A DNA stretch of 64,000 bases from Roseovarius lutimaris. GTDB taxonomy: Bacteria; Pseudomonadota; Alphaproteobacteria; Rhodobacterales; Rhodobacteraceae. Positions within the stretch are counted from its first letter, which is position 1. Every line of letters begins with the position of its first letter. The translations under genes were made by a program, and so were the position numbers. Location: contig NZ_FOVP01000013.1 in assembly GCF_900115165.1 (NCBI RefSeq), positions 1 to 64,000 on the forward strand, given 5' to 3'. The notes beneath the pieces are model-generated. The model saw only the letters and a list, made by a program, of their open reading frames with translations, made no database searches and was not told the DNA's origin. Shown here piece by piece: positions 1-64,000 of the stretch.

Positions 1-39
1 CCCAATGATCTGTTCTTCGCTGAAACGGCTTCTCTTCAT
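1..39 (-). CDS. IS3-family transposase OrfA, N-terminal 13 codons only
   Basis: The minus strand from 39 to 1 encodes MKRSRFSEEQIIG, the characteristic opening of OrfA (a helix-turn-helix protein) of many IS3-family elements. A purine-rich stretch (GGAGACAGAGG on the minus strand) lies just upstream. The gene leaves the window. OrfA normally works with OrfB through a -1 frameshift to make the DDE transposase; whether this copy is active cannot be seen here. Confidence 0.75.
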   Translation of the reverse strand, partial: MKRSRFSEEQIIG

Positions 40-103
40 CCTCTGTCTCCTTGTTGGAGAACAGGCTAAATCAAAACACCGGACTTTTCAGGGGAGCAGG
101 TCA
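1..103 (-). mobile_element. End of an IS3-family insertion sequence (continues off the left edge)
   Basis: The bases read on the minus strand from about 103 downwards begin TGACCTGCTCCCCTGAAAAG, which has the look of an IS3-family terminal inverted repeat starting with TG. The start of an OrfA gene follows about 60 bases inside. Only this terminus lies in the window, so the other end, target duplication and intactness cannot be judged. It abuts the 3' end of the histidine kinase gene, leaving about 50 bases between them. Confidence 0.7.
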
Positions 104-152
104 GTAGCAGCACGGCGACGCCCGCTCAATCTATCTCGCGACAGCCTGCACC

Positions 153-1970
153 TCAGGCGTCTAATGTCGTGTGCGCCTGAAGATTCTGTGGTGAAAGCGC
201 TATGTCGATGTGGAAAGTGGTGCCCACACCAAGGCGGCTTTTGTATGAAATAGAGCCGTCCATACGCTCGATTAGAATTTTGGCTATATGCATCCCGAGA
301 CCGGACCCTCCGGATGCCTTTGAGGCGCTGTTCTCGATCTGGTTGAACCGTCCGAAAACCTGATCTTCCTGGTTTTCCGGTATGCCGATGCCGCTGTCCT
401 GAACTGAAATTCTCAGTTTTGTGCCGATCAGTCGGGTTGAGCATTCGACCTGCCCTCCCTCGGGGGAGAACTTGATGGCATTGGAGATCACGTTTCCGAC
501 GACCTGTTTCAATCGGTAAGGGTCTGCGCGCAGCTGCCTGTTCACGTTACCCGAGATGTTGGTCAGTCCAACGTTGGCTTCTGTGGCATAAACCTCGTAT
601 TCCTCAATCACGTCATGCAGGAATTCGACCGCGCCCAGATCCTGCAGCTGAAGAGTGATCGTACCGAGGTCGAGTTTCTGGAGATCGAGAACATCGTCTG
701 CCAGTTTCAGTAGCCTGAGACTGTTCCGCTGAGCGATGGTCAGCAAGTTTCTAAGGGGGGGGCTGATATCGCCCGCGGCCCCATGGAGCGCCAGATCAAG
801 CCCACCTTTCACAGATGACATGGGGGTGCGCAATTCGTGGCTGATCATGGCAAGAAATTGGGATTTCGCGTGGTCGGCGGCCTCCGCATGCGCCAGCGCC
901 TCGCGCAATGCCTCAGCCGCGTATTCCCTTTCCGTGATGTCAACCAGTGATACTGACCACCCCAGAAGGGGTCTTTTGGTCTGGATCGGGCTTTCAATCG
1001 GAAGAATCCGCAGAACGAAGACACGTTCCCTGAGCTTGATCGGCTCCGCGCCATTGACCTCACCGGTTTCTTTAAAGGATTTCAGTACCGGACCGATTTT
1101 TTCCAGGTGATCGAGTGTTTCGCCATACCTCGGCATCTTCTTGCCGAACACAGCTGTGGCTGCGGGGTTGGCACAGGCGAACCGACGGCCTGCGTCTATT
1201 ATGATCACCGGGTCTTGCGTGGCGTAGAACAGAAGGTTCCGTCCCTGAGCTGCAGTATCCATCATCGAGTTGTTCAGAAGCAGCCAGCTCAATGCGATGA
1301 GGGCTACAGCAAACATGAACGGGGTCGGGTCGTAGCCGAAGACGGTAACCCCCCAGCCGATATAGGCCAGATTGGCCGCCAGGGGAGCGGCCGTGATAAT
1401 GATCAAGACTCCCAGGAAAGGCCGGATAGTCTTCCGTGCCTTGAAGAAGGCATAGGCGAGCACGCTCAAGGCACTCGTCACAAAGATGTAGAGGCCTGCG
1501 GCTACTGCAAAGAAGAGAGGCCCGTGGTCAAAAACGACGAACGAATGTGCGCCCTGTGTCACAAGCCGGGTGTCGGTGCCGTAAAGCAGGTGCGTCTGGC
1601 TATTCGTAAGAGCTATGGTGCCCGCAAGGCATGGCAGACCGATATAAAACAAAAGCCGGATGGGTCGGCGGCCCTGGCTCGTGTTCATCGTGTAGTCGAA
1701 TACGAAGAACGCCCAAGCGATTGGCAGCAACGTTATCCCGGGCCAGGCAGCCAAGGACCAGCCGACCTTGCAAGTCTCACCTTGCGAGGCCAAATCGAAC
1801 GCGACTGTGAAAAGCCACCATAGCATCGCCGCCAATGTCAGGACAAAGGCGGGTTTACCCGCAAAGCGATTGTTCCGTACGACCCAAACCAAGATAAGGA
1901 CGCAGACCGCCCACAGTGCAGCGGCAGAGGCAGACGCGAAGGTGTATTCAAGACTCGTCAGGCAGGTCAT
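153..1970 (-). CDS. 7TM-PAS sensor histidine kinase
   Basis: A 605-residue membrane sensor kinase. Residues about 1-235 hold seven hydrophobic segments typical of the histidine kinase N-terminal 7TM input domain. A PAS-like segment follows (about 245-345). The HisKA dimerisation/phosphoacceptor helix contains ISHELRTPM with the phosphorylated His near residue 377. The HATPase domain shows an N box (NVISNAIKF), a G1 box (DSGIGIPE), an F box (FGRF) and a G2 box (GGSGLGM). The family autophosphorylates and passes phosphate to a response regulator. No response regulator lies beside it, so it is an orphan kinase; its signal is unknown. The IS end lies about 50 bases past its stop, so downstream neighbours may have been lost or displaced. 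Confidence 0.9.
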   Translation of the reverse strand: MTCLTSLEYTFASASAAALWAVCVLILVWVVRNNRFAGKPAFVLTLAAMLWWLFTVAFDLASQGETCKVGWSLAAWPGITLLPIAWAFFVFDYTMNTSQGRRPIRLLFYIGLPCLAGTIALTNSQTHLLYGTDTRLVTQGAHSFVVFDHGPLFFAVAAGLYIFVTSALSVLAYAFFKARKTIRPFLGVLIIITAAPLAANLAYIGWGVTVFGYDPTPFMFAVALIALSWLLLNNSMMDTAAQGRNLLFYATQDPVIIIDAGRRFACANPAATAVFGKKMPRYGETLDHLEKIGPVLKSFKETGEVNGAEPIKLRERVFVLRILPIESPIQTKRPLLGWSVSLVDITEREYAAEALREALAHAEAADHAKSQFLAMISHELRTPMSSVKGGLDLALHGAAGDISPPLRNLLTIAQRNSLRLLKLADDVLDLQKLDLGTITLQLQDLGAVEFLHDVIEEYEVYATEANVGLTNISGNVNRQLRADPYRLKQVVGNVISNAIKFSPEGGQVECSTRLIGTKLRISVQDSGIGIPENQEDQVFGRFNQIENSASKASGGSGLGMHIAKILIERMDGSISYKSRLGVGTTFHIDIALSPQNLQAHTTLDA

Positions 1971-2642
1971 GGCCTAGCTTGACAGCCTGAGGTTGCACGT
2001 CGGGCAGCGCAGAGGCGAGATCATGTTGAGCTTTCTTCGGATTGACACCGGTGGCTTCCCAATACGGACAAATAACTGGACCCTGATGTCGTTAGGTCAG
2101 CGACGCCGACGGTACATTGCGAAGATTTTGAAAACAAGGCAGAAAGGCCTGCCAACTTGGGTGGCCAGTCAGGCCGAAAATTTTGCCACGACCCACGGTC
2201 CAGCACGTTCGCTGTAATCTTTTCCTCTACGAAGTCTCTTTCATGAGTTGGCTTTGTCCAGGTTTGGCCATTCTTCGAAAAGTAGTGCATCTACACGAAG
2301 GACCAACCTCAGTGTTGGCAAACGTTTTTGAAAAGGACGTGCGCCTACAACTTCGGACTTGAACGTGCCTCACAACTGCATGGTCGCGTGAGTTACGTAT
2401 ATTTCCTGAAACGCTTCGCGCCCCACGAACGTCCGGTCTGAGGAGGGTGCATAGGAGTAACTAGCAGTAACAAGACATTCGACAAATGGCAGCTAAGGGA
2501 CGCGATCTACAGGTGGCGTGTCGACCAACTGCTCGCCGTGTTGCACCACCGCAAGTCGGCTTCGACTCCGGAACGGTCAGGCTGTGCTGTTTTTCTGTCT
2601 CCGGAGCTCCGGCCTCTGCGTTCGATCGCGCAGCTGGCATGA
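1971..2642. other. 672-base stretch without a recognisable gene
   Basis: Both strands carry only short open frames (for example 2021-2290 on the minus strand) with no recognised motif or convincing ribosome binding site. G+C is lower than in the core genes. It may hold the promoter of the kinase gene near 1975-2050. Given the IS debris on both sides it could be decayed transferred DNA, but nothing specific is visible. Confidence 0.5.
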
Positions 2643-4034
2643 TCAGAATAGATAGGCAAAAGTGACAACCCAGATTGACAACACAACGCCACAGATCAGC
2701 GTGTAAGCACCATTCCATACCAATCCGACGTGGGTTGCGCTTATGCCGCCAAATGAACCGATCAGAAGGGTCGTCGCTGTGAAGGGCGAACTCGCGCCGC
2801 TCAGCGCCCATCCCGATGTAATCGCGACAACGATCGCTACCGGCTGCACGCCAAGGTCAGCGGCTGTCGGAATGAGTGGCGCGATCAGCGTTACGGCGAG
2901 GATTGGGTTCATGCCGATCTGTCCAGCCAACGGGATGATCCAGACCAACGAGACCAGAATGATCCAAGAAGGCAGGTAAGACGGGTCGAACCCGGTCGCC
3001 TGCATCATTGGAGCAAACAGCTGTGACCCCGCCGTGCCAATGAAACCAGCCATCATCAGCAAGGTCAGTTCCCCACGATAGCTGGGAAGCTCTTGCAGCA
3101 CGTAGGTCTTGGTACGTGCGCACGTGGTAGAAACTGGATTTTCGTTCCAATGCTGAAGAAGCATCCATACAACCGCGATGCAAGGCACTAAGACAGCGAC
3201 GATACCCACCACTCGGACCTGTGTCAGCGCGCTCAGTGTCACCACGCCAACGATCAGAACCGCCAACAATACCGCCAGCGGTAACATCGTTGCCCAAGTT
3301 CCTACCGGCGCACTGCGGACCGGCTTAACTGTCAGCCGAGGCTTGAAGATCGTGTCGAGTGACCAGCCGATCCCCGCAAGCAGGAACGATGTCATCAAGC
3401 CTGGAACCAATGCCTTGCTCCAGCTGGTGTCCGGAATGACGCTGACGGTGATCGCAACCGCAAACGACAGCGGCGACCATGGCAAGGCTGAGACAAAGGC
3501 GCGTTGAATTGCCAGAAGCATTCGCCGAATACGGTGCCTGCGGATTTCCAGATTGGGTTCGGAGTTGGCATTGGCTGTCGCCAGCGAACCAAGCAGTTGA
3601 AGGGACCCGTAGTTCAAAAGCAGGGCGAACGCTTGGCCGCCTACCGTCAATGCTGCATAGCGCCTGCCGGGTGGCTGACCTGCGAGAAAGGTTCCGGCTC
3701 GCTGGATCGCCGGAGAGGTCTGCGCCACCGTACGAAGCGTTGACAGCGCTGTGAAAAAGGCGCCGATGAACGCAGCGGTTTCGAGTCCACGCGAAATGAT
3801 CCCGCGCCAATCAGTGTTCGTGGCGACCAGAGAGATACTGATGAGCATGGCCACGGCGACAAACGCCTTGCGGGACCATCGCACATGAAAAAGAAAGATA
3901 GCAACGACGACGAGAACCAGAAACGGTTTGGCCGGTTGCGTCCACTCTGCGACACCCCATTCCTTGCAAATAACAAGCGCTGTGATCGCGCAAAGCAGAA
4001 GGCCGATCGTTCTGTTTGCCAAGCTGCCCATCAT
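2643..4034 (-). CDS. Putative ion-transporter-superfamily membrane permease
   Basis: A 463-residue, very hydrophobic protein with about 11-12 predicted membrane segments. The C-terminal half has pore-like runs (MNPILAVTLIAPLIP, SGWALSGASSPFTATTLL) resembling the re-entrant loops of ion-transporter-superfamily carriers such as DASS, CitMHS and DcuC. The substrate cannot be read from the sequence; an organic or inorganic anion is a guess from the fold class. The start at 4034 is ATGATG, preceded by AAAGGTC. It stands alone between a gene-free stretch and IS remnants. Confidence 0.55.
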   Translation of the reverse strand: MMGSLANRTIGLLLCAITALVICKEWGVAEWTQPAKPFLVLVVVAIFLFHVRWSRKAFVAVAMLISISLVATNTDWRGIISRGLETAAFIGAFFTALSTLRTVAQTSPAIQRAGTFLAGQPPGRRYAALTVGGQAFALLLNYGSLQLLGSLATANANSEPNLEIRRHRIRRMLLAIQRAFVSALPWSPLSFAVAITVSVIPDTSWSKALVPGLMTSFLLAGIGWSLDTIFKPRLTVKPVRSAPVGTWATMLPLAVLLAVLIVGVVTLSALTQVRVVGIVAVLVPCIAVVWMLLQHWNENPVSTTCARTKTYVLQELPSYRGELTLLMMAGFIGTAGSQLFAPMMQATGFDPSYLPSWIILVSLVWIIPLAGQIGMNPILAVTLIAPLIPTAADLGVQPVAIVVAITSGWALSGASSPFTATTLLIGSFGGISATHVGLVWNGAYTLICGVVLSIWVVTFAYLF

Positions 4035-4356
4035 AGTGACCTTTCGTTCTGTGATAGGTTGTCGGTGTGCAGGCTGTTAGCACAAGTTGCAAGTCGAGGC
4101 CGCACGACAAGATCCTCTTCATAACACGGCGATACGGTGATGGTCATCGAATGTGTTTTGCCCCATGATCGACTATCAAGCCGCCAGGATGCTGCAAAAT
4201 GCGCGAATGGCCACAATGCGAAGGCCGCGACGCAGCGTTCTAACTGCTGACGGACGACCGCAATGGGCCGATTGTGTTGAGAAACTCTTCCTTTCTTGCG
4301 CTCTGAGATGTGCAACCGCTTTGATTCATAGGGATGTCCGAAGTTGGACCGTCCTC
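4035..4356. other. IS-flanking spacer with probable IS1182 terminus
   Basis: No gene is seen. Around 4272-4292 there is a TGTTGAGAAACTC-like run. It resembles ends seen in IS1182-type elements and lies where the 3' terminus of the adjacent truncated transposase should be, so the element probably ends near here. The rest may be the promoter region of the permease gene. Confidence 0.35.
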
Positions 4357-5403
4357 CTACTCAAAGGCGGGGCCCATAGGCTTGAGTTTTGCCAATTTCC
4401 GGAGGTTTTGGGCGGTTGCAGCGAGTGTAAACTCGTCTTGGACGCCGCACGGGCCGCGTAATCGGAGCCTGCCCAGACCGAGGATGCGTTTGAGGTGGGC
4501 GAAGAGCATTTCGACTTTCTTTCGTCGCTTCTGTGCTGTGACATTGAACTCTGCCGCCGTGCATTGGCGGGCGAAGTCTCTGACGATCTCGTATTTCTCG
4601 CGATGGACTGCGCGGGTCTCTGCGTTGGGACAGCACTTTTCCTTCAACGCGCACCCGGTGCAATCGGACTTCAGCGCCCGATACTTGCGGGCTTTCCAGC
4701 TTGGTGCGTTTCGCGCGGGGTCAGAATAGGTGCGCCATGTGTGTTTCATTTCTTTGCCGCCTGGACAGATGTAGCGGTCGTTCTCATCATCCCATGTAAA
4801 GTCAGATCGTGAGAACGTGCCACCCGTGCGCTCACCCTTGTCAAAGACAGGGATGAAGGGGAGAATTTGCCGCTTGAGCGAGAGCCAAACCAGATTGGCG
4901 GAAGACCCATATGCGGTATCTGCTGCGATCCAGTCTGGCTTCATGCCGAAGCGTTCTTCGGTCCGGTCCAGCATTTTACGCATCGCCCCCACTTCGGCAG
5001 TTTTGTTCGTCCGGCAAGCATCAACGTCAACGATGACGCTGTGATCCGTATCAATCAGATAATTGGTAGAATAGGCAAAGAAAGCGGGACCTTTGCGCGC
5101 CGCAGTCCACTGACTGGCGGGATCGGCATGGGCTGTGAACTTCGGTTTGACGGTCGTGGCTGCACCAAATGCTTCATCATCCAAGGTGTCGAGATATTCT
5201 CGCACTGCCCGTGGCGCGTCGTCTGGGTCGATCTTGCGGGCAGCCCATTTGTCAGGATTGCTGGAGTTCTGCTTCTGAACATCCGTGCTGATTAAGCTAG
5301 CATCAACGGCAAAGCCCTGACCACCGACCAGCCCTTCTTGCATGCACCGCGCAACGGTCAACTCGAACACATGGCGCAGCAGATCACTCTGGCGGAAGCG
5401 AAG
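4357..5403 (-). pseudogene. IS1182-family transposase, N-terminus missing
   Basis: The reading frame on the minus strand gives the C-terminal two thirds of an IS1182-type DDE transposase. RFRQSDLLRHVFELTVARC, then a GFAVDASLI segment with a catalytic Asp, a Cys-containing middle part and the conserved ending FAHLKRILGLGRLRLRGPC match the family. Homology stops abruptly near 5403-5410. Full-length members carry about 110 more residues before this point. There is no credible start codon and RBS, so it is inactive. The break joins directly to an IS21 fragment, which suggests one insertion or deletion cut into another. Confidence 0.8.
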
Positions 5404-5409
5404 GTCGAG

Positions 5410-5612
5410 GGGGTGACCCCGGTGCCTTGTCCGGGCCTATCCTCTTTAAACGCTCGAGATGTTGTTCGACGCCCACTGGCATGCGTTCCGCGTGCTCGGC
5501 GGTGTTCCAGGGCGTAGGATTTACGACAGCGGGAATTGTCCGCCATTGGTCCGAGGACAATGGACGCGAAGACAGCGGTGGACCGTGTTGGACGGGGCAA
5601 GCAGGCCGCGGA
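5410..5612 (+). pseudogene. IS21-family IstA transposase remnant, frameshifted
   Basis: The plus strand from 5459 encodes MLFDAHWHAFRVLGGVPGR, followed in another frame (from about 5545) by DAKTAVDRVGRGKQ. Together they form a familiar block of IstA (the DDE transposase of IS21 elements), broken by a frameshift near 5530. No start, no N-terminal helix-turn-helix and no IstB are present. It is a relic wedged against the truncated IS1182 transposase. Confidence 0.65.
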
Positions 5613-5800
5613 GCCGACCGGCAAGTTGGGCGGCGTCGCGATTTCTGACCGGGCACGGAATTGTCTGCGTTTTTCCGGGAACGCAGCGCCACAAGCTGCA
5701 TCAAATGATCAGACACGACGATGGTCGGCAAGATGAAACCGGGAAGAGACTCCCATGCGGCTTTCGGTCAGTGTCCAGTTCAAACCGGAAGGGAACCGAA

Positions 5801-6139
5801 ATGATCATCTACGCTGTTATAGTACTCGCAATCGCCGCCCTGGGGGGGCTCTACCTTGCTGGACATGTACTACGCGACAAGTTGGCGCCTTGGGCGGTCT
5901 CACTCCTTCACGCCGGCCTTGGTGCACTGGGGCTCATCTTGCTGATCGCGGCATTGCTGCAAGGTGGTGCTCCGCAGACGGTTCTGATCGGATTCGTGAT
6001 CCTTCTGGTGGCAGCGCTTGGCGGATTTTTCCTTGCCTCGTTTCATCTGCGCAAGAAACTGCCGCCCCAGGTCGCCGTCGTGGCTCATGCGGGCGTCGGC
6101 GTGGTTGGGTTTCTGATCGTTCTTTCTCAGGTAGTCTGA
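5801..6139 (+). CDS. Small four-TM membrane protein with an internal repeat
   Basis: A 112-residue protein consisting almost wholly of four hydrophobic helices. The two halves resemble each other: AALGGLYLAGHVLRDKLAPW (about 12-31) aligns with AALGGFFLASFHLRKKLPPQ (about 70-89), and each is followed by a HAG-containing helix. This suggests duplication of a two-helix hairpin. The start is set by GGAAGGG about 6 bases before the ATG. It is followed 5 bases later by the DUF2231 gene and then by folE and an ECF sigma gene, all on the plus strand, so an operon is likely. No family was recognised and no function is proposed. Confidence 0.7.
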   Translation: MIIYAVIVLAIAALGGLYLAGHVLRDKLAPWAVSLLHAGLGALGLILLIAALLQGGAPQTVLIGFVILLVAALGGFFLASFHLRKKLPPQVAVVAHAGVGVVGFLIVLSQVV

Positions 6140-6144
6140 TTGTC

Positions 6145-6564
6145 ATGCGCCATCCATTGCATCCCGCGTTGGTTCACTTCCCCATCGCTTGCTGGTCGCT
6201 TGCGGTCGGAGCTGATTTCGCTGGCCTCTGGTTCGGCGAGACCGCATGGAGATGGTCGGGCGGACTGCTCGCGATTGGTTGCGCGACGGCGGTTCTCGCC
6301 ATGCTGGCCGGTATGATCGAGCTGTCGCTTGTGCCCGAGGGCGCGCCCATGACCGACGCCTGGGTGCATATGGGCGCGATGTTGATCGCGTTCGCGCTCT
6401 TCGCGGTACGCCTTGTCCTGCGGCTCGATCATTTGCAACCGTTGGCGCCGGATAGGATATCGCTGATGCTCGATACAGCCGGCTTCATCGCGCTGGCCAT
6501 TGGCGGATGGTTTGGCGGACGACTGGTTTACGGTCACGGCGTCGGGCGGGACCGGACAGAATGA
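6145..6564 (+). CDS. DUF2231-type membrane protein
   Basis: A 139-residue protein that opens MRHPLHPALVHFPIACW, the His-rich signature (HPLHP...HFP) of DUF2231 inner-membrane proteins, and has four hydrophobic segments. DUF2231 members are small membrane proteins sometimes found with cytochromes or electron-transfer partners; their biochemical role is not settled. The start lies 5 bases after the upstream stop, which suggests translational coupling. Neighbours are the 4-TM repeat protein upstream and GTP cyclohydrolase I about 85 bases downstream. Confidence 0.75.
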   Translation: MRHPLHPALVHFPIACWSLAVGADFAGLWFGETAWRWSGGLLAIGCATAVLAMLAGMIELSLVPEGAPMTDAWVHMGAMLIAFALFAVRLVLRLDHLQPLAPDRISLMLDTAGFIALAIGGWFGGRLVYGHGVGRDRTE

Positions 6565-6650
6565 TACTGTCCGCCACTATTCCCGGTGCCGGGACACCCC
6601 ATGCAACATGCGCCGGCACTGCTGGCCGAGCATCAAACAGGAGTTCCATT

Positions 6651-7370
6651 GTGCTGAATACTCAGCCTGCCTCAAATTATCCCCTTAATGACGCCTTGGC
6701 ATCAAATCGGATCCAGGAGCGTCTCAGGAAGGCCCGACAAACGTTTCGAGCCAATGACAATATCGCGGCCTTCATCGAGGATGGCGAGCTGGACGAACTG
6801 CGTCTCGAGGTCGAGGACCGGATGCGCGAGGTCCTGGAAGCGCTGGTGATCGACAGCGACAATGATCACAACACCGTTGGCACGGCGCGCCGGGTGGCGA
6901 AGATGTTCATCGACGAGGTGTTTGCAGGGCGGTATCGCGCAGCCCCACCCGTCACAAGCTTCCCGAACGTGGCGCGGCTCGACGAGTTGATGATCGTCGG
7001 TCCCATTACCGTGCGTAGCGCCTGCTCGCATCATCTGTGCCCGATCATGGGACGAATATGGATCGGCGTCCTGCCGAACAGCGACGCGGAACTGATCGGG
7101 CTGTCGAAATTCGCGCGCCTCTGCGACTGGATCATGAGCCGGCCGCAGATCCAGGAAGAGGCCGTGATCATGCTCGCCGACGAGCTGGAACGGCGCATCC
7201 GGCCTGACGGGTTGGCCATCGTGATGGAGGCGGATCACTTCTGCATGCACTGGCGCGGGGTCAAGGATGAACGGCCGGTGATGACCAGTTCGATCATGCG
7301 TGGCGCCTTGCTGGAAAACAACGACCTACGGCGGGAATTCCTTGAACTGCGACACCGGGGGCAGCAATGA
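6651..7370 (+). CDS. folE: GTP cyclohydrolase I (type IA)
   Basis: Hydrolyses GTP to 7,8-dihydroneopterin triphosphate, the first step to folate and tetrahydropterins. The 239-residue protein keeps the zinc site: Cys and His in SACSHHLCP and the second Cys in DHFCMHWRG. It also has the IGLSKFARL and RPQIQEE segments of the family. The GTG start at 6651 is favoured by AGGAG 8 bases upstream. The window also encodes the unrelated type IB enzyme FolE2 (36097-37197), so this copy is either redundant, zinc-sparing in reverse, or devoted to another pterin. Its place among IS remnants with an ECF sigma factor suggests an acquired, regulated paralogue. Confidence 0.88.
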   Translation: MLNTQPASNYPLNDALASNRIQERLRKARQTFRANDNIAAFIEDGELDELRLEVEDRMREVLEALVIDSDNDHNTVGTARRVAKMFIDEVFAGRYRAAPPVTSFPNVARLDELMIVGPITVRSACSHHLCPIMGRIWIGVLPNSDAELIGLSKFARLCDWIMSRPQIQEEAVIMLADELERRIRPDGLAIVMEADHFCMHWRGVKDERPVMTSSIMRGALLENNDLRREFLELRHRGQQ

Positions 7371-7498
7371 CCGCGGACACCCGGAAACACGCGGGCTGCC
7401 GCAGGGAGGCCGGCGCAGATTGCCGGCGGACGTCGGCGGTTGGTCAGAGACGACCCGGGCAGATGCCGGGGGTGTTGCCCAAAGCGCGGGAGGTATGA

Positions 7499-8215
7499 AT
7501 GCAAGACAAGGCCGAAGACCGAATTCAATTTCCATACCACTCGGATGCCACCGATGCCGAACTGGCGAAACGCGCGACCCAAGGGGACGGTGCCGCCTTC
7601 GAGGTGATCATGCGGCGCCACAACCAACTCTTGTTTCGCACGGCGCGCGGCATCGTCGCGAGTGACGGCGAAGCGGAAGACGTCGCTCAGGAAGCCTGGA
7701 TGCGGGCGTGGCGGGCCCTTTCGGGGTTTCGCGCCGAAAGCAAGCTATCCACCTGGCTGGTCCGTATCGCCGTGAACGAAGCGCTTGGCCGTTTGCGCCG
7801 AAACAGCGCGCAGATCATACCCCTGGAGGCAGCCATGATGTCGTCCGACAACGACACGCAATCGGCACTCACCGAGGCCCCGGACCACGGGCCGGAGCAA
7901 TCCGTCCAACGCTCGCAGGTCCGCGCCCTCATCGAGGCGCGCATCGACCTGCTGCCCGAAGTGTTCCGCAGTGTCTTCATGCTGCGCGCGATCGAGGAGA
8001 TGAGTGTCGATGAGGTGGCAGAGGTTCTGGACATTCCCGCGGTCACGGTAAGGACGCGGTATTTCCGCGCCCGGGCGCAATTGCGCGAAGGCCTTGCGCA
8101 GGAAATGGATCTAGCGATCGGAGAGGCCTTCAGCTTCGCCGGTGCGCGCTGCGACCGCATCGTCAGCAACGTGATGGCGCGCGCCCAGGTGGAAGGCCTT
8201 TGCGGCGAAGAATGA
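7499..8215 (+). CDS. ECF-type RNA polymerase sigma factor
   Basis: A 238-residue sigma-70 family protein of the extracytoplasmic-function class. Region 2 spans about residues 15-85 (EDVAQEAWMRAWRALSGF, then STWLVRIAVNEAL), and region 4 about 140-200 (LPEVFRSVFMLRAIEEMSV, then DIPAVTVRTRYFRARAQL). It would direct polymerase to its own promoter set. No anti-sigma gene was recognised beside it. A 43-codon frame (7367-7498) overlaps the end of folE and the start region of this gene but has no known motif. Membership in the upstream cluster suggests shared regulation, perhaps autoregulation. Confidence 0.88.
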   Translation: MQDKAEDRIQFPYHSDATDAELAKRATQGDGAAFEVIMRRHNQLLFRTARGIVASDGEAEDVAQEAWMRAWRALSGFRAESKLSTWLVRIAVNEALGRLRRNSAQIIPLEAAMMSSDNDTQSALTEAPDHGPEQSVQRSQVRALIEARIDLLPEVFRSVFMLRAIEEMSVDEVAEVLDIPAVTVRTRYFRARAQLREGLAQEMDLAIGEAFSFAGARCDRIVSNVMARAQVEGLCGEE

Positions 8216-8338
8216 CGCGCGCTGGCGAGGTACCTCCTTGGCTTCTAGTGACCGACTAGCGGGAATGTGATTGTGCAATCGGCGTCATAAACCTTACCTG
8301 CCGGGCAGGGAAAAAATTCCAAACACTGGAGGATTGTC

Positions 8339-8779
8339 TTGACCGCACCTGCTTCTCTTTCCTTGCTTCTCACTCGCCTGAGTTTCGGCGCCTTCCTGGC
8401 TATCTGGGGTGGCAATAAACTCACATCCCCTGAAGGTACCGAGGGTATTTTCGCAAAATACTACGGCATTGAAAGTCTCGGCACTCTTGCCGCAACCGGA
8501 ATGGGTGTTGCACAGATTGCTCTGGGGGTGGTCATTATGGCCGGGCTCTTCCGAACAGTGAGTTATGGTATCGGTACAGCCGTTCATGGCGCCTCGACCA
8601 TTGCAACCTTTCCACATCTGATCGCACCTTTGGCCGAAGGATCCAATCTTATCTTTTGGTCGGGCGTTCCGATTTTGTTTGCGGCCCTGGGGTTATTCCT
8701 CGCGCGCTATGACGACACACTTTGTTCGCTCGACGTGATGCGGAAAAAATCAGCGGGGCCTGCGCCTCAACAATCCTGA
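8339..8779 (+). CDS. DoxX-like integral membrane protein
   Basis: A 146-residue protein with four hydrophobic segments and the pattern of the DoxX/SURF4-like group: an N-terminal LLLTRLSFGAFLAIWGGNK helix, then a small-residue-rich core. Some DoxX relatives work with thiosulfate or thiol oxidation systems, but no partner gene is seen here, so the role is open. The TTG start is supported by CTGGAGGA 6 bases upstream. It is separated from the sigma gene by about 120 bases and followed by IS debris. Confidence 0.7.
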   Translation: MTAPASLSLLLTRLSFGAFLAIWGGNKLTSPEGTEGIFAKYYGIESLGTLAATGMGVAQIALGVVIMAGLFRTVSYGIGTAVHGASTIATFPHLIAPLAEGSNLIFWSGVPILFAALGLFLARYDDTLCSLDVMRKKSAGPAPQQS

Positions 8780-8898
8780 AACTCAACCCTACCGGCTTCT
8801 ATGTGCATGGCATTGCATTTGAAGTATGAACGACGCCGCTGCCGTATCGTCGCGTGAAATGAAGCTATAGATCTCCTGTAAAACCGGGGCGTTTCACA

Positions 8899-9474
8899 CC
8901 GCCTGAGCCTGCAAAGCTATGGTCGGCCTCGTATGACCGAAGAGCTGCAGGAGCTGGGACTGAAGATCGGACACCGACGCATAGGTCGTTTGATGCGTGA
9001 GAACGACATCAAGATCATCAGAACCCAAAAATACAAGGTGGAGGAGGGTCAGGAAATGATCCGGCGGATCATTTCCCCGACGACGGACTGACAGCAAACA
9101 CACGTTCAACATTGCACCCAATCTATTGGATCCGGATTTCTCTGCGGATGGTCCGAACCAAAAATGGGCGAGCGACATATCCTATATCTGGACCAGTGAA
9201 GGTTGGCTCTACTTGGCTGTCATCATCGATCTCTATTCTCGTCGTGTCATCGGCTGGGCTGTCAGTAATCGTATGAAGCGAGATCTGGCGATCCGGGCGT
9301 TGGACATGGCCGTGGCATTGCGGCAACCTCCAAAGGACTGCATCCATCACACCGATCGCGGCAGCCAATACTGTTCGCACGACTATCAGAAGATCCTGCG
9401 CCAGTATGGCTTCCGGGTCTCGATGAGTGGCAAAGGCAATTGTTACGACTGTGAGTATGATATTGCGGCTTGAT
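8899..9474 (+). pseudogene. IS3-family OrfB transposase, frameshifted and truncated at both ends
   Basis: The plus strand shows LQSYGRPRMTEELQELGLKI (part of the N-terminal domain), then from about 9126 a clear DDE core: DFSADGPNQKWASDISYIWT with catalytic Asp, YLAVIIDLYSRRVIGWAVS with the second region, HHTDRGSQYCS, and MSGKGNCYD. Between 9040 and 9090 an inserted GC-rich stretch and a 2-base insertion break the frame. The gene ends prematurely after GNCYD, losing the region with the catalytic Glu. It cannot encode active transposase. Confidence 0.85.
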
Positions 9475-9642
9475 GGCCTGACCCATGTTACGATTGACTG
9501 TGTGTCATTGTATTGACGTGTCGATCATCAAGTCGCCCCGGCAACGGGCAAGATGTGACCTCATAGGAGCTTGTCGGGGACGCCCCTTCACAGTCCTGTC
9601 CCCTCGGATCGGTGCCTGGGCATTCTTAACAATGAGGGCACC

Positions 9643-9825
9643 ATGAAGACTATACATCCCGTAATTATCGGTATCGACACTCACAAAGCGACACATGTTG
9701 CCGTCGCAATCGATACACAAGGAACGCGTTTGGCAGCACTTTACCATCCCCACCAACCCAAAAGGGTACTTGGAGCTTGAGCGCTGGTCACGGTCTCTGG
9801 GAAAAGTTGTGGCATTTGGCATTGA
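9643..9825 (+). pseudogene. IS110-family transposase, N-terminal stub with frameshift
   Basis: From ATG 9643 the frame reads MKTIHPVIIGIDTHKATHVA, the N-terminus of the RuvC-like DEDD domain of IS110 transposases (first catalytic Asp in GIDTHK). Near 9750 a one-base shift moves the homology to the next frame (PTNPKGYLELERWSRSLGK). All homology ends near 9825. About three quarters of the protein, including the serine-containing C-terminal domain, is missing. Confidence 0.75.
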
Positions 9826-9967
9826 TATATCCCCTTTGTTATCTACGATCTCAATTGACACTGCCCGGAATTTCCCGAACCACAGTGACACCTTAAACCA
9901 CTGACCTTTAAAGAACTTTAAAGCGGGTTGAGACGTCTTGAGACCGCATGACACAAGGATAATACCC

Positions 9968-9997
9968 CTCCGGCGGGAGTATTTGGACCAAGAAGAG
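9968..9997 (+). repeat. Intergenic GAGTATTT/AAGAAG element, copy 1
   Basis: Contains CGGCGGGAGTATTTGGACCA followed by AGAAGAGG. It is one of at least seven related intergenic elements in this window (others at 38728, 41946, 46757, 49698, 52684 and 55163). It lies between the IS110 stub and the stop of the OsmC gene. Confidence 0.6.
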
Positions 9998-10009
9998 GCG
10001 CAGGGCGTT

Positions 10010-10483
10010 TCAGCCCTGAATGCGATAGCGGGGCTCATAGGTGACCGGAAAATTGACCGAGCGGGCGATGAAACAGGTTTTGTGGATCTCACCGTGCAGC
10101 GCGTTGGCGCGTTTCAGGTCTGTGCCCGCAGGCACGGTGATCGAGGGGCGCAGGGTGGCGCGTAAAAAGCGGCTGGCGCCGGTGGTGTCGGTTTCGCCCA
10201 CGGCGAGCGGGTCGTCCTGATAGGCGTGAACGATGATGCCCGCGTCACTGGCCAGATGCAGGAACCACAGCATGTGACAGGCCGAGAGGGCCGCGATCAA
10301 CATGTCCTCGGGATTGTGCAGGGTGGGATCGCCCCCCAGAAGCGGGTCGTTTGAGCAGTGGATCACCGGCTTGTCGGGGGTTTCGACATTCCAGGTGCGA
10401 TCATAGCTCTTGTAATGCGCCGTACCCTCGCCACGGTTTCCGGTCCAAACCACGCGGGCGGTATAGTCATGTTCGCGGGGCAA
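10010..10483 (-). CDS. OsmC/Ohr-family peroxiredoxin-like protein
   Basis: A 157-residue member of the OsmC superfamily, cytoplasmic thiol peroxidases acting on organic or lipid hydroperoxides. The two reactive cysteines are visible in LSACHMLWF (about residue 63) and HKTCFIARSV (about 138). The start is TTG 10483, supported by GAGGTGATC just upstream; no ATG option exists near the N-terminus. It overlaps the end of the 5-formyltetrahydrofolate cyclo-ligase gene by 17 bases, so mgtE-fau-osmC is probably one transcript. The OsmC subtype cannot be settled by eye. Confidence 0.82.
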   Translation of the reverse strand: MPREHDYTARVVWTGNRGEGTAHYKSYDRTWNVETPDKPVIHCSNDPLLGGDPTLHNPEDMLIAALSACHMLWFLHLASDAGIIVHAYQDDPLAVGETDTTGASRFLRATLRPSITVPAGTDLKRANALHGEIHKTCFIARSVNFPVTYEPRYRIQG

Positions 10484-11036
10484 ATTCGATCACCTCTGTT
10501 TCAGTCACAACCATATCAAGCGGCTGGTCGGTGGGTTCGAGCGGCAGGCCCGCGTCTTCCTGTGCAGCGTAAGCAAAACCGATGGCCAAAGTGGGGCGGC
10601 GGCCGCGCAAAAGCTCCAGCGTGCGGTCATAAAACCCGCCGCCATAGCCAAGCCGCCCGCCCTGTCGATCAAAGGCCACCAGTGGCACGATCAGGATTTC
10701 AGGCTCGATAAAATCGTCCACGGCCGGGATCATCGCGCCGAACGGCCCCTCGCGCAGGGCGCTGCCCGGCGTCCAGCGGGAGAATTTGAGCGGCAGGCCA
10801 GCCGCCTCGATCACCGGCACGCAGACCGGCCCATGCGCCGCCGCCTCCTGCATCGCGGGCAGCGGATCAATCTCGGAGCGGATCGCCATATAGGCCGACA
10901 GCGGCACACCGCGATAGCCCGCGAGAACGCTCGACAACAGCCCCGCCTCGCCCGGAGGGCGCGCCGCATGCGCCGCCGCACGGCGCGCAAAAGCCGCCTT
11001 GCGCGCGGTTGCCTTTATGTCGGCCAGATCGGTCAT
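10467..11036 (-). CDS. fau: 5-formyltetrahydrofolate cyclo-ligase
   Basis: Converts 5-formyl-THF to 5,10-methenyl-THF with ATP, salvaging a dead-end folate. The 189-residue length and the motif RLGYGGGFYDRTL near the C-terminus (phosphate-binding GGG and catalytic region) are diagnostic, and SEIDPLP occurs in the N-terminal half. The ATG overlaps the mgtE stop (ATGA), indicating translational coupling. The alternative name ygfA is used in enterobacteria; in many bacteria the gene sits behind the 6S RNA gene, but no 6S RNA was identified here. Confidence 0.9.
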   Translation of the reverse strand: MTDLADIKATARKAAFARRAAAHAARPPGEAGLLSSVLAGYRGVPLSAYMAIRSEIDPLPAMQEAAAHGPVCVPVIEAAGLPLKFSRWTPGSALREGPFGAMIPAVDDFIEPEILIVPLVAFDRQGGRLGYGGGFYDRTLELLRGRRPTLAIGFAYAAQEDAGLPLEPTDQPLDMVVTETEVIEFAPRT

Positions 11037-12424
11037 ACCAGAAACATAGCCGCCAATCCCAGAAAGGCAAAGAACCCGACCACATCTGTGACCGTGGTCA
11101 CGAAGGTGCCAGAGCCAAGAGCCGGATCAATCCCCATGCGATCCATCATCACCGGAATCGCCGAGCCGGCAAGCCCGGCAATGACCAGATTGATCACCAT
11201 CGCGGCCGCAATCACATAGCCAAGCTCTGGCCCGCCAAACCACAGGATGCCGACCCCGCCCATGACGGCGGCGAAAATCAACCCGTTGATCATCCCGACC
11301 ATCACCTCGCGCCACAGCACGCGCCAGACGTTCGAGCCGGTCAAATCCTTGGTCGCAAGCGCGCGCACCGCGACGGTAAGGCTTTGCGTGGCGGCATTGC
11401 CCCCCATCGAGGCCACGATCGGCATCAGCACGGCAAGCGCCACAAACTGGGTGATCGTTGCCTCGAACTGGGCGATCACCAATGAGGCCAGGATCGCCGT
11501 CAAAAGGTTCACCGCAAGCCAGGGCACGCGCTGTTTGGAGGTCTCGATCACGCTGTCGTTCAATCCGCCCTCGCCAACACCGGCAAGGCGCATGATGTCT
11601 TCTTCGTGCTCGTCATCAAGCACCGCCATGGCGTCATCAATGGTAATCACCCCGACAAGCCGGTCATCTTCATCGACCACCGGGGCCGAAATCAGGTGAT
11701 ACTGATTGAACATATAGGCCACGTCGCCCTCGTCACGGGTGACGCGGATGGTGTGAAACATCTCTTCGACCAGATCCTTGAGCGCCACCTCGCGCCGTGC
11801 CGCCATGATTCGCCCCAGCGTGACATTGCCAACCGGATGCAGGCGCGGATCGACGAGGATGATGTGATAGAACTGCTCGGGAAGCTCTTTGACGTTGCGC
11901 ATATAGTCAATGGCATCGCCGACGCACCAATGCTCTGGCGCGACAACGACTTCGCGCTGCATCAACCGGCCGGCGGAATATTCCGGATAGGTCAGCGATT
12001 GCTGAACGGCGATCCGGTCGCTGTCTTCAAGCGCGCTCAGGATTGCGGCCTGCTGACGGTCCTCAAGATCCTCGACCAGATCGACAACATCGTCTGAATC
12101 AAGTTCCCGCACAGCATCGGCAAGCACTTCGGGGGTGAGAAGGCCGATCACCTCTTCGCGGATCGAATCGTCAAGTTCCGACAGGATATCGCCGTCAAAT
12201 TCCTGACCATAAAGCGCAATCAGGCCACGCCGGTCGCTGCTGTTGATCTGTTCAAGAAGGTCGGCGATATCGGCCGCATGAAGCGGCTCCATCTCGGACA
12301 CGAGCAGATCGCGGTTACCGGTATCAACCGCCTCGATGATCCGCGCCACCGCCTGTTTGTTCAGCGGATAGTCGTCGTCCTCGCGCTCGCTTTCGGGGCC
12401 CGGGTCATAGTCATGTTCTGCCAT
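11033..12424 (-). CDS. mgtE: Magnesium transporter MgtE
   Basis: A 463-residue Mg2+ channel/transporter. A cytosolic N domain with helical repeats (about 35-135) is followed by a tandem CBS pair (about 140-265) that senses Mg2+, then five membrane helices from about 290. The conserved pore segment GGNAATQSLTVAVRAL and the C-terminal TDVVGFFAFLGLAAMFL helix are present. Acidic residues are abundant in the N and CBS domains, as expected for Mg2+ gating. First gene of the mgtE-fau-osmC set. Confidence 0.93.
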   Translation of the reverse strand: MAEHDYDPGPESEREDDDYPLNKQAVARIIEAVDTGNRDLLVSEMEPLHAADIADLLEQINSSDRRGLIALYGQEFDGDILSELDDSIREEVIGLLTPEVLADAVRELDSDDVVDLVEDLEDRQQAAILSALEDSDRIAVQQSLTYPEYSAGRLMQREVVVAPEHWCVGDAIDYMRNVKELPEQFYHIILVDPRLHPVGNVTLGRIMAARREVALKDLVEEMFHTIRVTRDEGDVAYMFNQYHLISAPVVDEDDRLVGVITIDDAMAVLDDEHEEDIMRLAGVGEGGLNDSVIETSKQRVPWLAVNLLTAILASLVIAQFEATITQFVALAVLMPIVASMGGNAATQSLTVAVRALATKDLTGSNVWRVLWREVMVGMINGLIFAAVMGGVGILWFGGPELGYVIAAAMVINLVIAGLAGSAIPVMMDRMGIDPALGSGTFVTTVTDVVGFFAFLGLAAMFLV

Positions 12425-12559
12425 TTCACATCCCCCAGTCGCACTTCTGCGAAGGAGTAAAGAAGCAGCTTCGGGAAAACAATGAAAATAGCCCGATTTA
12501 CCCCGATTGCAGGCGGGCCTATCGTGGAAAACGAACAGCTTTCACACAGACGAGGCCCG

Positions 12560-13846
12560 ATGCCCCAGGATACGCTTGTGACCGGTCAGATTCTTGGCTT
12601 TGCGCAGTCTCCGTTTGGGGGCGGCGATCCGGGCAAGGCCGCGCGCGTTTGCGAGGCAGTGCTGATCCGGGACGGCAAGATTGCGGCGCTTGGCACCGCC
12701 ACCGATCTGCGCGCACAGGCGCCAGAGGCATCCCGCGTCGACATGGGCGATGCCCTGATCTGTGCCGGATTTGTCGATGCCCATGTGCATTACCCGCAGA
12801 CGGCGATGATCGCCAGCTGGGGCAAGCGGCTTCGCGATTGGCTCAATACCTATACCTTTCCCGAGGAGCTGCGCTTTGGTAACCCGGATTATGCGCGCGA
12901 GATTGCCGGGCGGTATTTCGATCTGACACTGGCCAATGGCACCACGACCTGTGTCAGCTATTGCACCATCCATCCCACCAGCGTGACCGCCTTTTTCGAG
13001 GCGGCACAGGCGCGGGGCCTTCGGGCGGTGGCGGGCAAGACCTGCATGGATCGCAATGCCCCGCCCGGCCTCTGTGATACGGCGCAATCGGGTTATGACG
13101 ACAGCAAGGCACTGATGGCGGCATGGCATGGGGTGGATCGCTTGTCTTATGCGATCACGCCGCGGTTTTCACCGACCTCGACCCCCGAACAGCTTGCCGC
13201 TCTTGGCGCGCTTTGGGCCGAATATCCCGATTGTCTGATGCAGACCCACCTGAGCGAACAAACCGATGAGATCACTTGGGTCAAATCGCTCTATCCGTCG
13301 GCGCGCGATTACCTTGACACCTACGAGGCGCACGGGCTCTTGGGCGCGCGCGGGCTTTATGGTCACGCCATCCACCTTGAACCACGCGAGCGCGAGCGCC
13401 TGCGCGAGGTGGGGGCGGCGCTGATCCATTGCCCGACCTCGAACACCTTTATTGGCTCTGGCCTGTTCGACATGGCGGCGCGCATCGCCGAAGGCCAACG
13501 GGTCGGCCTTGCCACCGACACCGGCGGCGGATCAAGCTTTTCGATGCTGCGCACCATGGCCGCCGCCTATGAGATCGGTCAGCTGAGCGGCACAGCCCTG
13601 CACCCGGCACAGCTTTTGTGGCTGGCGACCGCCGGCTCGGCAGAGGCGCTGCATATGGGAGGGCATATCGGTAATATCGCGCCGGGAATGGAGGCCGACC
13701 TGGTGGCGCTTGATCTGGCCTCGACGCCCGCCATCGCCCAACGCAGCGCCCGCGCCGATGATATCTGGGAGGCGCTGTTTCCCACAATCATGATGGGCGA
13801 TGATCGCGCGGTCAAACAGGTCTGGATCGCCGGTCGCCCCACCTGA
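12560..13846 (+). CDS. guaD: Guanine deaminase
   Basis: Converts guanine to xanthine and ammonia. The 428-residue amidohydrolase keeps metal ligands in FVDAHVHYPQT (HxH), a Cys-Met region before CMDRNAPPGL, MQTHLSEQ, YGHAIHL and LATDTGGGSSFSML, all typical of GuaD. The ATG at 12560 is preferred over the frame's first start at 12482 because a GAGG lies just upstream and the product then has the usual length. It is divergent from mgtE. A second purine amidohydrolase (8-oxoguanine deaminase) lies 0.9 kb away, pointing to a small purine-salvage neighbourhood. Confidence 0.92.
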   Translation: MPQDTLVTGQILGFAQSPFGGGDPGKAARVCEAVLIRDGKIAALGTATDLRAQAPEASRVDMGDALICAGFVDAHVHYPQTAMIASWGKRLRDWLNTYTFPEELRFGNPDYAREIAGRYFDLTLANGTTTCVSYCTIHPTSVTAFFEAAQARGLRAVAGKTCMDRNAPPGLCDTAQSGYDDSKALMAAWHGVDRLSYAITPRFSPTSTPEQLAALGALWAEYPDCLMQTHLSEQTDEITWVKSLYPSARDYLDTYEAHGLLGARGLYGHAIHLEPRERERLREVGAALIHCPTSNTFIGSGLFDMAARIAEGQRVGLATDTGGGSSFSMLRTMAAAYEIGQLSGTALHPAQLLWLATAGSAEALHMGGHIGNIAPGMEADLVALDLASTPAIAQRSARADDIWEALFPTIMMGDDRAVKQVWIAGRPT

Positions 13847-13865
13847 GGGCTTGTCGGGCTCTTGC

Positions 13866-13925
13866 GTGCCCGCCGCGCGAGGCCGCCTGTCAGGGCGGAT
13901 GAGCCGCCCCTCGTCAGGCGGCGAT
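13866..13925. repeat. Imperfect palindrome related to the one at 25181
   Basis: CCGCCTG near 13883 pairs with CAGGCGG near 13915, and GGGCGG with CCGCCC inside, giving a long stem between guaD and the next small gene. The core (GAGGC-GCCTGTCAGGG-CGATGAG) also occurs in the palindrome at 25181-25240. It could act as a terminator or be a mobile repeat. Confidence 0.5.
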
Positions 13926-13972
13926 CCGGCCCTATCTGCCTGAGCATACCTTCAGGAAAGAGGCCACAACCC

Positions 13973-14215
13973 ATGACCACACCACAGATCACCCGGCACC
14001 TCCCCGAGGCCGCCCGCGCCATCGACGCCCAGTTCGGCGAGGGCTATGCCCGTGAGCACCCCGATCTTGTGGCGAGCCTGGTGCAAAGCGCCACCATCGA
14101 GGCCGCTGTCGCCACCGGCTACGGCGCCCATCAAGAGGCCCTCGCCGCCGCGCGTCAGATCAGCGCCGAACTGGGCGACACCCTGCTTAAGCTCAAGCCG
14201 CAGTTTTTCGGCTGA
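13973..14215 (+). CDS. Small conserved-looking hypothetical protein (80 aa)
   Basis: An 80-residue soluble, Ala-rich, mostly helical protein with no signal peptide or known motif. The start is well supported by AGGAAAGAGG about 9 bases before the ATG, and codon usage matches the core genes, so it is likely real. Its stop is 4 bases from the stop of the convergent CAP-domain gene. The function is unknown to me. Confidence 0.65.
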   Translation: MTTPQITRHLPEAARAIDAQFGEGYAREHPDLVASLVQSATIEAAVATGYGAHQEALAAARQISAELGDTLLKLKPQFFG

Positions 14216-14219
14216 TCCG

Positions 14220-14678
14220 CTAACAGCCAGAGCGCCCCAGCACCATCACCCAGAGGCTCCCCGGCCCGCGCACCAGCCCGTATTCGGCGGCACTCTTGTG
14301 CAACATGTTCTGCCGATGCCCCGGCGAGGCCATCCAGCCGCGCAAGACTTCGTCAAGCGTGCCCTGCCCTTTGGCGATGTTCTCGGCCACGAAACAGAAC
14401 CGGTATTGCTGCCGCCCGACCCGGTCGCCGATGCTGCTGCCGTTGGCGCCGGTATGGCCGAAGTACCGATTTTCCGCCATGTCGCGCGCATGCGCCGCCG
14501 CCGCACGGGTAAGCTTGGGCGACAGGGTGATGGCGCCCCGACCGCTCTTGGCGCGCGCAGCGTTGACCCGGTCAAGCGAGGCCGGTCCAAAATCCGTCGC
14601 CTGCGCCTGCGCCGATGTCATAGGCAGCGCAAACATCATCACATATGCAACAAGACCCAAGAGGCGAAATTTCGGCAT
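14220..14678 (-). CDS. CAP/SCP-domain secreted protein
   Basis: A 152-residue exported protein with an N-terminal signal peptide (hydrophobic to about residue 24, AQAQA cleavage region) and a single CAP (cysteine-rich secretory protein, SCP/PR1) domain. The domain shows ARDMAENRYFGHTG, the ENIAKGQGT segment (HNxR-like ENI motif) and GWMASPGHRQNML (GHxxNML motif). Bacterial CAP proteins are extracytoplasmic; most have no proven activity. It is convergent with the 80-aa gene. Confidence 0.85.
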   Translation of the reverse strand: MPKFRLLGLVAYVMMFALPMTSAQAQATDFGPASLDRVNAARAKSGRGAITLSPKLTRAAAAHARDMAENRYFGHTGANGSSIGDRVGRQQYRFCFVAENIAKGQGTLDEVLRGWMASPGHRQNMLHKSAAEYGLVRGPGSLWVMVLGRSGC

Positions 14679-14711
14679 CCAGGCGCCCTTTCAAAGTGAC
14701 CCTGCCCCAGC

Positions 14712-16049
14712 CTAGCCGGTGGTCAAGGCCCGCGCCAGCCGGTTTTGCCGCTCGATCACTCTTGGCAGATCTATGCTTGTCAGATGGCCGTCACGCACCA
14801 CCTGGCGCCCTTCCACAAAGAGGTCGCGCACCCGCGTCGGTCCGGCCAGCACAAGTGCGGCCGGATCCCAGCTTCCGGCGCTCTCGATGCCACGCGCATC
14901 CCAGATCGCGATATCGGCGCGTTTGCCTGGGGCGATCTGACCGCAATCGCTGCGCCCCAGAACCTCGGCGCCGCCGCGCGTCGCGATCTCAAGCGCCTCG
15001 CGCGCACTCATCGCATCGGCGCCCTGGCTGACCCGCTGCAAGAGCATGGATTGGCGCGTTTCAAGCACGAGGTTCCCCGCGTCATTGCTGGCCGAGCCAT
15101 CAACCCCGAGACCCACCTTGACGCCCGCATCCCGCATCGTCCGCACCGGCGCGATGCCAGACCCAAGGCGACAGTTGGAACAGGGGCAATGCGCAACACC
15201 GGTTCTTGTTTTAAAAAATAAATCAATCTCTTGCGTGTCTAACTTCACGCAATGCGCATGCCAGACATCTGCACCGGTCCAGCCCAGATCTTCGGCATAT
15301 TGCCCGGGGCGACAACCGAAATTGGCCTCGGAGTAGGCGATATCCTCGTCATTTTCGGCCAGATGCGTGTGCAGCATCACCCCCTTGTCGCGCGCCAGAA
15401 GCGCCGCGTTGCGCATCAGATCGCGGCTTACGGAAAACGGCGAACAGGGCGCGATGCCGACCCGGCACATCGACCCTTCTCCAGCATCGTGAAAGGAATC
15501 TATCACGCGAATACAGTCGCTTAGAATGATCTCTTCATCCTCCACCAGAGCATCGGGTGGCAATCCTCCGGCGCTTTCGCCAATGCTCATCGCACCGCGC
15601 GTGGGATGAAACCGCACGCCGATCTCGGCCGCCGCATGAATCGTATCCTCAAGCCGCGCTCCATTGGGAAAAATATAAAGATGATCCGAACTTAGCGTGC
15701 ATCCTGAAAGTGCCAGCTCGGCCAGCCCCGTAAGCGCCGAGACCCGCATTTCCTCTGGCCCAAAGCGCCCCCAGATCGGATAGAGCGTTTTCAGCCAACC
15801 AAACAACAGCGCATCCTGCGCCCCCGGCACCGCCCGCGTCAGGCTTTGATAAAGGTGGTGATGCGTGTTCACCAACCCCGGCGTCACCACGCAGCCCGTT
15901 GCAAGTACCACCTCGCCATCGCTTTCAAGACCATGCCCGACAGCGGCTATGACACCGTTGCGGATCAGGATATCAGCGCCGCGCACCTCGTCGCGCGCCT
16001 CATTCATCGTGAGCAGATAGTCCGCGCCACGGATCAGTATTTCTTTCAT
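14712..16049 (-). CDS. 8-oxoguanine deaminase (AtzB/TrzN-like amidohydrolase)
   Basis: Predicted zinc amidohydrolase that converts 8-oxoguanine to uric acid, clearing an oxidised base. The 445-residue product shows LVNTHHHLYQSLTRAVPGAQ (metal HxH), MLHTHLAENDED, WHAHCVKL and the catalytic-Asp segment LGVDGSASNDAGN, which fit the 8-oxoguanine deaminase branch. The start at 16049 (MKEILIRGADYL) matches the family better than 16103 and follows a GGGGTC run. The guanine deaminase at 12560 lies nearby on the opposite strand. Related chlorotriazine or isoguanine hydrolases are the alternatives. Confidence 0.82.
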   Translation of the reverse strand: MKEILIRGADYLLTMNEARDEVRGADILIRNGVIAAVGHGLESDGEVVLATGCVVTPGLVNTHHHLYQSLTRAVPGAQDALLFGWLKTLYPIWGRFGPEEMRVSALTGLAELALSGCTLSSDHLYIFPNGARLEDTIHAAAEIGVRFHPTRGAMSIGESAGGLPPDALVEDEEIILSDCIRVIDSFHDAGEGSMCRVGIAPCSPFSVSRDLMRNAALLARDKGVMLHTHLAENDEDIAYSEANFGCRPGQYAEDLGWTGADVWHAHCVKLDTQEIDLFFKTRTGVAHCPCSNCRLGSGIAPVRTMRDAGVKVGLGVDGSASNDAGNLVLETRQSMLLQRVSQGADAMSAREALEIATRGGAEVLGRSDCGQIAPGKRADIAIWDARGIESAGSWDPAALVLAGPTRVRDLFVEGRQVVRDGHLTSIDLPRVIERQNRLARALTTG

Positions 16050-16163
16050 GAAAAGACCCCTTTGCCAGTGCTTCCTCACCCCCTCTGGAAGCATGGGTTG
16101 CACGGCGGAAAGGGGTTAAGAACCGTGCAGCAAATACCGTTTACGCGCAAAGCACAGGGGCGA

Positions 16164-16955
16164 TCAAGTCACCCGTGACAAAATCTCCAATGCGGCGGCG
16201 TGCTGTTGGCGGCTCGCCGCCGCAAGCACGCGCCCGCCGTGATGCGCGGGGGCCCCTTGCCAATCGGTGACAATCCCGCCTGCCGCCTCGATCACGGCAA
16301 TCGGCGCATGAATGTCATAGGGCGCAAGCCCGGCCTCGACCACGAGATCAATCTGCCCCGCCGCCACAAGCGCATAGGCATAGCAATCCAAACCATAGCG
16401 CACCAGTTTGACCTGTTGCGCCAATTCGGCAAATCCGGCGCCCTCGGCAAGGCTGCCGACCTCGGGAAAGGTGGTGAACAGGATCGCGTCGCTCAGCGGG
16501 CGGTCACCGCGCGTCCTGAGCGCGCGCATGCCCAGAGGGCCGGACATCGTCGCGCGCCCGAACCCGCCCTCGAATCGCTCGCCAATATAGGGTTGATCAA
16601 TCAGACCATAGACCGGGCCGCTGTCATCAGAGAGCGCGACAAGCACCCCCCATGTGGCAGACCCGGACAGAAAGGCGCGCGTGCCGTCGATCGGATCAAG
16701 CACCCATGTAAGGCCGCTTTGCCCGGTCACCTCGCCGAACTCTTCGCCAAACACGCCATCCTCGGGGCACACCTTGGCCAAGATCTCGCGCATCGCACGC
16801 TCTGCGGCGCGGTCGGCTTCTGTCACCGGGTCAAAGGCGCCATCCGAGTGCTTGTTGTCGGCAACAAGACCGGCGCTTCGGAAAAAAGGTAAAACCGCCG
16901 CACGCGCGGCATCGGCCAACGCATGGGCGGTTTCAGTTTTCTTTTCGATGTCCAT
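16164..16955 (-). CDS. hisN: Histidinol-phosphatase (inositol monophosphatase family)
   Basis: A 263-residue Mg2+/Li+-sensitive phosphatase of the IMPase fold, which dephosphorylates histidinol phosphate in histidine synthesis. The metal-binding motifs are present: GEEFGE (Glu), WVLDPIDGTRAF (DPIDGT) and YDIHAPIAVIEAAGG. The best match is the HisN subfamily common in alphaproteobacteria; another IMPase (inositol or 3'-phosphoadenosine phosphatase) is possible but less likely. It stands about 115 bases from the 8-oxoguanine deaminase gene on the same strand. Confidence 0.85.
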   Translation of the reverse strand: MDIEKKTETAHALADAARAAVLPFFRSAGLVADNKHSDGAFDPVTEADRAAERAMREILAKVCPEDGVFGEEFGEVTGQSGLTWVLDPIDGTRAFLSGSATWGVLVALSDDSGPVYGLIDQPYIGERFEGGFGRATMSGPLGMRALRTRGDRPLSDAILFTTFPEVGSLAEGAGFAELAQQVKLVRYGLDCYAYALVAAGQIDLVVEAGLAPYDIHAPIAVIEAAGGIVTDWQGAPAHHGGRVLAAASRQQHAAALEILSRVT

Positions 16956-17016
16956 ACCCGACCCGCCTTTTATCTGCCCCTTGCGGGTGCAGCCTTAGGT
17001 CACTGGCCGGTCAGGC

Positions 17017-17391
17017 TCAAGCCACCTCGCTCAGAACGCGAGCGAGATCGAACAGACGACGGCGCTGATTTTCCGGGATCGCATAATACGAGCGAACCAG
17101 ATCAAGCGCCTCTTTATCGCCAAGGATATCCGACGGTACGTTGTCGGCCTTTTCGCGGGTTGTATCGCCTTCGTGCTCCAGCCCCTCAAAGAAAAAGCTG
17201 ATTTCGACTTCGAGCGAATCGGCAATATCCCAAAGACGGGATGCGCTGACTCGGTTGGCACCGGTTTCATATTTTTGAATTTGCTGAAATTTAATTCCAA
17301 CGCTTTCCGCAAGCTGCTGCTGAGTCATCCCGACCAGCCAGCGACGATGCCGAATGCGTTTTCCAACATGCACATCTACGGGGTGCGGCAT
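17017..17391 (-). CDS. XRE-family transcriptional regulator, PraR-like
   Basis: A 124-residue DNA-binding protein. The helix-turn-helix lies at about residues 8-65 (HVGKRIRHRRWLVGMTQQQL ... FQQIQKYETGANRVSASRL), followed by a short acidic linker and a C-terminal helix. The pattern HVGxRIRxRR...FQQIQKYExGxNRV matches the alphaproteobacterial PraR/PhrR/SinR-like group, one member of which controls surface and quorum traits in rhizobia. The target genes here are unknown. Confidence 0.85.
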   Translation of the reverse strand: MPHPVDVHVGKRIRHRRWLVGMTQQQLAESVGIKFQQIQKYETGANRVSASRLWDIADSLEVEISFFFEGLEHEGDTTREKADNVPSDILGDKEALDLVRSYYAIPENQRRRLFDLARVLSEVA

Positions 17392-17698
17392 TGAATGTTC
17401 CTTCTGTTGTAACTTTTACATCGCCAAAAACTTGGCACTCATAGACGCTTTGCACGTCAAACACACACGCCGCGCATCCCAGCAGCGCACATATGATCCT
17501 AGCAAGATATCGCCGAAATACAAGATATATTGCTATCTGGATGCGACCCCCGCAGAAAGAAACTCAATCTAAACGGGCGGCTCACCTTTCGGATAGGGCA
17601 AACTCAGTCCAGACTGCTGATTTGACAGGCCGAATCAAATTAGTCTAATTCGATCAACAGTTTGTTGCTAGATTTGGTAAAATCGAAAAGGGGATCAC
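17392..17698. other. Divergent promoter region, A+T-rich, no gene
   Basis: This 307-base gap separates the XRE regulator from the quinone oxidoreductase gene. It is clearly poorer in G+C than its neighbours and has no plausible gene. It should hold promoters for both flanking genes. AAAAGGGGATCAC ends it as the RBS of the oxidoreductase. No operator was recognised with confidence. Confidence 0.5.
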
Positions 17699-18661
17699 AT
17701 GCGCGCGCTTCACATTGCCAGGACCGGGGCCACGCCCGCCATTTGCGACATAGCGCGCCCCGCCCCCAAGCAAGGCGAGCTTCGGTTGCGGATTGAGGCC
17801 TGCGGTCTCAATTTTGCCGACCTCTTGATGATCAAGGGCGAATATCAGGATACCCCACCGGCCCCGTTTACGCTTGGCATGGAGGTGGCCGGCGTGGTCG
17901 ACGCGCTTGGCCCGGATACGAGCGGCCCCGCCCCCGGCACGCGCGTCGCGGTCTTTGGCGGTCAGGGCGGCTTGGCCGAGTATGGCTGTTTCCCGGCCGA
18001 TCGCGCCGTGACCCTGCCCGATGATATGCCCTTTACCGACGCCGCCGCCTTTCTGATTGCTTATGGCACCAGCCATGTCGCGCTCGATCACAAGGCGCGC
18101 ATGCAACCGGGCGAGACGCTGTTGGTCCTGGGCGCGGCGGGGGGTGTCGGCCTGACGGCTGTGGAAATCGGCAAACAGATGGGCGCGCGGGTGATTGCCT
18201 GTGCACGCGGTGCCGACAAGCTTGAGGTTGCGCGCGCCGCTGGCGCCGATCACCTGATTGACGCCACGACAGACGATATCCGCGAGACCTGCAAGGCGCT
18301 TGGCGGGGTGGATGTGGTTTATGATCCGGTTGGCGGCGATCAGTTCAGGTCGGCGTTTCGCGCCTGCAACCCCGAGGCGCGCATCCTCAGCATCGGCTTT
18401 GCCAGTGGCGAGGTGCCGCAGATTCCGGCCAATCATCTGTTGGTGAAAAACCTGTCGGTGATCGGCCTTTACTGGGGCGGCTACCTGAAATTCCGCCCCA
18501 AGGTGGTGACCGACAGCCTTGCCACCCTGTTCAAGTGGTATGCGGCGGGCTGTATCAAGCCCCACATAAGCCATGTGCTGCCGCTGGAGCGCGCCGATGA
18601 GGCGCTTGAATTGCTGCGTTCGCGCAAATCCACCGGCAAGGTGGTGGTCACGCTGACATAA
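17699..18661 (+). CDS. NADPH:quinone oxidoreductase-family protein (zinc-free MDR)
   Basis: A 320-residue medium-chain reductase. The N-terminal GroES-like domain lies at about 1-120 (GLNFADLLMIKGEY) and the Rossmann domain has the nucleotide motif VLGAAGGVGLTAVEIGKQMG (about 143-162). The zinc-ligand cysteines of alcohol dehydrogenases are absent, placing it with quinone oxidoreductase/acryloyl-CoA-reductase-like members. The substrate cannot be told from sequence. Its end overlaps the convergent LysR gene by 14 bases. Confidence 0.87.
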   Translation: MRALHIARTGATPAICDIARPAPKQGELRLRIEACGLNFADLLMIKGEYQDTPPAPFTLGMEVAGVVDALGPDTSGPAPGTRVAVFGGQGGLAEYGCFPADRAVTLPDDMPFTDAAAFLIAYGTSHVALDHKARMQPGETLLVLGAAGGVGLTAVEIGKQMGARVIACARGADKLEVARAAGADHLIDATTDDIRETCKALGGVDVVYDPVGGDQFRSAFRACNPEARILSIGFASGEVPQIPANHLLVKNLSVIGLYWGGYLKFRPKVVTDSLATLFKWYAAGCIKPHISHVLPLERADEALELLRSRKSTGKVVVTLT

Positions 18662-19523
18662 GGGCGGCGGGTGCCGGGATCGCGCCAAACCCGTTGCGCA
18701 GCATCTGGGCCAGTTCGTCCAGCACCTTGTCGCGACCGCCGCGCATGTAAAGATTGACCTTCTGAACGCCAAGATCGGGCAGCAGGCCACCGGGGGTGAT
18801 CGCCTCCAAATAGGGCGGAAGGCTGTTTTCCAGCATGGCCCCGATCGCAAGATCGGCGCTGACCACCGCCTCGACGGCGCGGTCGTCCTCTGATTCGACC
18901 GCCATTTCCCAGTCGATCCCCGCCTCGTCGAGCCTGTGCAGCACGATCGGGCGAAAGATGCAGCAGGTGCAGAAGGCAAGCCGCAGAGGCCGCCGCTTCC
19001 ACGCCACCCCGTCTTGTGTCCCGGTCCAGCGCAACGGCATTTCGGTCAGGGTCTCGCCGCCCTCGCCCACGCCCTGCTCGGTGGTCAGGATAATGTCGAC
19101 CTCGCCCTTGCCAAGCGCCTCACGCAGGCGGACCGTGCTGGACGAGCGCAATTGCACATTGACCCGCGGAAAGGCCGCGTTCAGCGCCTTGAGGACCCGC
19201 GGCACCACCGGATAGACGATGTCATGCGGCACGCCAAGGATCAGTTCGCCCTCGTATGTCTCTTCGGTCAGACGCCCGACCACCTCGTCATTGAGATCAA
19301 GCATGCGCCGGGCATAGCCCACAAGCTGTTCGCCCGAGGCGGTCATCGACACCCGCCGGTTGGCACGATCCATGAGTTTGAGGTCAAGCATATCCTCAAG
19401 CCGCTTGATCTGCATTGAGACCGCCGATTGCGTCAGGTTGAGCGCCGAGGCTGCGCGCGTCACGCCACCCTGATCGGCCACCGCTACGAGGGATCGCAGT
19501 GTCGTTATGTCAAGATTTCGCAT
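18648..19523 (-). CDS. LysR-family transcriptional regulator
   Basis: A 291-residue LysR-type regulator. The winged helix-turn-helix is N-terminal (MRNLDITTLRSLVAVADQGG, then ALNLTQSAVSMQIKRLE), and residues about 90-290 form the ligand-binding domain. It is convergent with the quinone oxidoreductase gene, overlapping by 14 bases, and divergent from a DUF1127 gene, whose promoter lies in the 125-base gap. Its ligand and targets are unknown; the divergent DUF1127 gene is the natural first candidate. Confidence 0.9.
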   Translation of the reverse strand: MRNLDITTLRSLVAVADQGGVTRAASALNLTQSAVSMQIKRLEDMLDLKLMDRANRRVSMTASGEQLVGYARRMLDLNDEVVGRLTEETYEGELILGVPHDIVYPVVPRVLKALNAAFPRVNVQLRSSSTVRLREALGKGEVDIILTTEQGVGEGGETLTEMPLRWTGTQDGVAWKRRPLRLAFCTCCIFRPIVLHRLDEAGIDWEMAVESEDDRAVEAVVSADLAIGAMLENSLPPYLEAITPGGLLPDLGVQKVNLYMRGGRDKVLDELAQMLRNGFGAIPAPAALMSA

Positions 19524-19648
19524 TGATCACATTCCCTGATGGTTCAAGTCATAAACATTCATTTTCAATATTGCGCCGAATCAAGCAGAAAGATCAACAG
19601 AAGAAATACGAACGAGACGAGACATCACATTTCGGAAAGGAACAGACC

Positions 19649-19858
19649 ATGAGCCTCAACATTTGCGCCCCAGCCCGGCCCGGCACCCTGCCCCGCGTGC
19701 AGATTGCCCTGCGTGACATGATGGCGGTCTGGAGCCAACGCCGTACCTTACGCGCGTTGGACGACGCCGCGCTTGCCGATATCGGCCTGAGCCGCCGCGA
19801 GGCCGAGCGTGAGGCACGCCGCCCGTTCTGGGATCTGCCTGCGCAAATCTGCCGCTAA
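19649..19858 (+). CDS. DUF1127 small protein
   Basis: A 69-residue protein whose C-terminal half carries the DUF1127 motif (RTLRALDDAALADIGLSRRE: aromatic/Arg helix, L-x-D-x-x-L-x-D-I-G-L). DUF1127 proteins are small, basic and common in alphaproteobacteria; one, CcaF1 of Rhodobacter sphaeroides, binds RNA and acts in sRNA maturation. ATG 19649 follows GGAAAGGAACAG. It is one of four DUF1127-type genes in this window (also at 34498, 34910 and 54072). Confidence 0.85.
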   Translation: MSLNICAPARPGTLPRVQIALRDMMAVWSQRRTLRALDDAALADIGLSRREAEREARRPFWDLPAQICR

Positions 19859-19912
19859 TTCACGCGCATCCCGCAGGCGCCTGCAAAAGCCCGAGAAAAA
19901 CGCTCGCTATAG

Positions 19913-19940
19913 CTTGAAAACCGGGTACACCTACCCGATA
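19913..19940 (+). promoter_or_regulatory. Candidate heat-shock (RpoH-type) promoter
   Basis: CTTGAAA at 19913-19919, a 14-base spacer, then CCCGATA at 19934-19940 closely fit the RpoH consensus (CTTGAAA, 13-14 bases, CCCCATAT). It is placed to drive the Bax-inhibitor-1 gene 52 bases downstream. A weak AGCCCC/GGGGCT hairpin (19951-19967) lies in the presumed leader. Confidence 0.45.
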
Positions 19941-19991
19941 TTGTTGGCAAAGCCCCATTCCGGGGCTGCCATTTTCATATCGGAGGTATTC

Positions 19992-20771
19992 ATGGCAGAG
20001 TTCAACACGATCCGGACGGCGACGGGCACACGCACCGCCCAGATTGACGCGGGTCTTCGCGCACATATGAACAAGGTCTACGGCACCATGTCTTTCGGCA
20101 TGCTGATCACAGCCCTTGCCGCATGGGCCATCGCGGGGCTTGCCGTGACAACCGATCCGTCGGCCGCCGCCGCACAATTGCCCAATGGCACGATGCTCTC
20201 GGGTCTTGGTGCCGCGCTTTACCTGTCGCCGCTCAAATGGGTGGTGATGCTGGCGCCGCTCGGCTTTATCCTGTTCGGCTGGGGCTCGTTGCTGCGTCGC
20301 GGGTCTGCGGCGGCTGTACAGCTTGGCTTTTTCGCCTTTGCCGCGCTGATCGGTGTCTCGATGAGTTCGATCTTTCTGGTCTTCACCGGATTTTCGATCG
20401 TTCAGACCTTTATCGTGACCGCCATCGCGTTTTCGTCGCTGTCGCTTTACGGCTATACCACCAAGAAAGACATCTCTGGTTGGGGCAGTTTCCTGATCAT
20501 GGGTGTTGTCGGCCTTCTGGTGGCGATGCTGATCAACATGTTCCTGCAATCGCCCGCGATGATGTTCGCGATCTCGGCGATCGGGGTTCTGGTGTTTGCC
20601 GGTCTGACCGCGTTCTATACGCAAGAGATCAAGAACACCTATGTCGCCCACGCCTCGCATGGCGATCAGGAATGGCTTGACAAGGCCGCATATGACGGCG
20701 CGCTGAACCTCTACATCAGCTTCCTGAACATGTTCCAGTTCCTGCTGATGTTCATGGGCCAGCAAGAATAA
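19992..20771 (+). CDS. Bax inhibitor-1/YccA-family membrane protein
   Basis: A 259-residue integral membrane protein with seven hydrophobic segments, matching the BI-1/YbhL/YccA family. Typical features are AHMNKVYGTMSFGMLITALA at the N-terminus, the ALYGYTTKKD-like loop (LYGYTTKKDISGWGSFL) and the C-terminal AYDGALNLYISFLNMFQFLL. Bacterial members are linked to FtsH-dependent membrane quality control (YccA) or to a pH-sensitive Ca2+ leak (YetJ). The ATG at 19992 is set by CGGAGG 6 bases upstream. An RpoH-like promoter upstream fits a membrane-stress role. Confidence 0.88.
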   Translation: MAEFNTIRTATGTRTAQIDAGLRAHMNKVYGTMSFGMLITALAAWAIAGLAVTTDPSAAAAQLPNGTMLSGLGAALYLSPLKWVVMLAPLGFILFGWGSLLRRGSAAAVQLGFFAFAALIGVSMSSIFLVFTGFSIVQTFIVTAIAFSSLSLYGYTTKKDISGWGSFLIMGVVGLLVAMLINMFLQSPAMMFAISAIGVLVFAGLTAFYTQEIKNTYVAHASHGDQEWLDKAAYDGALNLYISFLNMFQFLLMFMGQQE

Positions 20772-20797
20772 ACAGCGCCTCACAGCGCGGATATCCA

Positions 20798-20827
20798 GAG
20801 GGCCGGTCATCGCGACCGGCCCTTTTG
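20798..20827 (+). terminator. Rho-independent terminator after the BI-1 gene
   Basis: GGGCCGGTC (20800-20808) and GACCGGCCC (20814-20822) form a perfect 9-bp stem with a 5-base loop, followed by TTTT. It may also serve the convergent acetyltransferase gene. Confidence 0.85.
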
Positions 20828-20831
20828 CATG

Positions 20832-21335
20832 TCACGCCAGCCGATAGCGCATATGGATCACCGGCAGGTCCAATTCGGGCGTAAGGCGCATCGCCACCTC
20901 GCCCAGGGCCTCGAACCCTGTCGCGGCATAAAACGGCGCGGCGTTATGCGGGCTCAGGCAATGCAGCACCCTGATGCCGCTCGTCTGCGCCGATCTGACC
21001 AGCCGCGCCACGATGCCCCGCCCGATCCCCTGACGCAGCCTCTCGGGGTCACAGGCCAGATGCCGGATATGCGCGTGCCCGTCGGGACAGGCGCGCCCGA
21101 AGGGGCTTATATCGCTCCAGCCGCCGACGGCGAGAATGCACTCCGACTGCTCGGCGAGGAAATAGCGGCCCGTGCCCAGGGTCTCTGGCGTGGCGAGTGT
21201 CATCACGGGCAATGCCCCGGCCAGCACGGTGCTTGAATAACAGGGCGCCAGAAGCCGCAGATAGCTGCGCGACAGCAATGCGGAAAACACCGCGTGATCG
21301 GCAAATGCGGCAGGGCGAATATCGAAATGGGGCAT
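20832..21335 (-). CDS. GNAT-family N-acetyltransferase
   Basis: A 167-residue GCN5-related acetyltransferase. The acetyl-CoA-binding region is visible as IRHLACDPERLRQGIGRGI (motif A, RQGIGRGI pyrophosphate loop) followed by a C-terminal YAATGFEALGE strand-turn. The substrate is unknown. The start MPHFDIRPA at 21335 is preferred because family members begin with IRPA at this position; the frame remains open to 21377. It converges on the BI-1 gene across a terminator. Confidence 0.85.
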   Translation of the reverse strand: MPHFDIRPAAFADHAVFSALLSRSYLRLLAPCYSSTVLAGALPVMTLATPETLGTGRYFLAEQSECILAVGGWSDISPFGRACPDGHAHIRHLACDPERLRQGIGRGIVARLVRSAQTSGIRVLHCLSPHNAAPFYAATGFEALGEVAMRLTPELDLPVIHMRYRLA

Positions 21336-21385
21336 GAAACCAGGCTTTCCGGTAAATTCCTCCGTTCCCCCAGGCACGCCCCAAT

Positions 21386-21415
21386 AGAAAAAGCCGCGCT
21401 GGTGTGGCGCGGCTT
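21386..21415 (-). terminator. Rho-independent terminator of rpmG
   Basis: AAGCCGCGC (21391-21399) pairs with GCGCGGCTT (21407-21415). Read on the minus strand the hairpin is followed by TTTTTC, as expected just beyond the rpmG stop. Confidence 0.85.
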
Positions 21416-21440
21416 GCTCTGTCTTGTCTGTCAGGCGATC

Positions 21441-21608
21441 TTACTTGATCTTGCCTTCCTTGTACTCGACATGCTTGCGCACCACGGGATCGTACTTACG
21501 TACGGTCATCTTTTCGGTCATGGTGCGTGCGTTTTTCTTGGTCACGTAGAAATGGCCCGTGCCCGCGGTCGAGTTCAGACGGATTTTGATGGTCGTCGGC
21601 TTCGCCAT
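21441..21608 (-). CDS. rpmG: 50S ribosomal protein L33
   Basis: A 55-residue basic protein, [20 protein letters not shown] onward, ending [13 protein letters not shown], a standard L33 of the large ribosomal subunit. The zinc-binding cysteine pairs of the C+ form are absent (C- type), so it does not need zinc. It is a single gene with its own terminator, too short to appear in routine long-ORF lists. Confidence 0.95.
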
Positions 21609-21789
21609 TTTTCATCTCCTGCGCCGGGCAGTCCTGCCACCCGTGAATATCTCATGAAGTCTGCCTTTTACTGACGCGCGCGCCCGAGTCAACCGCGATT
21701 GTCATGTTTGGCAGGGAATAACCCGGTTTTTGCCTGGCAAGCCCGATTCAGCCGGGCAGAAACCGATTTTCGAGGGGGCGTTGCGGGCC

Positions 21790-22401
21790 CTAGTTCTGCG
21801 ATACGCGCGTCGGTTGGCGATAGAAGTAATGCACGCCAATGGATGCGGTCCGCGGGAAATGCCGGGCCCACTGCGGGTTGACGGCGCGGGTGTGGTAATG
21901 CGTCGCCCCGCTGGTCAGGTCGCGCGGCGCACCATCGACCATCAGCTTGGCAACCTTGCCCACCCGGCGAAACGCCTGGGGCTCGCTGATCACCTCTTTG
22001 GCCCCATCACAGGTATAGGTGAACTGGCACTGGAACTTGCGCCCCGTGCCCTGATGCACGACGCCGCAGACCGTATCGGGATAGCTTGGGTCATCGACCC
22101 GGTTCAGGATCACCTCGGCAACGGCAAACTGTCCCTTGACGCTTTCGCCGCGCGCTTCAAAATAAAGCGCCTCGGCAAGACAGCGCCACTGTGGCCCGCC
22201 CTTGACAACCTCTTGTTGCGACAGCCAGGCCTTGGAGTATTCCACCTCGGTCTCGGGCCGGGTCAGAAAACTTGCCATCCGGTCCCCGGAAATCGACCGC
22301 AAGGCGCGCATTTCCTGGTCCATTAACCTGTTTACAGGCGCATCCGCTATCGCCGGCGCGGCCATCACCGCGAGGGTCGCGGCCAGTGCAATCCGTTTCA
22401 T
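21790..22401 (-). CDS. Cell-wall hydrolase, SleB/CwlJ type (Hydrolase_2)
   Basis: A 203-residue exported protein. A signal peptide covers about residues 1-20 (MKRIALAATLAVMAAPAIAD). The C-terminal SleB-like domain has the family hallmark LAEALYFEARGES with the catalytic Glu, then QFAVAEVILNRV, a CQFTYTCDG stretch and ATHYHTRAVNPQWA. The family cleaves peptidoglycan (lytic transglycosylase-like); in non-sporulating alphaproteobacteria it acts in wall remodelling. ATG 22401 follows GAGGAGATC. The two Cys could form a periplasmic disulfide. Confidence 0.87.
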   Translation of the reverse strand: MKRIALAATLAVMAAPAIADAPVNRLMDQEMRALRSISGDRMASFLTRPETEVEYSKAWLSQQEVVKGGPQWRCLAEALYFEARGESVKGQFAVAEVILNRVDDPSYPDTVCGVVHQGTGRKFQCQFTYTCDGAKEVISEPQAFRRVGKVAKLMVDGAPRDLTSGATHYHTRAVNPQWARHFPRTASIGVHYFYRQPTRVSQN

Positions 22402-22566
22402 GCATGATCTCCTCGGTGACCGCGGTTGGTTCCGCTGCATCGGGGGGAGGTAGCTAAATTTGTCCCATTCGTCCACCCTGCTGCACTGCGGCATTATGGG
22501 TGCGCAAATTTATGCCAAGCGGTTTCCCACCCGGCATGCCCGATCTTGCGTCAGTATCGCCCCAGC

Positions 22567-25107
22567 CTACCCTATCTTGTCTTTCACCGTTAGCTGTGCG
22601 GCAGCAAGTCGCGCCACCGGAACCCGGAACGGAGAGCAGGAAACATAGTTAAAGCCCGCATCCCGACAGAAGGCGATTGATTCGGGGTTGCCGCCATGTT
22701 CGCCACAAATTGACAAAACCACGTCCGGATTGGCCGCGCGACCGCGCTCCGCCCCGATCTTGAGAAGCTCGCCCACCCCGTCAACATCCAGCGTGTGAAA
22801 CGGGTCTTCGGGGTAAACGCCCTGCTTGACATACTCCGACATGAAACGGCCTGCGTCATCACGCGACAGACCATAGGTCATCTGCGTCAGATCGTTGGTG
22901 CCAAAGCTGAGGAACGAGACTAGCGGCGCAATATCCCCGGCCCGAAGCGCGGCGCGCGGGGTTTCGACCATGACCCCCAGGTGATAGGTGAAATCGCGCC
23001 CGGTTTCATTGCGCACCGCCACCGCCACCGCATCGAACCGCGTCTTGACCAACTCGACCTCGCGGCAGGCACTGACCAGCGGGATCATGATCTCTGGCAC
23101 CACCGGTTCGCCTTCACGGCTGGCCTCGATGGTGGCCTCAAAGATCGCGCGGGCCTGCATGTCATAGATTTCCGGCACCGTGATCCCGACGCGCACCCCG
23201 CGCATGCCCAGCATCGGGTTATATTCGCTGAGCGCCTCAACCCGACGGGTCACATCCGACAGCGGCAGATCAAGCGCCTCGGCCAGTTGCAGGTGGCCCG
23301 CACGATCCGTCGGCAGGAATTCGTGCAGGGGCGGGTCAAACAGGCGGATACAGACCGGCTTGCCCTGCATGATGCGAAAGATATCAATGAAATCGGCGCG
23401 CTGCATCGGCAACAGCCGCTCAAGCACTGCGGCGCGATCCTCGCTGGTATCGGCAAAGATCATCTCTCGCATCACGGTAAGATGGTCTTCTTCAAAGAAC
23501 ATGTGCTCGGTCCGGCACAAGCCGATGCCGCGCGCATTGAAATTGCGCGCGACCTCGGCGTCGCCGGGCGTGTCGGCATTGGCACGCACGGCAATGTCGC
23601 GCACATCATCGGCCCAGCTCATCAAGGTCTGGAAAGAGGCGTCGCGCGCGGCTTCTAGAAGCGGGGTCTCACCGGCGAGAACAAGCCCGTTGGTGCCATC
23701 AATCGTGATCGCCTCGCCCGCCTTGACCACCCGACCGTCGGGCATGGTCAGCTGATTGAGACGCACCTGAAAGTGGATATCGGAAGCGCCCACAACGCAG
23801 GGCAGACCAATCCCGCGCCCGATTACGGCGGCGTGGCTTGTCATCCCGCCCCGTTCGGTCAGAACGGCAACGGCGGCATGCATGCCGCGAATATCCTCGG
23901 GGCTGGTTTCGCGCCGCACCAGAACGCAGGCCTCGCCGCGCGCATGCGCGGCCTGGGCATCAGCGGCGGAAAACACGATCTTGCCCGAGGCCGCGCCGGG
24001 GCTTGCGCCAATTCCGCGCGCCAGAATATCGCGCGGCGCCTCGGGATCGACCTGGCGGTGCAACAGCTCGTTCAAGGCGCGCGGCTCGACCCGCATCAGC
24101 GCCTCTTCGCGGGTGATGATACCGTCCTCTGCCAGGCTCACGGCGATGCCGACAGCCGCACGGGCATTGCGCGCCACGCGCAACCCATCAAGCAAAAACA
24201 CCTGGCCATCTTCGATGGTAAACTCAGCCTGCATCTCTTCGCGCAGCTTCTCGCGCATCATCGCGGTATAGGATTTGAGCGCCTCGAACGCCTCGGGGGC
24301 CAGCTCCTCAAGCGAGGGGCCACGCGGATCACGCTCCAGAAAAAGCGAATCCTCCCCGCCGCGCAATGCCTCGCGGCCCTGGCTCTGGCTCAGGTAGCGC
24401 CCGGTGATCTTGCGTTCGCCGGTCTGGCTATTGACCAGCTGCATGACACCCGAGCCGCATTCGCCCTGCCCGAGGCCAAGCGCCAGCTCCTGCACCACAA
24501 GGCCAAGCCCGGCATCGACCGGCGCGCCCTTGGCCTGCCGCAAGAGCCGCGCCGTCGTGCCCCCCCAGGCGCGCGCCATCGAGCGCAGCACTTCGGTCAG
24601 TTGCACGGCAGGGTCCTGGGGAAATTTCTCTTCGGTTTCCGCCTCATAGGCGCGCAGCGCCTGGCTCAGGCCAAGCTTGGGGTCGCTCGACACATCGTCA
24701 AGCACATCCGGGTCAAGCCGGGCGACATGGATGGCATAGGATTGCACGAAGCGCAGGTATATCTCGGCGGCGGCCACCTCGCCCAGCTTGTCGCAGAGAT
24801 CGACGTAAAGCGCATCGTTGATCCCGATATTGAGCATTGCACCGGGACCACCCCAATCGGGGTCTTCCGAGGATGGGCGCACACATAACAGCGGGGCCGC
24901 GCCAAAGGGCGCCAAAAGCGCCTTCATATCCGGCATATCCCCGGCGGCGATCGACTGCACCGCCTCGAACGACAAGGCAATCGTGCGCGGCACCGGAAGA
25001 TCAAGCCGCACCAGCCGTTGCAGGCATTTCGCCCGCCCGCCATGGGTGGTGGCGTGGATCTCTGCATCAGCGGTGATCAGGGTGACGTTTTTCTGGTCTT
25101 GCTGCAC
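22567..25107 (-). CDS. ppdK: Pyruvate, phosphate dikinase
   Basis: Interconverts pyruvate + ATP + Pi and PEP + AMP + PPi; in roseobacters it supplies PEP for gluconeogenesis. The 846-residue chain has an N-terminal ATP-grasp domain (THGGRAKCLQRLVRLDLPVP ... CVRPSSEDP), a central phosphohistidine domain (TERGGMTSHAAVIGRGIGLP, catalytic His in TSHAA) and a C-terminal PEP/pyruvate TIM barrel with FGTNDLTQMTYG and CGEHGGNPESI (catalytic Cys). The GTG start at 25107 follows AGGAAAGG. It is about 30-50 residues shorter than plant-type enzymes, as is usual for this group. Confidence 0.92.
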   Translation of the reverse strand: MQQDQKNVTLITADAEIHATTHGGRAKCLQRLVRLDLPVPRTIALSFEAVQSIAAGDMPDMKALLAPFGAAPLLCVRPSSEDPDWGGPGAMLNIGINDALYVDLCDKLGEVAAAEIYLRFVQSYAIHVARLDPDVLDDVSSDPKLGLSQALRAYEAETEEKFPQDPAVQLTEVLRSMARAWGGTTARLLRQAKGAPVDAGLGLVVQELALGLGQGECGSGVMQLVNSQTGERKITGRYLSQSQGREALRGGEDSLFLERDPRGPSLEELAPEAFEALKSYTAMMREKLREEMQAEFTIEDGQVFLLDGLRVARNARAAVGIAVSLAEDGIITREEALMRVEPRALNELLHRQVDPEAPRDILARGIGASPGAASGKIVFSAADAQAAHARGEACVLVRRETSPEDIRGMHAAVAVLTERGGMTSHAAVIGRGIGLPCVVGASDIHFQVRLNQLTMPDGRVVKAGEAITIDGTNGLVLAGETPLLEAARDASFQTLMSWADDVRDIAVRANADTPGDAEVARNFNARGIGLCRTEHMFFEEDHLTVMREMIFADTSEDRAAVLERLLPMQRADFIDIFRIMQGKPVCIRLFDPPLHEFLPTDRAGHLQLAEALDLPLSDVTRRVEALSEYNPMLGMRGVRVGITVPEIYDMQARAIFEATIEASREGEPVVPEIMIPLVSACREVELVKTRFDAVAVAVRNETGRDFTYHLGVMVETPRAALRAGDIAPLVSFLSFGTNDLTQMTYGLSRDDAGRFMSEYVKQGVYPEDPFHTLDVDGVGELLKIGAERGRAANPDVVLSICGEHGGNPESIAFCRDAGFNYVSCSPFRVPVARLAAAQLTVKDKIG

Positions 25108-25180
25108 TGCGGCACCTTTCCTTTGACCGCACCATACGCGCGATGGCGCACAAGGCAAGGGAAAGCCGCATGGCTCGTCC

Positions 25181-25240
25181 GGCCCTGACGTGCCCGCCTC
25201 GCGGAAATTCACGAGGCGGCCTGTCAGGGCCGATGAGGGG
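25181..25240. repeat. Nested palindrome between glyS and ppdK
   Basis: GGCCCTGAC (25181-25189) pairs with GTCAGGGCC (25223-25231), and CGCCTCG (25195-25201) with CGAGGCG (25212-25218), making one long stem. It is just past the stop of glyS (transcribed leftward) and upstream of ppdK, so it probably separates the two transcripts. Its core is shared with 13866-13925. Confidence 0.6.
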
Positions 25241-25242
25241 CG

Positions 25243-27534
25243 CTAGCCCTCGATCCGCGTCAGATCGGCCACCTGGAGACAGATCACTCGAATGCGGCTT
25301 AACAGGTTCAGGCGATTGCGGCGCAACACCTGATTGTCGGCATTGATCTGCACCGCGTCGAAAAACGCATCCACCGCCGGGCGCAGACCGGCCATGACCG
25401 CCATCGCCCCTGCAAAATCCTCGGCCTCAAGGGCGCGGGCAATCTCGGGCTCAGCCGTATCAAGTGCTGCGAAAATCGCCTTTTCCACGTCAGTCTCGGC
25501 AAATTTCACATCGGCGCCGTAGGAATATTCGACCCCGTCCTTTTCCTCGGCCTGCGTCAGGATATTGTTGGCGCGCTTGAAGCCCTGCAACAGGTTTTCA
25601 CCGTCATCGGTTTTGAGGAAGGCACTGAGCGCCTCGGCCCGTTTGACCAACAGGGTGAGGTCGTCGTTGCCGGGCATGGCAATGCAGGCGTTGATCACGT
25701 CATGGCGAATGCCTTGGTCTTTGAGGTAAACTTTGAGGCGGTCGTGGAAGAAGGCGAGAAGATCTTCAACAACCTCTATTTCGTGCAACTGAAGGATATT
25801 GTGGGCGGAAACCGCTGCCCAATCTGCATAGTCAGCATCAAAGCTTTCGGTCTTCATTCTTATTACCCCAAAAGCTCGCTTCTTTTCTGCGTAATCAGGG
25901 TTTTCTGCAAATTGAGCCAATACATCCCGATACTTCGCGATAATCATGCCGCGAAACTCCAAGTTTGCTACGGGTCCCGCTGCGTCTGCTGCCTTAACTG
26001 AACGCTTAGCGGCCCCGCCATACAGAACTCGATAAAGCCCGATTGATAGATTGTTCTCAACAATAAGCCGGACGACGCCAAGAGCTGCACGCCTAAGTGC
26101 AAAAGGATCAGCACTTCCTGTCGGAAACCCAAAGGTGGCCCAGAACCCGGTCAGCGTATCAAGCTTATCCGCCAGAGCCACAGCAACCGAGACGGCACCA
26201 GTCGGCACGGCGTCAGACGGGCCGAGGGGGGAGTAATGTTCTTGGCACGCGGCGGCCACCTCGGGCGGCAGCCCCTCGGCCTCGGCATAATACCGCCCCA
26301 TAAGCCCCTGCAATTCCGGGAATTCATAGACCATTTCCGATTGCAGATCGGCCTTGGCCACCTTCGCCGCCTGCTCGGCCAGATCGGGATCGGCCCCCAC
26401 TCCCGGGGCGATCTCGCGCGCCAGTGCGGCAATGCGGGCAATCCGGTCGGCTTGGCTGCCAAGCTTGTTGTGGAAGGTAACCCCGGACAGGCCCTCGGCC
26501 ATGCCCGCAAGCCCCTTGTCGCGCACAAGGCGCAGGTCGTTTTCCCAGAAAAACTTGGCATCCGACAGACGCGCCGCCAGCACCTTTTGATTGCCCGCCA
26601 GAATGGTCGCGCCGTGATCGGCGGTTTCGACATTGGCGACGGTGACAAAGCGTTCGATCTGGCCTGTCTTGGGGTTCTTCACCGAAAAGAATTTCTGGTG
26701 CTCGCGCATGCTGGTCTGCAACACCTCACCCGGCAGGCCAAGGAAATCCTCGTCGATCTGCCCCATCAGGACCACCGGCCATTCCACAAGGCCGGACACC
26801 TCGGCCAAAAGGCCTGCGTCTTCGACCAGTTCAAGACCGGCGGCAAAGGCCTGATTGCTGGCATCCTGCCAGATGTGATCGGCGCGTTCGCGCGCCTCAA
26901 GCATCACGTGATCGCGCCTGAGCTTGGCGCGGTAATCGTCAAACGAGGTCACCGCAAAGCTGCCATGGCCCATAAAGCGATGGCCCTCTGTGGTGTTGCC
27001 CGCGCGAATGCCGTCAATCTCAAGGTCAACCACCGTGGCCTCGCCCATCTCGTCGGTCAGGATGCACAGGATCGAATGCAGCGGGCGCACCCAACGCAGG
27101 CTTCCCGCCCCCCACCGCATGGATTTGGGCCATGGGAAATTGCGGATGATCTTTTCAAGCTCTTCGGCCACGATCTCGCTCGCGGGGCGGCCCGGACGGG
27201 TGATGGTGGCGTAATAGACCTGACCTTTTTTCTCGTCGCGCACCTCGAGCTGATCGCGCGTCACTCCGGCGCCACGCAGGAAGCCCTCAATCGCCTTGTC
27301 GGACGCATCGACGCGGGGGCCTTTGCGCTCTTCGCGGGTTGTAGGGCTGCTGGCCAGCACCCCCTCGACCGCAAGCGCAAGACGGCGCGGCGTGGCAAAA
27401 CCGGCGGCCCCGCCATAGGTCAGGCCCGCCTCGACAAGCGCATCGGTCATGCGTTTCTTGAGGTCCTCGGCTGCGCGCGCCTGCATGCGGGCGGGGATTT
27501 CCTCGGAAAACAGTTCGATCAGAAGATCTGGCAT
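25243..27534 (-). CDS. glyS: Glycine--tRNA ligase beta subunit
   Basis: Beta chain (763 residues) of the alpha2-beta2 glycyl-tRNA synthetase; it binds tRNA, and the alpha chain makes glycyl-AMP. It opens MPDLLIELFSEEIPARMQ as in other GlyS, and has the FFHDRLKVYLKDQGIRHDVI segment and the C-terminal anticodon-binding domain. ATG 27534 is favoured over the TTG at 27543. The part encoded by about 25700-26110 is noticeably poorer in G+C and uses different codons than the rest of the gene, while the frame stays open. It is downstream of glyQ and the DUF6446 gene in one operon. Confidence 0.93.
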   Translation of the reverse strand: MPDLLIELFSEEIPARMQARAAEDLKKRMTDALVEAGLTYGGAAGFATPRRLALAVEGVLASSPTTREERKGPRVDASDKAIEGFLRGAGVTRDQLEVRDEKKGQVYYATITRPGRPASEIVAEELEKIIRNFPWPKSMRWGAGSLRWVRPLHSILCILTDEMGEATVVDLEIDGIRAGNTTEGHRFMGHGSFAVTSFDDYRAKLRRDHVMLEARERADHIWQDASNQAFAAGLELVEDAGLLAEVSGLVEWPVVLMGQIDEDFLGLPGEVLQTSMREHQKFFSVKNPKTGQIERFVTVANVETADHGATILAGNQKVLAARLSDAKFFWENDLRLVRDKGLAGMAEGLSGVTFHNKLGSQADRIARIAALAREIAPGVGADPDLAEQAAKVAKADLQSEMVYEFPELQGLMGRYYAEAEGLPPEVAAACQEHYSPLGPSDAVPTGAVSVAVALADKLDTLTGFWATFGFPTGSADPFALRRAALGVVRLIVENNLSIGLYRVLYGGAAKRSVKAADAAGPVANLEFRGMIIAKYRDVLAQFAENPDYAEKKRAFGVIRMKTESFDADYADWAAVSAHNILQLHEIEVVEDLLAFFHDRLKVYLKDQGIRHDVINACIAMPGNDDLTLLVKRAEALSAFLKTDDGENLLQGFKRANNILTQAEEKDGVEYSYGADVKFAETDVEKAIFAALDTAEPEIARALEAEDFAGAMAVMAGLRPAVDAFFDAVQINADNQVLRRNRLNLLSRIRVICLQVADLTRIEG

Positions 27535-27539
27535 ATCAC

Positions 27540-28064
27540 TCAATACCCTTTTGGTGGTTCGGGGCAGTCATCGGGCGCGCGCTGACCATCAAAGACCACC
27601 GCGCCGCAGCGGTTGATCTGATGCCAGACAAAGCCGCGCCCGTCATCGGTAATGGCGACCACACGGTCAACGCCATAAGACACGTCGCGCTGTCCCAGAT
27701 AGGCAAGCGCGCGCCCCTCTTCCAGCGCAAGGCCGATGGCCTGTGCGTCGTAACACTCAAACCAGCCCGGCGCGGTCAGCGGTTCGGCGGTCTCGTAGAT
27801 CTCATAGGTTTCGCTGAGCATGGCATTGCTCATCGTGGTGGTGAAACAGGCACGATAGCGGATCGGGCTGCTGTCGGCATCAATCGCCGTGAACCCGTCA
27901 TAAAGCACCGGTTCGGCCTTGCCCGAGACAAGCGAGGTCAGCTGCACATCGTCGGTGCCGGTCGCCGCCACTTCTTCGTAAAAGTAATAGACCTGCAAAT
28001 AATACATGGCCGCACCGGCCACCAAAGCCGTAACCAAGATCACCCCCGCTAATATCTTGCCCAT
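27540..28064 (-). CDS. DUF6446-like membrane-anchored protein
   Basis: A 174-residue protein with one N-terminal membrane helix ([20 protein letters not shown]) and a periplasmic domain holding cysteines in YRACFTTTM, WFECYDAQ, NRCGAVV and DDCPEP. It resembles the Rhodobacterales family annotated DUF6446, which commonly sits between glyQ and glyS. Its ATG overlaps the glyQ stop and its stop lies 5 bases before the glyS ATG, so all three are translationally coupled. The function is unknown; the fixed position in an aminoacyl-tRNA synthetase operon is the only clue. Confidence 0.75.
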   Translation of the reverse strand: MGKILAGVILVTALVAGAAMYYLQVYYFYEEVAATGTDDVQLTSLVSGKAEPVLYDGFTAIDADSSPIRYRACFTTTMSNAMLSETYEIYETAEPLTAPGWFECYDAQAIGLALEEGRALAYLGQRDVSYGVDRVVAITDDGRGFVWHQINRCGAVVFDGQRAPDDCPEPPKGY

Positions 28065-28993
28065 CACGCGGCATATCCCCCCGCGTCGGTCTGCACAAAG
28101 GCATCGGCGCATTTCTTGGCCAAGGCCCGCACACGCCCGATATAGGCCTGTCGTTCGGTCACACTGATCACGCCGCGCGCATCCAGCAGGTTGAAAAGGT
28201 GGCTTGCCTTGATGCATTGATCATAGGCCGGATGCGCCATCACGATCCGCTGGCCGGTCTTGGGGTCGTCATGGGGCTGACTCAGGATCGCCTCGCATTC
28301 GGCCTCGGCCTCTTCAAAATGACGCAACAACACATCGGTGTTGGCCACGTCGAAATTCCAGCGGCTGTATTCCTGTTCGGTCTGGCGAAACACATCGCCA
28401 TAGCTAAGCGGGATCGGCGCGCCGGGGTCGTTAAACGGCATGTCCATCACATGATCGACGCCAAGCACATACATCGCCAACCGCTCAAGCCCATAGGTCA
28501 ATTCGCCAGACACAGGCGCGCAATCATGCCCGCCAACCTGTTGGAAATAGGTGAACTGGCTCACTTCCATGCCATCGCACCAGACCTCCCAGCCAAGCCC
28601 CCATGCGCCAAGCGTCGGGCTCTCCCAGTCGTCCTCGACAAAGCGGATATCATGCAGGCCCATGTCGATGCCAATCGTCTTGAGCGAGCCAAGGTAAAGA
28701 TCCTGAAGATCGGGCGGGCTGGGTTTGATCAGCACCTGATACTGGTAATAGTGCTGCAAGCGGTTGGGGTTTTCGCCATAGCGCCCATCGGTCGGGCGCC
28801 GCGAAGGTTGCACATAGGCCGCCGCCCAGGGCCGTGAGCCGAGCGAGCGCAGCGTCGTGGCCGGATGAAACGTGCCCGCGCCGACTTCCATGTCATAGGG
28901 TTGCATCATGGCACAGCCATGGCCCGCCCAATAGCTCTGAAGCCGCAGGATGATTTCCTGAAAACTGCGTGGTTTGCCGTTTGTTTCCGCCAT
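28064..28993 (-). CDS. glyQ: Glycine--tRNA ligase alpha subunit
   Basis: Catalytic alpha chain (309 residues) of glycyl-tRNA synthetase, a class II enzyme. Recognisable blocks are [58 protein letters not shown] (motif 2 region) and [12 protein letters not shown] (motif 3 with Arg). Length is standard. First gene of glyQ-DUF6446-glyS. Confidence 0.96.
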
Positions 28994-29159
28994 CTTCGCC
29001 CCCGGGGACCGCCCCTGAAATTGCCGTTCTTACCTACGGCCCTCATGCGGCAGGGTCAATCAGGCCAAAGCGCATATTTTGGGTGCATCGCGTGGCATTT
29101 TTGCTAAAACTCCCTTAAGCCCCGATGCGAACAGGCAGGGCAGGATTTAAGGGGAACCG

Positions 29160-30908
29160 ATGACGCGTTATTTTTTGGGATTTATGTTGACGATTTTGCT
29201 GAGCGTACCTGCGGCCTGGTCACAGGACGAACCGCTTGTCTGGGTCCAGATCGAGGCCCAGCCCAGCCTTGCACAGGCCCAGGCCAGCGCCCGCCGCTAT
29301 GGCGCGGACTTGCAGGATGTGAACGGCTTTTCCCTCGGGCGCGGATGGTATGCGATTGCCCTTGGCCCCTATCGGCGCGACGAGGCCGAGCGTGTGCTTC
29401 AGGTCTATCGCAACGAAGGCGTGATCGCGCGCGACAGCTATATCGCGGAATCCTCTGATTTCCAGCGTCAGTTCTGGCCAGTCGGGACCAACCTTCTGGA
29501 TCAGGCAGAGCCCGCACCTGCCGTCACACCGGCGCGTCCCGCCCCCGTTGCAGAGGCGCCGACCCCGGCGCCCGACCCGGCCCTTCCCGATGAAACCCCG
29601 CGCGAGGCCCGCGCAAGCGAGGCCCGGCTTGACCGCGACGGGCGCGCCGCACTTCAGATCGCGTTGAAATGGGCCGGCTTTTACGGCGGCCCGATTGACG
29701 CGGCCTTTGGTCAGGGCACGCGCGCCTCGATGGGTCGCTGGCAAGAGGCCAACAACTTTGAGGTCACCGGCGTTCTGACCAGCCTGCAACGCCGCGAACT
29801 GCTGCGCCAGTATAACGCCGTTCTCGAAGGGCTTGGCCTTGAGGTCGTGCGCGAGGCTGGCACCGGGATCGCCATGAAGCTGCCGATGGCGGTGGTGGAA
29901 TTTGACCGCTACGAGCCGCCCTTCGCGCATTTCAAACCCAAGGGCGACATCGACGCGCGGGTTCTTCTGATCAGCCAGCAGGGCGACCGCAACACGCTTG
30001 CCGGGCTTTACGACATCATGCAGACGCTTGAAATCGTGCCGGAAACCGGGCCGCGCAACCTTGAACGCGACAGCTTTCGCCTGATTGGCGAGGGCGCCTT
30101 GCAGATTTCGCAGACCGAGGTCTGGCTGCGCGATGGTCAGATCAAGGGCTTTACCCTGATCTGGCCTGCGGGCGACGAAGAGCGCCGCAATCGCCTTTTG
30201 GGCCAGATGCAGGACAGCTTCGAATGGCTCAGCGGCACGCTTGACCCGGCGGCCGGCAATACCGCCGAGCAGCGCATTGATCTGATTTCCGGGCTGCAAG
30301 TGCGCAAACCCAAACTCTCGCGCTCTGGCTTTTACGTCGATCAGGGCGGCGCGGTTCTGACCACCTCCGAGGTTGTGCAAAACTGTGGCCGCATCACCAT
30401 CGACGATATGTATGACGCGGCCATCGCCCTTGATGACACCGATCTTGGTATCGCTCTCTTACGCCCCATTGAGCAGCTTGCGCCGCAGAATGTTGCCACC
30501 TTTCAAGATCTGACACCGCGCCTGATGTCGGATGTGGCGGTTGCGGGTTATTCCTATGGCGGCATCCTCGGCGCCCCGACAATGACCTTTGGCCAGCTTG
30601 CCGACCTGCGCGGCCTGAATGGCGAAGCGCACCTCAAGCGGCTGGCGATCACCGCGCTTGAGGGCGATGCCGGCGGGCCGGTGTTCGATACCGGCGGTGC
30701 GGTTCTGGGGATGCTCTTGCCGCATGTTCAGAACGGTCGCGCCCTGCCCGACGGGGTAAGCTTTGCCGCCAATACCGGCACGCTGCGCGAGGTTCTGGTG
30801 CAAAACGGCATCACCCCGCGCGTCACCTCGGAGCTGGATGACATCCCCGCCGAGGCGCTGACCGATCGCGCCGGGGCGATGACCGTGCTGGTGAGTTGCT
30901 GGGAATAA
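29160..30908 (+). CDS. SPOR + peptidoglycan-binding + trypsin-like serine protease protein
   Basis: A 582-residue exported, modular protein. Signal peptide about 1-21; an SPOR-like domain about 25-100 (WVQIEAQPSLAQAQASARRY ... WYAIALGPYRRDEAERVL); a Pro/Ala-rich linker about 110-155; a PG_binding_1 domain about 160-222 (ALQIALKWAGFYGGPIDAAF); and a C-terminal trypsin-like domain about 370-560 with a GDAGGPVFDTGG stretch, the GDSGGP-type active-site loop with Ala in place of the nucleophilic Ser. That replacement argues the protease fold may be inactive. It probably binds septal or denuded peptidoglycan. It is alone on its strand and is followed by a hairpin. Confidence 0.8.
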   Translation: MTRYFLGFMLTILLSVPAAWSQDEPLVWVQIEAQPSLAQAQASARRYGADLQDVNGFSLGRGWYAIALGPYRRDEAERVLQVYRNEGVIARDSYIAESSDFQRQFWPVGTNLLDQAEPAPAVTPARPAPVAEAPTPAPDPALPDETPREARASEARLDRDGRAALQIALKWAGFYGGPIDAAFGQGTRASMGRWQEANNFEVTGVLTSLQRRELLRQYNAVLEGLGLEVVREAGTGIAMKLPMAVVEFDRYEPPFAHFKPKGDIDARVLLISQQGDRNTLAGLYDIMQTLEIVPETGPRNLERDSFRLIGEGALQISQTEVWLRDGQIKGFTLIWPAGDEERRNRLLGQMQDSFEWLSGTLDPAAGNTAEQRIDLISGLQVRKPKLSRSGFYVDQGGAVLTTSEVVQNCGRITIDDMYDAAIALDDTDLGIALLRPIEQLAPQNVATFQDLTPRLMSDVAVAGYSYGGILGAPTMTFGQLADLRGLNGEAHLKRLAITALEGDAGGPVFDTGGAVLGMLLPHVQNGRALPDGVSFAANTGTLREVLVQNGITPRVTSELDDIPAEALTDRAGAMTVLVSCWE

Positions 30909-30938
30909 TCCCGCCACAGTTTAGCGCAAATTCTAGGT

Positions 30939-30972
30939 ATTAACGGCGTCCCGAAAGGGGCGCCGTTAAGGT
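30939..30972 (+). terminator. Probable terminator hairpin
   Basis: TAACGGCG (30941-30948) pairs with CGCCGTTA (30961-30968), with CCC/GGG inside and GGTTTT after it. It lies 32 bases past the stop of the SPOR/protease gene. Confidence 0.65.
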
Positions 30973-31059
30973 TTTGGAAAGGCGATCGGCACACCTTGGT
31001 GGCAAGTGGTGAGGGGTGTTTTCCGGATCAGGATCCGGGCCAGATCAGGAGTTTTGAGA

Positions 31060-31344
31060 ATGAAGAAAATCACGCTAATTGCAGCGGCTGCTCTCGTCGC
31101 ACTTTCCGGTGTCGCACAGGCCGATGTCAGCCGGAAAGTCGGTCGTGCAACCAAGATCCAAAGCGGTAACAGTTCGGTCATGCCGGCCGAAGGCTATAGC
31201 TCGCAATGGTGGACGCATCCGATTGGCTGTGAATATTCGCGCGCCGGTCGGCCCGGTGAAATCGTGTGGTATCTGATCATCAACACCGCGCGCCCCGGCT
31301 GTCCGACCTATATCGTTCAGCGCGGCTTTAGCGACGTCTACTAA
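31060..31344 (+). CDS. Small secreted hypothetical protein (94 aa)
   Basis: A 94-residue protein with a clear signal peptide (MKKITLIAAAALVALSGVAQA, cleavage near residue 21). The mature part is about 73 residues with two cysteines (GCEYS and GCPTY), which could form one disulfide in the periplasm. The RBS CAGGAG lies 9 bases before the ATG. No family was recognised. It converges on the TPP-enzyme gene with 3 bases between stops. Confidence 0.75.
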   Translation: MKKITLIAAAALVALSGVAQADVSRKVGRATKIQSGNSSVMPAEGYSSQWWTHPIGCEYSRAGRPGEIVWYLIINTARPGCPTYIVQRGFSDVY

Positions 31345-31347
31345 GGC

Positions 31348-32955
31348 CTAGCCGTTCCCCAGTGCCGAGGTCATGTGAATAAGCGTCGGGCGGTCCGCGA
31401 CAAGCGCCGCCCGCACCGCATCCTGCAAGGCCTGATGGGTTTGGGGCGCCTCTGCATTGGCCCCGTAAGCCCGCGCAAGCGCACAGAAATCGGGGTTATG
31501 GGCGATGACCGCATTGGGCGCGATCTGGGCGCGCGCCATGCTGTCCTCGATCTCTTTCAGCTTGCCATTGTCCCAAAGCAGGATCGGCAGCGACAGGCCA
31601 AGCTCGACCGCAGTGCCAAGATCCTGAAGCGTGTACTGAAACCCGTAATCGCCGGCGATGGCGATGGTCGGCTTGCCGCGCCGGGCCACCGCCCCGCCGA
31701 TGGCGGCGGGCAAGGCATAGCCAAGCGTGCCAAAGCCTGAAGGGTGATGCCAATGGCCGGGATGCGCCATCGGCCAGACCTCATTGGCGACATAGGCGAA
31801 TTGGGTCATGTCCGAATAGATCATCGTATCCTCGGGCAAAGCGGCGCGCAGCACCTCGCAAAGCGGGGCAATACCGGGACGCTCTGCATCGCTTTCGGCG
31901 CGCCACCGGGCCCGCGCCGCCGCCACATCGCCCGCGCGCCAGCCCTCTGCGGCGCGCAGATCGCGCGCCAAAAGCGCATCCGCCAAGGCCCCGGCATCGG
32001 CCAGAACGGGATGATCGCAATTTGGGGCCCCGCCAAGCTGTGCCGGGTCGATATCCACCCGGATCAGCGGCGCCGCGTGCCCAAGGTCATCGCGCCAGAG
32101 ATCATTTTCAGACAGTTCCGTGCCCACAACCAGCACAAGATCGGCCTCGGCGATCACGCCCGCACTCTCGGGGCGGGCAAGATAGGTGCCAAAATCAAGC
32201 GGCGCATCGGCCCCCATGATGCCGCGCCCGGCATAGGTGGTGAAACTTGCGGCGCCCAAACGCCCGATCACCTGTCGCCAGGCCTGCGCCGCCCGCACGG
32301 CCCCGCCCCCGAGAATGACAAGCGGCTTTTGCGCCGCGTTCAGCGCCTCGGCCACCTCATCGACCACCCGCTCCGCAATCGCAGGAACCGCCACAAGCGG
32401 TCTGGCCGCCGGGGCGGCCTCCGCCGCCCCTTGCAGCGCGGAAATCGGCACCTGAATATGCTTGGGCCGCGCGCGCTTGCTGGCGAATTCACCCAAAGCC
32501 CGGTCAACAAGCTGATAGGCGCTTTGCGCATCGCGGGCCTCATGGCTCCAGTCACAGACACAGGCCGCCGCGCCGCATTGGTCCAGCATCTGATGCAATT
32601 GGCCGGTCTTGGCCGCCACATCGTCAAGGCAGGACGACAACACCAGCACCGGCACCGAATCCGAATAGGCCTGCCCTATCGGTGTCATGATATTGCACAA
32701 GCCCGGCCCGGTGATCACATAGGCCACCCCCGGCTTGGCCGTGGCGCGCGCATAGCCATCGGCCATGAAGCCCGCGCCCTGTTCGTGGCGCGCCAGAACA
32801 TGGGTGATGCCGGCCTCTTCGATGCCGCGATACATTTCCTGATTGTGCACACCGGGAATGCCAAAGATGGTGTCCACCCCCCGCGCCTTCAACAGATGGC
32901 TGATCTGCGCCCCAAGCGGGGTTTGCGCGCGAAAGGTATCTGTGTGATCGGCCAT
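31348..32955 (-). CDS. ThDP-dependent decarboxylase/acetolactate synthase-like enzyme
   Basis: A 535-residue thiamin diphosphate enzyme with the usual three domains: Pyr domain (TIFGIPGVHNQEMYRGI; catalytic Glu in HEQGAGFMADGYARATG-like HEQGAGFM), a central FAD/nucleotide-fold domain and the PP domain with the ThDP motif IAGDYGFQYTLQDLGTAVEL (GDG-like GDY...N). Related roseobacter genes are annotated as 5-guanidino-2-oxopentanoate decarboxylase (arginine transaminase route, AruI) or as acetolactate synthase large subunit. No small regulatory subunit is nearby, so true IlvB is unlikely. ATG 32955 is chosen over 32958 by RBS spacing. Confidence 0.8.
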   Translation of the reverse strand: MADHTDTFRAQTPLGAQISHLLKARGVDTIFGIPGVHNQEMYRGIEEAGITHVLARHEQGAGFMADGYARATAKPGVAYVITGPGLCNIMTPIGQAYSDSVPVLVLSSCLDDVAAKTGQLHQMLDQCGAAACVCDWSHEARDAQSAYQLVDRALGEFASKRARPKHIQVPISALQGAAEAAPAARPLVAVPAIAERVVDEVAEALNAAQKPLVILGGGAVRAAQAWRQVIGRLGAASFTTYAGRGIMGADAPLDFGTYLARPESAGVIAEADLVLVVGTELSENDLWRDDLGHAAPLIRVDIDPAQLGGAPNCDHPVLADAGALADALLARDLRAAEGWRAGDVAAARARWRAESDAERPGIAPLCEVLRAALPEDTMIYSDMTQFAYVANEVWPMAHPGHWHHPSGFGTLGYALPAAIGGAVARRGKPTIAIAGDYGFQYTLQDLGTAVELGLSLPILLWDNGKLKEIEDSMARAQIAPNAVIAHNPDFCALARAYGANAEAPQTHQALQDAVRAALVADRPTLIHMTSALGNG

Positions 32956-32981
32956 CATATCTCTCCCAATAAAAACCGAGT

Positions 32982-34430
32982 TCAGGGGCGCCAGAATACC
33001 GGCAAAATCAAGACGACAACCGCCACGATTTCAAGCCGCCCCATCAGCATTGCAAGAATCATCAGTGCCTTGGCCTCACTTGGAAAGCCATGCAGCGCCC
33101 CGCTTGGCGCTACATTTTCGCCAAAGACCGGGCCGATGTTGAAAATCGACGTCCAGGCTCCGGTCACCGATTCCAGCACCGTCAGCCCGGTAAGCTCCAG
33201 CGCGACGCTGAAAAATCCGAGCGACAGGATGTAGAAGGTAAACAAAAGCATCACCGATTGCAGAACTTCATCCTCGACCCGGCGCCCCTCGTGGCGCAGG
33301 ATCATCACGCTTGAGGGGCTGAAAATCCGCCGGGCCTGCTGGGCCAGTGCCGTCAGCATCAGCTGATAGCGGAAAATCTTGATCGCACAGCCGGTCGAGC
33401 CGGTACAGCCGCCAATCGCCCCCACGACGATCAGCACCACAAAGGGCATATGCCCCCACCCCATCAGATCGCCGTCGCCATACCCGGTGCCGGTAAAGAC
33501 CGACACGATATTGAACAAACGTTCGCGAAACCGCTCTTCGCTCAACTCGCCGAACTGGATAAGGTCATAGCCCACCACAAGGATCACCGCATATCCGATC
33601 CAGCGCAGATATGTGCGCACCTGCGTATCCTTGAGGAGCGGACGGATATTGCCCTGCACCCCCTGCATCATGCGTACAAACGGCAGGGTGGCGAGGATCA
33701 TGAAAACAACGGCCACATATTGCGGCGCGCCCGGAAAGCTTGCAAAGGACGCATCCGACGTCGAAAACCCGCCTGTTGACACCGTGGTCAGCGAATGCAC
33801 CGTCGCCTCGAAGGCGTCCATGCCAAACGCAAGATAGGACAGGGTACAGATCGCCGTCAGCCCGAGATAGACGTTCAGCACGCCTTTTGAGATATCCATC
33901 GTGCGCGGCAGCGCCTTGCCAAAGGTGTCAAACCCCTCCGAGCGGAAAAACTGCATGCCCCCGACCCGCATCACCGGCAGGAACACAAGCGCGACAATCA
34001 CGATCCCAAGCCCGCCAAGCCATTGCAGAATGCCGCGCCAGAGCAAAAGCCCCTTGGGCAGGTCATCCAGCCCCTCCAATACGGTGGTCCCGGTTGTTGT
34101 CAGGCCGGACATCGATTCGAAATAGGCATCGACAAAAGCAAGCTTGGTCTCGCCAAGCATGAAGGGAAGCGCCCCGAACAGCGGCAGCATCGCCCAGACC
34201 GCTGTGGTCAGCAAAAACGCTTGCTGCACCGTAAGCCCTTCACCGACCGAGTTCTTGCACGCAAGCGCGACAAGCCCGCCGGTCAGACAGGTAATGATAA
34301 GGCTTTCGGCAAAAACCGGCCAATGCTCGCGCCCCTCGGCGATATCCACCAAGAGAGGCAACGCCATGGTAAGCCCCATGGCCATGACCATCAGGCCAAC
34401 AAGATATCCCACGGGACGCATATCAAACAT
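32982..34430 (-). CDS. trkH: Trk-type potassium uptake membrane subunit
   Basis: A 482-residue TrkH/KtrB-family K+ channel subunit with four M1-P-M2-like repeats. Pore-loop glycine segments are visible: SMSGLTTTGTTVLEGLD (about 108), TVSTGGFSTSDASF (about 220), FTGTGYGDGDLMGW (about 315) and IGGCTGSTGCAIKI (about 345). It needs the peripheral NAD-binding subunit TrkA, which is not in this window. It lies 26 bases upstream of the TPP-enzyme gene on the same strand, but no functional link is obvious. Confidence 0.92.
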   Translation of the reverse strand: MFDMRPVGYLVGLMVMAMGLTMALPLLVDIAEGREHWPVFAESLIITCLTGGLVALACKNSVGEGLTVQQAFLLTTAVWAMLPLFGALPFMLGETKLAFVDAYFESMSGLTTTGTTVLEGLDDLPKGLLLWRGILQWLGGLGIVIVALVFLPVMRVGGMQFFRSEGFDTFGKALPRTMDISKGVLNVYLGLTAICTLSYLAFGMDAFEATVHSLTTVSTGGFSTSDASFASFPGAPQYVAVVFMILATLPFVRMMQGVQGNIRPLLKDTQVRTYLRWIGYAVILVVGYDLIQFGELSEERFRERLFNIVSVFTGTGYGDGDLMGWGHMPFVVLIVVGAIGGCTGSTGCAIKIFRYQLMLTALAQQARRIFSPSSVMILRHEGRRVEDEVLQSVMLLFTFYILSLGFFSVALELTGLTVLESVTGAWTSIFNIGPVFGENVAPSGALHGFPSEAKALMILAMLMGRLEIVAVVVLILPVFWRP

Positions 34431-34497
34431 GACGCGCAGAGTTGGGCTTTGGGCACGGCGCTGTCAAGCAGGATGCGCGCGCACCCCGCATCTGGTC

Positions 34498-34725
34498 TTA
34501 ACCGGGCAGGATATCCTCGAACACAAAGGCCGGGATATCCTTGTGCATAAGCCCCATCGCGGCCAGTTCGCTATCGCTCAGGCTGTACATTTCTACTAGG
34601 CTGGCAAGGCGTTTGCGGCTTATCATATAGCCATTCATCCCGGCCGCATGTTCGGCCAGAAACAGATCCAGATCGCGCCGCCATGTGACTGGCAGAAATC
34701 GGGTGTGCAGGTCTTGGTCGGCCAT
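34498..34725 (-). CDS. DUF1127-related small protein
   Basis: A 75-residue protein whose C-terminal half (SLVEMYSLSDSELAAMGLMH) matches the DUF1127 pattern, with an atypical, less basic N-terminus. ATG 34725 is fixed by AAAGGGGTTCC just upstream. It lies 185 bases downstream of another DUF1127 gene on the same strand, with a terminator and a CTGC-N3-GCAG palindrome in the gap. No function can be given beyond family membership. Confidence 0.72.
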   Translation of the reverse strand: MADQDLHTRFLPVTWRRDLDLFLAEHAAGMNGYMISRKRLASLVEMYSLSDSELAAMGLMHKDIPAFVFEDILPG

Positions 34726-34829
34726 TCGGAACCCCTTTCGTCGGATCGTGTGACGGATTCCTCCCTGAGGGGAATATAGGGCAGTTCTGTCCGAATTTCT
34801 TGCGGGAAGTGAAACGGTCGGTAAAGTGT

Positions 34830-34844
34830 TGCTGCATTGCAGCA
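34830..34844. promoter_or_regulatory. Candidate PhaR operator
   Basis: TGCTGCATTGCAGCA, a near-perfect palindrome containing CTGC-N3-GCAG, the published recognition pattern of the PHB-responsive regulator PhaR. It lies about 105 bases upstream of the DUF1127-related gene 34498-34725. A similar palindrome is at 53946, also before a DUF1127 gene. Confidence 0.45.
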
Positions 34845-34848
34845 TAAA

Positions 34849-34881
34849 ATAACCCCGACGGGATCGACCCGTCGGGGTTAA
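34849..34881 (-). terminator. Rho-independent terminator of the upstream DUF1127 gene
   Basis: AACCCCGACGGG (34851-34862) and CCCGTCGGGGTT (34868-34879) make a perfect 12-bp stem. On the minus strand it is followed by TTATTTTAT. Confidence 0.85.
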
Positions 34882-34909
34882 AGTTCCGGCCTGCCGGGGT
34901 CTGTCGGCG

Positions 34910-35131
34910 TCAGGCGTAAAACAGGTCCTTGAAGACATGATAGGCAATATCGTCGCGGCGGATGCCCATGGCTGCTAGCTCTGCGTCGGATTTTGCTTCC
35001 AGCGCTTCGATTCGGTTGCGGCGTGATGTGACCTGGCTGTGACGCTCAAGGCCACGCGCCAAGGCCGCTGTGAATTTTTTCCAGCCGTCGCGCAGGGGCG
35101 ATGCCGGGATGTTCGTTGTAATGTTCGCCAT
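34910..35131 (-). CDS. DUF1127 small protein
   Basis: A 73-residue protein, MANITTNIPASPLRDGWKKF onward, with the DUF1127 signature in RIEALEAKSDAELAAMGIRR followed by DDIAYHVFKDLFYA. ATG 35131 is preceded by GAGGTTTCC. It has its own strong terminator, so it is separately transcribed from the neighbouring DUF1127-related gene. The shared ending (ELAAMG, F-F/V-D-L) suggests the pair arose by duplication. Confidence 0.82.
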   Translation of the reverse strand: MANITTNIPASPLRDGWKKFTAALARGLERHSQVTSRRNRIEALEAKSDAELAAMGIRRDDIAYHVFKDLFYA

Positions 35132-35258
35132 TGGAAACCTCACTTGCTTTGGTGTTCAGGTTTCCTCCCTGCCTTCAAGTTAGGTCAGCGTCTTTGACGT
35201 TACCACCGTCAATTCGGAATGGCCGGGTTGCAACAGATGCATCCCGACCGGTAAGCCC

Positions 35259-35915
35259 TTATTTTCTTTTGCCTTTCCTCCGCGGTGCGGGCATAGCAGG
35301 CGGCGCGGATGGTTTACGCTGGGCCTTGGCCGAGGCAGGAGCCGGGGTTGGCGCCGCAGCTTTGTGAGCAGGCGCGACCGGCGCAGAGGGCGTGGATTTG
35401 ACCTCTGCTTTGGCCGGGATTTGTGCCACCGCAGGCTTGGTCACCGGCGCCACCTCAGCAGCTTTCACCGCTGGCGCAACCGGCGCAGACGGCGTAACCT
35501 TGGATACGGTTTCAGCCGGAGCCTGTGGCGGGGCCGGTTTGGCCGCGTCGGCTTTCACGGCAACCGGCTTTGCTGTGGCTGGCGCTTTGGCGGCCGGGGT
35601 CGGTGACGCAACTGCGGCTGTCTTCTCAGGTGCGGGCGTCTTGGCCACAGGCTTTGCCACTGCGGGCTTTTTGGCCACGGGCTTGGCCACTGTGGGCTTG
35701 GCGACCGCGGTCTTTGCTGCACCCGGCTTGGCGCTGACAAGCCGTGCAGTGTGCTGCGCCGGTGTCGCTTTCGCCCTGATCCGACCGGCGAACGGCCCGG
35801 CCTGCAACGCGGCCTCTCCCAATACCTGCGCCACGCGCAGATTGCTTTCGATCATGTAGCCGGCAAAGCGAAGTCCGGCGGCGGAAAGTTTCAGCGGATA
35901 GTCGGGGGCAAGCAT
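35259..35915 (-). CDS. Phasin-like protein with Ala/Pro/Lys-rich histone-H1-like tail
   Basis: A 218-residue protein of two parts. Residues about 1-55 (LKLSAAGLRFAGYMIESNLR onward) form an amphipathic helical segment resembling short phasin-like proteins often tagged antifreeze proteins in Rhodobacterales. Residues 60-218 are low-complexity, built of AVAKP, VAKTP and APVAPA-type repeats, ending in a basic APRRKGKRK. Such AKP-rich tails resemble histone H1 and AlgP and can bind DNA or polyanions. Repeats of this kind vary in length between strains. A role on PHB granules or the nucleoid is inference. Confidence 0.65.
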   Translation of the reverse strand: MLAPDYPLKLSAAGLRFAGYMIESNLRVAQVLGEAALQAGPFAGRIRAKATPAQHTARLVSAKPGAAKTAVAKPTVAKPVAKKPAVAKPVAKTPAPEKTAAVASPTPAAKAPATAKPVAVKADAAKPAPPQAPAETVSKVTPSAPVAPAVKAAEVAPVTKPAVAQIPAKAEVKSTPSAPVAPAHKAAAPTPAPASAKAQRKPSAPPAMPAPRRKGKRK

Positions 35916-36096
35916 ATCAGTATCCTTTTGAGCCAGTACAAAAGCGCGTTCCCAGCGTGGCGTGACATTAGCGTAACGCGAGGCACAGCGTCGGTGTCAC
36001 TGAATTGACCCAACGTCAAATCAAATTACACCCGATACGCGGGAAGCTGCTGAAATTTTACACGCTGTGCCGGGCAAACGGGCAGATCACCACACC

Positions 36097-37197
36097 CTAG
36101 CGCCCGTGAACAAGCGTGTGAAACAATTTGGGGTCAAGACTGTCCGAGGCAAAGGTGTCGCCCTCGGTCAGAACGCTGACCGCATCATGGCTGTGCAGGC
36201 TCTCCTGATGGCTTGCGATCACCCGGAAATCACCGATGCGCGGATCGGCCAGCAATTGCTCGCAAAACAGGCGCGCGGCGTCCTCGACAAAGATCGGATT
36301 GGCGGCGTTCAACTCGGCAAAGGCCTGTTCATCCTCGCGCTTGACCATGACTTGGGTTTCTGTCGGCACCGCACGGCGGGCCAGCTCGATCAGATCCTCG
36401 AACCACAGGCAATCGCCCGCCATCACCTCAACCGAGAGCCGCGCAACCGAGCGCTGCGAATGCGGCGTCGCCAGTTGACCGCGCGCCGAGCGGGCATGTT
36501 CCGACAACTCAAGCGAACAGGGGCAGGTCGAGGAATAGACATAATCAAGATGCATGAATTTGCGCCGCAGACCGCCGGTTTCCACCAGCTCCAGCGCGAT
36601 ATCGTAATACTGAAACCCCTCTAGCCCCGAGCGCAAGGAGCGCACCCGCGCCGGATACGACAGCCGCATTTGCAGGCGCGCATCGACACTATCGAGATCG
36701 GTGATGTAATCGTTAAGCGCGGCCTCCATCACCTCGAAACTAAAAGTTTTTTCGGCATGCTTGTAAAAGCTGCGCATGATCCGGGACATGTTGATGCCCT
36801 TGCGCTCTGCCTCAAGGCTGACGCTGCCGGTCACTGCGGTTTCCAGCGTCAGATCGCCATTGTCACGGGTGTGAAAGCCGATCGGCAGCCGGAAATTGGA
36901 AATGCCCACATGTTGAAGATGCTGTTTGGTGCCGCGAATAAGCGAGCTTGGCCCGTTCTGAAGATCGGGCAACGAGGCGCGATAGGCCGCATCAACGCTG
37001 AAATCCGTCGGATAGTCGCGCCTCAACACAGGATAGTTTGACACCTGCCCCGTCGGCAAAAGCCGCGCAATCGACGGATCAAGATCGGCCACCTCTTCGG
37101 GAGTGGCCGTTTGCGCCCAGACACGCAACACCGCCAGCGCCTGTTTTGCCTCATCGCGGTCCGGCGTTCCATTCATCTCGGATGGGTGCACATTCAT
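36097..37197 (-). CDS. folE2: GTP cyclohydrolase FolE2 (type IB)
   Basis: Makes 7,8-dihydroneopterin triphosphate from GTP using metals other than zinc. The 366-residue protein shows the FolE2 blocks GFHTRDNGDLTLETAV, KGINMSRIMRSFY and YVYSSTCPCSLELSEHARSA (metal-site Cys). It is longer than most FolE2 by an N-terminal extension of roughly 60-80 residues. FolE2 is often induced by zinc limitation where a zinc-dependent FolE coexists, as it does here (6651-7370). No Zur box was identified upstream by eye. The neighbours are unrelated. Confidence 0.9.
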   Translation of the reverse strand: MNVHPSEMNGTPDRDEAKQALAVLRVWAQTATPEEVADLDPSIARLLPTGQVSNYPVLRRDYPTDFSVDAAYRASLPDLQNGPSSLIRGTKQHLQHVGISNFRLPIGFHTRDNGDLTLETAVTGSVSLEAERKGINMSRIMRSFYKHAEKTFSFEVMEAALNDYITDLDSVDARLQMRLSYPARVRSLRSGLEGFQYYDIALELVETGGLRRKFMHLDYVYSSTCPCSLELSEHARSARGQLATPHSQRSVARLSVEVMAGDCLWFEDLIELARRAVPTETQVMVKREDEQAFAELNAANPIFVEDAARLFCEQLLADPRIGDFRVIASHQESLHSHDAVSVLTEGDTFASDSLDPKLFHTLVHGR

Positions 37198-37328
37198 CGC
37201 AGGGTTTCCTTATCCGTGCTGCCAAGTGTATGACATAGGGCGTAGCTATACAAATTGCCAATTCCGTTAGGATATACGGCAAAAGCGGCAATACGGATCA
37301 AACACGCCCCAGATCATGTGGCACGCCC

Positions 37329-38513
37329 CTAGTCGGCGGCATCCAGAGCGCGGGTGATATCGGCAATCAGGTCTTCGCGATCCTCCAGCCCGACACTCAA
37401 GCGCACAAGTCCCGGCGTGATACCAAGGCTCGCCTTCTGATCAGCGGGCAGACGTTGATGCGTGGTGGTGGCGGGATGCGTCGCAATCGACTTGGCATCG
37501 CCCAGATTGTTGGAAATCACCACGATCTCAAGCGCATTCAAAAAGCGAAACGCCGCCGCTTGCCCGCCTTTGAGATCAAGCGCCACCACCGTGCCGCCCT
37601 TGCCCATGTCTCGCAGCACAAGATCATGCTGGGCGTGGCTCGGATGGCCCGGATAGATTGCGCGCGCCAATGCGTCATGACCTTGCAGGGCGTCTGCAAT
37701 TGCCAGGGCCGTATCGGCCTGTGCGTTCACCCGAAGATCAATGGTTTCCAGCCCCTTGAGCATGACCCAGGCGGTGAAGGGCGACATCGAGCCGCCGGTA
37801 TGTTTCATGTAGGGTTCCAGCGTGCCGCGAATAAAATCGCGCGTGCCAAGGACAACCCCGCCAAGGGCCCGCCCCTGCCCGTCGATATGTTTGGTTGCCG
37901 AATAGACCACCACATCGACGCCTTGTTCAATCGCATTGGAAAAGACCGGCGTGGCAAAGACATTATCCACAATCACCAGCGCCCCGGCGGCATGGGCGAT
38001 CTCGGTCACGGCGGCCACGTCGATCACTTCCAGCGTCGGATTCGCGATTGATTCGAAAAACACCGCCTTGGTCTCGGGACGGATCGCTGCCTGCCATTGC
38101 GCAAGATCGGTGCCATCAACAAAGGTCACCTCGACGCCGTACCGCGTCAGGATCTCTTCAAGCACATAAAGACAGGACCCGAACAACGCCCGCGCCGAAA
38201 CCACATGATCGCCCGCGCGCAGGCAAGAGATCAGCGCGCCACTGACCGCCGCCATACCGCTGGCGGTGGCAAAGGCATCTTCGGCCCCTTCAAGCGCCGC
38301 AATCCTGTCTTCGAACATGGCGACGGTCGGATTGCCGTAACGGGCATAGATAAACTCATCCGGGCCGGCCTTGATAAAGCGCGCCTCGGCCGCCTCGGCG
38401 GTGTCATAGACAAAGCCCTGGGTCAGAAAAATCGCTTCGCTGACCTCGTTATACTGGCTGCGGCGGCTACCGCTGTGCACCATTCTGGTGCGCCGTTTCC
38501 AAGTCTCGCTCAT
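37329..38513 (-). CDS. metZ: O-succinylhomoserine sulfhydrylase
   Basis: PLP enzyme that makes homocysteine from O-succinylhomoserine and sulfide. The 394-residue protein shows FVYDTAEAAEARF, YARYGNPTV, the PLP region FATASGMAAV and the Schiff-base Lys in VVYSATKHIDGQGR. The start MSETWKRRT at 38513 follows GGAGG. The 130-base leader on the minus strand contains a SAM-II riboswitch (38586-38641) and an intrinsic terminator (38541-38578), so it should be switched off by S-adenosylmethionine. Cystathionine gamma-synthase is the main alternative, but the MetZ type and riboswitch fit alphaproteobacterial practice. Confidence 0.92.
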   Translation of the reverse strand: MSETWKRRTRMVHSGSRRSQYNEVSEAIFLTQGFVYDTAEAAEARFIKAGPDEFIYARYGNPTVAMFEDRIAALEGAEDAFATASGMAAVSGALISCLRAGDHVVSARALFGSCLYVLEEILTRYGVEVTFVDGTDLAQWQAAIRPETKAVFFESIANPTLEVIDVAAVTEIAHAAGALVIVDNVFATPVFSNAIEQGVDVVVYSATKHIDGQGRALGGVVLGTRDFIRGTLEPYMKHTGGSMSPFTAWVMLKGLETIDLRVNAQADTALAIADALQGHDALARAIYPGHPSHAQHDLVLRDMGKGGTVVALDLKGGQAAAFRFLNALEIVVISNNLGDAKSIATHPATTTHQRLPADQKASLGITPGLVRLSVGLEDREDLIADITRALDAAD

Positions 38514-38540
38514 GGTCGTCCTCCGGGCGTGTCCGCCCAC

Positions 38541-38578
38541 AAAAAAAGCCCCGACGCGGTCAAGCGAAAGAGGGCTTT
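38541..38578 (-). terminator. Intrinsic terminator, expression platform of the SAM-II riboswitch
   Basis: Read on the minus strand, AAAGCCC (38578-38572) and GGGCTTT (38551-38545) flank a 20-base loop, and a run of T follows to 38541. It stands between the aptamer and the metZ start. Confidence 0.8.
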
Positions 38579-38585
38579 CATCCTG

Positions 38586-38641
38586 ACCTCTTTAGCGGTT
38601 TGTTTAACGTGGCCCGCAATCCGGTAACAAATCGCCACGGC
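38586..38641 (-). promoter_or_regulatory. SAM-II riboswitch (metA-type)
   Basis: The minus strand reads CCGTGGCGATTTG, then ACCGGATTGCGG, GCCACGTTAAACAAACCGC and TAAAGAGG. CGTGG pairs with CCACG (P1), GATTTG contributes to the SAM pocket, and the 3' GCTAAAG strand closes the H-type pseudoknot. This matches the SAM-II consensus common upstream of met genes in Rhizobiales and Rhodobacterales. It is followed by a terminator and metZ. The very similar SAM-V class is the only close alternative. Confidence 0.85.
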
Positions 38642-38727
38642 TATCGGATTACCGCGCACCGCCACAGGCGTCAATACTGGCAAGCAGGTTTCTCGCAGGC
38701 GTCACCACGGCCAAGCGCGCTCCCGCT

Positions 38728-38750
38728 GTTTCTTCTTGGCAAAAATACTC
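38728..38750 (-). repeat. Intergenic GAGTATTT/AAGAAG element, copy 2
   Basis: On the minus strand: GAGTATTTTTGCCAAGAAGA followed by AAC. It is upstream of the GST gene and in the same family as copies at 9968, 46757 and 49698. Confidence 0.6.
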
Positions 38751-38882
38751 AACTCCAACAGTGCCACTCTCACCTCGGTCGAGGTCTGCAACCCGCAGGC
38801 CCCAACCGACGAGGACAGCCCTTGCCTCCGGGTTGAAAACGGTCATTCTGTCCCCGGAGTGAACGCACAGCAGGAGACAGCC

Positions 38883-39596
38883 ATGCCCCCGAAACAGGAC
38901 CCGATTGATCTATACTTCTGGCCCACGCCAAATGGATGGAAAACCTCTATCGCGCTTGAGGAAATGGCCCTGCCCTACAGGCTTCACCTGATTGATATCG
39001 GTGCCGGGGATCAGTTCAAGCCAGAGTTTCTCAAGCTCTCGCCAAACAATCGCATGCCCGCGATCACCGATCCAGAGGGGCCGGATGGCGCACCGATAAG
39101 CCTGTTTGAATCCGGGGCGATCCTGCAATATCTCGCGCGCAAAACCGGCCAGTTCTATGGCACCACAGAGCGCGACAGAATTGCCGTGGATCAATGGCTT
39201 ATGTGGCAAATGGGTGGCGTCGGCCCGATGGCGGGGCAAGCGCATCACTTTCTCAAATACGCCCCGGCGATGGACCCGCCAAATGACCTGCCCTATGCCA
39301 AGGACCGTTATCGCAATGAGGTGGCGCGGCTTTACGGCGTGCTCGACCGGCAATTGGCCAAGACCGAATTTGCTGCGGGTGATTTCTTTTCCATCGCCGA
39401 TATGGCGATCTGGCCCTGGGCCTCGCTCTGGGAAGGCCAGCAACAGACGCTGGAGGATAAACCGCATCTGGCGCGGTGGCTCGATACCGTCGGGGCGCGC
39501 GACGGCGTGATCAGGGGCCGCGCGCTTGCCGCCGAGAAACGTCGCAACATTCAGGATAGCCGCAGCGCGCAGAACGTTCTGTTCAAGCGCCCGTAG
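38883..39596 (+). CDS. Glutathione S-transferase family protein (YfcG/YghU-like)
   Basis: A 237-residue GST. The thioredoxin-like N-domain (IDLYFWPTPNGWKTSIALEE) has the TPNGxKxxIxLEE pattern of the nu class (YfcG), whose members have disulfide-reductase activity with bound glutathione. GSH-binding segments NNRMPAI and LFESGAIL are present, and the helical C-domain runs from about 95. The ATG at 38883 is set by AGGAGACAG; longer starts are not supported. Its stop overlaps the convergent membrane-protein gene by 14 bases. Confidence 0.88.
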   Translation: MPPKQDPIDLYFWPTPNGWKTSIALEEMALPYRLHLIDIGAGDQFKPEFLKLSPNNRMPAITDPEGPDGAPISLFESGAILQYLARKTGQFYGTTERDRIAVDQWLMWQMGGVGPMAGQAHHFLKYAPAMDPPNDLPYAKDRYRNEVARLYGVLDRQLAKTEFAAGDFFSIADMAIWPWASLWEGQQQTLEDKPHLARWLDTVGARDGVIRGRALAAEKRRNIQDSRSAQNVLFKRP

Positions 39597-40233
39597 CGGG
39601 GCGGATGGTGTCCTCGTCCGGGGCCTCTGGCGGCAGGACCATAAGCACCATGAACCAATAAAATCCGTGTAGAAACAGCACGAAAATCGGCATGACGGTG
39701 ATCCAGACACCAAGTGATTCAGTGCAGATCAGGATTTCATTCACCGCGATCACCATCGCCGCCACAAGCGCGTTGACGCGCAACAGGCTGACGGTTTCAT
39801 AAACCTCTTCGCCATCCGCGTTGGTTGGGGTCACGCGGGTCATGACGTCGCCCTCGCGCATCATGCCCAACACCATGATCACCAGCAAGAACAGCGCAAC
39901 CGCGCTGATCCCGCGCTGTGTGAACAGGGGATTGTTCAGCCAAAGCTGCACCGCCGAGAGCATCAGAAGAATAACCACCGGCCAGCGCAACAGGCCCGTG
40001 CGCCCTGCCGTGGTCTGATGAAGGCTTGCTGCGGCCTGCGGCAGGTTGCGCCAGATCGCATAGGCCTGCGCGACCACGACCGACAGGACAAAGACCTGAT
40101 CCTGCGGCACAGACATCCGACCAAGTCCAATCCAGAGGATCAGCATGATCACGACTGGCAACAGGTTCTGCGACCGGATCGCCGGGATCGACAAGGTCGC
40201 GTTCAAAAGGCGGGAAGAAAAACGATGTACCAT
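39583..40233 (-). CDS. Conserved-type membrane protein, five to six TM segments
   Basis: A 216-residue hydrophobic protein, MVHRFSSRLLNATLSIPAIR onward, with about five to six membrane helices and a short acidic C-terminus. No motif pointing to a function was found. Upstream on the same strand, 88 bases away, is yciB. I do not recognise the family; the length, codon use and convergent arrangement with the GST gene support it as a real gene. Confidence 0.65.
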   Translation of the reverse strand: MVHRFSSRLLNATLSIPAIRSQNLLPVVIMLILWIGLGRMSVPQDQVFVLSVVVAQAYAIWRNLPQAAASLHQTTAGRTGLLRWPVVILLMLSAVQLWLNNPLFTQRGISAVALFLLVIMVLGMMREGDVMTRVTPTNADGEEVYETVSLLRVNALVAAMVIAVNEILICTESLGVWITVMPIFVLFLHGFYWFMVLMVLPPEAPDEDTIRPATGA

Positions 40234-40321
40234 GTCACCAGCCCTAGCCGCCAAATGCGGCCAAAGCCCGGCAGAGTTATGGGATTTTCCGGCGCAGCGC
40301 CGTTTTTTTTCCGCGCCTCGC

Positions 40322-40924
40322 TCAGGCCTCGTCTTCATCGGTGGAATGATCGCGAAACAGCCGGGTCTGTGTCATGAAAAACAAGAAGATCGCCGCCGTC
40401 AGGCCAAAGGTCTTGAAATACACCCAGATTTCCTCGGTCTGGGTGCGCCAGATCAGTTCGTTCAGCACCGCGAGGCTCAGGAAAAAGAACATCAGGCGGC
40501 GCGTCAGGATCATCCAGCCCTGATTGGTCAGGGGCATCATTCCCTCCATCACATATTGCAGGTAAGAGCGCCTCTGCAAAAGGCCCGCGCCCAGAATACC
40601 GCCAAACAACAGGTAAATGATCGTCGGTTTCATCTTGAAGAAACTCGGATCGTTGAACCAGACCGACAAGCCGCCAAACACCACGATGATCACCGCCGTG
40701 ACCGCCTGCATCTTCGAGAGATGCCCTGTGAGCCGCCATAAAACCCCCATGGAAATCAGGAACACCGGGATAAACCCGGCCGTGACCACGACAAACCCCT
40801 CATATTCGGTGCCGCCGATGGTAAAGACACGGTCCTTGAGCCAGAGATAGGCCACGAAGAACGCAAGCACGGGCCCCATCTCAAGCGCTGTTTTCACCCA
40901 TGCGGGCGGTGTTTTATCGGACAT
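40322..40924 (-). CDS. yciB: Inner-membrane protein YciB / septation protein A
   Basis: A 200-residue polytopic protein of the YciB/IspZ family: VLAFFVAYLWLKDRVFTIGG in the first helix, GGLSVWFNDPSFFKMKPTII in the middle (WFNDPxFxKxKPT signature) and RLMFFFLSLAVLNELIWRT (NExxW) late. In E. coli YciB links membrane and cell-wall synthesis machineries during elongation and division. Start MSDKTPPAW at 40924. In this window it lies 44 bases downstream of an EamA-like transporter and near ftsY, a common order in Rhodobacterales. Confidence 0.92.
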   Translation of the reverse strand: MSDKTPPAWVKTALEMGPVLAFFVAYLWLKDRVFTIGGTEYEGFVVVTAGFIPVFLISMGVLWRLTGHLSKMQAVTAVIIVVFGGLSVWFNDPSFFKMKPTIIYLLFGGILGAGLLQRRSYLQYVMEGMMPLTNQGWMILTRRLMFFFLSLAVLNELIWRTQTEEIWVYFKTFGLTAAIFLFFMTQTRLFRDHSTDEDEA

Positions 40925-40968
40925 TGGACTGTAACAGGCTCCGTTTTGGTTCAAGGATGATCATGGAT

Positions 40969-41871
40969 TTAGCCACCGAATTCAACTATGACCGCGCCGG
41001 TCGCGATCAAAGCCATCAGGGCAATACGTCGCGGCCCCACGGTTTCGCGCAGGACAAGCCAGCCGATCAGGGCGGCAAACACCGTCGAGGTCTCGCGCAG
41101 CACCGCCGCCTCGCCGACCTTGTCGAGCCGCGTCGCCAGCATGATCGAGCCAAACGACATGAACGCCACAAGCCCGCCCGCAACGCCGCGCAACATCAGC
41201 GGGGCAAAGGTTGGCCGCACGGTCATATTGCGCCACCGTGTATAGGCAAAGATTGGCATGGCTATGCCGTCGAGAAAGAAAAACCAGGCCAGAAAGGTAA
41301 ACGGATTGGCCGTGGCGCGGATGCCGTAGGCGTCATAGGTGGTGTAAAGGGCCACGAAAAGCCCGGTCAACACCGCCAGCCCAAGCGCCAGAGGCATGGT
41401 ATCGCGGTTCAGCGTCAGCGTGCGCAGATTATAAACCGCCAGACCGTAAATCCCGACCAAGAGCACCCCTATCCCCATCCACTGGATGGTGGTAAAGACC
41501 TCGCCAAACAGGAAATAGGCGCCAATCACCGTAAACAGAGGGCCGGTGCCGCGCACAACCGGATAGACCACCGTATAGGCACCCTTGGTATAGGCCAGCC
41601 CCTGAAGCAGCTTGTAGAGGGTGTGGATCACCAGCACCCAGCCGAAAATCGGCCACATATGCGGCTCGGGCCAGGGCACGACGAAAAGCGCGAAAGGCGC
41701 GGCCATGGCGCAATAGGAAAAGTCGATCACACCACGGCTTAACCAGGGATCATGTCGCCCCTTTTGCAGAGCGCCGAAAATGGCATGCAAAAGCGCCGCC
41801 GAGAGCGCCAGCGCCATCGCCAGATGGCGCCCGGCCTCGGTTCCCTCAAGGGAAATAAGCCAGTCGCTCAT
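40969..41871 (-). CDS. EamA/DMT-superfamily transporter
   Basis: A 300-residue membrane protein with about ten hydrophobic segments in two EamA-like halves. KGAYTVVYPVVRGTGPLFTV in the first half and AAVLRETSTVFAALIGWLVL in the second mark the repeated carrier units. DMT carriers export or import metabolites; the substrate is not evident. Start MSDWLISLE at 41871. The leader contains the GC-rich direct-repeat hairpins at 41890-41958. Confidence 0.8.
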   Translation of the reverse strand: MSDWLISLEGTEAGRHLAMALALSAALLHAIFGALQKGRHDPWLSRGVIDFSYCAMAAPFALFVVPWPEPHMWPIFGWVLVIHTLYKLLQGLAYTKGAYTVVYPVVRGTGPLFTVIGAYFLFGEVFTTIQWMGIGVLLVGIYGLAVYNLRTLTLNRDTMPLALGLAVLTGLFVALYTTYDAYGIRATANPFTFLAWFFFLDGIAMPIFAYTRWRNMTVRPTFAPLMLRGVAGGLVAFMSFGSIMLATRLDKVGEAAVLRETSTVFAALIGWLVLRETVGPRRIALMALIATGAVIVEFGG

Positions 41872-41889
41872 ATTTGGCGCACCTCGAAA

Positions 41890-41973
41890 TGGGGGGCCAG
41901 CCCCCCAAACCACAGGGCAAGTTGGGGGGCCAGCCCCCCAAACCCCCCGGGATATTTCCGGCCAAAAGAAACA
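41890..41973. repeat. Twin GGGGGG-CCCCCC hairpins plus GATATTT/AAGAAA element (copy 3)
   Basis: The 20-base run from 41891, GGGGGGCCAGCCCCCCAAAC, recurs at about 41925 as two direct copies, each a self-complementary hairpin. It is followed at 41946-41973 by CGGGATATTTCCGGCCAAAA and GAAAC, a variant of the dispersed intergenic element. A similar hairpin-plus-element composite occurs inverted at 52684-52750. Confidence 0.65.
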
Positions 41974-41989
41974 GCGGTCAGAAGGCCCA

Positions 41990-43225
41990 TCAACGCTCAA
42001 GCCCGGTCAGGGCGGCGGCGAAATCTTCGGGGTCGAATGGCGCCAGATCATCAATCTGCTCGCCCACACCGATGGCGTGGATCGGCAGGCCGAACTTATC
42101 CGCCAGCGCCACGAGAACACCGCCCCTTGCGGTGCCGTCAAGCTTGGTCATCACGAGGCCCGAGACATCGGCCAGCTTTTGAAAGATTTCCACCTGGCTC
42201 AGCGCGTTTTGACCGGTCGTGGCGTCAAGCACCAGAAGGGTGTTATGCGGCGCACTCGGGTCTTTCTTGCGAATGACACGGACGATTTTTGACAGCTCTT
42301 CCATCAGATCCGCCCGGTTTTGCAGGCGACCTGCGGTGTCGATCATCAAAAGGTCGGCGCCATCGGCCTCAGCGCGTGTCATCGCGTCAAACGCAAGGCT
42401 GGCGGGATCAGACCCTTCGGGCGCGGTCAGCACCGGCACCCCGGCGCGATCGCCCCAGACCTGAAGCTGTTCCACCGCAGCGGCGCGAAAGGTGTCGCCA
42501 GCGGCGATCACCACCGATTTGCCCGCCGCCTTGAACTGGCTGGCGAGTTTTCCGATTGTGGTGGTCTTGCCAGAGCCATTGACGCCGACCACAAGCACCA
42601 CCTGCGGGCGGTTTGGATAAAGCGGCATCGGGCGCGCGACCGGCTCCATGATGCGGGTGATTTCCGCAGCGAGAAGTTGTTTGATTTCAAGGCTGGAGAG
42701 CCGCTTGCCCATCCGCCCCTCGGCCATGTTGGCGGTGACGCGCAGGGCGGTGTCGACGCCCATATCGGCGCTGATCAACAGCTCTTCCAGCTGTTCAAGC
42801 ATATCGTCGTCAAGCGCGCGCCGGGTGACGGCGGGTGTATCGCCACGTCCCAGAAGACGGCCCAAAAGACCAGGGCGCGCCGGGGCGGCCTCGGCCTTGG
42901 TCTCGGGGATTTCCAGCGGCGTCGGGGGGGCCGGGGCCTCGGGTGGTGTTTGCGGTAGCTCGGTGGCGCGCTCGACCGGAATTTCGACCGGCGGGGCCTG
43001 CGGCACCTCATCGGGGCGCGACGGGATCTCGACCGGCGCCGGATCGGGCACAGGCGGTGGATCAGGCAGGGGTGTCGGCTCCGGGTCCGGCGCGGGCGTG
43101 GGGTCTGGCGTATCCGGTTCGGGCGGCTCTTCTACACCGCCTTCTTCGACAATTGCATCCAGACCCTCTTCGAGCTTCGACGAGGATTTGAACAGCCGTT
43201 CCTTGAGTTTCGAGAAAAACGCCAT
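41990..43225 (-). CDS. ftsY: Signal recognition particle receptor FtsY
   Basis: A 411-residue SRP receptor GTPase that docks ribosome-SRP complexes at SecYEG. The N-terminal A domain (to about 110) is acidic and Pro-rich with PDP/EPTP-type repeats; the NG domain follows. GTPase motifs are G1 GVNGSGKTTTIGKLA, G3 DTAGRLQNR and G4 TKLDGTARGG. Start MAFFSKLKE at 43225. The proline-rich acidic linker is typical of roseobacters and varies between strains. Confidence 0.95.
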   Translation of the reverse strand: MAFFSKLKERLFKSSSKLEEGLDAIVEEGGVEEPPEPDTPDPTPAPDPEPTPLPDPPPVPDPAPVEIPSRPDEVPQAPPVEIPVERATELPQTPPEAPAPPTPLEIPETKAEAAPARPGLLGRLLGRGDTPAVTRRALDDDMLEQLEELLISADMGVDTALRVTANMAEGRMGKRLSSLEIKQLLAAEITRIMEPVARPMPLYPNRPQVVLVVGVNGSGKTTTIGKLASQFKAAGKSVVIAAGDTFRAAAVEQLQVWGDRAGVPVLTAPEGSDPASLAFDAMTRAEADGADLLMIDTAGRLQNRADLMEELSKIVRVIRKKDPSAPHNTLLVLDATTGQNALSQVEIFQKLADVSGLVMTKLDGTARGGVLVALADKFGLPIHAIGVGEQIDDLAPFDPEDFAAALTGLER

Positions 43226-43295
43226 GCGCCCTCCGATCCGCTTGTTAAACCTCACCTAATGCGGATCGCAGGGATATGGAAGCCTTGCCGCGCGA

Positions 43296-44981
43296 TCAGA
43301 TCTCGTCGGGGAAATGCTTGATGGTCAGGCGAATCGGGTTCGGCGCCGCCTGCCCCAGACCACAGATCGACGCATCGGCCATCGCCGTGCACAGTTCCTG
43401 CAAGAGCGGTTGATCCCAGGTATCGGCCTGCATCAGCTTGACCGCCTTTTCACAGCCCACCCGACACGGCGTACACTGGCCACAGCTTTCATCCTCAAAG
43501 AATCGCAGCATGTTAAGCGCGGCCTGTTTGGCGCTATCGTGATCCGACAGAACCACAACCGCCGCCGAGCCGATAAAGGTGCCATGCGGTTGCAGCGTGT
43601 CGAAATCAAGCGGCATGTCATCCATCGAGGCCGGCAAAAGCCCGGAAGACGGGCCACCCGGCTGATAGGCCTTGAGAGTGTGCCCCTCAAGCATGCCCCC
43701 CGCCGCCGCGACAATATCGGTGATGGTCGACCCGGCCGGCAAAAGATGCACGCCAGGGTTTTTGACCCGCCCCGACACCGAATAGGATCGCAGGCCCTTG
43801 CGCCCGTTCTTTTCCACACCTGACAGAATTTCGCCGCCCTCGCGCAGCACGCGGGTGACCCAATAGAGCGTCTCGACGTTGTTCACGAGCGTGGGGCGGT
43901 TAAAAATGCCGACCTGCGCCACAAAGGGCGGGCGATGGCGCGGCAGACCGCGTTTGCCTTCGATGGATTCGATCATCGCGGATTCTTCGCCGCAGATATA
44001 AGCGCCCGCACCGCGCCGCAGCTCGATATAGCCCGGTGCGACTTTAGAGTCGTCTTCCAAAGCCTTGATTTCACGCTTTAAAATCTCGATCACGGCGGGA
44101 TATTCATCACGCATGTAGATAAAACACCGCTCCGCCTCGACCGCCCAGGCCGCAACCAACATTCCTTCAAGAAAAACATGCGGATAGCGTTCGAGATGAA
44201 AGCGATCTTTAAAGGTTCCCGGCTCGCCCTCGTCACCATTCACGGCCAGATATCGCGGGCCCGGTTCGGCACGCACGAACCCCCATTTGCGCCCCGACGG
44301 GAAACCCGCGCCGCCAAGACCGCGCAGGCCCGAAGCCAGCAGGGTGTCCTGCACGGTTTCAAAATCGCCTGCCTCGCGCAACTCGGCCAATTTGGCGTAG
44401 CCGCCGGTTGAACAATAGTCTGCAAACCCCTGATATGGCGGGAGATGTGCATGGATCTCACCCGCTGCGATCGCCGCCTCTACCTTTTCGGGCGTGGCAT
44501 GGTCGATATGGTGATGGCCAAGCTCCAGCACCGGGGCCGTATCACAGCGCCCCATGCAAGGCGCGCGCAAGACCCGCACCTCGGAGGCATCAAGCCCATC
44601 CTCAAGCGCGCGTTTCAAGGCCTGCGCGCCGGCAAGCTCGCAGGACAGCGAATCACACACCCGGATGGTCAGCGCGGGGGGCGGGGTTTCGCCTTCTTTC
44701 ACCACATCGAAATGCGCGTAAAAGCTGGCAACTTCATAAACCTCGGCCATCGAAATACGAAGCTCTTCGGCCAAAGCCCGCAGATGCGCCGCCGACAGAT
44801 GACCGTATTCATCCTGAATAAGGTGCAGATATTCGATCAGCAAATCCCGGCGATGCGGCCCCTCGCCGAGAAGCGCACGCACCTCTGACCACGGCTGATC
44901 CTCCAGCTGGCGGCCCTTGGGCGTGTGCCGCCCCTTGCCCTTGCCCGATTTCCAGACGCCCTTGCGCTCATCCAGTGCCAT
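43296..44981 (-). CDS. NuoE-NuoF-type fusion flavoprotein (formate dehydrogenase beta-like)
   Basis: A 561-residue fusion. Residues about 30-170 are NuoE-like with the 2Fe-2S cysteines in CDSLSCELAG and CMGRCDTAP. Residues about 200-560 are NuoF-like: the NADH/FMN region GLRGLGGAGFPSGRKW ... NGDEGEPGTFKDR, GAGAYICGEESAMIES, and the 4Fe-4S site ESCGQCTPCRVGCEK with a downstream Cys. This is the diaphorase architecture of soluble NAD+-linked formate dehydrogenases (FdsB) and Hox-type enzymes, not of complex I. No formate dehydrogenase alpha subunit (FdsA) or FdsD lies beside it; the next gene on the strand is ftsY. Its partner must be encoded elsewhere. Confidence 0.85.
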   Translation of the reverse strand: MALDERKGVWKSGKGKGRHTPKGRQLEDQPWSEVRALLGEGPHRRDLLIEYLHLIQDEYGHLSAAHLRALAEELRISMAEVYEVASFYAHFDVVKEGETPPPALTIRVCDSLSCELAGAQALKRALEDGLDASEVRVLRAPCMGRCDTAPVLELGHHHIDHATPEKVEAAIAAGEIHAHLPPYQGFADYCSTGGYAKLAELREAGDFETVQDTLLASGLRGLGGAGFPSGRKWGFVRAEPGPRYLAVNGDEGEPGTFKDRFHLERYPHVFLEGMLVAAWAVEAERCFIYMRDEYPAVIEILKREIKALEDDSKVAPGYIELRRGAGAYICGEESAMIESIEGKRGLPRHRPPFVAQVGIFNRPTLVNNVETLYWVTRVLREGGEILSGVEKNGRKGLRSYSVSGRVKNPGVHLLPAGSTITDIVAAAGGMLEGHTLKAYQPGGPSSGLLPASMDDMPLDFDTLQPHGTFIGSAAVVVLSDHDSAKQAALNMLRFFEDESCGQCTPCRVGCEKAVKLMQADTWDQPLLQELCTAMADASICGLGQAAPNPIRLTIKHFPDEI

Positions 44982-45198
44982 GCGATGTTCCTCAATTGTA
45001 GGTGTGCCAAGGAATACGGCCTGCCGCCTGCCCCTGCGAGATCAAAAGCGACATTCGCGCCCCCGGATGCGTTGACGCCGTGCAAAATCCGCCCAATCGC
45101 ACGCATTTCCCCGCCTTCGCCCCGGACATGCCCTATGTCCGCCCAAGATGTCGGGCTATTGTGACGGCTATGATGCAGATTTCAACCGGGCCAAACGC

Positions 45199-46257
45199 AT
45201 GATCCCCTTTGCCATTGCCACCAGCCTGCCGATGATCCTGATCGCGCTTGCCGCCGTCTCGGGCGGTGTCTGGGCCGGGCTGGCGGTGGGATATGTCACG
45301 GTTTTGATCTTTTTCATGGATCGCCTGATGGCCACGCCGATGAAAAATGCCGAGCCCGAAGCCGAATTTCCCGCCGCAACGCCGCTTTTGATCGGGCTGG
45401 GGCTGGCGCATTTCGGGCTGTTGGCTCTGGCCCTTTGGGCGGTGGCCGGGGAAAGCGGCCTGACCCTCGCAGAGCGGGCATTGGTGGCCATTTCCAGTGC
45501 ATTGGTGATGGGGCAAATCTCGCATCCGGTGGCACATGAATTGATCCACCGCCCCGCGCGCGGTCTGCGACTGATGGGAAAGCTGATCTATAGCTCGATC
45601 CTGTTTGGCCATCACGCAAGCGCCCATCTGACCGTGCATCATGTCCATGTGGCCAGCCGCAGCGATCCCAGCAGCGCGCGCCCCGGTGAGGGGCTTTATC
45701 GTTATATCACAAGGGCATGGCCCGGTGCGTTTCGCGCCGGCTTGCGCGCCGAAAGCCGTCTTCGTTCCGGCGCCAACAAGGCGGTCTGGAGCCACCCTTA
45801 TGCGTTATATCTTGGCGGCGCCGCGCTTGTGCTGGCGGCAAGTGCCGTGGTCTTTGGCCTGCGCGGGGTGGCGACGCTGGCGTTTATCGCAGGCTATGCG
45901 CAACTCCAGATTCTGATGTCGGATTATGTCCAGCATTACGGGCTGCGCCGTGCCACGCGCGCCGATGGGCGCCCGGAACCCGTTGGCCCGCAGCATTCGT
46001 GGAATGCCCCGCATCGGGCCTCATCCGCGATGACGCTGAACGCGCCGCGCCATTCGGATCATCATGTCACCCCAACGCGCGCTTATCCCGCGCTGCAACT
46101 CAAAGCCGAAACCATGCCGATGCTGCCCCATTCCCTTCCGGTGATGGCTGTGCTGGCGCTTGTGCCGCCGCTGTGGCGCCGAATCATGGATCCACGCGCG
46201 GCGCACTGGCGCGACCAAGATACATCTGGCGAGACGGCCCGCGATCTGGCAGTCTGA
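45199..46257 (+). CDS. AlkB-like membrane di-iron fatty-acid desaturase/alkane hydroxylase family
   Basis: A 352-residue integral membrane non-haem di-iron enzyme. The His clusters that bind iron are present: HPVAHELIHR, HHASAHLTVHHVHV and APRHSDHHVTPTRAYPAL, plus SWNAPHR in the family's NxxH position. Six membrane helices are spread as in AlkB. AlkB members hydroxylate alkanes at C1, but roseobacter paralogues may act on other chains. ATG 45199 (MIPFAIATSLPM) matches the family start; an ATG at 45148 is possible. No rubredoxin gene is nearby; a 2Fe-2S ferredoxin lies 5 kb away. Confidence 0.85.
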   Translation: MIPFAIATSLPMILIALAAVSGGVWAGLAVGYVTVLIFFMDRLMATPMKNAEPEAEFPAATPLLIGLGLAHFGLLALALWAVAGESGLTLAERALVAISSALVMGQISHPVAHELIHRPARGLRLMGKLIYSSILFGHHASAHLTVHHVHVASRSDPSSARPGEGLYRYITRAWPGAFRAGLRAESRLRSGANKAVWSHPYALYLGGAALVLAASAVVFGLRGVATLAFIAGYAQLQILMSDYVQHYGLRRATRADGRPEPVGPQHSWNAPHRASSAMTLNAPRHSDHHVTPTRAYPALQLKAETMPMLPHSLPVMAVLALVPPLWRRIMDPRAAHWRDQDTSGETARDLAV

Positions 46258-46261
46258 GCCG

Positions 46262-46654
46262 ATGCGAGCCATGTTTTTGACCCTCTCCCTGATCACCCTC
46301 ACCGCCCCGGCAACGGCACAAATGAGCGGCACCGAATTTGACGCCTATACCCGTGGGCATACGTTTTATTACGGCGCGGGCGGTGCCCCCTATGGCGGCG
46401 AGGAATACCTCGACAATCGGCGGGTGCGTTGGTCGTTTCTGGATGGCAAATGCCAGGATGGGCAGTGGTACGAAGAGGATGGAATGATCTGTTTCATCTA
46501 TGAAAACCGCCCCGAACCGCAATGCTGGAGCTTTGAGCGCTCGGCAGATGGGCTTGTGGCGCGCTTTGGCGGGCCGCGCGCGATGGCCGAGCTTTACGAG
46601 GTGGAGAAATCAGAAGAACCACTGATGTGTCTGGGGCCGGAGATCGGGGTTTGA
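46262..46654 (+). CDS. Secreted hypothetical protein (130 aa)
   Basis: A 130-residue protein with an N-terminal signal peptide (MFLTLSLITLTAPATAQ). The mature part has a Tyr/Gly-rich stretch (YTRGHTFYYGAGGAPYGGEE) and four cysteines (KCQDG, MICFI, QCWSF, MCLGP) that could pair in the periplasm. The start is 2 bases after the AlkB-like stop, so co-translation is likely. It resembles uncharacterised periplasmic proteins of roseobacters; no function is assigned. Confidence 0.68.
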   Translation: MRAMFLTLSLITLTAPATAQMSGTEFDAYTRGHTFYYGAGGAPYGGEEYLDNRRVRWSFLDGKCQDGQWYEEDGMICFIYENRPEPQCWSFERSADGLVARFGGPRAMAELYEVEKSEEPLMCLGPEIGV

Positions 46655-46756
46655 GTTTTCATTCATCAACCTGAAATCGGAATGTATTCAGGTAAAATTG
46701 CAATTTCCTTGATTATATCGAACATTTGCCACCGCCCTCGCCTTGAGAGCAGGACG

Positions 46757-46789
46757 CCTCCGGCGGGAGTATTATTGGAAAGATGAAAG
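46757..46789 (+). repeat. Intergenic GAGTATTT/AAGATGAAA element, copy 4
   Basis: CGGCGGGAGTATTATTGGAA followed by AGATGAAAG. It lies just before the stop of xseA; the closest relative is copy 7 at 55163. Confidence 0.6.
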
Positions 46790-46796
46790 TCTGATT

Positions 46797-48299
46797 TCAG
46801 AAAAGACTGCCTTGATTGGAAGGCGGTTTTTTGGGCTTTGACGCGGGGCGCACCGGCGTTGCAGGCGTGCCCACCGGCGAAAGCGGCAGGCGCCCATCGG
46901 CGAATTCGATCTCAAGCGCGGCGGCCTTGGCGGCGGTGACCTTGGTGGTCAGCACCTTGCCATCCCCGTCACGCACAACCGCATAGCCGCGTTTGAGGGT
47001 GGCGGTGTAGCCAAGCGTTTCGCGCAACCGGTCCATTGCGTCTATTTTACCGCGCCAATTGGTGGTCTGGCGTGTAGCGGCCTCGCCAAACCGGGTGGTC
47101 AGGCGCGCAAGATCGCGTTTCTTGAGGTCGATATCACGCGACAGGGCATGGATATTGAGCCGCGCGGCGGTGCCGTCAAGACGGCGACGATCACTATCGA
47201 CGGCGCGGCGCAACAGGCCGGGGCGCAAGGCCCCCGCGGTTTCAGAAAGCTTGACGCGGCGGGTCTGGACCGAGCGGATAAGCGCGGCCGGAAGCCGGTC
47301 AGACCAGGTATCAAACCGCTGGCGCGCCGTATCAAGCAGCGTATCAGCGCGCGGCAAGGCCCGCGAGAGATCGCGAAGCCGCTGGCCGCGTGTCGCCAGC
47401 CCCGCGCTTAGCGCATGGGTCAATCGCGCGTCCTGAGCATCGAGCCAGGCCATCAGATCAAGACGCACCGGCACCGCCAATTCCGCCGCAGCCGTCGGCG
47501 TCGGCGCGCGCTTGTCAGAGGCAAAGTCGATCAACGTGGTGTCGGTTTCATGGCCCACCGCCGAAATCAGCGGAATATCCGAACCCGCAGCCGCGCGCAC
47601 GACGATTTCCTCGTTGAAGCCCCAAAGGTCTTCTACCGATCCACCGCCGCGCGCAACGATCAACAGATCCGGGCGCGGCAGCGGCCCGCCGGGGGTGAGG
47701 GCGTTGAACCCGGCAATGGCGCGCGCCACCTCGGCGGCGCATTTCTCGCCCTGCACGGCAACCGGCCAGATCAGCACCTTTCGCGGAAAGCGGTCGCGCA
47801 GACGATGCAGGATATCGCGGATCACCGCCCCCGAGGGCGAGGTGATAACACCAATGATTTCAGGTAGGTAGGGGATAGACTTTTTAAGGTCGGGCGCGAA
47901 CAGCCCCTCGCCCGCCAGCAGCGCCTTGCGCTTTTCCAACATCGCCATGAGCGCGCCCATGCCGGCCGGCTTGAGGTCTTCGATCACGATCTGATAGCGC
48001 GATTGGCCGGGGAATGTGGTGAGGCGCCCTGTGGCCACCACCTCCATCCCCTCTTCGGGCTGCACGGCAAGGCGGCCGGCGACGCCTTTCCAGATGATGC
48101 CGGCAAGCACCGCGCGATCATCCTTGAGATCAAGATAGATATGGCCCGAACGCGGGCGCGAGATACGGCCCAATTCGCCACGCACGCGGACGCGGGCAAA
48201 TTCGCCCTCGATCATCCGCTTTATCGCACCGGAGAGGTCAGAGACCGAAAATTCAGGGGCGTTTTCGCCGGGGGTGGGATCGTCGATCAGATCGGACAT
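46797..48299 (-). CDS. xseA: Exodeoxyribonuclease VII large subunit
   Basis: Large subunit (500 residues) of the ssDNA-specific exonuclease VII, which works with XseB. An N-terminal OB domain lies at about 15-110 (VRGELGRISRPRSGHIYLDL), then the nuclease core about 130-330 (LFAPDLKKSIPYLPEIIGVI, VARGGGSVEDLWGFNEE, SAVGHETDTTLIDFASDKRA) and a C-terminal coiled-coil and RGYAVVRD segment. Start MSDLIDDPT at 48299. xseB is not in the window. It is divergent from purD across 74 bases, a usual pairing in Rhodobacterales. Confidence 0.94.
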   Translation of the reverse strand: MSDLIDDPTPGENAPEFSVSDLSGAIKRMIEGEFARVRVRGELGRISRPRSGHIYLDLKDDRAVLAGIIWKGVAGRLAVQPEEGMEVVATGRLTTFPGQSRYQIVIEDLKPAGMGALMAMLEKRKALLAGEGLFAPDLKKSIPYLPEIIGVITSPSGAVIRDILHRLRDRFPRKVLIWPVAVQGEKCAAEVARAIAGFNALTPGGPLPRPDLLIVARGGGSVEDLWGFNEEIVVRAAAGSDIPLISAVGHETDTTLIDFASDKRAPTPTAAAELAVPVRLDLMAWLDAQDARLTHALSAGLATRGQRLRDLSRALPRADTLLDTARQRFDTWSDRLPAALIRSVQTRRVKLSETAGALRPGLLRRAVDSDRRRLDGTAARLNIHALSRDIDLKKRDLARLTTRFGEAATRQTTNWRGKIDAMDRLRETLGYTATLKRGYAVVRDGDGKVLTTKVTAAKAAALEIEFADGRLPLSPVGTPATPVRPASKPKKPPSNQGSLF

Positions 48300-48373
48300 G
48301 TCTGCTGCCTTGTGTCTGGCTTTGCGCCACCTTAGAACGCGGGGCAAGCGAGGCCAAGCAGGAGTTATGCGCC

Positions 48374-49636
48374 ATGAATATTCTGATCCTCGGGTCCGGC
48401 GGGCGCGAACACAGCATCGCCTGGGCGGTGATGCAAAACCCGAAATGCGACAAGCTTATCGTGGCGCCGGGTAATGCCGGAATCGCGGTTATTGCCGAAT
48501 GCGCAAGTCTGGATATCCTTGATGGTGCAGCCGTAATCGGGTTTTGCGAAGCCGAAGCAATTGATTTCGTGATCATCGGCCCCGAGGCGCCATTGGCCGC
48601 CGGGGTGGCGGATCGGCTGCGAGAGGCCGGGTTTCTGGTTTTTGGCCCCGGCGCCGAGGCGGCAAAGCTTGAGGCCAGCAAGAGTTTTACCAAGGCGATC
48701 TGTGATGCGGCGGGCGCGCCGACGGCTGGCTATGGCCATTTCACCGAGGCCGAGGCCGCGAAGGCCTATGTTCATGCCCAGGGTGCGCCGATCGTGGTCA
48801 AGGCAGACGGGCTTGCGGCGGGCAAGGGCGTGATCGTCGCCGAAACCGTCGATCAGGCGCTCGCGGCGGTGGACGACATGTTTGGCGGCGACTTTGGCAG
48901 CGCCGGCGCCGAGGTGGTGATCGAAGAGTTCATGGAGGGCGAAGAGGCGTCATTCTTTGTGCTCTGTGACGGCGAGACCGCCCTGCCCATCGGCACGGCG
49001 CAGGATCACAAGCGCGTCGGCGAAGGCGACACCGGCCCCAATACCGGCGGCATGGGTGCCTATTCGCCCGCTCCGGTGATGAGCGCGGCGGTGACGCAAA
49101 AGGCGCTGGACGAGATCGTGCGCCCGTGTCTTGCCGAAATGGCGCGGCGCGGTACGCCGTTTCAAGGGGTATTGTTCGTCGGCCTGATGATCAAGGACGG
49201 CCAGCCGCGGCTCGTGGAATATAACGTGCGCTTTGGCGATCCCGAATGTCAGGTTCTGATGATGCGGCTTGGCGCGCAGGTGTTTGACCTGCTTCAGGCC
49301 GCCGCCGAGGGGCGTCTGGCAGAGATGTCGGTCAATTGGGCCGATGATCATGCCGTGACGGTTGTGATGGCCGCCAATGGCTATCCTGGCGCTTATGAAA
49401 AGGGAAGTGTGATCAAAGGCTTGAATGAGTGCCCCGAAGACAGCTTTCATATGGTTTTTCATGCGGGCACAGGCCGGGCCGAGGGGCAATATATTGCCGC
49501 GGGCGGGCGGGTTCTGGCCGCAACCGCGCGCGGCGCCACCTTGCAGGAGGCGCACGACCGGGCCTATGTGATGGTAGACCGGATTGACTGGCCGCAAGGG
49601 TTTTGTCGGCGCGATATCGGTTGGCGCGCGCTTTGA
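48374..49636 (+). CDS. purD: Phosphoribosylamine--glycine ligase
   Basis: Second enzyme of purine synthesis, joining glycine to phosphoribosylamine with ATP. The 420-residue ATP-grasp protein opens MNILILGSGGREHSIAW, carries VKADGLAAGKGVIVAE (ATP loop), GPNTGGMGAYSPAPV and LVEYNVRFGDPECQVLMMRL (metal site). AGGAG lies 10 bases before the ATG. Divergent from xseA. Confidence 0.96.
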   Translation: MNILILGSGGREHSIAWAVMQNPKCDKLIVAPGNAGIAVIAECASLDILDGAAVIGFCEAEAIDFVIIGPEAPLAAGVADRLREAGFLVFGPGAEAAKLEASKSFTKAICDAAGAPTAGYGHFTEAEAAKAYVHAQGAPIVVKADGLAAGKGVIVAETVDQALAAVDDMFGGDFGSAGAEVVIEEFMEGEEASFFVLCDGETALPIGTAQDHKRVGEGDTGPNTGGMGAYSPAPVMSAAVTQKALDEIVRPCLAEMARRGTPFQGVLFVGLMIKDGQPRLVEYNVRFGDPECQVLMMRLGAQVFDLLQAAAEGRLAEMSVNWADDHAVTVVMAANGYPGAYEKGSVIKGLNECPEDSFHMVFHAGTGRAEGQYIAAGGRVLAATARGATLQEAHDRAYVMVDRIDWPQGFCRRDIGWRAL

Positions 49637-49674
49637 GGCGTTTGATGTCGAATGGCTTGCGCCATCCGACCGAT

Positions 49675-49726
49675 GCGAGGGGCGCTGCCCCTCGCGCTCC
49701 CCGGAGTATTTTGGCCAAGAAGAAGA
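49675..49726 (+). repeat. GC hairpin plus GAGTATTT/AAGAAGAAG element, copy 5
   Basis: CGAGGGGCGCTGCCCCTCG is a short hairpin. It is followed by CCCCGGAGTATTTTGGCCAA and GAAGAAG, the fullest form of the dispersed element. It lies downstream of purD and may double as its terminator. Confidence 0.65.
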
Positions 49727-49807
49727 TCAGGCGATGGCCATCGAGCGTCTGAGCGCCGCCGGGCAGGTATAACTTTATCGGCGGTGACGCGCGGGCATGG
49801 TTGGAGA

Positions 49808-51187
49808 TTACACACCTGTCCCAAGCTCAACGACCGGAAGACGGTTGATCACGATCTCGACGTCATTGACCGTGCTGAAGCCGTCTTCGGGCTGATTGAA
49901 CGCGGCAGTCACGCTGCCCAGGAAAATGCGGGCGACCTCCGCGCTTGGTGCCAGAAACTCGGGTGGCCTTATGAAGACCCCATCCGGCGGGCCATCTGCC
50001 GCCAGATAAGTCGAATCGTCGCCGATTATGCTGTAGGATGTCATCGGTCCGCCCTCAAATTCGGGCGGGGTGTACACTACCTGCAGGTACTCGGCGCTGC
50101 TGCCGTCCGCGCCCGAGGACGATCCGCTAAACGTCGTGCTGTCGAAGATGTCGAACGTGCCTTCGAGCGTCGGATCGACATTCAGCACCACGCGGGTGAT
50201 ATCGGCCAGCGGGTTTGCCTCTTGCAGCGCAAGGTTGAGGTTTGACGTCGAAAAATCGGCCGGATCGTCGGCACCGATATTGAACACGAGATCCGTGCCG
50301 TCGCGCAGCGGCTCGAGCGGCTCGTCGCTGGCAGGTTCTTCGTCCACGATGCCGATCTGAATATCTTCGGCCTGCGACGGGTCCAGCCCATGCACGAGGA
50401 ACTGAAACGTCTCTGGATCCGCCTCGGCATCCTCCAGTTGCAGCGCGATGGACAAGAGCGACGCCTCCTCGCCCTCAAGTGGCTCTACCGTGACGTCAAA
50501 ACCGCTGACCGGTTCGGGCTCACGCTGCCCGACTTGCGCGCGAACGATTTCGATGCGGTCCTGTGCCGGATCAAAATCATGAAGCTCCGCGATGATCCTG
50601 CTGGGGGCCTCATTATCCACGACCTGGATCAGATCCTCGCCCTCGCCCAGGGTCACGTCGATATCGTCGCCAAGGCCAAACGGCCTGTCGAAGCTGACCG
50701 TGTCATTTCCCTCTCCGGCATCAATGACAGCCTGGGTGTTCACGTTCACGATAAGATCCTCGCCCGTGCCGCCCAACGCCACGGGAAAGGCATCTTCCCC
50801 CAATACGTCAGAGCCAAGCGAGAAAAACATGGAAATCGTGTCATTGCCCTCGCCACCGGCGGCGGTGCCACCGTTGAGGTACATGCGATCATCGCCCGCG
50901 CCGCCATCTGCGAAATTGTCCAAAGGCACGAAGCCGCCTGCTTCGGGATCGAATTCCCGGTCGTATTCCACCCCGATCGCATCGTCGCCGGATGTGTCCG
51001 TAAGATCGTCGAGTTCGTTCCACATGGCCAAGACGCCGCCAACGCTGGTGTCGCTCACGTCACCGCCGTCGCCGACTTGTTCGCCGGTCGGATCCTCTTC
51101 ATCGGATGGGGGAACGGGGTCGTTATTATCGTCGAAGATGAACGACGCACTCAACAGACCCATAGCCGCCAACATCAAGGCCAACAT
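49808..51187 (-). CDS. Acidic membrane-anchored or secreted protein with RTX-like Ca2+-binding repeats
   Basis: A 459-residue, strongly acidic protein. One N-terminal hydrophobic helix (MLALMLAAMGLLSASFIF) is followed by an Asp/Glu-rich linker (about 25-60). Nonapeptide-like G-G-x-G-x-D segments occur in the first half: DGGAGDDRMYLNGGTAAGGE, GGEGNDTISMF, GGTGEDLIVN, DAGEGNDTVSF and GEGEDLIQV. The repeats are degenerate compared with true RTX toxins. The second half has no recognised domain. Many roseobacter relatives are listed as calcium-binding proteins; an enzymatic role is not visible. The ATG at 51187 and a GTG at 51199 are both possible starts. Confidence 0.7.
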   Translation of the reverse strand: MLALMLAAMGLLSASFIFDDNNDPVPPSDEEDPTGEQVGDGGDVSDTSVGGVLAMWNELDDLTDTSGDDAIGVEYDREFDPEAGGFVPLDNFADGGAGDDRMYLNGGTAAGGEGNDTISMFFSLGSDVLGEDAFPVALGGTGEDLIVNVNTQAVIDAGEGNDTVSFDRPFGLGDDIDVTLGEGEDLIQVVDNEAPSRIIAELHDFDPAQDRIEIVRAQVGQREPEPVSGFDVTVEPLEGEEASLLSIALQLEDAEADPETFQFLVHGLDPSQAEDIQIGIVDEEPASDEPLEPLRDGTDLVFNIGADDPADFSTSNLNLALQEANPLADITRVVLNVDPTLEGTFDIFDSTTFSGSSSGADGSSAEYLQVVYTPPEFEGGPMTSYSIIGDDSTYLAADGPPDGVFIRPPEFLAPSAEVARIFLGSVTAAFNQPEDGFSTVNDVEIVINRLPVVELGTGV

Positions 51188-51393
51188 ACCGAAAATCACC
51201 TCTTACCCATTTACCAACGCAGGCAACCACACCCAAAAGGATATGTCAATTCAGCTACCGGTACACCGGATCAGCCGCAGATCATCGCCCACCCGAAACC
51301 GGGTGCCGATATGCGGCGCGACGGCGGATTTCACAAGGTCACCCTGACGCAAGCTGTAGATCGCCAGATGCGCCCCGACCGCCCCGCATCATG

Positions 51394-52138
<745 letters not shown>

Positions 52139-52666
52139 ATGAAACGCCCGCCCTTCGCCCTGCTGACCCTGATGATGCTTGGCCTTGCCGCTTGCCAAAC
52201 CACCCTGCCCACCACCGGCGTGGGCGAGCCTGATCTGGTGACCCGCCTTGAAGCGGCTCCCCCCGGTGCCGCACCCGGCACCTGCTGGGGCAAGCACGTA
52301 AGCCCGGCGGTGATCGAAACCGTGACCGAACAGATCATCCTGAAACCCGCAGAGATCACCAGCGATGGTCAGGTCCTCCAGCCCGCCATTTATAAAACCG
52401 AAACCCGTCAGGCGATTGTGGAAGAGCGCCGCGTCACATGGTTCGAAACCCCCTGCGCCGCCGATCAAACCCCGGATTTCGTCGGCTCTGTTCAGCGCGC
52501 CCTTGCCGCGCGCGACCTTTATCGCGGCCCGGCACATGGCGAGATGGATGCCCGCACCCGCGCCGCCATTCGCCGCTTTCAGGCCCCCGAGGGGCTGGAT
52601 TCAGGTATCCTATCGCTGGCTGCCGCGCGCAAGCTGGGGTTGATCTCGGTCGAACCCAACACCTAA
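52139..52666 (+). CDS. Lipoprotein with C-terminal peptidoglycan-binding domain
   Basis: A 175-residue lipoprotein. The signal peptide ends in the lipobox LAAC (Cys near residue 19), so it is lipid-anchored, with no Asp at +2 to retain it in the inner membrane (QTT follows), suggesting the outer membrane. Residues about 115-170 form a PG_binding_1-like unit (VQRALAARDLYRGPAHGEMD, then TRAAIRRFQ). It probably tethers the envelope to the wall. The RBS AGAGG is 10 bases upstream of the ATG. Confidence 0.78.
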   Translation: MKRPPFALLTLMMLGLAACQTTLPTTGVGEPDLVTRLEAAPPGAAPGTCWGKHVSPAVIETVTEQIILKPAEITSDGQVLQPAIYKTETRQAIVEERRVTWFETPCAADQTPDFVGSVQRALAARDLYRGPAHGEMDARTRAAIRRFQAPEGLDSGILSLAAARKLGLISVEPNT

Positions 52667-52683
52667 ATCATACCGGCGCCCTC

Positions 52684-52750
52684 ATTCTTCTGGCTTTAAA
52701 TATCCCGGGGGGAGACGCCCAACGGGCGGCGGGGGGCAGCGCCCCCCAAA
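52684..52750 (-). repeat. Inverted composite repeat: element copy 6 and GGGGGG hairpin
   Basis: On the minus strand: a GGGGGG/CCCCCC hairpin followed by CCCCGGGATATTTAAAGCCA and GAAGAA. It is the same composite, in opposite orientation, as 41890-41973. It lies between the lipoprotein stop and the apbC stop, where a terminator would be expected. Confidence 0.6.
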
Positions 52751-52761
52751 CCTCCCCGCCA

Positions 52762-53823
52762 TCACGCGACACCGTCGTCCACAAGGCGCTGCGCCAAGGC
52801 GCCATAAGCCTCTGCCATCACGCCATCGCCACAGGCCACCGGCACACCGGCATCGCCCGCAAGCCGGGTCTCAAGATCAATCGGCAAGGCCGCCAACAAC
52901 GGCAGACCAATCCGGGATGCTTCGTCGCGCACACCGCCATGGCCGAAAATATGCGCCTCGTGGCCGCAATCAGGACAATGAAACACCGACATATTCTCAA
53001 CCAAACCATGGATCGGCGTCTCAAGCGTCTGAAACATGTCGATCGCCTTGCGCGCATCCAAAAGCGCCACGTCCTGCGGTGTGGACACGACAATGGCCCC
53101 GTCCGGGCGCGCCCGCTGGCACAGGGTCAGCTGTACATCGCCCGTCCCCGGCGGCAAATCAACGATCAGCACGTCAAGCGTGCCCCATGTGACCTGTGAC
53201 ATCATTTGTTGCAGCGCCCCCATAAGCATGGGGCCGCGCCAGACAACCGCCTTGTCCGGATCAAGCATCAGGCCGATCGACATCAGCTTGACCCCATGCG
53301 CGACAAGTGGCGCCATGCTTTGACCATCCACGCTCACCGGGCGCGCGCTCACCCCCATCATACGCGGCAGGCTCGGGCCGTGAATATCGGCGTCCAACAC
53401 CCCGACGCGCCGCCCCTTGCGGGCCAGCGCCACCGCAAGATTCGAGGCGACGGTGGATTTCCCGACCCCGCCCTTGCCCGAGGCCACCGCAAGAATCGAG
53501 GCAACGCCCTCGGGCCTGATCGAGCTGGTGCCGCCCTTGGGATGGCCGCCAACCTTGAGGCTTGGCGCCGCCGGGGCCGCATGCGCGGTCAGCGCCACGC
53601 TGGCGTGGCTTACCCCCGGAAGGGACAGCGCCGCACGCTCGGCGGCGGCGCGCAGGGGTTCCATCATCCGCGCCATCTCGGGGTTTGGGGCCTCGATCAC
53701 GAATCGCACCTCAGAGCCGGTGATGCTCAGCGCGCGCACCATGTCGCGCGAGATCAAGGTGCCACCATCCGGCAATTCAAGCAGCGCAAGCCGGGCTTCT
53801 ATATCCGCGCGGGTTATCGACAT
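52762..53823 (-). CDS. apbC: Fe-S cluster carrier ATPase ApbC/Mrp
   Basis: A 353-residue Mrp/NBP35-family protein that carries Fe-S clusters to apoproteins. An N-terminal MIP18/DUF59-like segment (about 1-80) precedes the P-loop ATPase with the deviant Walker A VASGKGGVGKSTVASNLA (about 113) and Walker B VLIVDLPPGTGD. The bridging cysteine motif is CPDCG (about 279). The second ATG (53823) is chosen because GAAAGGA lies 4-7 bases upstream. It diverges from the DUF1127-sRNA locus. Confidence 0.93.
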   Translation of the reverse strand: MSITRADIEARLALLELPDGGTLISRDMVRALSITGSEVRFVIEAPNPEMARMMEPLRAAAERAALSLPGVSHASVALTAHAAPAAPSLKVGGHPKGGTSSIRPEGVASILAVASGKGGVGKSTVASNLAVALARKGRRVGVLDADIHGPSLPRMMGVSARPVSVDGQSMAPLVAHGVKLMSIGLMLDPDKAVVWRGPMLMGALQQMMSQVTWGTLDVLIVDLPPGTGDVQLTLCQRARPDGAIVVSTPQDVALLDARKAIDMFQTLETPIHGLVENMSVFHCPDCGHEAHIFGHGGVRDEASRIGLPLLAALPIDLETRLAGDAGVPVACGDGVMAEAYGALAQRLVDDGVA

Positions 53824-53945
53824 GATCATTCCTTTCGCAACAGCGCCTCAATAGGTGGCAGTTTCTGCTCTAAGCGCAAGGCCTGCTCGAACTGCCTTGA
53901 AAATCCAGGAATTGCTTAACGTTAGGTCAGCTTTCCTTATGCATT

Positions 53946-53960
53946 TGCTGCATAGCAGCA
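53946..53960. promoter_or_regulatory. Candidate PhaR operator
   Basis: TGCTGCATAGCAGCA contains CTGC-N3-GCAG, the PhaR recognition pattern, and is a near-perfect palindrome. It lies 112 bases upstream of the CcaF1-like gene; a CTTGAAA (53896-53902) that could be a heat-shock -35 box lies just before it. Confidence 0.45.
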
Positions 53961-54071
53961 TTGCCAAACTCGGGTATTGTGCATCCGCAGCAAAAGCGTA
54001 TCTTAAACTCAACAAAGGCGAAAAAGAACATCGCCGAACGCGAACAACCCTGAATACGCAAGGAGCCGAAG

Positions 54072-54296
54072 ATGGCAATTGCAGTCGACACACGCCGCGC
54101 CACAGCGCACCACCTGAGCGAAGACCTGAGCGTCGCCGTTTATGCTGCAGTGCAGCGCGTCGTAAACTACCGCGCCTACCGTCGCACGATCCGTGAACTG
54201 TCAGAGTTGAGCAGCTATGACTTGGCTGATCTTGGCCTGCACCGCAGCGAGATCCGCCGGGTCGCACACGAATCAGTTTACGGCACGCGTCCGTAA
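54072..54296 (+). CDS. DUF1127 protein, CcaF1-like, host gene of CcsR sRNAs
   Basis: A 74-residue basic protein. Residues about 25-70 carry the DUF1127 unit (VNYRAYRRTIRELSELSSYD then LADLGLHRSEIRR) with an Arg-rich helix suited to RNA binding. In Rhodobacter sphaeroides the homologous gene (RSP_6037, CcaF1) is co-transcribed with four stress-induced CcsR sRNAs and its product binds RNA and helps their maturation; the same arrangement is seen here with the sRNA hairpins starting 7-12 bases after the stop. RBS AAGGAG 6 bases before the ATG. A PhaR-like palindrome and a CTTGAAA box lie upstream. Confidence 0.85.
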   Translation: MAIAVDTRRATAHHLSEDLSVAVYAAVQRVVNYRAYRRTIRELSELSSYDLADLGLHRSEIRRVAHESVYGTRP

Positions 54297-54302
54297 CACA
54301 GA

Positions 54303-54384
54303 GATCGGATGTCCTTCTCCTCCTCCCTGGGACATCTGAAACGGTCAATGGCTTCTTTCCTCCTCCCTGAGGCCTGAGACCGGA
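54303..54384 (+). ncRNA. CcsR/cuckoo-type sRNA, copy 1 (two CCUCCUCCC stem-loops)
   Basis: Stem-loop 1: GATGTCC (54308-54314) pairs with GGACATC (54330-54336), loop TTCTCCTCCTCCCTG. Stem-loop 2: GGTC (54343-54346) and GGCTTC pair with GAGGCC and GACC (to 54381), loop TTTCCTCCTCCCT. Two adjacent hairpins with CCUCCUCCC in each loop are the definition of the CcsR/cuckoo RNA family, and the position behind a DUF1127 gene matches. The loops can mask Shine-Dalgarno sequences (GGGAGGAG); in R. sphaeroides targets include C1 metabolism and pyruvate dehydrogenase genes. Confidence 0.87.
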
Positions 54385-54414
54385 CAATTGGGGCAAACTG
54401 CCCCCACCGATTGC
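54385..54414 (+). other. Spacer hairpin between the two CcsR-like RNAs
   Basis: GGGGC (54390-54394) pairs with GCCCC (54400-54404) around AAACT, with CAAT/ATTG extending the stem. It lacks the CCUCCUCCC loop. It may separate the RNAs for processing or stabilise the first RNA's 3' end. Confidence 0.5.
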
Positions 54415-54496
54415 CAACGACCCTCTCCTCCTCCCTGGGTCGGACGCAGATAGAACGGCGGCGCCTCTCCTCCTCCCTGGCGTCGCCGTTTTTTCG
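54415..54496 (+). ncRNA. CcsR/cuckoo-type sRNA, copy 2 (two CCUCCUCCC stem-loops)
   Basis: Stem-loop 1: CGACCC (54418-54423) pairs with GGGTCG (54437-54442), loop TCTCCTCCTCCCT. Stem-loop 2: AACGGCGGCGCC (54454-54465 region) pairs with GGCGTCGCCGTT (54479-54490), loop TCTCCTCCTCCCT, followed by TTTTTT, so it is also the transcription terminator. The two loops repeat those of copy 1. R. sphaeroides has four such RNAs at this locus; only two are seen here. Confidence 0.87.
54453..54496 (+). terminator. Rho-independent terminator of the DUF1127-CcsR transcript
   Basis: The last CCUCCUCCC stem-loop has an 11-12-bp GC-rich stem and ends in a run of six T. It doubles as the 3' hairpin of the second sRNA. 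Confidence 0.85.
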
Positions 54497-54509
54497 TTTC
54501 CTGGACATT

Positions 54510-54779
54510 TCAATGCAGCAAGCGCGCCCGGCCTCGCCGCGGCCTGTGCAATTGCGCGCCCCGGCAGGCCTGTTCCAGATAGCTGACGAAGGCCTGCGCC
54601 GCCGCGCTTTCGGCGGCAATGGCCGCCGGATCGGCAAGCGCCGCACGCGCCACACCAGGCGTTACCGGGCCCGCCACGGACATCGCCCATTCAAGAAAAC
54701 CCCGGCGTGCGTGATCAAACGCCTGGGCGCCAGTTGAATTGTTTTGCTCCAACCCGTCGAGAATTTGGTTCAGGCACAT
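54510..54779 (-). CDS. Unrecognised 89-aa protein under a cobalamin riboswitch
   Basis: An 89-residue soluble, Ala-rich, helical protein: MCLNQILDGLEQNNSTGAQA at the start, WAMSVAGPVTPGVARAALAD in the middle and a basic tail with HRPRRGRAR. No signal peptide, membrane helix or known motif is visible. GGGGAG about 10-13 bases upstream can serve as RBS. It is the first and only gene downstream of the cobalamin riboswitch at 54882-55078, and it ends 13 bases from the CcsR terminator, so it is a single-gene unit. Expression is expected when B12 is scarce. Known B12-regulated small proteins such as CbtB do not resemble it. Confidence 0.6.
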   Translation of the reverse strand: MCLNQILDGLEQNNSTGAQAFDHARRGFLEWAMSVAGPVTPGVARAALADPAAIAAESAAAQAFVSYLEQACRGAQLHRPRRGRARLLH

Positions 54780-54881
54780 CTTAAGACTACTCCCCGGCCA
54801 CCCCCCGGGCCGGATGGGGCAGGGATTGGACCGGGACAGGGCGTGTCGGCACCCGCCCGCACCGCCCCCCGCGGTTTGACG

Positions 54882-55078
54882 TTGCACCAAGGCTGGTTTC
54901 CGGACTTGGGGGATGGACCAGATTATCCGACCCTGCGTTTTGACACCTTCCCAGACCCAATTCCGGCCCAGTGGTCTTTCGTCAAAGCGCCCTCCCTTAC
55001 CGTTGCGGGGGCAGCGCCGGAGTTGCACCGGCTTCCCAATTCTCCGCCAAAAGCGGCACCAAGGTAATGTGAACCTAA
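54882..55078 (-). promoter_or_regulatory. Cobalamin riboswitch
   Basis: The minus strand carries the conserved blocks in order: GGTTCACATTACCTTGGTGC (P1 side), GGGAAGCCGGTGCAACTCCG, GCGCTGCCCCCGCAACGGTA (the B12 box core), GACCACTGGG, GGGAAGGTG, and CAAGTCCGGAAACCAGCCTT closing with TTGGTGCAACG. All are hallmarks of the AdoCbl riboswitch. A GC-rich stretch between it and the gene start could form the expression platform. It controls the 89-aa gene at 54510-54779. Confidence 0.93.
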
Positions 55079-55162
55079 CACCTGGTCCAGGCATCGCCAT
55101 GCGCAAAACCGAAGCGGTCAGGACGAAAACCGTCAGCCTGGCGATTCGACGCAAGTGTGAAG

Positions 55163-55188
55163 ATGAGTATTTATGGAAAGATGAAAGT
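55163..55188 (+). repeat. Intergenic GAGTATTT/AAGATGAAA element, copy 7
   Basis: GATGAGTATTTATGGAAAGA followed by TGAAAG, lying between the cobalamin riboswitch and the PccR-type gene. Confidence 0.55.
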
Positions 55189-55213
55189 GGGAATTGCGGG
55201 CTTGCCCCGGAAG

Positions 55214-55223
55214 ATTTGCAAAT
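55214..55223. promoter_or_regulatory. TTTGCAAA palindrome, candidate ScfR/PccR operator 1
   Basis: ATTTGCAAAT lies 47 bases before the start of the PccR-type regulator. TTTGCAAA-type sites are bound by related ScfR-family regulators (RamB uses AA/GTTTGCAAA). It is paired with a second copy 29 bases downstream. Confidence 0.6.
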
Positions 55224-55242
55224 CTACTCTGGGCCGAAGCTA

Positions 55243-55252
55243 ATTTGCAAAG
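55243..55252. promoter_or_regulatory. TTTGCAAA palindrome, candidate ScfR/PccR operator 2
   Basis: ATTTGCAAAG at 55243-55252, centred 29 bases (nearly three helical turns) after copy 1 and 18 bases before the ATG. Its position would block transcription start or elongation, which suggests autorepression. Confidence 0.6.
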
Positions 55253-55269
55253 CCGAAGGCGGGACCAAC

Positions 55270-56670
55270 ATGGCCACACAGAAACTTTATGCCGGAGCCA
55301 AGCTACGCGAGACCCGGCAGCGGCTTGGCCTGACACAAAAGGATTTTGCCGCTAAACTGGGCGTATCCCTGCCTTATCTCAATCAGATGGAGAACAACAA
55401 CCGCCCCGTAAGCACGACAGTGGTTCTGGCGCTGGCGCAGGAATTTGGTTTTGATGTCACAGAGTTATCGACCGGCGACGCCGAGCGGATGGTGAGCGAC
55501 ATGCGCGAGGCGCTTGCCGACCCGGTGTTTGGCGACGACCCGCCGCCGCTGGCCGATCTACGGCTGACGGCCTCGAATGCGCCGGCCCTGGCACGGGCCT
55601 TTCTGGAGTTGCACAGCGCCTATCGCCAGACCCATGAGCGTCTTGCCTCGCTTGATGAGGCCCTGGGGCGCGAGGATGCGCGCAGCCAATCAAGCCCCTG
55701 GGATGAGGTGCGCGATTTCTTTCATTACTGCGACAACTATATCGACGCGGTCGATCATGCCGCCGAGCGCTTTGCCACCGGTAGTGGCAGCACCCTGTCG
55801 GCCTATGATCTCGCGGTCGAGCGGATGGCGGCGATGGGACTTACCTTGGCGCAGGACGACGTTGGCAAGCTGCGCCATTTTGACCGCAAGGCCGGGGTCT
55901 TGTACCTTTCGTCACGCGCCGCGCCCGAAACCCGGCGGTTTCAGCTTTTGTTGCAACTGGCGCTGTTGACCCAGGATGCGCTTTTGGAGGCGACGCTTGA
56001 TTTTGCGCGGTTTCAGTCCGACGCCGCCCGCGCCATCGCCAAGATCGGCCTTGCCAATTATTTTGCCGGCGCCGCGATGATGCCCTATGGGCCGTTCCTT
56101 GCGGCGGCTCAGGAAACCCGGCATGATCTTGAGGTGCTTGCCAACCGCTTTGGGGCCTCGATCGAACAGGTGTGTCACCGCCTTTCAACGCTTCAGCGGC
56201 CCGGCGCCAAGGGTATTCCGTTCTTTTTCGTGCGTGTCGATCAGGCTGGTACGATCACCAAGCGGCATTCGGCGACGCGGCTTCAATTCGCCCGCTTTGG
56301 CGGCGCCTGTCCGCTCTGGAATGTGCATCGCGCCTTTGAAACGCCGGGGCGCTTTCTGCGACAGCTTGCCGAAACCCCGGACGGCGTGCGCTATATCAGC
56401 CTTGCGCGGGACGTGAGCAAGCCGGGCGGCAGTTTCGGCGCGCCGGTGCGCCGCTTTGCCATTGCACTGGGGTGCGAGGTGAAGCATGCCGGCGATCTGG
56501 TCTATGCTGATGATCTTGACGTGAGCAACGCCCGCGCGTTCGAGCCGATTGGCATTTCCTGTCGGATTTGCGAGCGTGCCGAGTGTCATCAGCGCTCGGT
56601 TCCACCGCTTGAACGGCGCCTACAGGTTAGCCCGGACGAGCGCGGCGTTCTGCCCTATAGCGTGGGTTAA
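55270..56670 (+). CDS. Short-chain acyl-CoA regulator (ScfR family, PccR/RamB-like)
   Basis: A 466-residue regulator. An N-terminal XRE helix-turn-helix lies at about 8-65 (LRETRQRLGLTQKDFAAKLG, then LPYLNQMENNNRPVS). The middle (about 150-290) matches the IrrE/ImmA-like DUF955 region, though the HExxH zinc site is not evident (LLLQLALLTQDALLE instead). The C-terminal DUF2083-type domain has CRICERAECHQRS. Family members PccR (Rhodobacter) and RamB sense propionyl- or acetyl-CoA and regulate propionate or acetate genes. Two TTTGCAAA sites precede the gene, indicating autoregulation. No pcc genes adjoin it here. The last 4 bases overlap gspF. Confidence 0.87.
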   Translation: MATQKLYAGAKLRETRQRLGLTQKDFAAKLGVSLPYLNQMENNNRPVSTTVVLALAQEFGFDVTELSTGDAERMVSDMREALADPVFGDDPPPLADLRLTASNAPALARAFLELHSAYRQTHERLASLDEALGREDARSQSSPWDEVRDFFHYCDNYIDAVDHAAERFATGSGSTLSAYDLAVERMAAMGLTLAQDDVGKLRHFDRKAGVLYLSSRAAPETRRFQLLLQLALLTQDALLEATLDFARFQSDAARAIAKIGLANYFAGAAMMPYGPFLAAAQETRHDLEVLANRFGASIEQVCHRLSTLQRPGAKGIPFFFVRVDQAGTITKRHSATRLQFARFGGACPLWNVHRAFETPGRFLRQLAETPDGVRYISLARDVSKPGGSFGAPVRRFAIALGCEVKHAGDLVYADDLDVSNARAFEPIGISCRICERAECHQRSVPPLERRLQVSPDERGVLPYSVG

Positions 56671-57878
56671 CCGACCGAAGCTTGCAGGTCGAAAATCGGC
56701 AAGAGGATCGCCAGAACGATCACCAGAACCATGCCGCCCACCACCATCATCAACAGCGGATCCATCAGGGCCGAGACGCGCTTGCGCTCATTCGTGAGCC
56801 AGGTTTCGACCAGCACGGCCGAGCGTTCGGTCATCCGCGCAAGGCGCGCCGATTTTTCGCCTGCGTCGATCAGTTGACGGCAAACCGGCGGAATGAGCGA
56901 CATGCGCGTCAGGCCCTGGCTAAGGCTTTCGCCCGAGCGCACGGCCTCGGCAAGATCAAGCGCCTCATTGCGAAAGCGGCTGATCACAAGCACGTCGCTG
57001 GCCGATGTGACGGCATCGACCACGGTCTGACGGCTGGCAATCACAAGCGCCAGCGTGCGCAGATATTGCGCCGCCGCCGAGAGCCGCAGCAGGCGCCCGA
57101 TCACCGGCAGTTTCAGCGCAAATTCATGCCATGCATCGCGAATACGCGGCACCCGCAGGGCGGCAATGATCCCGAAGATCAAGGCAACAAGGCCAATCGC
57201 CAGACCGATCCAATAGGCCTGAATCCAGTCGCTGATTGCCATGATCACCTGTGTCAACTGCGGCAATTCACGCCCCGAAACCTCAAACATCGCGGCAATC
57301 TCGGGGGCGACATTGACCATCAATATGCCGCAGACCAGCAGCGATACAGCGGCCACAAAAGCCGGGTAGATCAGTGCCGTCGCAAGCTGTGCCCGGTCGG
57401 TGCCGACACTTTCAAGGTAATCAGCGAGCCCCTCGAACACCGCCGCCACATCACCCGAAACCTCGCCTGCGCGCACCGCGGCCACGTAAAACCGCGGGAA
57501 CCCGGCATTGGTCATTTCTAGCGCAACCGACAATGGCTGGCCATCCAGAAGGGCCGCCTTGGCCTCGGCGGCGGCACCTTCAATCGCGGGCGAGGTGCCC
57601 GAGCTGCGCACTGTTTCAAGCGCCACTTCGGCGGAAAGGTCAGAGGATAAAAGCACCGCCATCTGGCGGGTAAAGACCGCGCGCATATCGGCATTCAATC
57701 TGGTGCGCCGCCCCCGCGTCCGGGTCAGCCCGCCGCCCTGACGCTTGGCATTGATATGCTCGGCAAATAGCCCCTGCCCGCGCAGAATGTCGGCGGCCTG
57801 GGCCTCGCTTTCGGCGACAAGCGTGCCTTTTTTGCGCCGCCCTTCGGCGTTGAACGCAATGTAGCTGAACGCCCTCAC
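56667..57878 (-). CDS. gspF: Type II secretion inner-membrane platform protein GspF
   Basis: A 403-residue T2SS platform protein with two homologous cytoplasmic helical domains (about 70-190 and 275-380) separated by membrane helices near 165-240 and a final helix MVLVIVLAILLPIFDLQ. LESVGTDRAQLATALIYPAF and the GEKSARLARM-type segment are family marks. GTG start at 57878 overlaps the gspE stop (GTGA), so the two are coupled. Last gene of the D-E-F unit, convergent with the PccR-type gene. Confidence 0.92.
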   Translation of the reverse strand: MRAFSYIAFNAEGRRKKGTLVAESEAQAADILRGQGLFAEHINAKRQGGGLTRTRGRRTRLNADMRAVFTRQMAVLLSSDLSAEVALETVRSSGTSPAIEGAAAEAKAALLDGQPLSVALEMTNAGFPRFYVAAVRAGEVSGDVAAVFEGLADYLESVGTDRAQLATALIYPAFVAAVSLLVCGILMVNVAPEIAAMFEVSGRELPQLTQVIMAISDWIQAYWIGLAIGLVALIFGIIAALRVPRIRDAWHEFALKLPVIGRLLRLSAAAQYLRTLALVIASRQTVVDAVTSASDVLVISRFRNEALDLAEAVRSGESLSQGLTRMSLIPPVCRQLIDAGEKSARLARMTERSAVLVETWLTNERKRVSALMDPLLMMVVGGMVLVIVLAILLPIFDLQASVG

Positions 57879-59326
57879 AGCGCGTCGCCCACCACGCGCA
57901 GCGCCTCGGCAAGGCTGGTTTTACCGGCGGCGACCTGATGGAGCGACTGGCCAAAGAGGGTCTGATCGGGCGCAAGCGCCACGTCTTTCATCTCAAGCTC
58001 GGAGGCGCCCTTGTCGATGGCGGCGCGCAGGGCTTCGCTAACCTCAAGGATCTCGAACACCCCGACCCGCCCGGCATAGCCAGTGGTGTTACAGGCCGCG
58101 CACCCCACCGGATGATAAAGTTGATCCGGCACCGCAAGCTTGGCGGCGCGAAAATGCCGGGCCTCGTCAGGGGTCGGCGCAGCGGCGCGGCGGCATGTTT
58201 TGCAAAGCTGGCGCAACAGGCGTTGCGCGATCACCCCGCGCAGCGTGGCGGCAATCAGAAAATCGTCGAGCCCCAGATCGCGCAACCGCACAACCGCCCC
58301 GACCGAGCCATTGGCGTGCAACGAGGAAAACACAAGATGCCCGGTCAAGGACGCCTGCGCGGCAACGCTTGCGGTTTCCTGATCGCGGATTTCGCCGACA
58401 AGGATGATATCGGGATCCTGACGCAGAGCGGCGCGCAATCCGGCGGCAAAGGTCATGCCGATCTCGGCGTTGATCTGGCTTTGCGAGATGCCGGGAAGGT
58501 CATATTCGATCGGGTCTTCGGCGGTCAGAATGTTGCGGATTTCGTCATTGGCGAGTTGTAGCAAGGAATAAAGCGTCGTGGTTTTGCCCGATCCGGTTGG
58601 CCCGGTGGCAAGGATAATACCGTTGGGCCGCCCCGCCATGCGGTCAAGGACGCTTACCTGATCGGCGCGCAGGCCAAGCTGTTCCAATGGCATAAGCCCG
58701 GCCGAGCGATCCAGCACCCGCATCACCACCCGCTCACCGTAATTACCCGGCAGGGTCGAGACCCGCACATCAATCGCACGCCCGCCAAGGCGCAGCGCGA
58801 TATGGCCGTCCTGTGGCAGGCGGGTTTCGGAAATATCGAGGCCCGCCATGACCTTGAGGCGCGAGACAACGCGGCGCACCGGCACGTCCTGTCGATCCAG
58901 AACCGATTGCAGCATGCCATCGACGCGCATGCGCGCACGCAGCCCGCCCTCGTTGGGTTCAACATGAAGATCCGACGCCCCGGCCCGCACCGCGCGGCGC
59001 AAAAGCTGGTTCACCAGTTGGATCACCGGGGCCTCTTCGCCGTCTTCCAAAAGGTCGCGCGGCCCCCGGCCATTGGCGTTTTCTTCGAGGTCAAAGCTGA
59101 ACGCGTCCTCGACGTCATCGCCGCCGCTACCGCCCTGATAAAGCGCTGCCAACTGGGCCTCGAAGGCGTCAATGCCAAGGGTTTCGATCTTCAGAGGCAT
59201 GTCGGCGCGACGCCGCGCCTCGCGCAGCCCAAGCGCGCTTGCTTCCGGTCCCGCCAGCAATCTGTCGCCCTCGACCAGAACCTGTTGATCGCGGGCAAGC
59301 GTGAAGGGCAAAAGCGGCGGCGCCAT
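57875..59326 (-). CDS. gspE: Type II secretion ATPase GspE
   Basis: A 483-residue secretion ATPase. The N1E-like part precedes the ATPase core with Walker A GPTGSGKTTTLYSLL, the Asp box TAEDPIEYDLPGISQSQI, Walker B DIILVGEIRDQETA and the His box SSLHANGSVGAV. The zinc tetra-cysteine CKTCRRAAAP ... CAACNTTGYAG is present (about 400-430), typical of T2SS rather than twitching ATPases. It sits 2 bases after gspD and overlaps gspF. Confidence 0.94.
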   Translation of the reverse strand: MAPPLLPFTLARDQQVLVEGDRLLAGPEASALGLREARRRADMPLKIETLGIDAFEAQLAALYQGGSGGDDVEDAFSFDLEENANGRGPRDLLEDGEEAPVIQLVNQLLRRAVRAGASDLHVEPNEGGLRARMRVDGMLQSVLDRQDVPVRRVVSRLKVMAGLDISETRLPQDGHIALRLGGRAIDVRVSTLPGNYGERVVMRVLDRSAGLMPLEQLGLRADQVSVLDRMAGRPNGIILATGPTGSGKTTTLYSLLQLANDEIRNILTAEDPIEYDLPGISQSQINAEIGMTFAAGLRAALRQDPDIILVGEIRDQETASVAAQASLTGHLVFSSLHANGSVGAVVRLRDLGLDDFLIAATLRGVIAQRLLRQLCKTCRRAAAPTPDEARHFRAAKLAVPDQLYHPVGCAACNTTGYAGRVGVFEILEVSEALRAAIDKGASELEMKDVALAPDQTLFGQSLHQVAAGKTSLAEALRVVGDAL

Positions 59327-59328
59327 GA

Positions 59329-61269
59329 TTATCTGTCCACGAATTGCAACCGCGACGGCAGCGGCGGAAAGCGTCGGCTCTGCGCGCCCTTGTCAATATA
59401 GCCGGCATCAAACGGTTGGTTCAGATTGGCTCCGTCAAACGGAAAACTTGAATCCGGCACTTGCGGATAGGTGCCATCATCGGGCGGCGCAATCGCTGCG
59501 CTGGCGCGCTTGGCCTCGCGGGCAAGACGGCGCGTCAGCTCGCGCGCCTCGGCATCGGTGCTCAGAATGCGCGGCCGCATCATCACTAGCAGAACCCGTT
59601 GATTTTGCGAGGTGCTGCGCCCCTTGAACAGACGCCCAAGCAGCGGCAGTTCACTAAGCCCCGGCACCCGCTGATTGACTGATCCGTTGCCGTCTTCCAT
59701 CAAGCCGCCAAGCATGATCACATGCCCGTCGCGCACCAGAACATTGGTCGTCAATTCCCGTTTCGATGTGATCTCGCCGCCTGCCGCCGAGGCAGAGCTG
59801 GTCAGGTTCGACACCTCTTGATTGATCGCCAGACGCACGGTTTTATCGCGGGTGATCTGGGGCGTCACTTTGAGGGTCAGGCCAACATCCTGACGCTCGA
59901 TGGTCTGGAACGGCTGGGTTGGCACGGCACTGTCGCCGACGGTGGAAAAGCTGCCGGTGACGAAGGGCACGTTCTGCGCCACGACGATTTCGGCCTCGCG
60001 GTTGTTCAGGGTCAGGATCGAGGGCGTCGACAAGAGCTTGGTCGAGCTTTTGCTGGCAAGCGCCGCAAGAAAGCCGCCAAAGCCGCCTTTGTCAAACGCC
60101 GCGATCGTGCCGCCGGTGCCGCCCCCCGTCGGATTGCCCCCCGCAAGAACGGTGCCCACAAGGTTGGTCAGCGTCGGGCGCCCGGCAAGGGCGAATTCCA
60201 CCCCGCCAACCGTGGCATCCTCGATCACGCCGCCGAATTGAAACGACAGGTCGGAAAAGCTATCGACCGACAGCTCGAAAATCACCGCTTCGATCAGAAC
60301 CTGATCGGGCCGCTGATCAAGGCCGCGAACGGCGCTGACGATGGCATTCACCCGGTCCGACGGCGCGGTGATGATAAGCGCATTTTGCTGTGGTTCGGCG
60401 ACGATGGTGATCGCGCTATTGCCACTGACGGCGCCCTCGGCAGAGGTCGCCTGCGCGCCGAAACTCTGACGGACCACATCGGCAAGATCGCTCGCATCGG
60501 CATAATTCAGGCGCACCACCTCGGTTGCGATGCTGCGCTGTGGTCTATCAAGCTGAGTGACAATATTGCGGATGCGGTCGCGAAATTCGGGCGTGCCCGA
60601 AACGATAAGCGCATTTGAGCGGCGATCAGCCGACAGGCTTGACCCGGCGGGCGTGATCGCCAGCGTCGTGATCACGCCAAGCATATCCGCCGCATTGCCA
60701 TTGCGCAGCGGTATGGTTTCAATCGCATTGCGGCTTGGGGTGTCCAGACGATCCACCAGCTGCACGATGCGCTGAAAGTTCTCGCGTCGGTCAGACAGGA
60801 TCATGAGCCCCGCATCCGGCACCGTCGACAGCACCGCCTCGGCCGGCAAAAGCGGGCGCACCACCTCGGCAAGATCGGCAACCGGGCTGTTGCGCACCAC
60901 GATCACGCGGGTTTCATAATCCCCGCCAAGCCCTGCGCGCTCCTGTCCGGGGGCCAATTCACGCGCCACATCAATCGGCACGATCCGGTCCGCCTGTTCG
61001 CCTTCGACGATGGTCAGGCGGTTAAGCTCCAGAACATTAAGAAAAATCTCGTAGATCGCCGAGGAGGAAACCTGGTTTGGCGCGACCACCGTCACGCTGC
61101 CTTGCACCCGATCGTCGAGGATGAAGTTGCGGCCCGTGGACTGTGCCACAATCTGTACGAAATCACGCAAACTTGCGTCGCGCAAATCCAATGAAACCTG
61201 GGCGGTCGCAGGAAACACCTGTACCAGCCACAAAAACGCCCCGAGGGCGAAAACCCTAAAAAATCGCAT
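59329..61269 (-). CDS. gspD: Type II secretion outer-membrane secretin GspD
   Basis: A 646-residue secretin with a signal peptide (about 1-23), N0 domain (VSLDLRDASLRDFVQIVAQS), N1-N3 KH-like domains (about 120-330) and the secretin barrel (about 350-575) with ASKSSTKLLSTPSILTLNNR, VPFVTGSF, LTLKVTPQITRD and VMLGGLMEDGN-type VIMLGGLMEDGNG. A Gly-rich loop (GGNPTGGGTGGT) forms the central gate region. A short C-terminal tail (about 600-646) may be the pilotin-binding S domain. First gene of D-E-F. Confidence 0.95.
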   Translation of the reverse strand: MRFFRVFALGAFLWLVQVFPATAQVSLDLRDASLRDFVQIVAQSTGRNFILDDRVQGSVTVVAPNQVSSSAIYEIFLNVLELNRLTIVEGEQADRIVPIDVARELAPGQERAGLGGDYETRVIVVRNSPVADLAEVVRPLLPAEAVLSTVPDAGLMILSDRRENFQRIVQLVDRLDTPSRNAIETIPLRNGNAADMLGVITTLAITPAGSSLSADRRSNALIVSGTPEFRDRIRNIVTQLDRPQRSIATEVVRLNYADASDLADVVRQSFGAQATSAEGAVSGNSAITIVAEPQQNALIITAPSDRVNAIVSAVRGLDQRPDQVLIEAVIFELSVDSFSDLSFQFGGVIEDATVGGVEFALAGRPTLTNLVGTVLAGGNPTGGGTGGTIAAFDKGGFGGFLAALASKSSTKLLSTPSILTLNNREAEIVVAQNVPFVTGSFSTVGDSAVPTQPFQTIERQDVGLTLKVTPQITRDKTVRLAINQEVSNLTSSASAAGGEITSKRELTTNVLVRDGHVIMLGGLMEDGNGSVNQRVPGLSELPLLGRLFKGRSTSQNQRVLLVMMRPRILSTDAEARELTRRLAREAKRASAAIAPPDDGTYPQVPDSSFPFDGANLNQPFDAGYIDKGAQSRRFPPLPSRLQFVDR

Positions 61270-61530
61270 CGCTATGCATTACGAACATCATGAATAGATA
61301 CCGCCTGCCCGTTAATAGTGCCTCAGAAATCCAACCGCCGTTTATCGCCGGTTTTTTTTTGCTATTATCAACACATACTACCCGATTTCATATAGCGTTT
61401 CTATTGTTAAACCGCATCTGGCACACTTATGACTCACCTATAGGTTTTTTAGCGCCAACCCCGGTTTTTCCTTGGCCCGGCTTTGCCACGACGTGATAGG
61501 AAGTGAGTATTGAGATTTCCAGGAGGGCGC

Positions 61531-62061
61531 ATGCGCTTTCGTTTTCACACCAGCCCTTTGATTTTGCTGCCGGTTATGATGGCCGTCGCGGCCTGCGAAC
61601 CGAGCGCGATCAGTGAGGGCAATAATTTTCAGCGCAAATACAGCACGGCGCGCAAGGCGCTTGAGGCGGGCAATTATGACACCGCGATCAACAGCTATGC
61701 CTTGCTGATCCCTCAATCGGGCCCGCTTGAGCCGCGTTTGCGGCTTGAATACGCCCATGCCCTGCTGCGCGCCGGGCGTTATGACGAGGCGGCCCAGGTT
61801 GCCGACGCCCTCGCCAGCAGCCGCAAGGGCAGCGACCGTGCCGCGGCCCTCGCGGTCAGCGGCGCCGCGCAACACGAAAGCGCCCTCGCCGACATCAACG
61901 CGGGCACGGCCGGCCCGGCCACCGTGGCCAAGCTGCGCGCTGCGGATGCCGCGCTAAAGGAAATGATGGCGCTTGACGCTGATCTTGATCCGCTCGGCGC
62001 CATGGCCTCGCGGCGCAAGGATATCAAACTGGAACTCCAACAGCTTGGCGCGCGCGGCTGA
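61531..62061 (+). CDS. TPR-like lipoprotein inside the T2SS cluster
   Basis: A 176-residue lipoprotein: signal peptide with lipobox VAAC (Cys near residue 22), then helical hairpins of TPR type (ARKALEAGNYDTAINSYALL, RLEYAHALLRAGRYDEAAQV). It is read on the plus strand, opposite to the gsp genes that flank it (N on one side, D on the other). RBS AGGAGG 5 bases before the ATG. TPR lipoproteins serve as pilotins for some secretins (PilF/PilW type) or resemble TadD, so a pilotin or assembly role for GspD is a reasonable inference, not shown. Confidence 0.72.
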   Translation: MRFRFHTSPLILLPVMMAVAACEPSAISEGNNFQRKYSTARKALEAGNYDTAINSYALLIPQSGPLEPRLRLEYAHALLRAGRYDEAAQVADALASSRKGSDRAAALAVSGAAQHESALADINAGTAGPATVAKLRAADAALKEMMALDADLDPLGAMASRRKDIKLELQQLGARG

Positions 62062-62076
62062 CGCAGGCCAAGTATT

Positions 62077-62844
62077 CTACAAAAGCGGCCACTCCAGCGA
62101 TAGATCAAGGTCGCGGCGTACGATCCAGGATGTGCCGACCCTGCGCGCCACCCGATCCAGCGCCTTCTGCCATTCAATCGGCATCCCGCCTGCATCCTCG
62201 ATCCGCAAATCAAGCACCGCAACCGGCGCGCCAAAGCGCCCCTCAAGCGTGCCGCTGGCTACAACCACGTCCCCCTCAAGGCTGAAGGGCGCGCGCCAGC
62301 CGCCGCCCTGATCCGACAGCACCGTCATCTCGCCGGTGCCAATGTCCTGGCCGTTTATCCGCGCCCCGGTCCAGCGTATGTCAGCGCCAAACGCCCTCAG
62401 GCTGCGCTCGGGCAGGGCCAGATCGGCGTGCAGGCCCGCAACCTCCAACAGGCCGTCCAGGGTCACGCCCCGCACAAGGCCGGGCCAATCCCCAAGCAAA
62501 ACCTCGGCGCGCCCGTCGCGAAGCTCGGCCCGGTCCCGCGCCAGAGGCAGGTCAAGCTCGGCCCGCCCCGAAAGGCCCGGTGCCATCGCGCTCAGATCCC
62601 AGATCGCGCCGAATGCCCTGAGGCGCGCGAACCGCCAGCTTAAATCGGTCTCGACCGGAAAGCCCAAGGGGCGTATGCCGCGCGCGCGGCCCTGCCAGAG
62701 GGTTGCACCATTGTCGATGGGCGCAGCCCAGCCCGGCACCATCTGCGGCGCAAATGCGCGTAAATGCCCGACGCGCCCCTCGCTCAGCACCACAAGCAAC
62801 AGGCCGCACAGAACCCCGCTCAGAATCAAAAGAAAACGGGTCAT
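62077..62844 (-). CDS. gspN: Type II secretion protein N (GspN)
   Basis: A 255-residue protein with one N-terminal membrane helix (FLLILSGVLCGLLLVVLSE) and a beta-rich periplasmic domain like GspN/PulN, an accessory of some T2SS. ELRDGRAEVLLGDWPGL and ASGTLEGRFGAPVAVLDLR are typical strand-turn repeats of the family. Its ATG overlaps the gspM stop. Its 3' end is 15 bases from the end of the TPR lipoprotein gene read on the other strand. Confidence 0.82.
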   Translation of the reverse strand: MTRFLLILSGVLCGLLLVVLSEGRVGHLRAFAPQMVPGWAAPIDNGATLWQGRARGIRPLGFPVETDLSWRFARLRAFGAIWDLSAMAPGLSGRAELDLPLARDRAELRDGRAEVLLGDWPGLVRGVTLDGLLEVAGLHADLALPERSLRAFGADIRWTGARINGQDIGTGEMTVLSDQGGGWRAPFSLEGDVVVASGTLEGRFGAPVAVLDLRIEDAGGMPIEWQKALDRVARRVGTSWIVRRDLDLSLEWPLL

Positions 62845-63356
62845 TGAGCGATCACCAGACGCAAATCGGCCGCGACCACATCTTCGCGCTCGCCCCTCTC
62901 AAAGGTAAACCCGGTAAGATCGTAGCCCCAGTTTGCCTCTTGCCCGGTCAACCATTCGGCCAACCTGGTAAAGCGCACAGCGTCAAACCGCATGGTAATG
63001 CCACCGTCGGCGGCATTGGCCAATTCGCTGGCCTCTTGGCGCAATCCAGCCTCGACAAGGCTGGCCTCGATCCCGCTGATGCCGATCGGCGGGCCGGCAT
63101 TATCCGCCTCGCCCGCATGACGCAGCGCCGCGGTCTCCGAGGCATAAAGCAGCGATTGATCCGCCACCCAAAGCTCTGTTGCGCGGGCCTCGGCGACCGC
63201 GCGCTGTGCCTCATGGCGCGCATCCGCCAGCGGCAAAGCCACGCCATAGACCAACCCCAAAGGCAGCGCCATAAGCGCCAGGATTGCCACCAGCACCCGT
63301 TCGCGCCCGCTCAGGCCTAGCAAGGCGCCGATGAGTGCATCCATCAAACCCGTCAT
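62841..63356 (-). CDS. gspM: Type II secretion protein M (GspM)
   Basis: A 171-residue bitopic membrane protein of GspM type: a short cytoplasmic head (LSGRERVLVAILALMALPLG contains the single membrane helix near 22-42) and a periplasmic ferredoxin-like domain (about 95-170). GspM partners GspL in the inner-membrane platform. It overlaps gspL upstream and gspN downstream by 4 bases each, so the three are coupled. Confidence 0.82.
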   Translation of the reverse strand: MTGLMDALIGALLGLSGRERVLVAILALMALPLGLVYGVALPLADARHEAQRAVAEARATELWVADQSLLYASETAALRHAGEADNAGPPIGISGIEASLVEAGLRQEASELANAADGGITMRFDAVRFTRLAEWLTGQEANWGYDLTGFTFERGEREDVVAADLRLVIAQ

Positions 63357-64000
63357 CGTCGGCCCCCGTTCTGCGTGACCGCCATCGCCAGCACCGCCTC
63401 GATGCCAGCCCCCTCGCGGGTCACCGATTGGGCGACGCGCGGCTCGACCCCGGTGGTGCGCAGGGCCCCCACAAGCGCGTCAAGCGCCGCAAAATCCGCC
63501 AGTTGCAGATCAATCACCAGACCCGCGCCGGGCTGATAGCTGACCCGTGTGATGGTGCCCTCATGATCGGCCAGAACAGCGCCCGAACGACGCAGCACAT
63601 CCAGCGGGCGCGCCTCGCCGTCGCCGTCGCTGCGCGCGGTTCGGGCACGCTCAAGGCGTTGTGTCACTTGGGTTCGAATGTCCAGGATCGGCCCCGTCGG
63701 GATCATCACATCGCGCAGGATACGTTCGGCATTCTGGCGATAGGCGAGCGATTGATCGCGCAGATCGCGGGTCTCCATCACCGTGGCCGCGACCCAGCCG
63801 ACCAGCCCCAGAAACGCCAGCCCAACCGGAAGCCGCAACCGGCGCAGGGTTCGGCGCATCTCGGCGCGCTCGGCCCCCGGATCGCGCGCCAGATCGAGCG
63901 CAAGCTCGCCATGTCCAAAGACCTGCGGCTCGGCCACGCCATGCGCCGCCAGTTCTGATGTCGTGCCACAGGTGGTGAGGTTTTGAGCAGCAAGATAAGC
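63353..64000 (-). CDS. gspL: Type II secretion protein L (GspL), C-terminal part
   Basis: The open frame runs through the right edge of the window (at least 215 residues) and is the C-terminal portion of GspL: the end of the cytoplasmic actin-like domain, one membrane helix (LPVGLAFLGLVGWVAATVM) and the periplasmic ferredoxin-like domain (LDALVGALRTTGVEPRVAQS). GspL recruits GspE to the membrane. A GTG at 63937 is only an internal codon: homology-like sequence continues upstream without a stop. Remaining gsp genes (C, G-K) may lie beyond the edge. Confidence 0.85.
   Translation of the reverse strand, partial: AYLAAQNLTTCGTTSELAAHGVAEPQVFGHGELALDLARDPGAERAEMRRTLRRLRLPVGLAFLGLVGWVAATVMETRDLRDQSLAYRQNAERILRDVMIPTGPILDIRTQVTQRLERARTARSDGDGEARPLDVLRRSGAVLADHEGTITRVSYQPGAGLVIDLQLADFAALDALVGALRTTGVEPRVAQSVTREGAGIEAVLAMAVTQNGGRR

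Follow-up and report, generated by a model that had tools for sequence, protein, structure and literature searches.

The association of a short DUF1127 gene with small RNAs (sRNAs) is a known kind of system, described in the CcaF1, CcsR and NfeR1 literature. In Rhodobacter (Cereibacter) sphaeroides, an RpoHI/RpoHII promoter is reported to drive cotranscription of ccaF1 (RSP_6037) and CcsR1-4, the latter being encoded in the 3' UTR of the gene. Maturation involves RNase E and CcaF1, and this gene order is known as the CIN1 locus (PMC10253847, PMC8625941). The CcsR1-4 RNAs are reported there to target the flhR mRNA (PMC8307010). As for transcription of this operon, only sigma factors are named in the text available (PMC10253847, PMC8307010). 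CcaF1 is described as binding RNA and other DUF1127 proteins as acting via protein contacts, and the role of RNA binder is presented as debated in the available part of the source (PMC12501420).

A second set of systems is known from rhizobia and Brucella. The anti-Shine-Dalgarno (aSD) loops of NfeR1 from Sinorhizobium meliloti silence ntrB by pairing at the translation start, and NfeR1 is activated by the LysR-type regulator LsrB, which binds a TGCA-N6-GCAT site located at -72 to -60 of its promoter (PMC10746234). VtlR, the Brucella counterpart of LsrB, activates three DUF1127 genes and AbcR2, with CAATGCAGCCATGCA as its published motif (PMC12595884). In B. abortus and A. tumefaciens the box takes the form GCAT-N3-TG-N3-T, and the gene order trxB-vtlR is described as well conserved in Alphaproteobacteria (PMC7486931). 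Activation by regulators of the VtlR/LsrB kind is reported for DUF1127 genes and AbcR2 (Brucella), for sRNAs (Agrobacterium) and for NfeR1 (Sinorhizobium).

In this study, we analyzed a stretch of 64,000 nucleotides of the Roseovarius lutimaris genome (hereafter the window). The analysis extends to a marine genus a stress-RNA system known from work on R. sphaeroides, yields a short list of candidate target genes and draws attention to a conserved control region with two boxes. Should a LysR-type sensor of redox state or nutrients be confirmed at this region, two regulons studied separately would join. Roseovarius was not found in the papers listed by a literature search on such systems; the sizes of the arrays or the conservation of their promoters may already be covered by earlier work (Reinkensmeier and Giegerich 2015; Billenkamp 2015; Gruetzner 2021).

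A DUF1127 gene is followed by an array of four motif hairpins

A first-pass annotation, made from the sequence alone, had proposed two CcsR/cuckoo-type RNAs downstream of a CcaF1-like gene. The sequence supports both elements. The gene (54072..54296, + strand) encodes a 74-aa protein matching PF06568 (E 4.2e-14; 52.4 bits for a cut-off of 23.3), and it lies directly upstream of four motif hairpins on the same strand, as in the CIN1 and CcaF1-CcsR arrangement. We consider it very probable that the locus is a DUF1127-CcsR operon of the CIN1 type in a Roseovarius-type bacterium, encoding trans-acting sRNA units. Among named loci, the closest by DUF1127 protein are those of Roseovarius gaetbuli (91% identity) and R. 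marisflavi (89%).

The motif CCTCCTCCC occurs four times in the window, at positions 54319, 54359, 54427 and 54469, always on the + strand and nowhere else; 0.63 occurrences are expected, and none of 100 shuffles reached four. The first loop motif lies 22 nt past the DUF1127 stop and all four lie within 181 bases of it, in keeping with the claim of four stem-loops within 200 bases. At the scale of the 4.28-Mb genome, four of the seven occurrences of CTCCTCCCTG are at the array. The 204 bases past the stop have a predicted fold of -85.8 kcal/mol (z -5.1), equalled by none of 200 shuffles, in which each motif is placed in a hairpin loop, several motif hairpins being adjacent as in cuckoo RNAs. 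Cuckoo RNAs have two to four hairpins. Here, predicted hairpins 1 (54306..54338, +) and 2 (54342..54382, +) form one pair, and hairpins 3 (54418..54442, +) and 4 (54454..54494, +) form the other. A motif-free hairpin, GGGGCA-AAC-UGCCCC (54390..54404, +; TGCCCC in the DNA), stands between the two pairs. Hairpin 4 runs into TTTTTT and is, as proposed, a predicted terminator. The single loop sequence claimed for all four hairpins held for loops 1, 3 and 4; loop 2 reads TTCCTCCTCCC and not CTCCTCCTCCC, its first bases being TTCCTCC instead of CTCCTCC. An Rfam search, suggested as a check, gave no match to the array at the gathering threshold. The same search found a Cobalamin riboswitch (RF00174) on the opposite strand shortly past the array (54874-55078, -) and a SAM_alpha riboswitch (RF00521) at 38571-38648 (-).

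A profile search of the genome for DUF1127 gave four matches in total, and at the three other loci CTCCTCC is present once, with no array. One DUF1127 profile match lies at 19712. By eye, a DUF1127-like ORF in 34498-35000 adjoins the palindrome TTGCTGCATTGCAGCA at 34829-34844, with the end of a second DUF1127-like reading frame on the other side of it; the ORF in 34498-35000 had no Pfam match at E 1e-5.

Stems covary while the loop motif is retained

A lack of covariation of the four stems among related genomes had been named as refuting the first-pass reading, which withstood this test. We aligned 24 loci of genus relatives, selected for having four hairpins. Double-sided changes were found in 22 of the 42 base pairs, against a mean of 13.4 in shuffled alignments that do not keep kinship among loci, and none of 500 such shuffles reached 22. 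The covariation score was 0.439 versus 0.232 after shuffling and at most 0.134 with slid partners, and 95.7% of alignment cells were paired. All five helices showed double-sided changes: 7/10 pairs in hairpin 1, 6/10 in hairpin 2, 3/5 in the spacer hairpin (84.2% of cells paired), 3/5 in hairpin 3 and 3/12 in hairpin 4. Across the same 24 loci the loop motifs did not vary, apart from a single base in a single row. Stems that vary around a motif that stays are a mark of the cuckoo family. In NfeR1 / alpha-r14 of Sinorhizobium, an identical CCUCCUCCC aSD motif is reported to lie likewise in the unpaired part of each hairpin, with differing stems. NfeR1 is described there as having three hairpins and its own sigma-70 promoter, whereas the Roseovarius locus has hairpin pairs after a DUF1127 gene.

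Arrays vary by hairpin pairs in the genus and family

To describe the distribution of such arrays, we searched for CCTCCTCCC-N15-45-CCTCCTCCC, which was detected in 63 of the 84 genus genomes and 295 of the 394 family genomes; the reversed pattern also occurs in some genomes, usually with fewer occurrences. Within the genus, motifs recur about 22, 62, 130 and 172 nt past the DUF1127 stop. Two pairs are the usual state, with gains such as three pairs at one locus (L059) and a repeated hairpin at another (L091). Some genus relatives carry motif copies with changed bases. A DUF1127 protein search was done on the 21 genus genomes lacking an exact motif pair and four others, including the R. lutimaris genome itself, and the protein was matched in 21 of these 25 genomes. 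Of 25 DUF1127 matches in this set (the window's own excluded), 20 were followed by motif hairpins with at most one changed base, in one case at a distance of over 300 nt; two had no following motif hairpin, and in three the motif expression missed the gene.

Hairpins were counted in 80 named loci, taken from 224 as those most similar to the query. The loci fetched for this work are partly redundant: L013 and L096 represent the same array, L293 and L296 come from a single strain, and both L048 and L101 are the window itself. In 79 of the 80, an array of 2 to 11 hairpins follows the DUF1127 gene. The most frequent numbers in these best 80 of 224 loci were six (31 loci), four (20) and eight (15); nine and ten hairpins were each found three times, three and five each twice, and zero, two, seven and eleven each once. 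An even number was present in 70 of 79 arrays (p 8e-13, kinship ignored). The 400 motif spacings measured fall mainly at 35-49 nt (252) and 60-79 nt (134). The two spacing classes, together with the even numbers, are the pattern expected from sequence for two-hairpin sRNA units of a CIN1 locus and bear out the proposed pairing as two sRNAs of two stem-loops each. At this level of comparison, the arrays show a hairpin pair that behaves as the apparent unit of array growth. A TTTT run lies close past the last stem in 66 of the 79 named arrays.

The first-pass annotation had also held that array copy number evolves, and that the intervening non-motif hairpin sets this locus apart from Rhodobacter. 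The former is borne out by the 2 to 11 hairpins above and by one genome (G165; L096 on contig C1) with 26 exact CCTCCTCCC motifs, the first of them 21 nt past the DUF1127 match; much of this array consists of nearly identical three-hairpin repeats about 140 nt long. The latter did not stand. Two pairs are usual in the genus, and in 141 gaps between pairs the predicted fold is more stable than that of mononucleotide shuffles (median z -2.1, with 91% of gaps below -1). Such gaps also fold into hairpins in Cereibacter johrii, C. ovatus and Luteovulum azotoformans, so that a spacer hairpin belongs to the usual design and is not a difference from Rhodobacter. The R. sphaeroides locus, with four units where Roseovarius has two, was represented in the comparison by its close relatives C. 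johrii (L293/L296) and L. azotoformans (L299). These have the same layout with spacer hairpins; L293 and L299 each carry eight exact motifs, and a VtlR-like box precedes the start codon by 131 nt.

The pair layout is not universal, some family members having motifs evenly spaced at about 40-60 nt (G373 and G241 matches). Among 73 fetched arrays with at least three exact motifs, 64 had a DUF1127 match on the same strand within 700 nt upstream; in the other nine, no upstream match was found by tblastn at E 1e-3.

Predicted action of the array and candidate targets

By analogy with R. sphaeroides, a single transcript from a predicted promoter at about 53977-54004 would comprise the DUF1127 mRNA with a 3' UTR that holds two sRNA units, both made of two hairpins, and the motif-free spacer hairpin between them; the last hairpin would end transcription. 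This transcript would probably be cut by RNase E, helped by the DUF1127 protein, into the mRNA and two sRNAs. The CCUCCUCCC loops would then pair with Shine-Dalgarno sites of the GGGAGGAG type and block translation, and the repressed genes would mainly encode exported solute-binding proteins and periplasmic oxidoreductases. We infer in this way that the Roseovarius locus is transcribed and processed and represses targets.

The candidate targets come from a search of the genome for GGGAGGAG-N3-10-ATG, which gave 13 sites versus three for the reversed pattern. Three of the 13 are copies of one repeat, one precedes a 39-aa frame, and nine precede ORFs of at least 60 aa. An N-terminal hydrophobic segment (mean at least 1.5) was present in eight of these nine ORFs versus six of 24 controls (p 0.0015), the controls being ORFs of at least 60 aa after AAGGAGG, for which 30 of 79 sites were fetched in contig order. 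Signal peptides called by eye gave a similar picture, with 8/9 (seven without the short L133) versus 3/24 controls (p 1e-4 or 8e-4). Pfam analysis of eight candidate target ORFs identified two DctP proteins, one Peripla_BP_6, a phosphonate-binding protein, a sulfide dehydrogenase flavoprotein, a molybdopterin oxidoreductase and a CO-dehydrogenase-type flavoprotein, the last having no hydrophobic segment; one ORF had no match. The complementarity of the loops to Shine-Dalgarno sequences, noted earlier, thus stands by sequence, with a predicted target class, mostly exported proteins, that is narrower than the broad translational control read from it. This result is a bias of predicted sites in one genome against one control and not proof of regulation, and there could be other reasons why strong GGGAGGAG sites go together with exported proteins.

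Two conserved boxes upstream of the DUF1127 gene

The region upstream of DUF1127 is strongly conserved in 28 loci of the genus. In the window it contains a predicted -35 element TTGTGC (53977..53982, +), conserved in named loci, and a predicted -10 element TATCTT (53999..54004, +), which would place the transcription start near 54011. Of 79 named loci, 65 have TTGTGC-N15-18-TATNTT, and their spacer is invariably 16. Two boxes, with no strand assigned, accompany this promoter. Box 1, TGCATTTGCTGCAT (TGCA-N6-GCAT, a T-N11-A dyad; 53940..53953), lies at about -71 to -58 of the predicted start, close to the -72 to -60 placement of such sites in the LsrB/VtlR regulon. Box 2, TGCATCCGCAGCAA (TGCA-N6-GCAA; 53980..53993), follows 40 bp after box 1 and overlaps the -35 element. 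In 76 of 79 named loci the 260 nt preceding DUF1127 include a TGCA-N6-GCAT sequence, versus 0.2% of shuffles. The box pair is present in 68 of 80 named loci, at a distance of 40 bp (58 loci), 39 bp (nine) or 46 bp (one), and none of 4000 shuffles had a pair at 30-55 bp. What is new here is this pair of putative boxes of the TGCA-N6-GCA(T) type, set at a distance of 39-40 bp, of which box 2 overlaps the predicted promoter.

In sequence, the boxes resemble the sites of LysR-type LsrB/VtlR regulators. The strand opposite 53949-53963 agrees with the published VtlR motif, CAATGCAGCCATGCA, at 13 of 15 places, and the best upstream match to this motif has at most three mismatches in 75 of 80 loci, versus 10 of 1600 shuffles; it is on the minus strand in 77 of 80 loci. 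TGCA-N6-GCAT is also the sequence reported as bound by LsrB at NfeR1 (PMC10746234). Other results speak against such a regulator: the GCAT-N3-TG-N3-T form described for B. abortus and A. tumefaciens is absent from the window, which reads GCAT-N3-AG-N3-T (it is present in 8 of 79 named loci), and by eye no LysR-type ORF was seen beside trxB in the 7 kb around it. At fewer than two mismatches, CAATGCTGCTATGCA has no other site in the genome.

A search for a specific class-wide box, whose result also speaks against this reading, did not find one. CAATGCNGCYATGCA occurs in 60 of 385 alphaproteobacterial genomes, with 73 sites versus seven for the reversed pattern. Thirty loci were fetched out of these 73 sites, one per genome and excluding the window's own family; in these, CAATGCNGCYATGCA lies inside an open frame of at least 97 codons, and none has a DUF1127 gene within 500 nt downstream by a motif expression that can miss genes.

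More weakly than for the action of the array, we infer control through the two boxes by a LysR-type activator of the LsrB/VtlR kind. In its widest form, this would mean that such an activator switches on the Rhodobacteraceae DUF1127-CcsR operon via two sites 39-40 bp apart, and that the rhizobial LsrB/VtlR and the CcaF1-CcsR circuits share one alphaproteobacterial origin as branches of one old circuit, whose output strength would be set by how many whole hairpin pairs are gained or lost, with as many as 26 hairpins in one genome. We put this forward tentatively, as a possibility that we would not yet favour. Among the papers listed by a literature search, none mentions VtlR together with CcsR1 or CcaF1; LsrB and CcaF1 co-occur in one of them, PMC12501420, whose single mention of LsrB is in the reference list.

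Alternative explanations

Could the hairpins act only in cis, by stabilising the 3' end of the DUF1127 mRNA and ending transcription, the loops being sites of self-control by the DUF1127 protein? The position of the genus array, 10-200 nt past the stop codon and ending in a predicted terminator, agrees with such a role, as does the RNA binding reported for CcaF1. A role in cis, however, needs no loops that match Shine-Dalgarno sequences and hardly change while their stems do, and in R. sphaeroides the CcsR RNAs are reported as separate sRNAs with mRNA targets (PMC8625941, PMC8307010). We regard a purely cis-acting array as quite improbable, and prefer the reading of the locus as an operon with trans-acting sRNA units.

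For the upstream region, the loci compared come mostly from one family, so that another DNA-binding protein could explain the conservation. One candidate is PhaR, a sensor of polyhydroxybutyrate. TGCTGC-N3-GCAGCA, which we take to contain a PhaR-type site, is present at three places in the genome: at 53946-53960, at 34830 of the window, and before a phasin-type gene by a phaC-type gene (by eye). Against PhaR, one relative (L085) has a broken CTGC-N3-GCAG dyad and an intact ATGC-N7-GCAT dyad, and two boxes 39-40 bp apart fit the paired layout of LysR-type regulators. A literature search with word-start matching, in which "phar" also matched other words, showed none linking PhaR to DUF1127 among the papers listed. 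Binding of PhaR to the conserved region is thus unlikely in our view and ranks below a LysR-type activator. Apart from the operon, TGCTGCACCGCAGCA was seen by eye between the phaC-type and phasin-type ORFs, near a phaR-type ORF (L206, about 1501-1515, which is contig C39 of the R. lutimaris genome, 45439-45453), and is likely a PhaR site.

Other motif sites in the genome

The three CTCCTCCCTG sites outside the array comprise two that are antisense to GGGAGGAG before an ATG and one hairpin at the end of amtB. This single CCTCCTCCC hairpin (L098, about 1030-1060; L144, which is contig C40 of the R. lutimaris genome, from 21836) holds the amtB stop codon in its 5' arm and is followed by a separate terminator. 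Of 30 amtB loci fetched from the genus, 29 were readable and five of these had the exact motif at the amtB end; several more had a C/T-rich loop on a similar stem. Being located at a gene for an ammonium transporter, the amtB hairpin may represent a cuckoo-related RNA with one hairpin. Finally, GGGAGGAGTTTGCGCCAATG occurs three times in the genome with identical flanks (L132, L137, L139), these copies probably belonging to a repeated mobile element.
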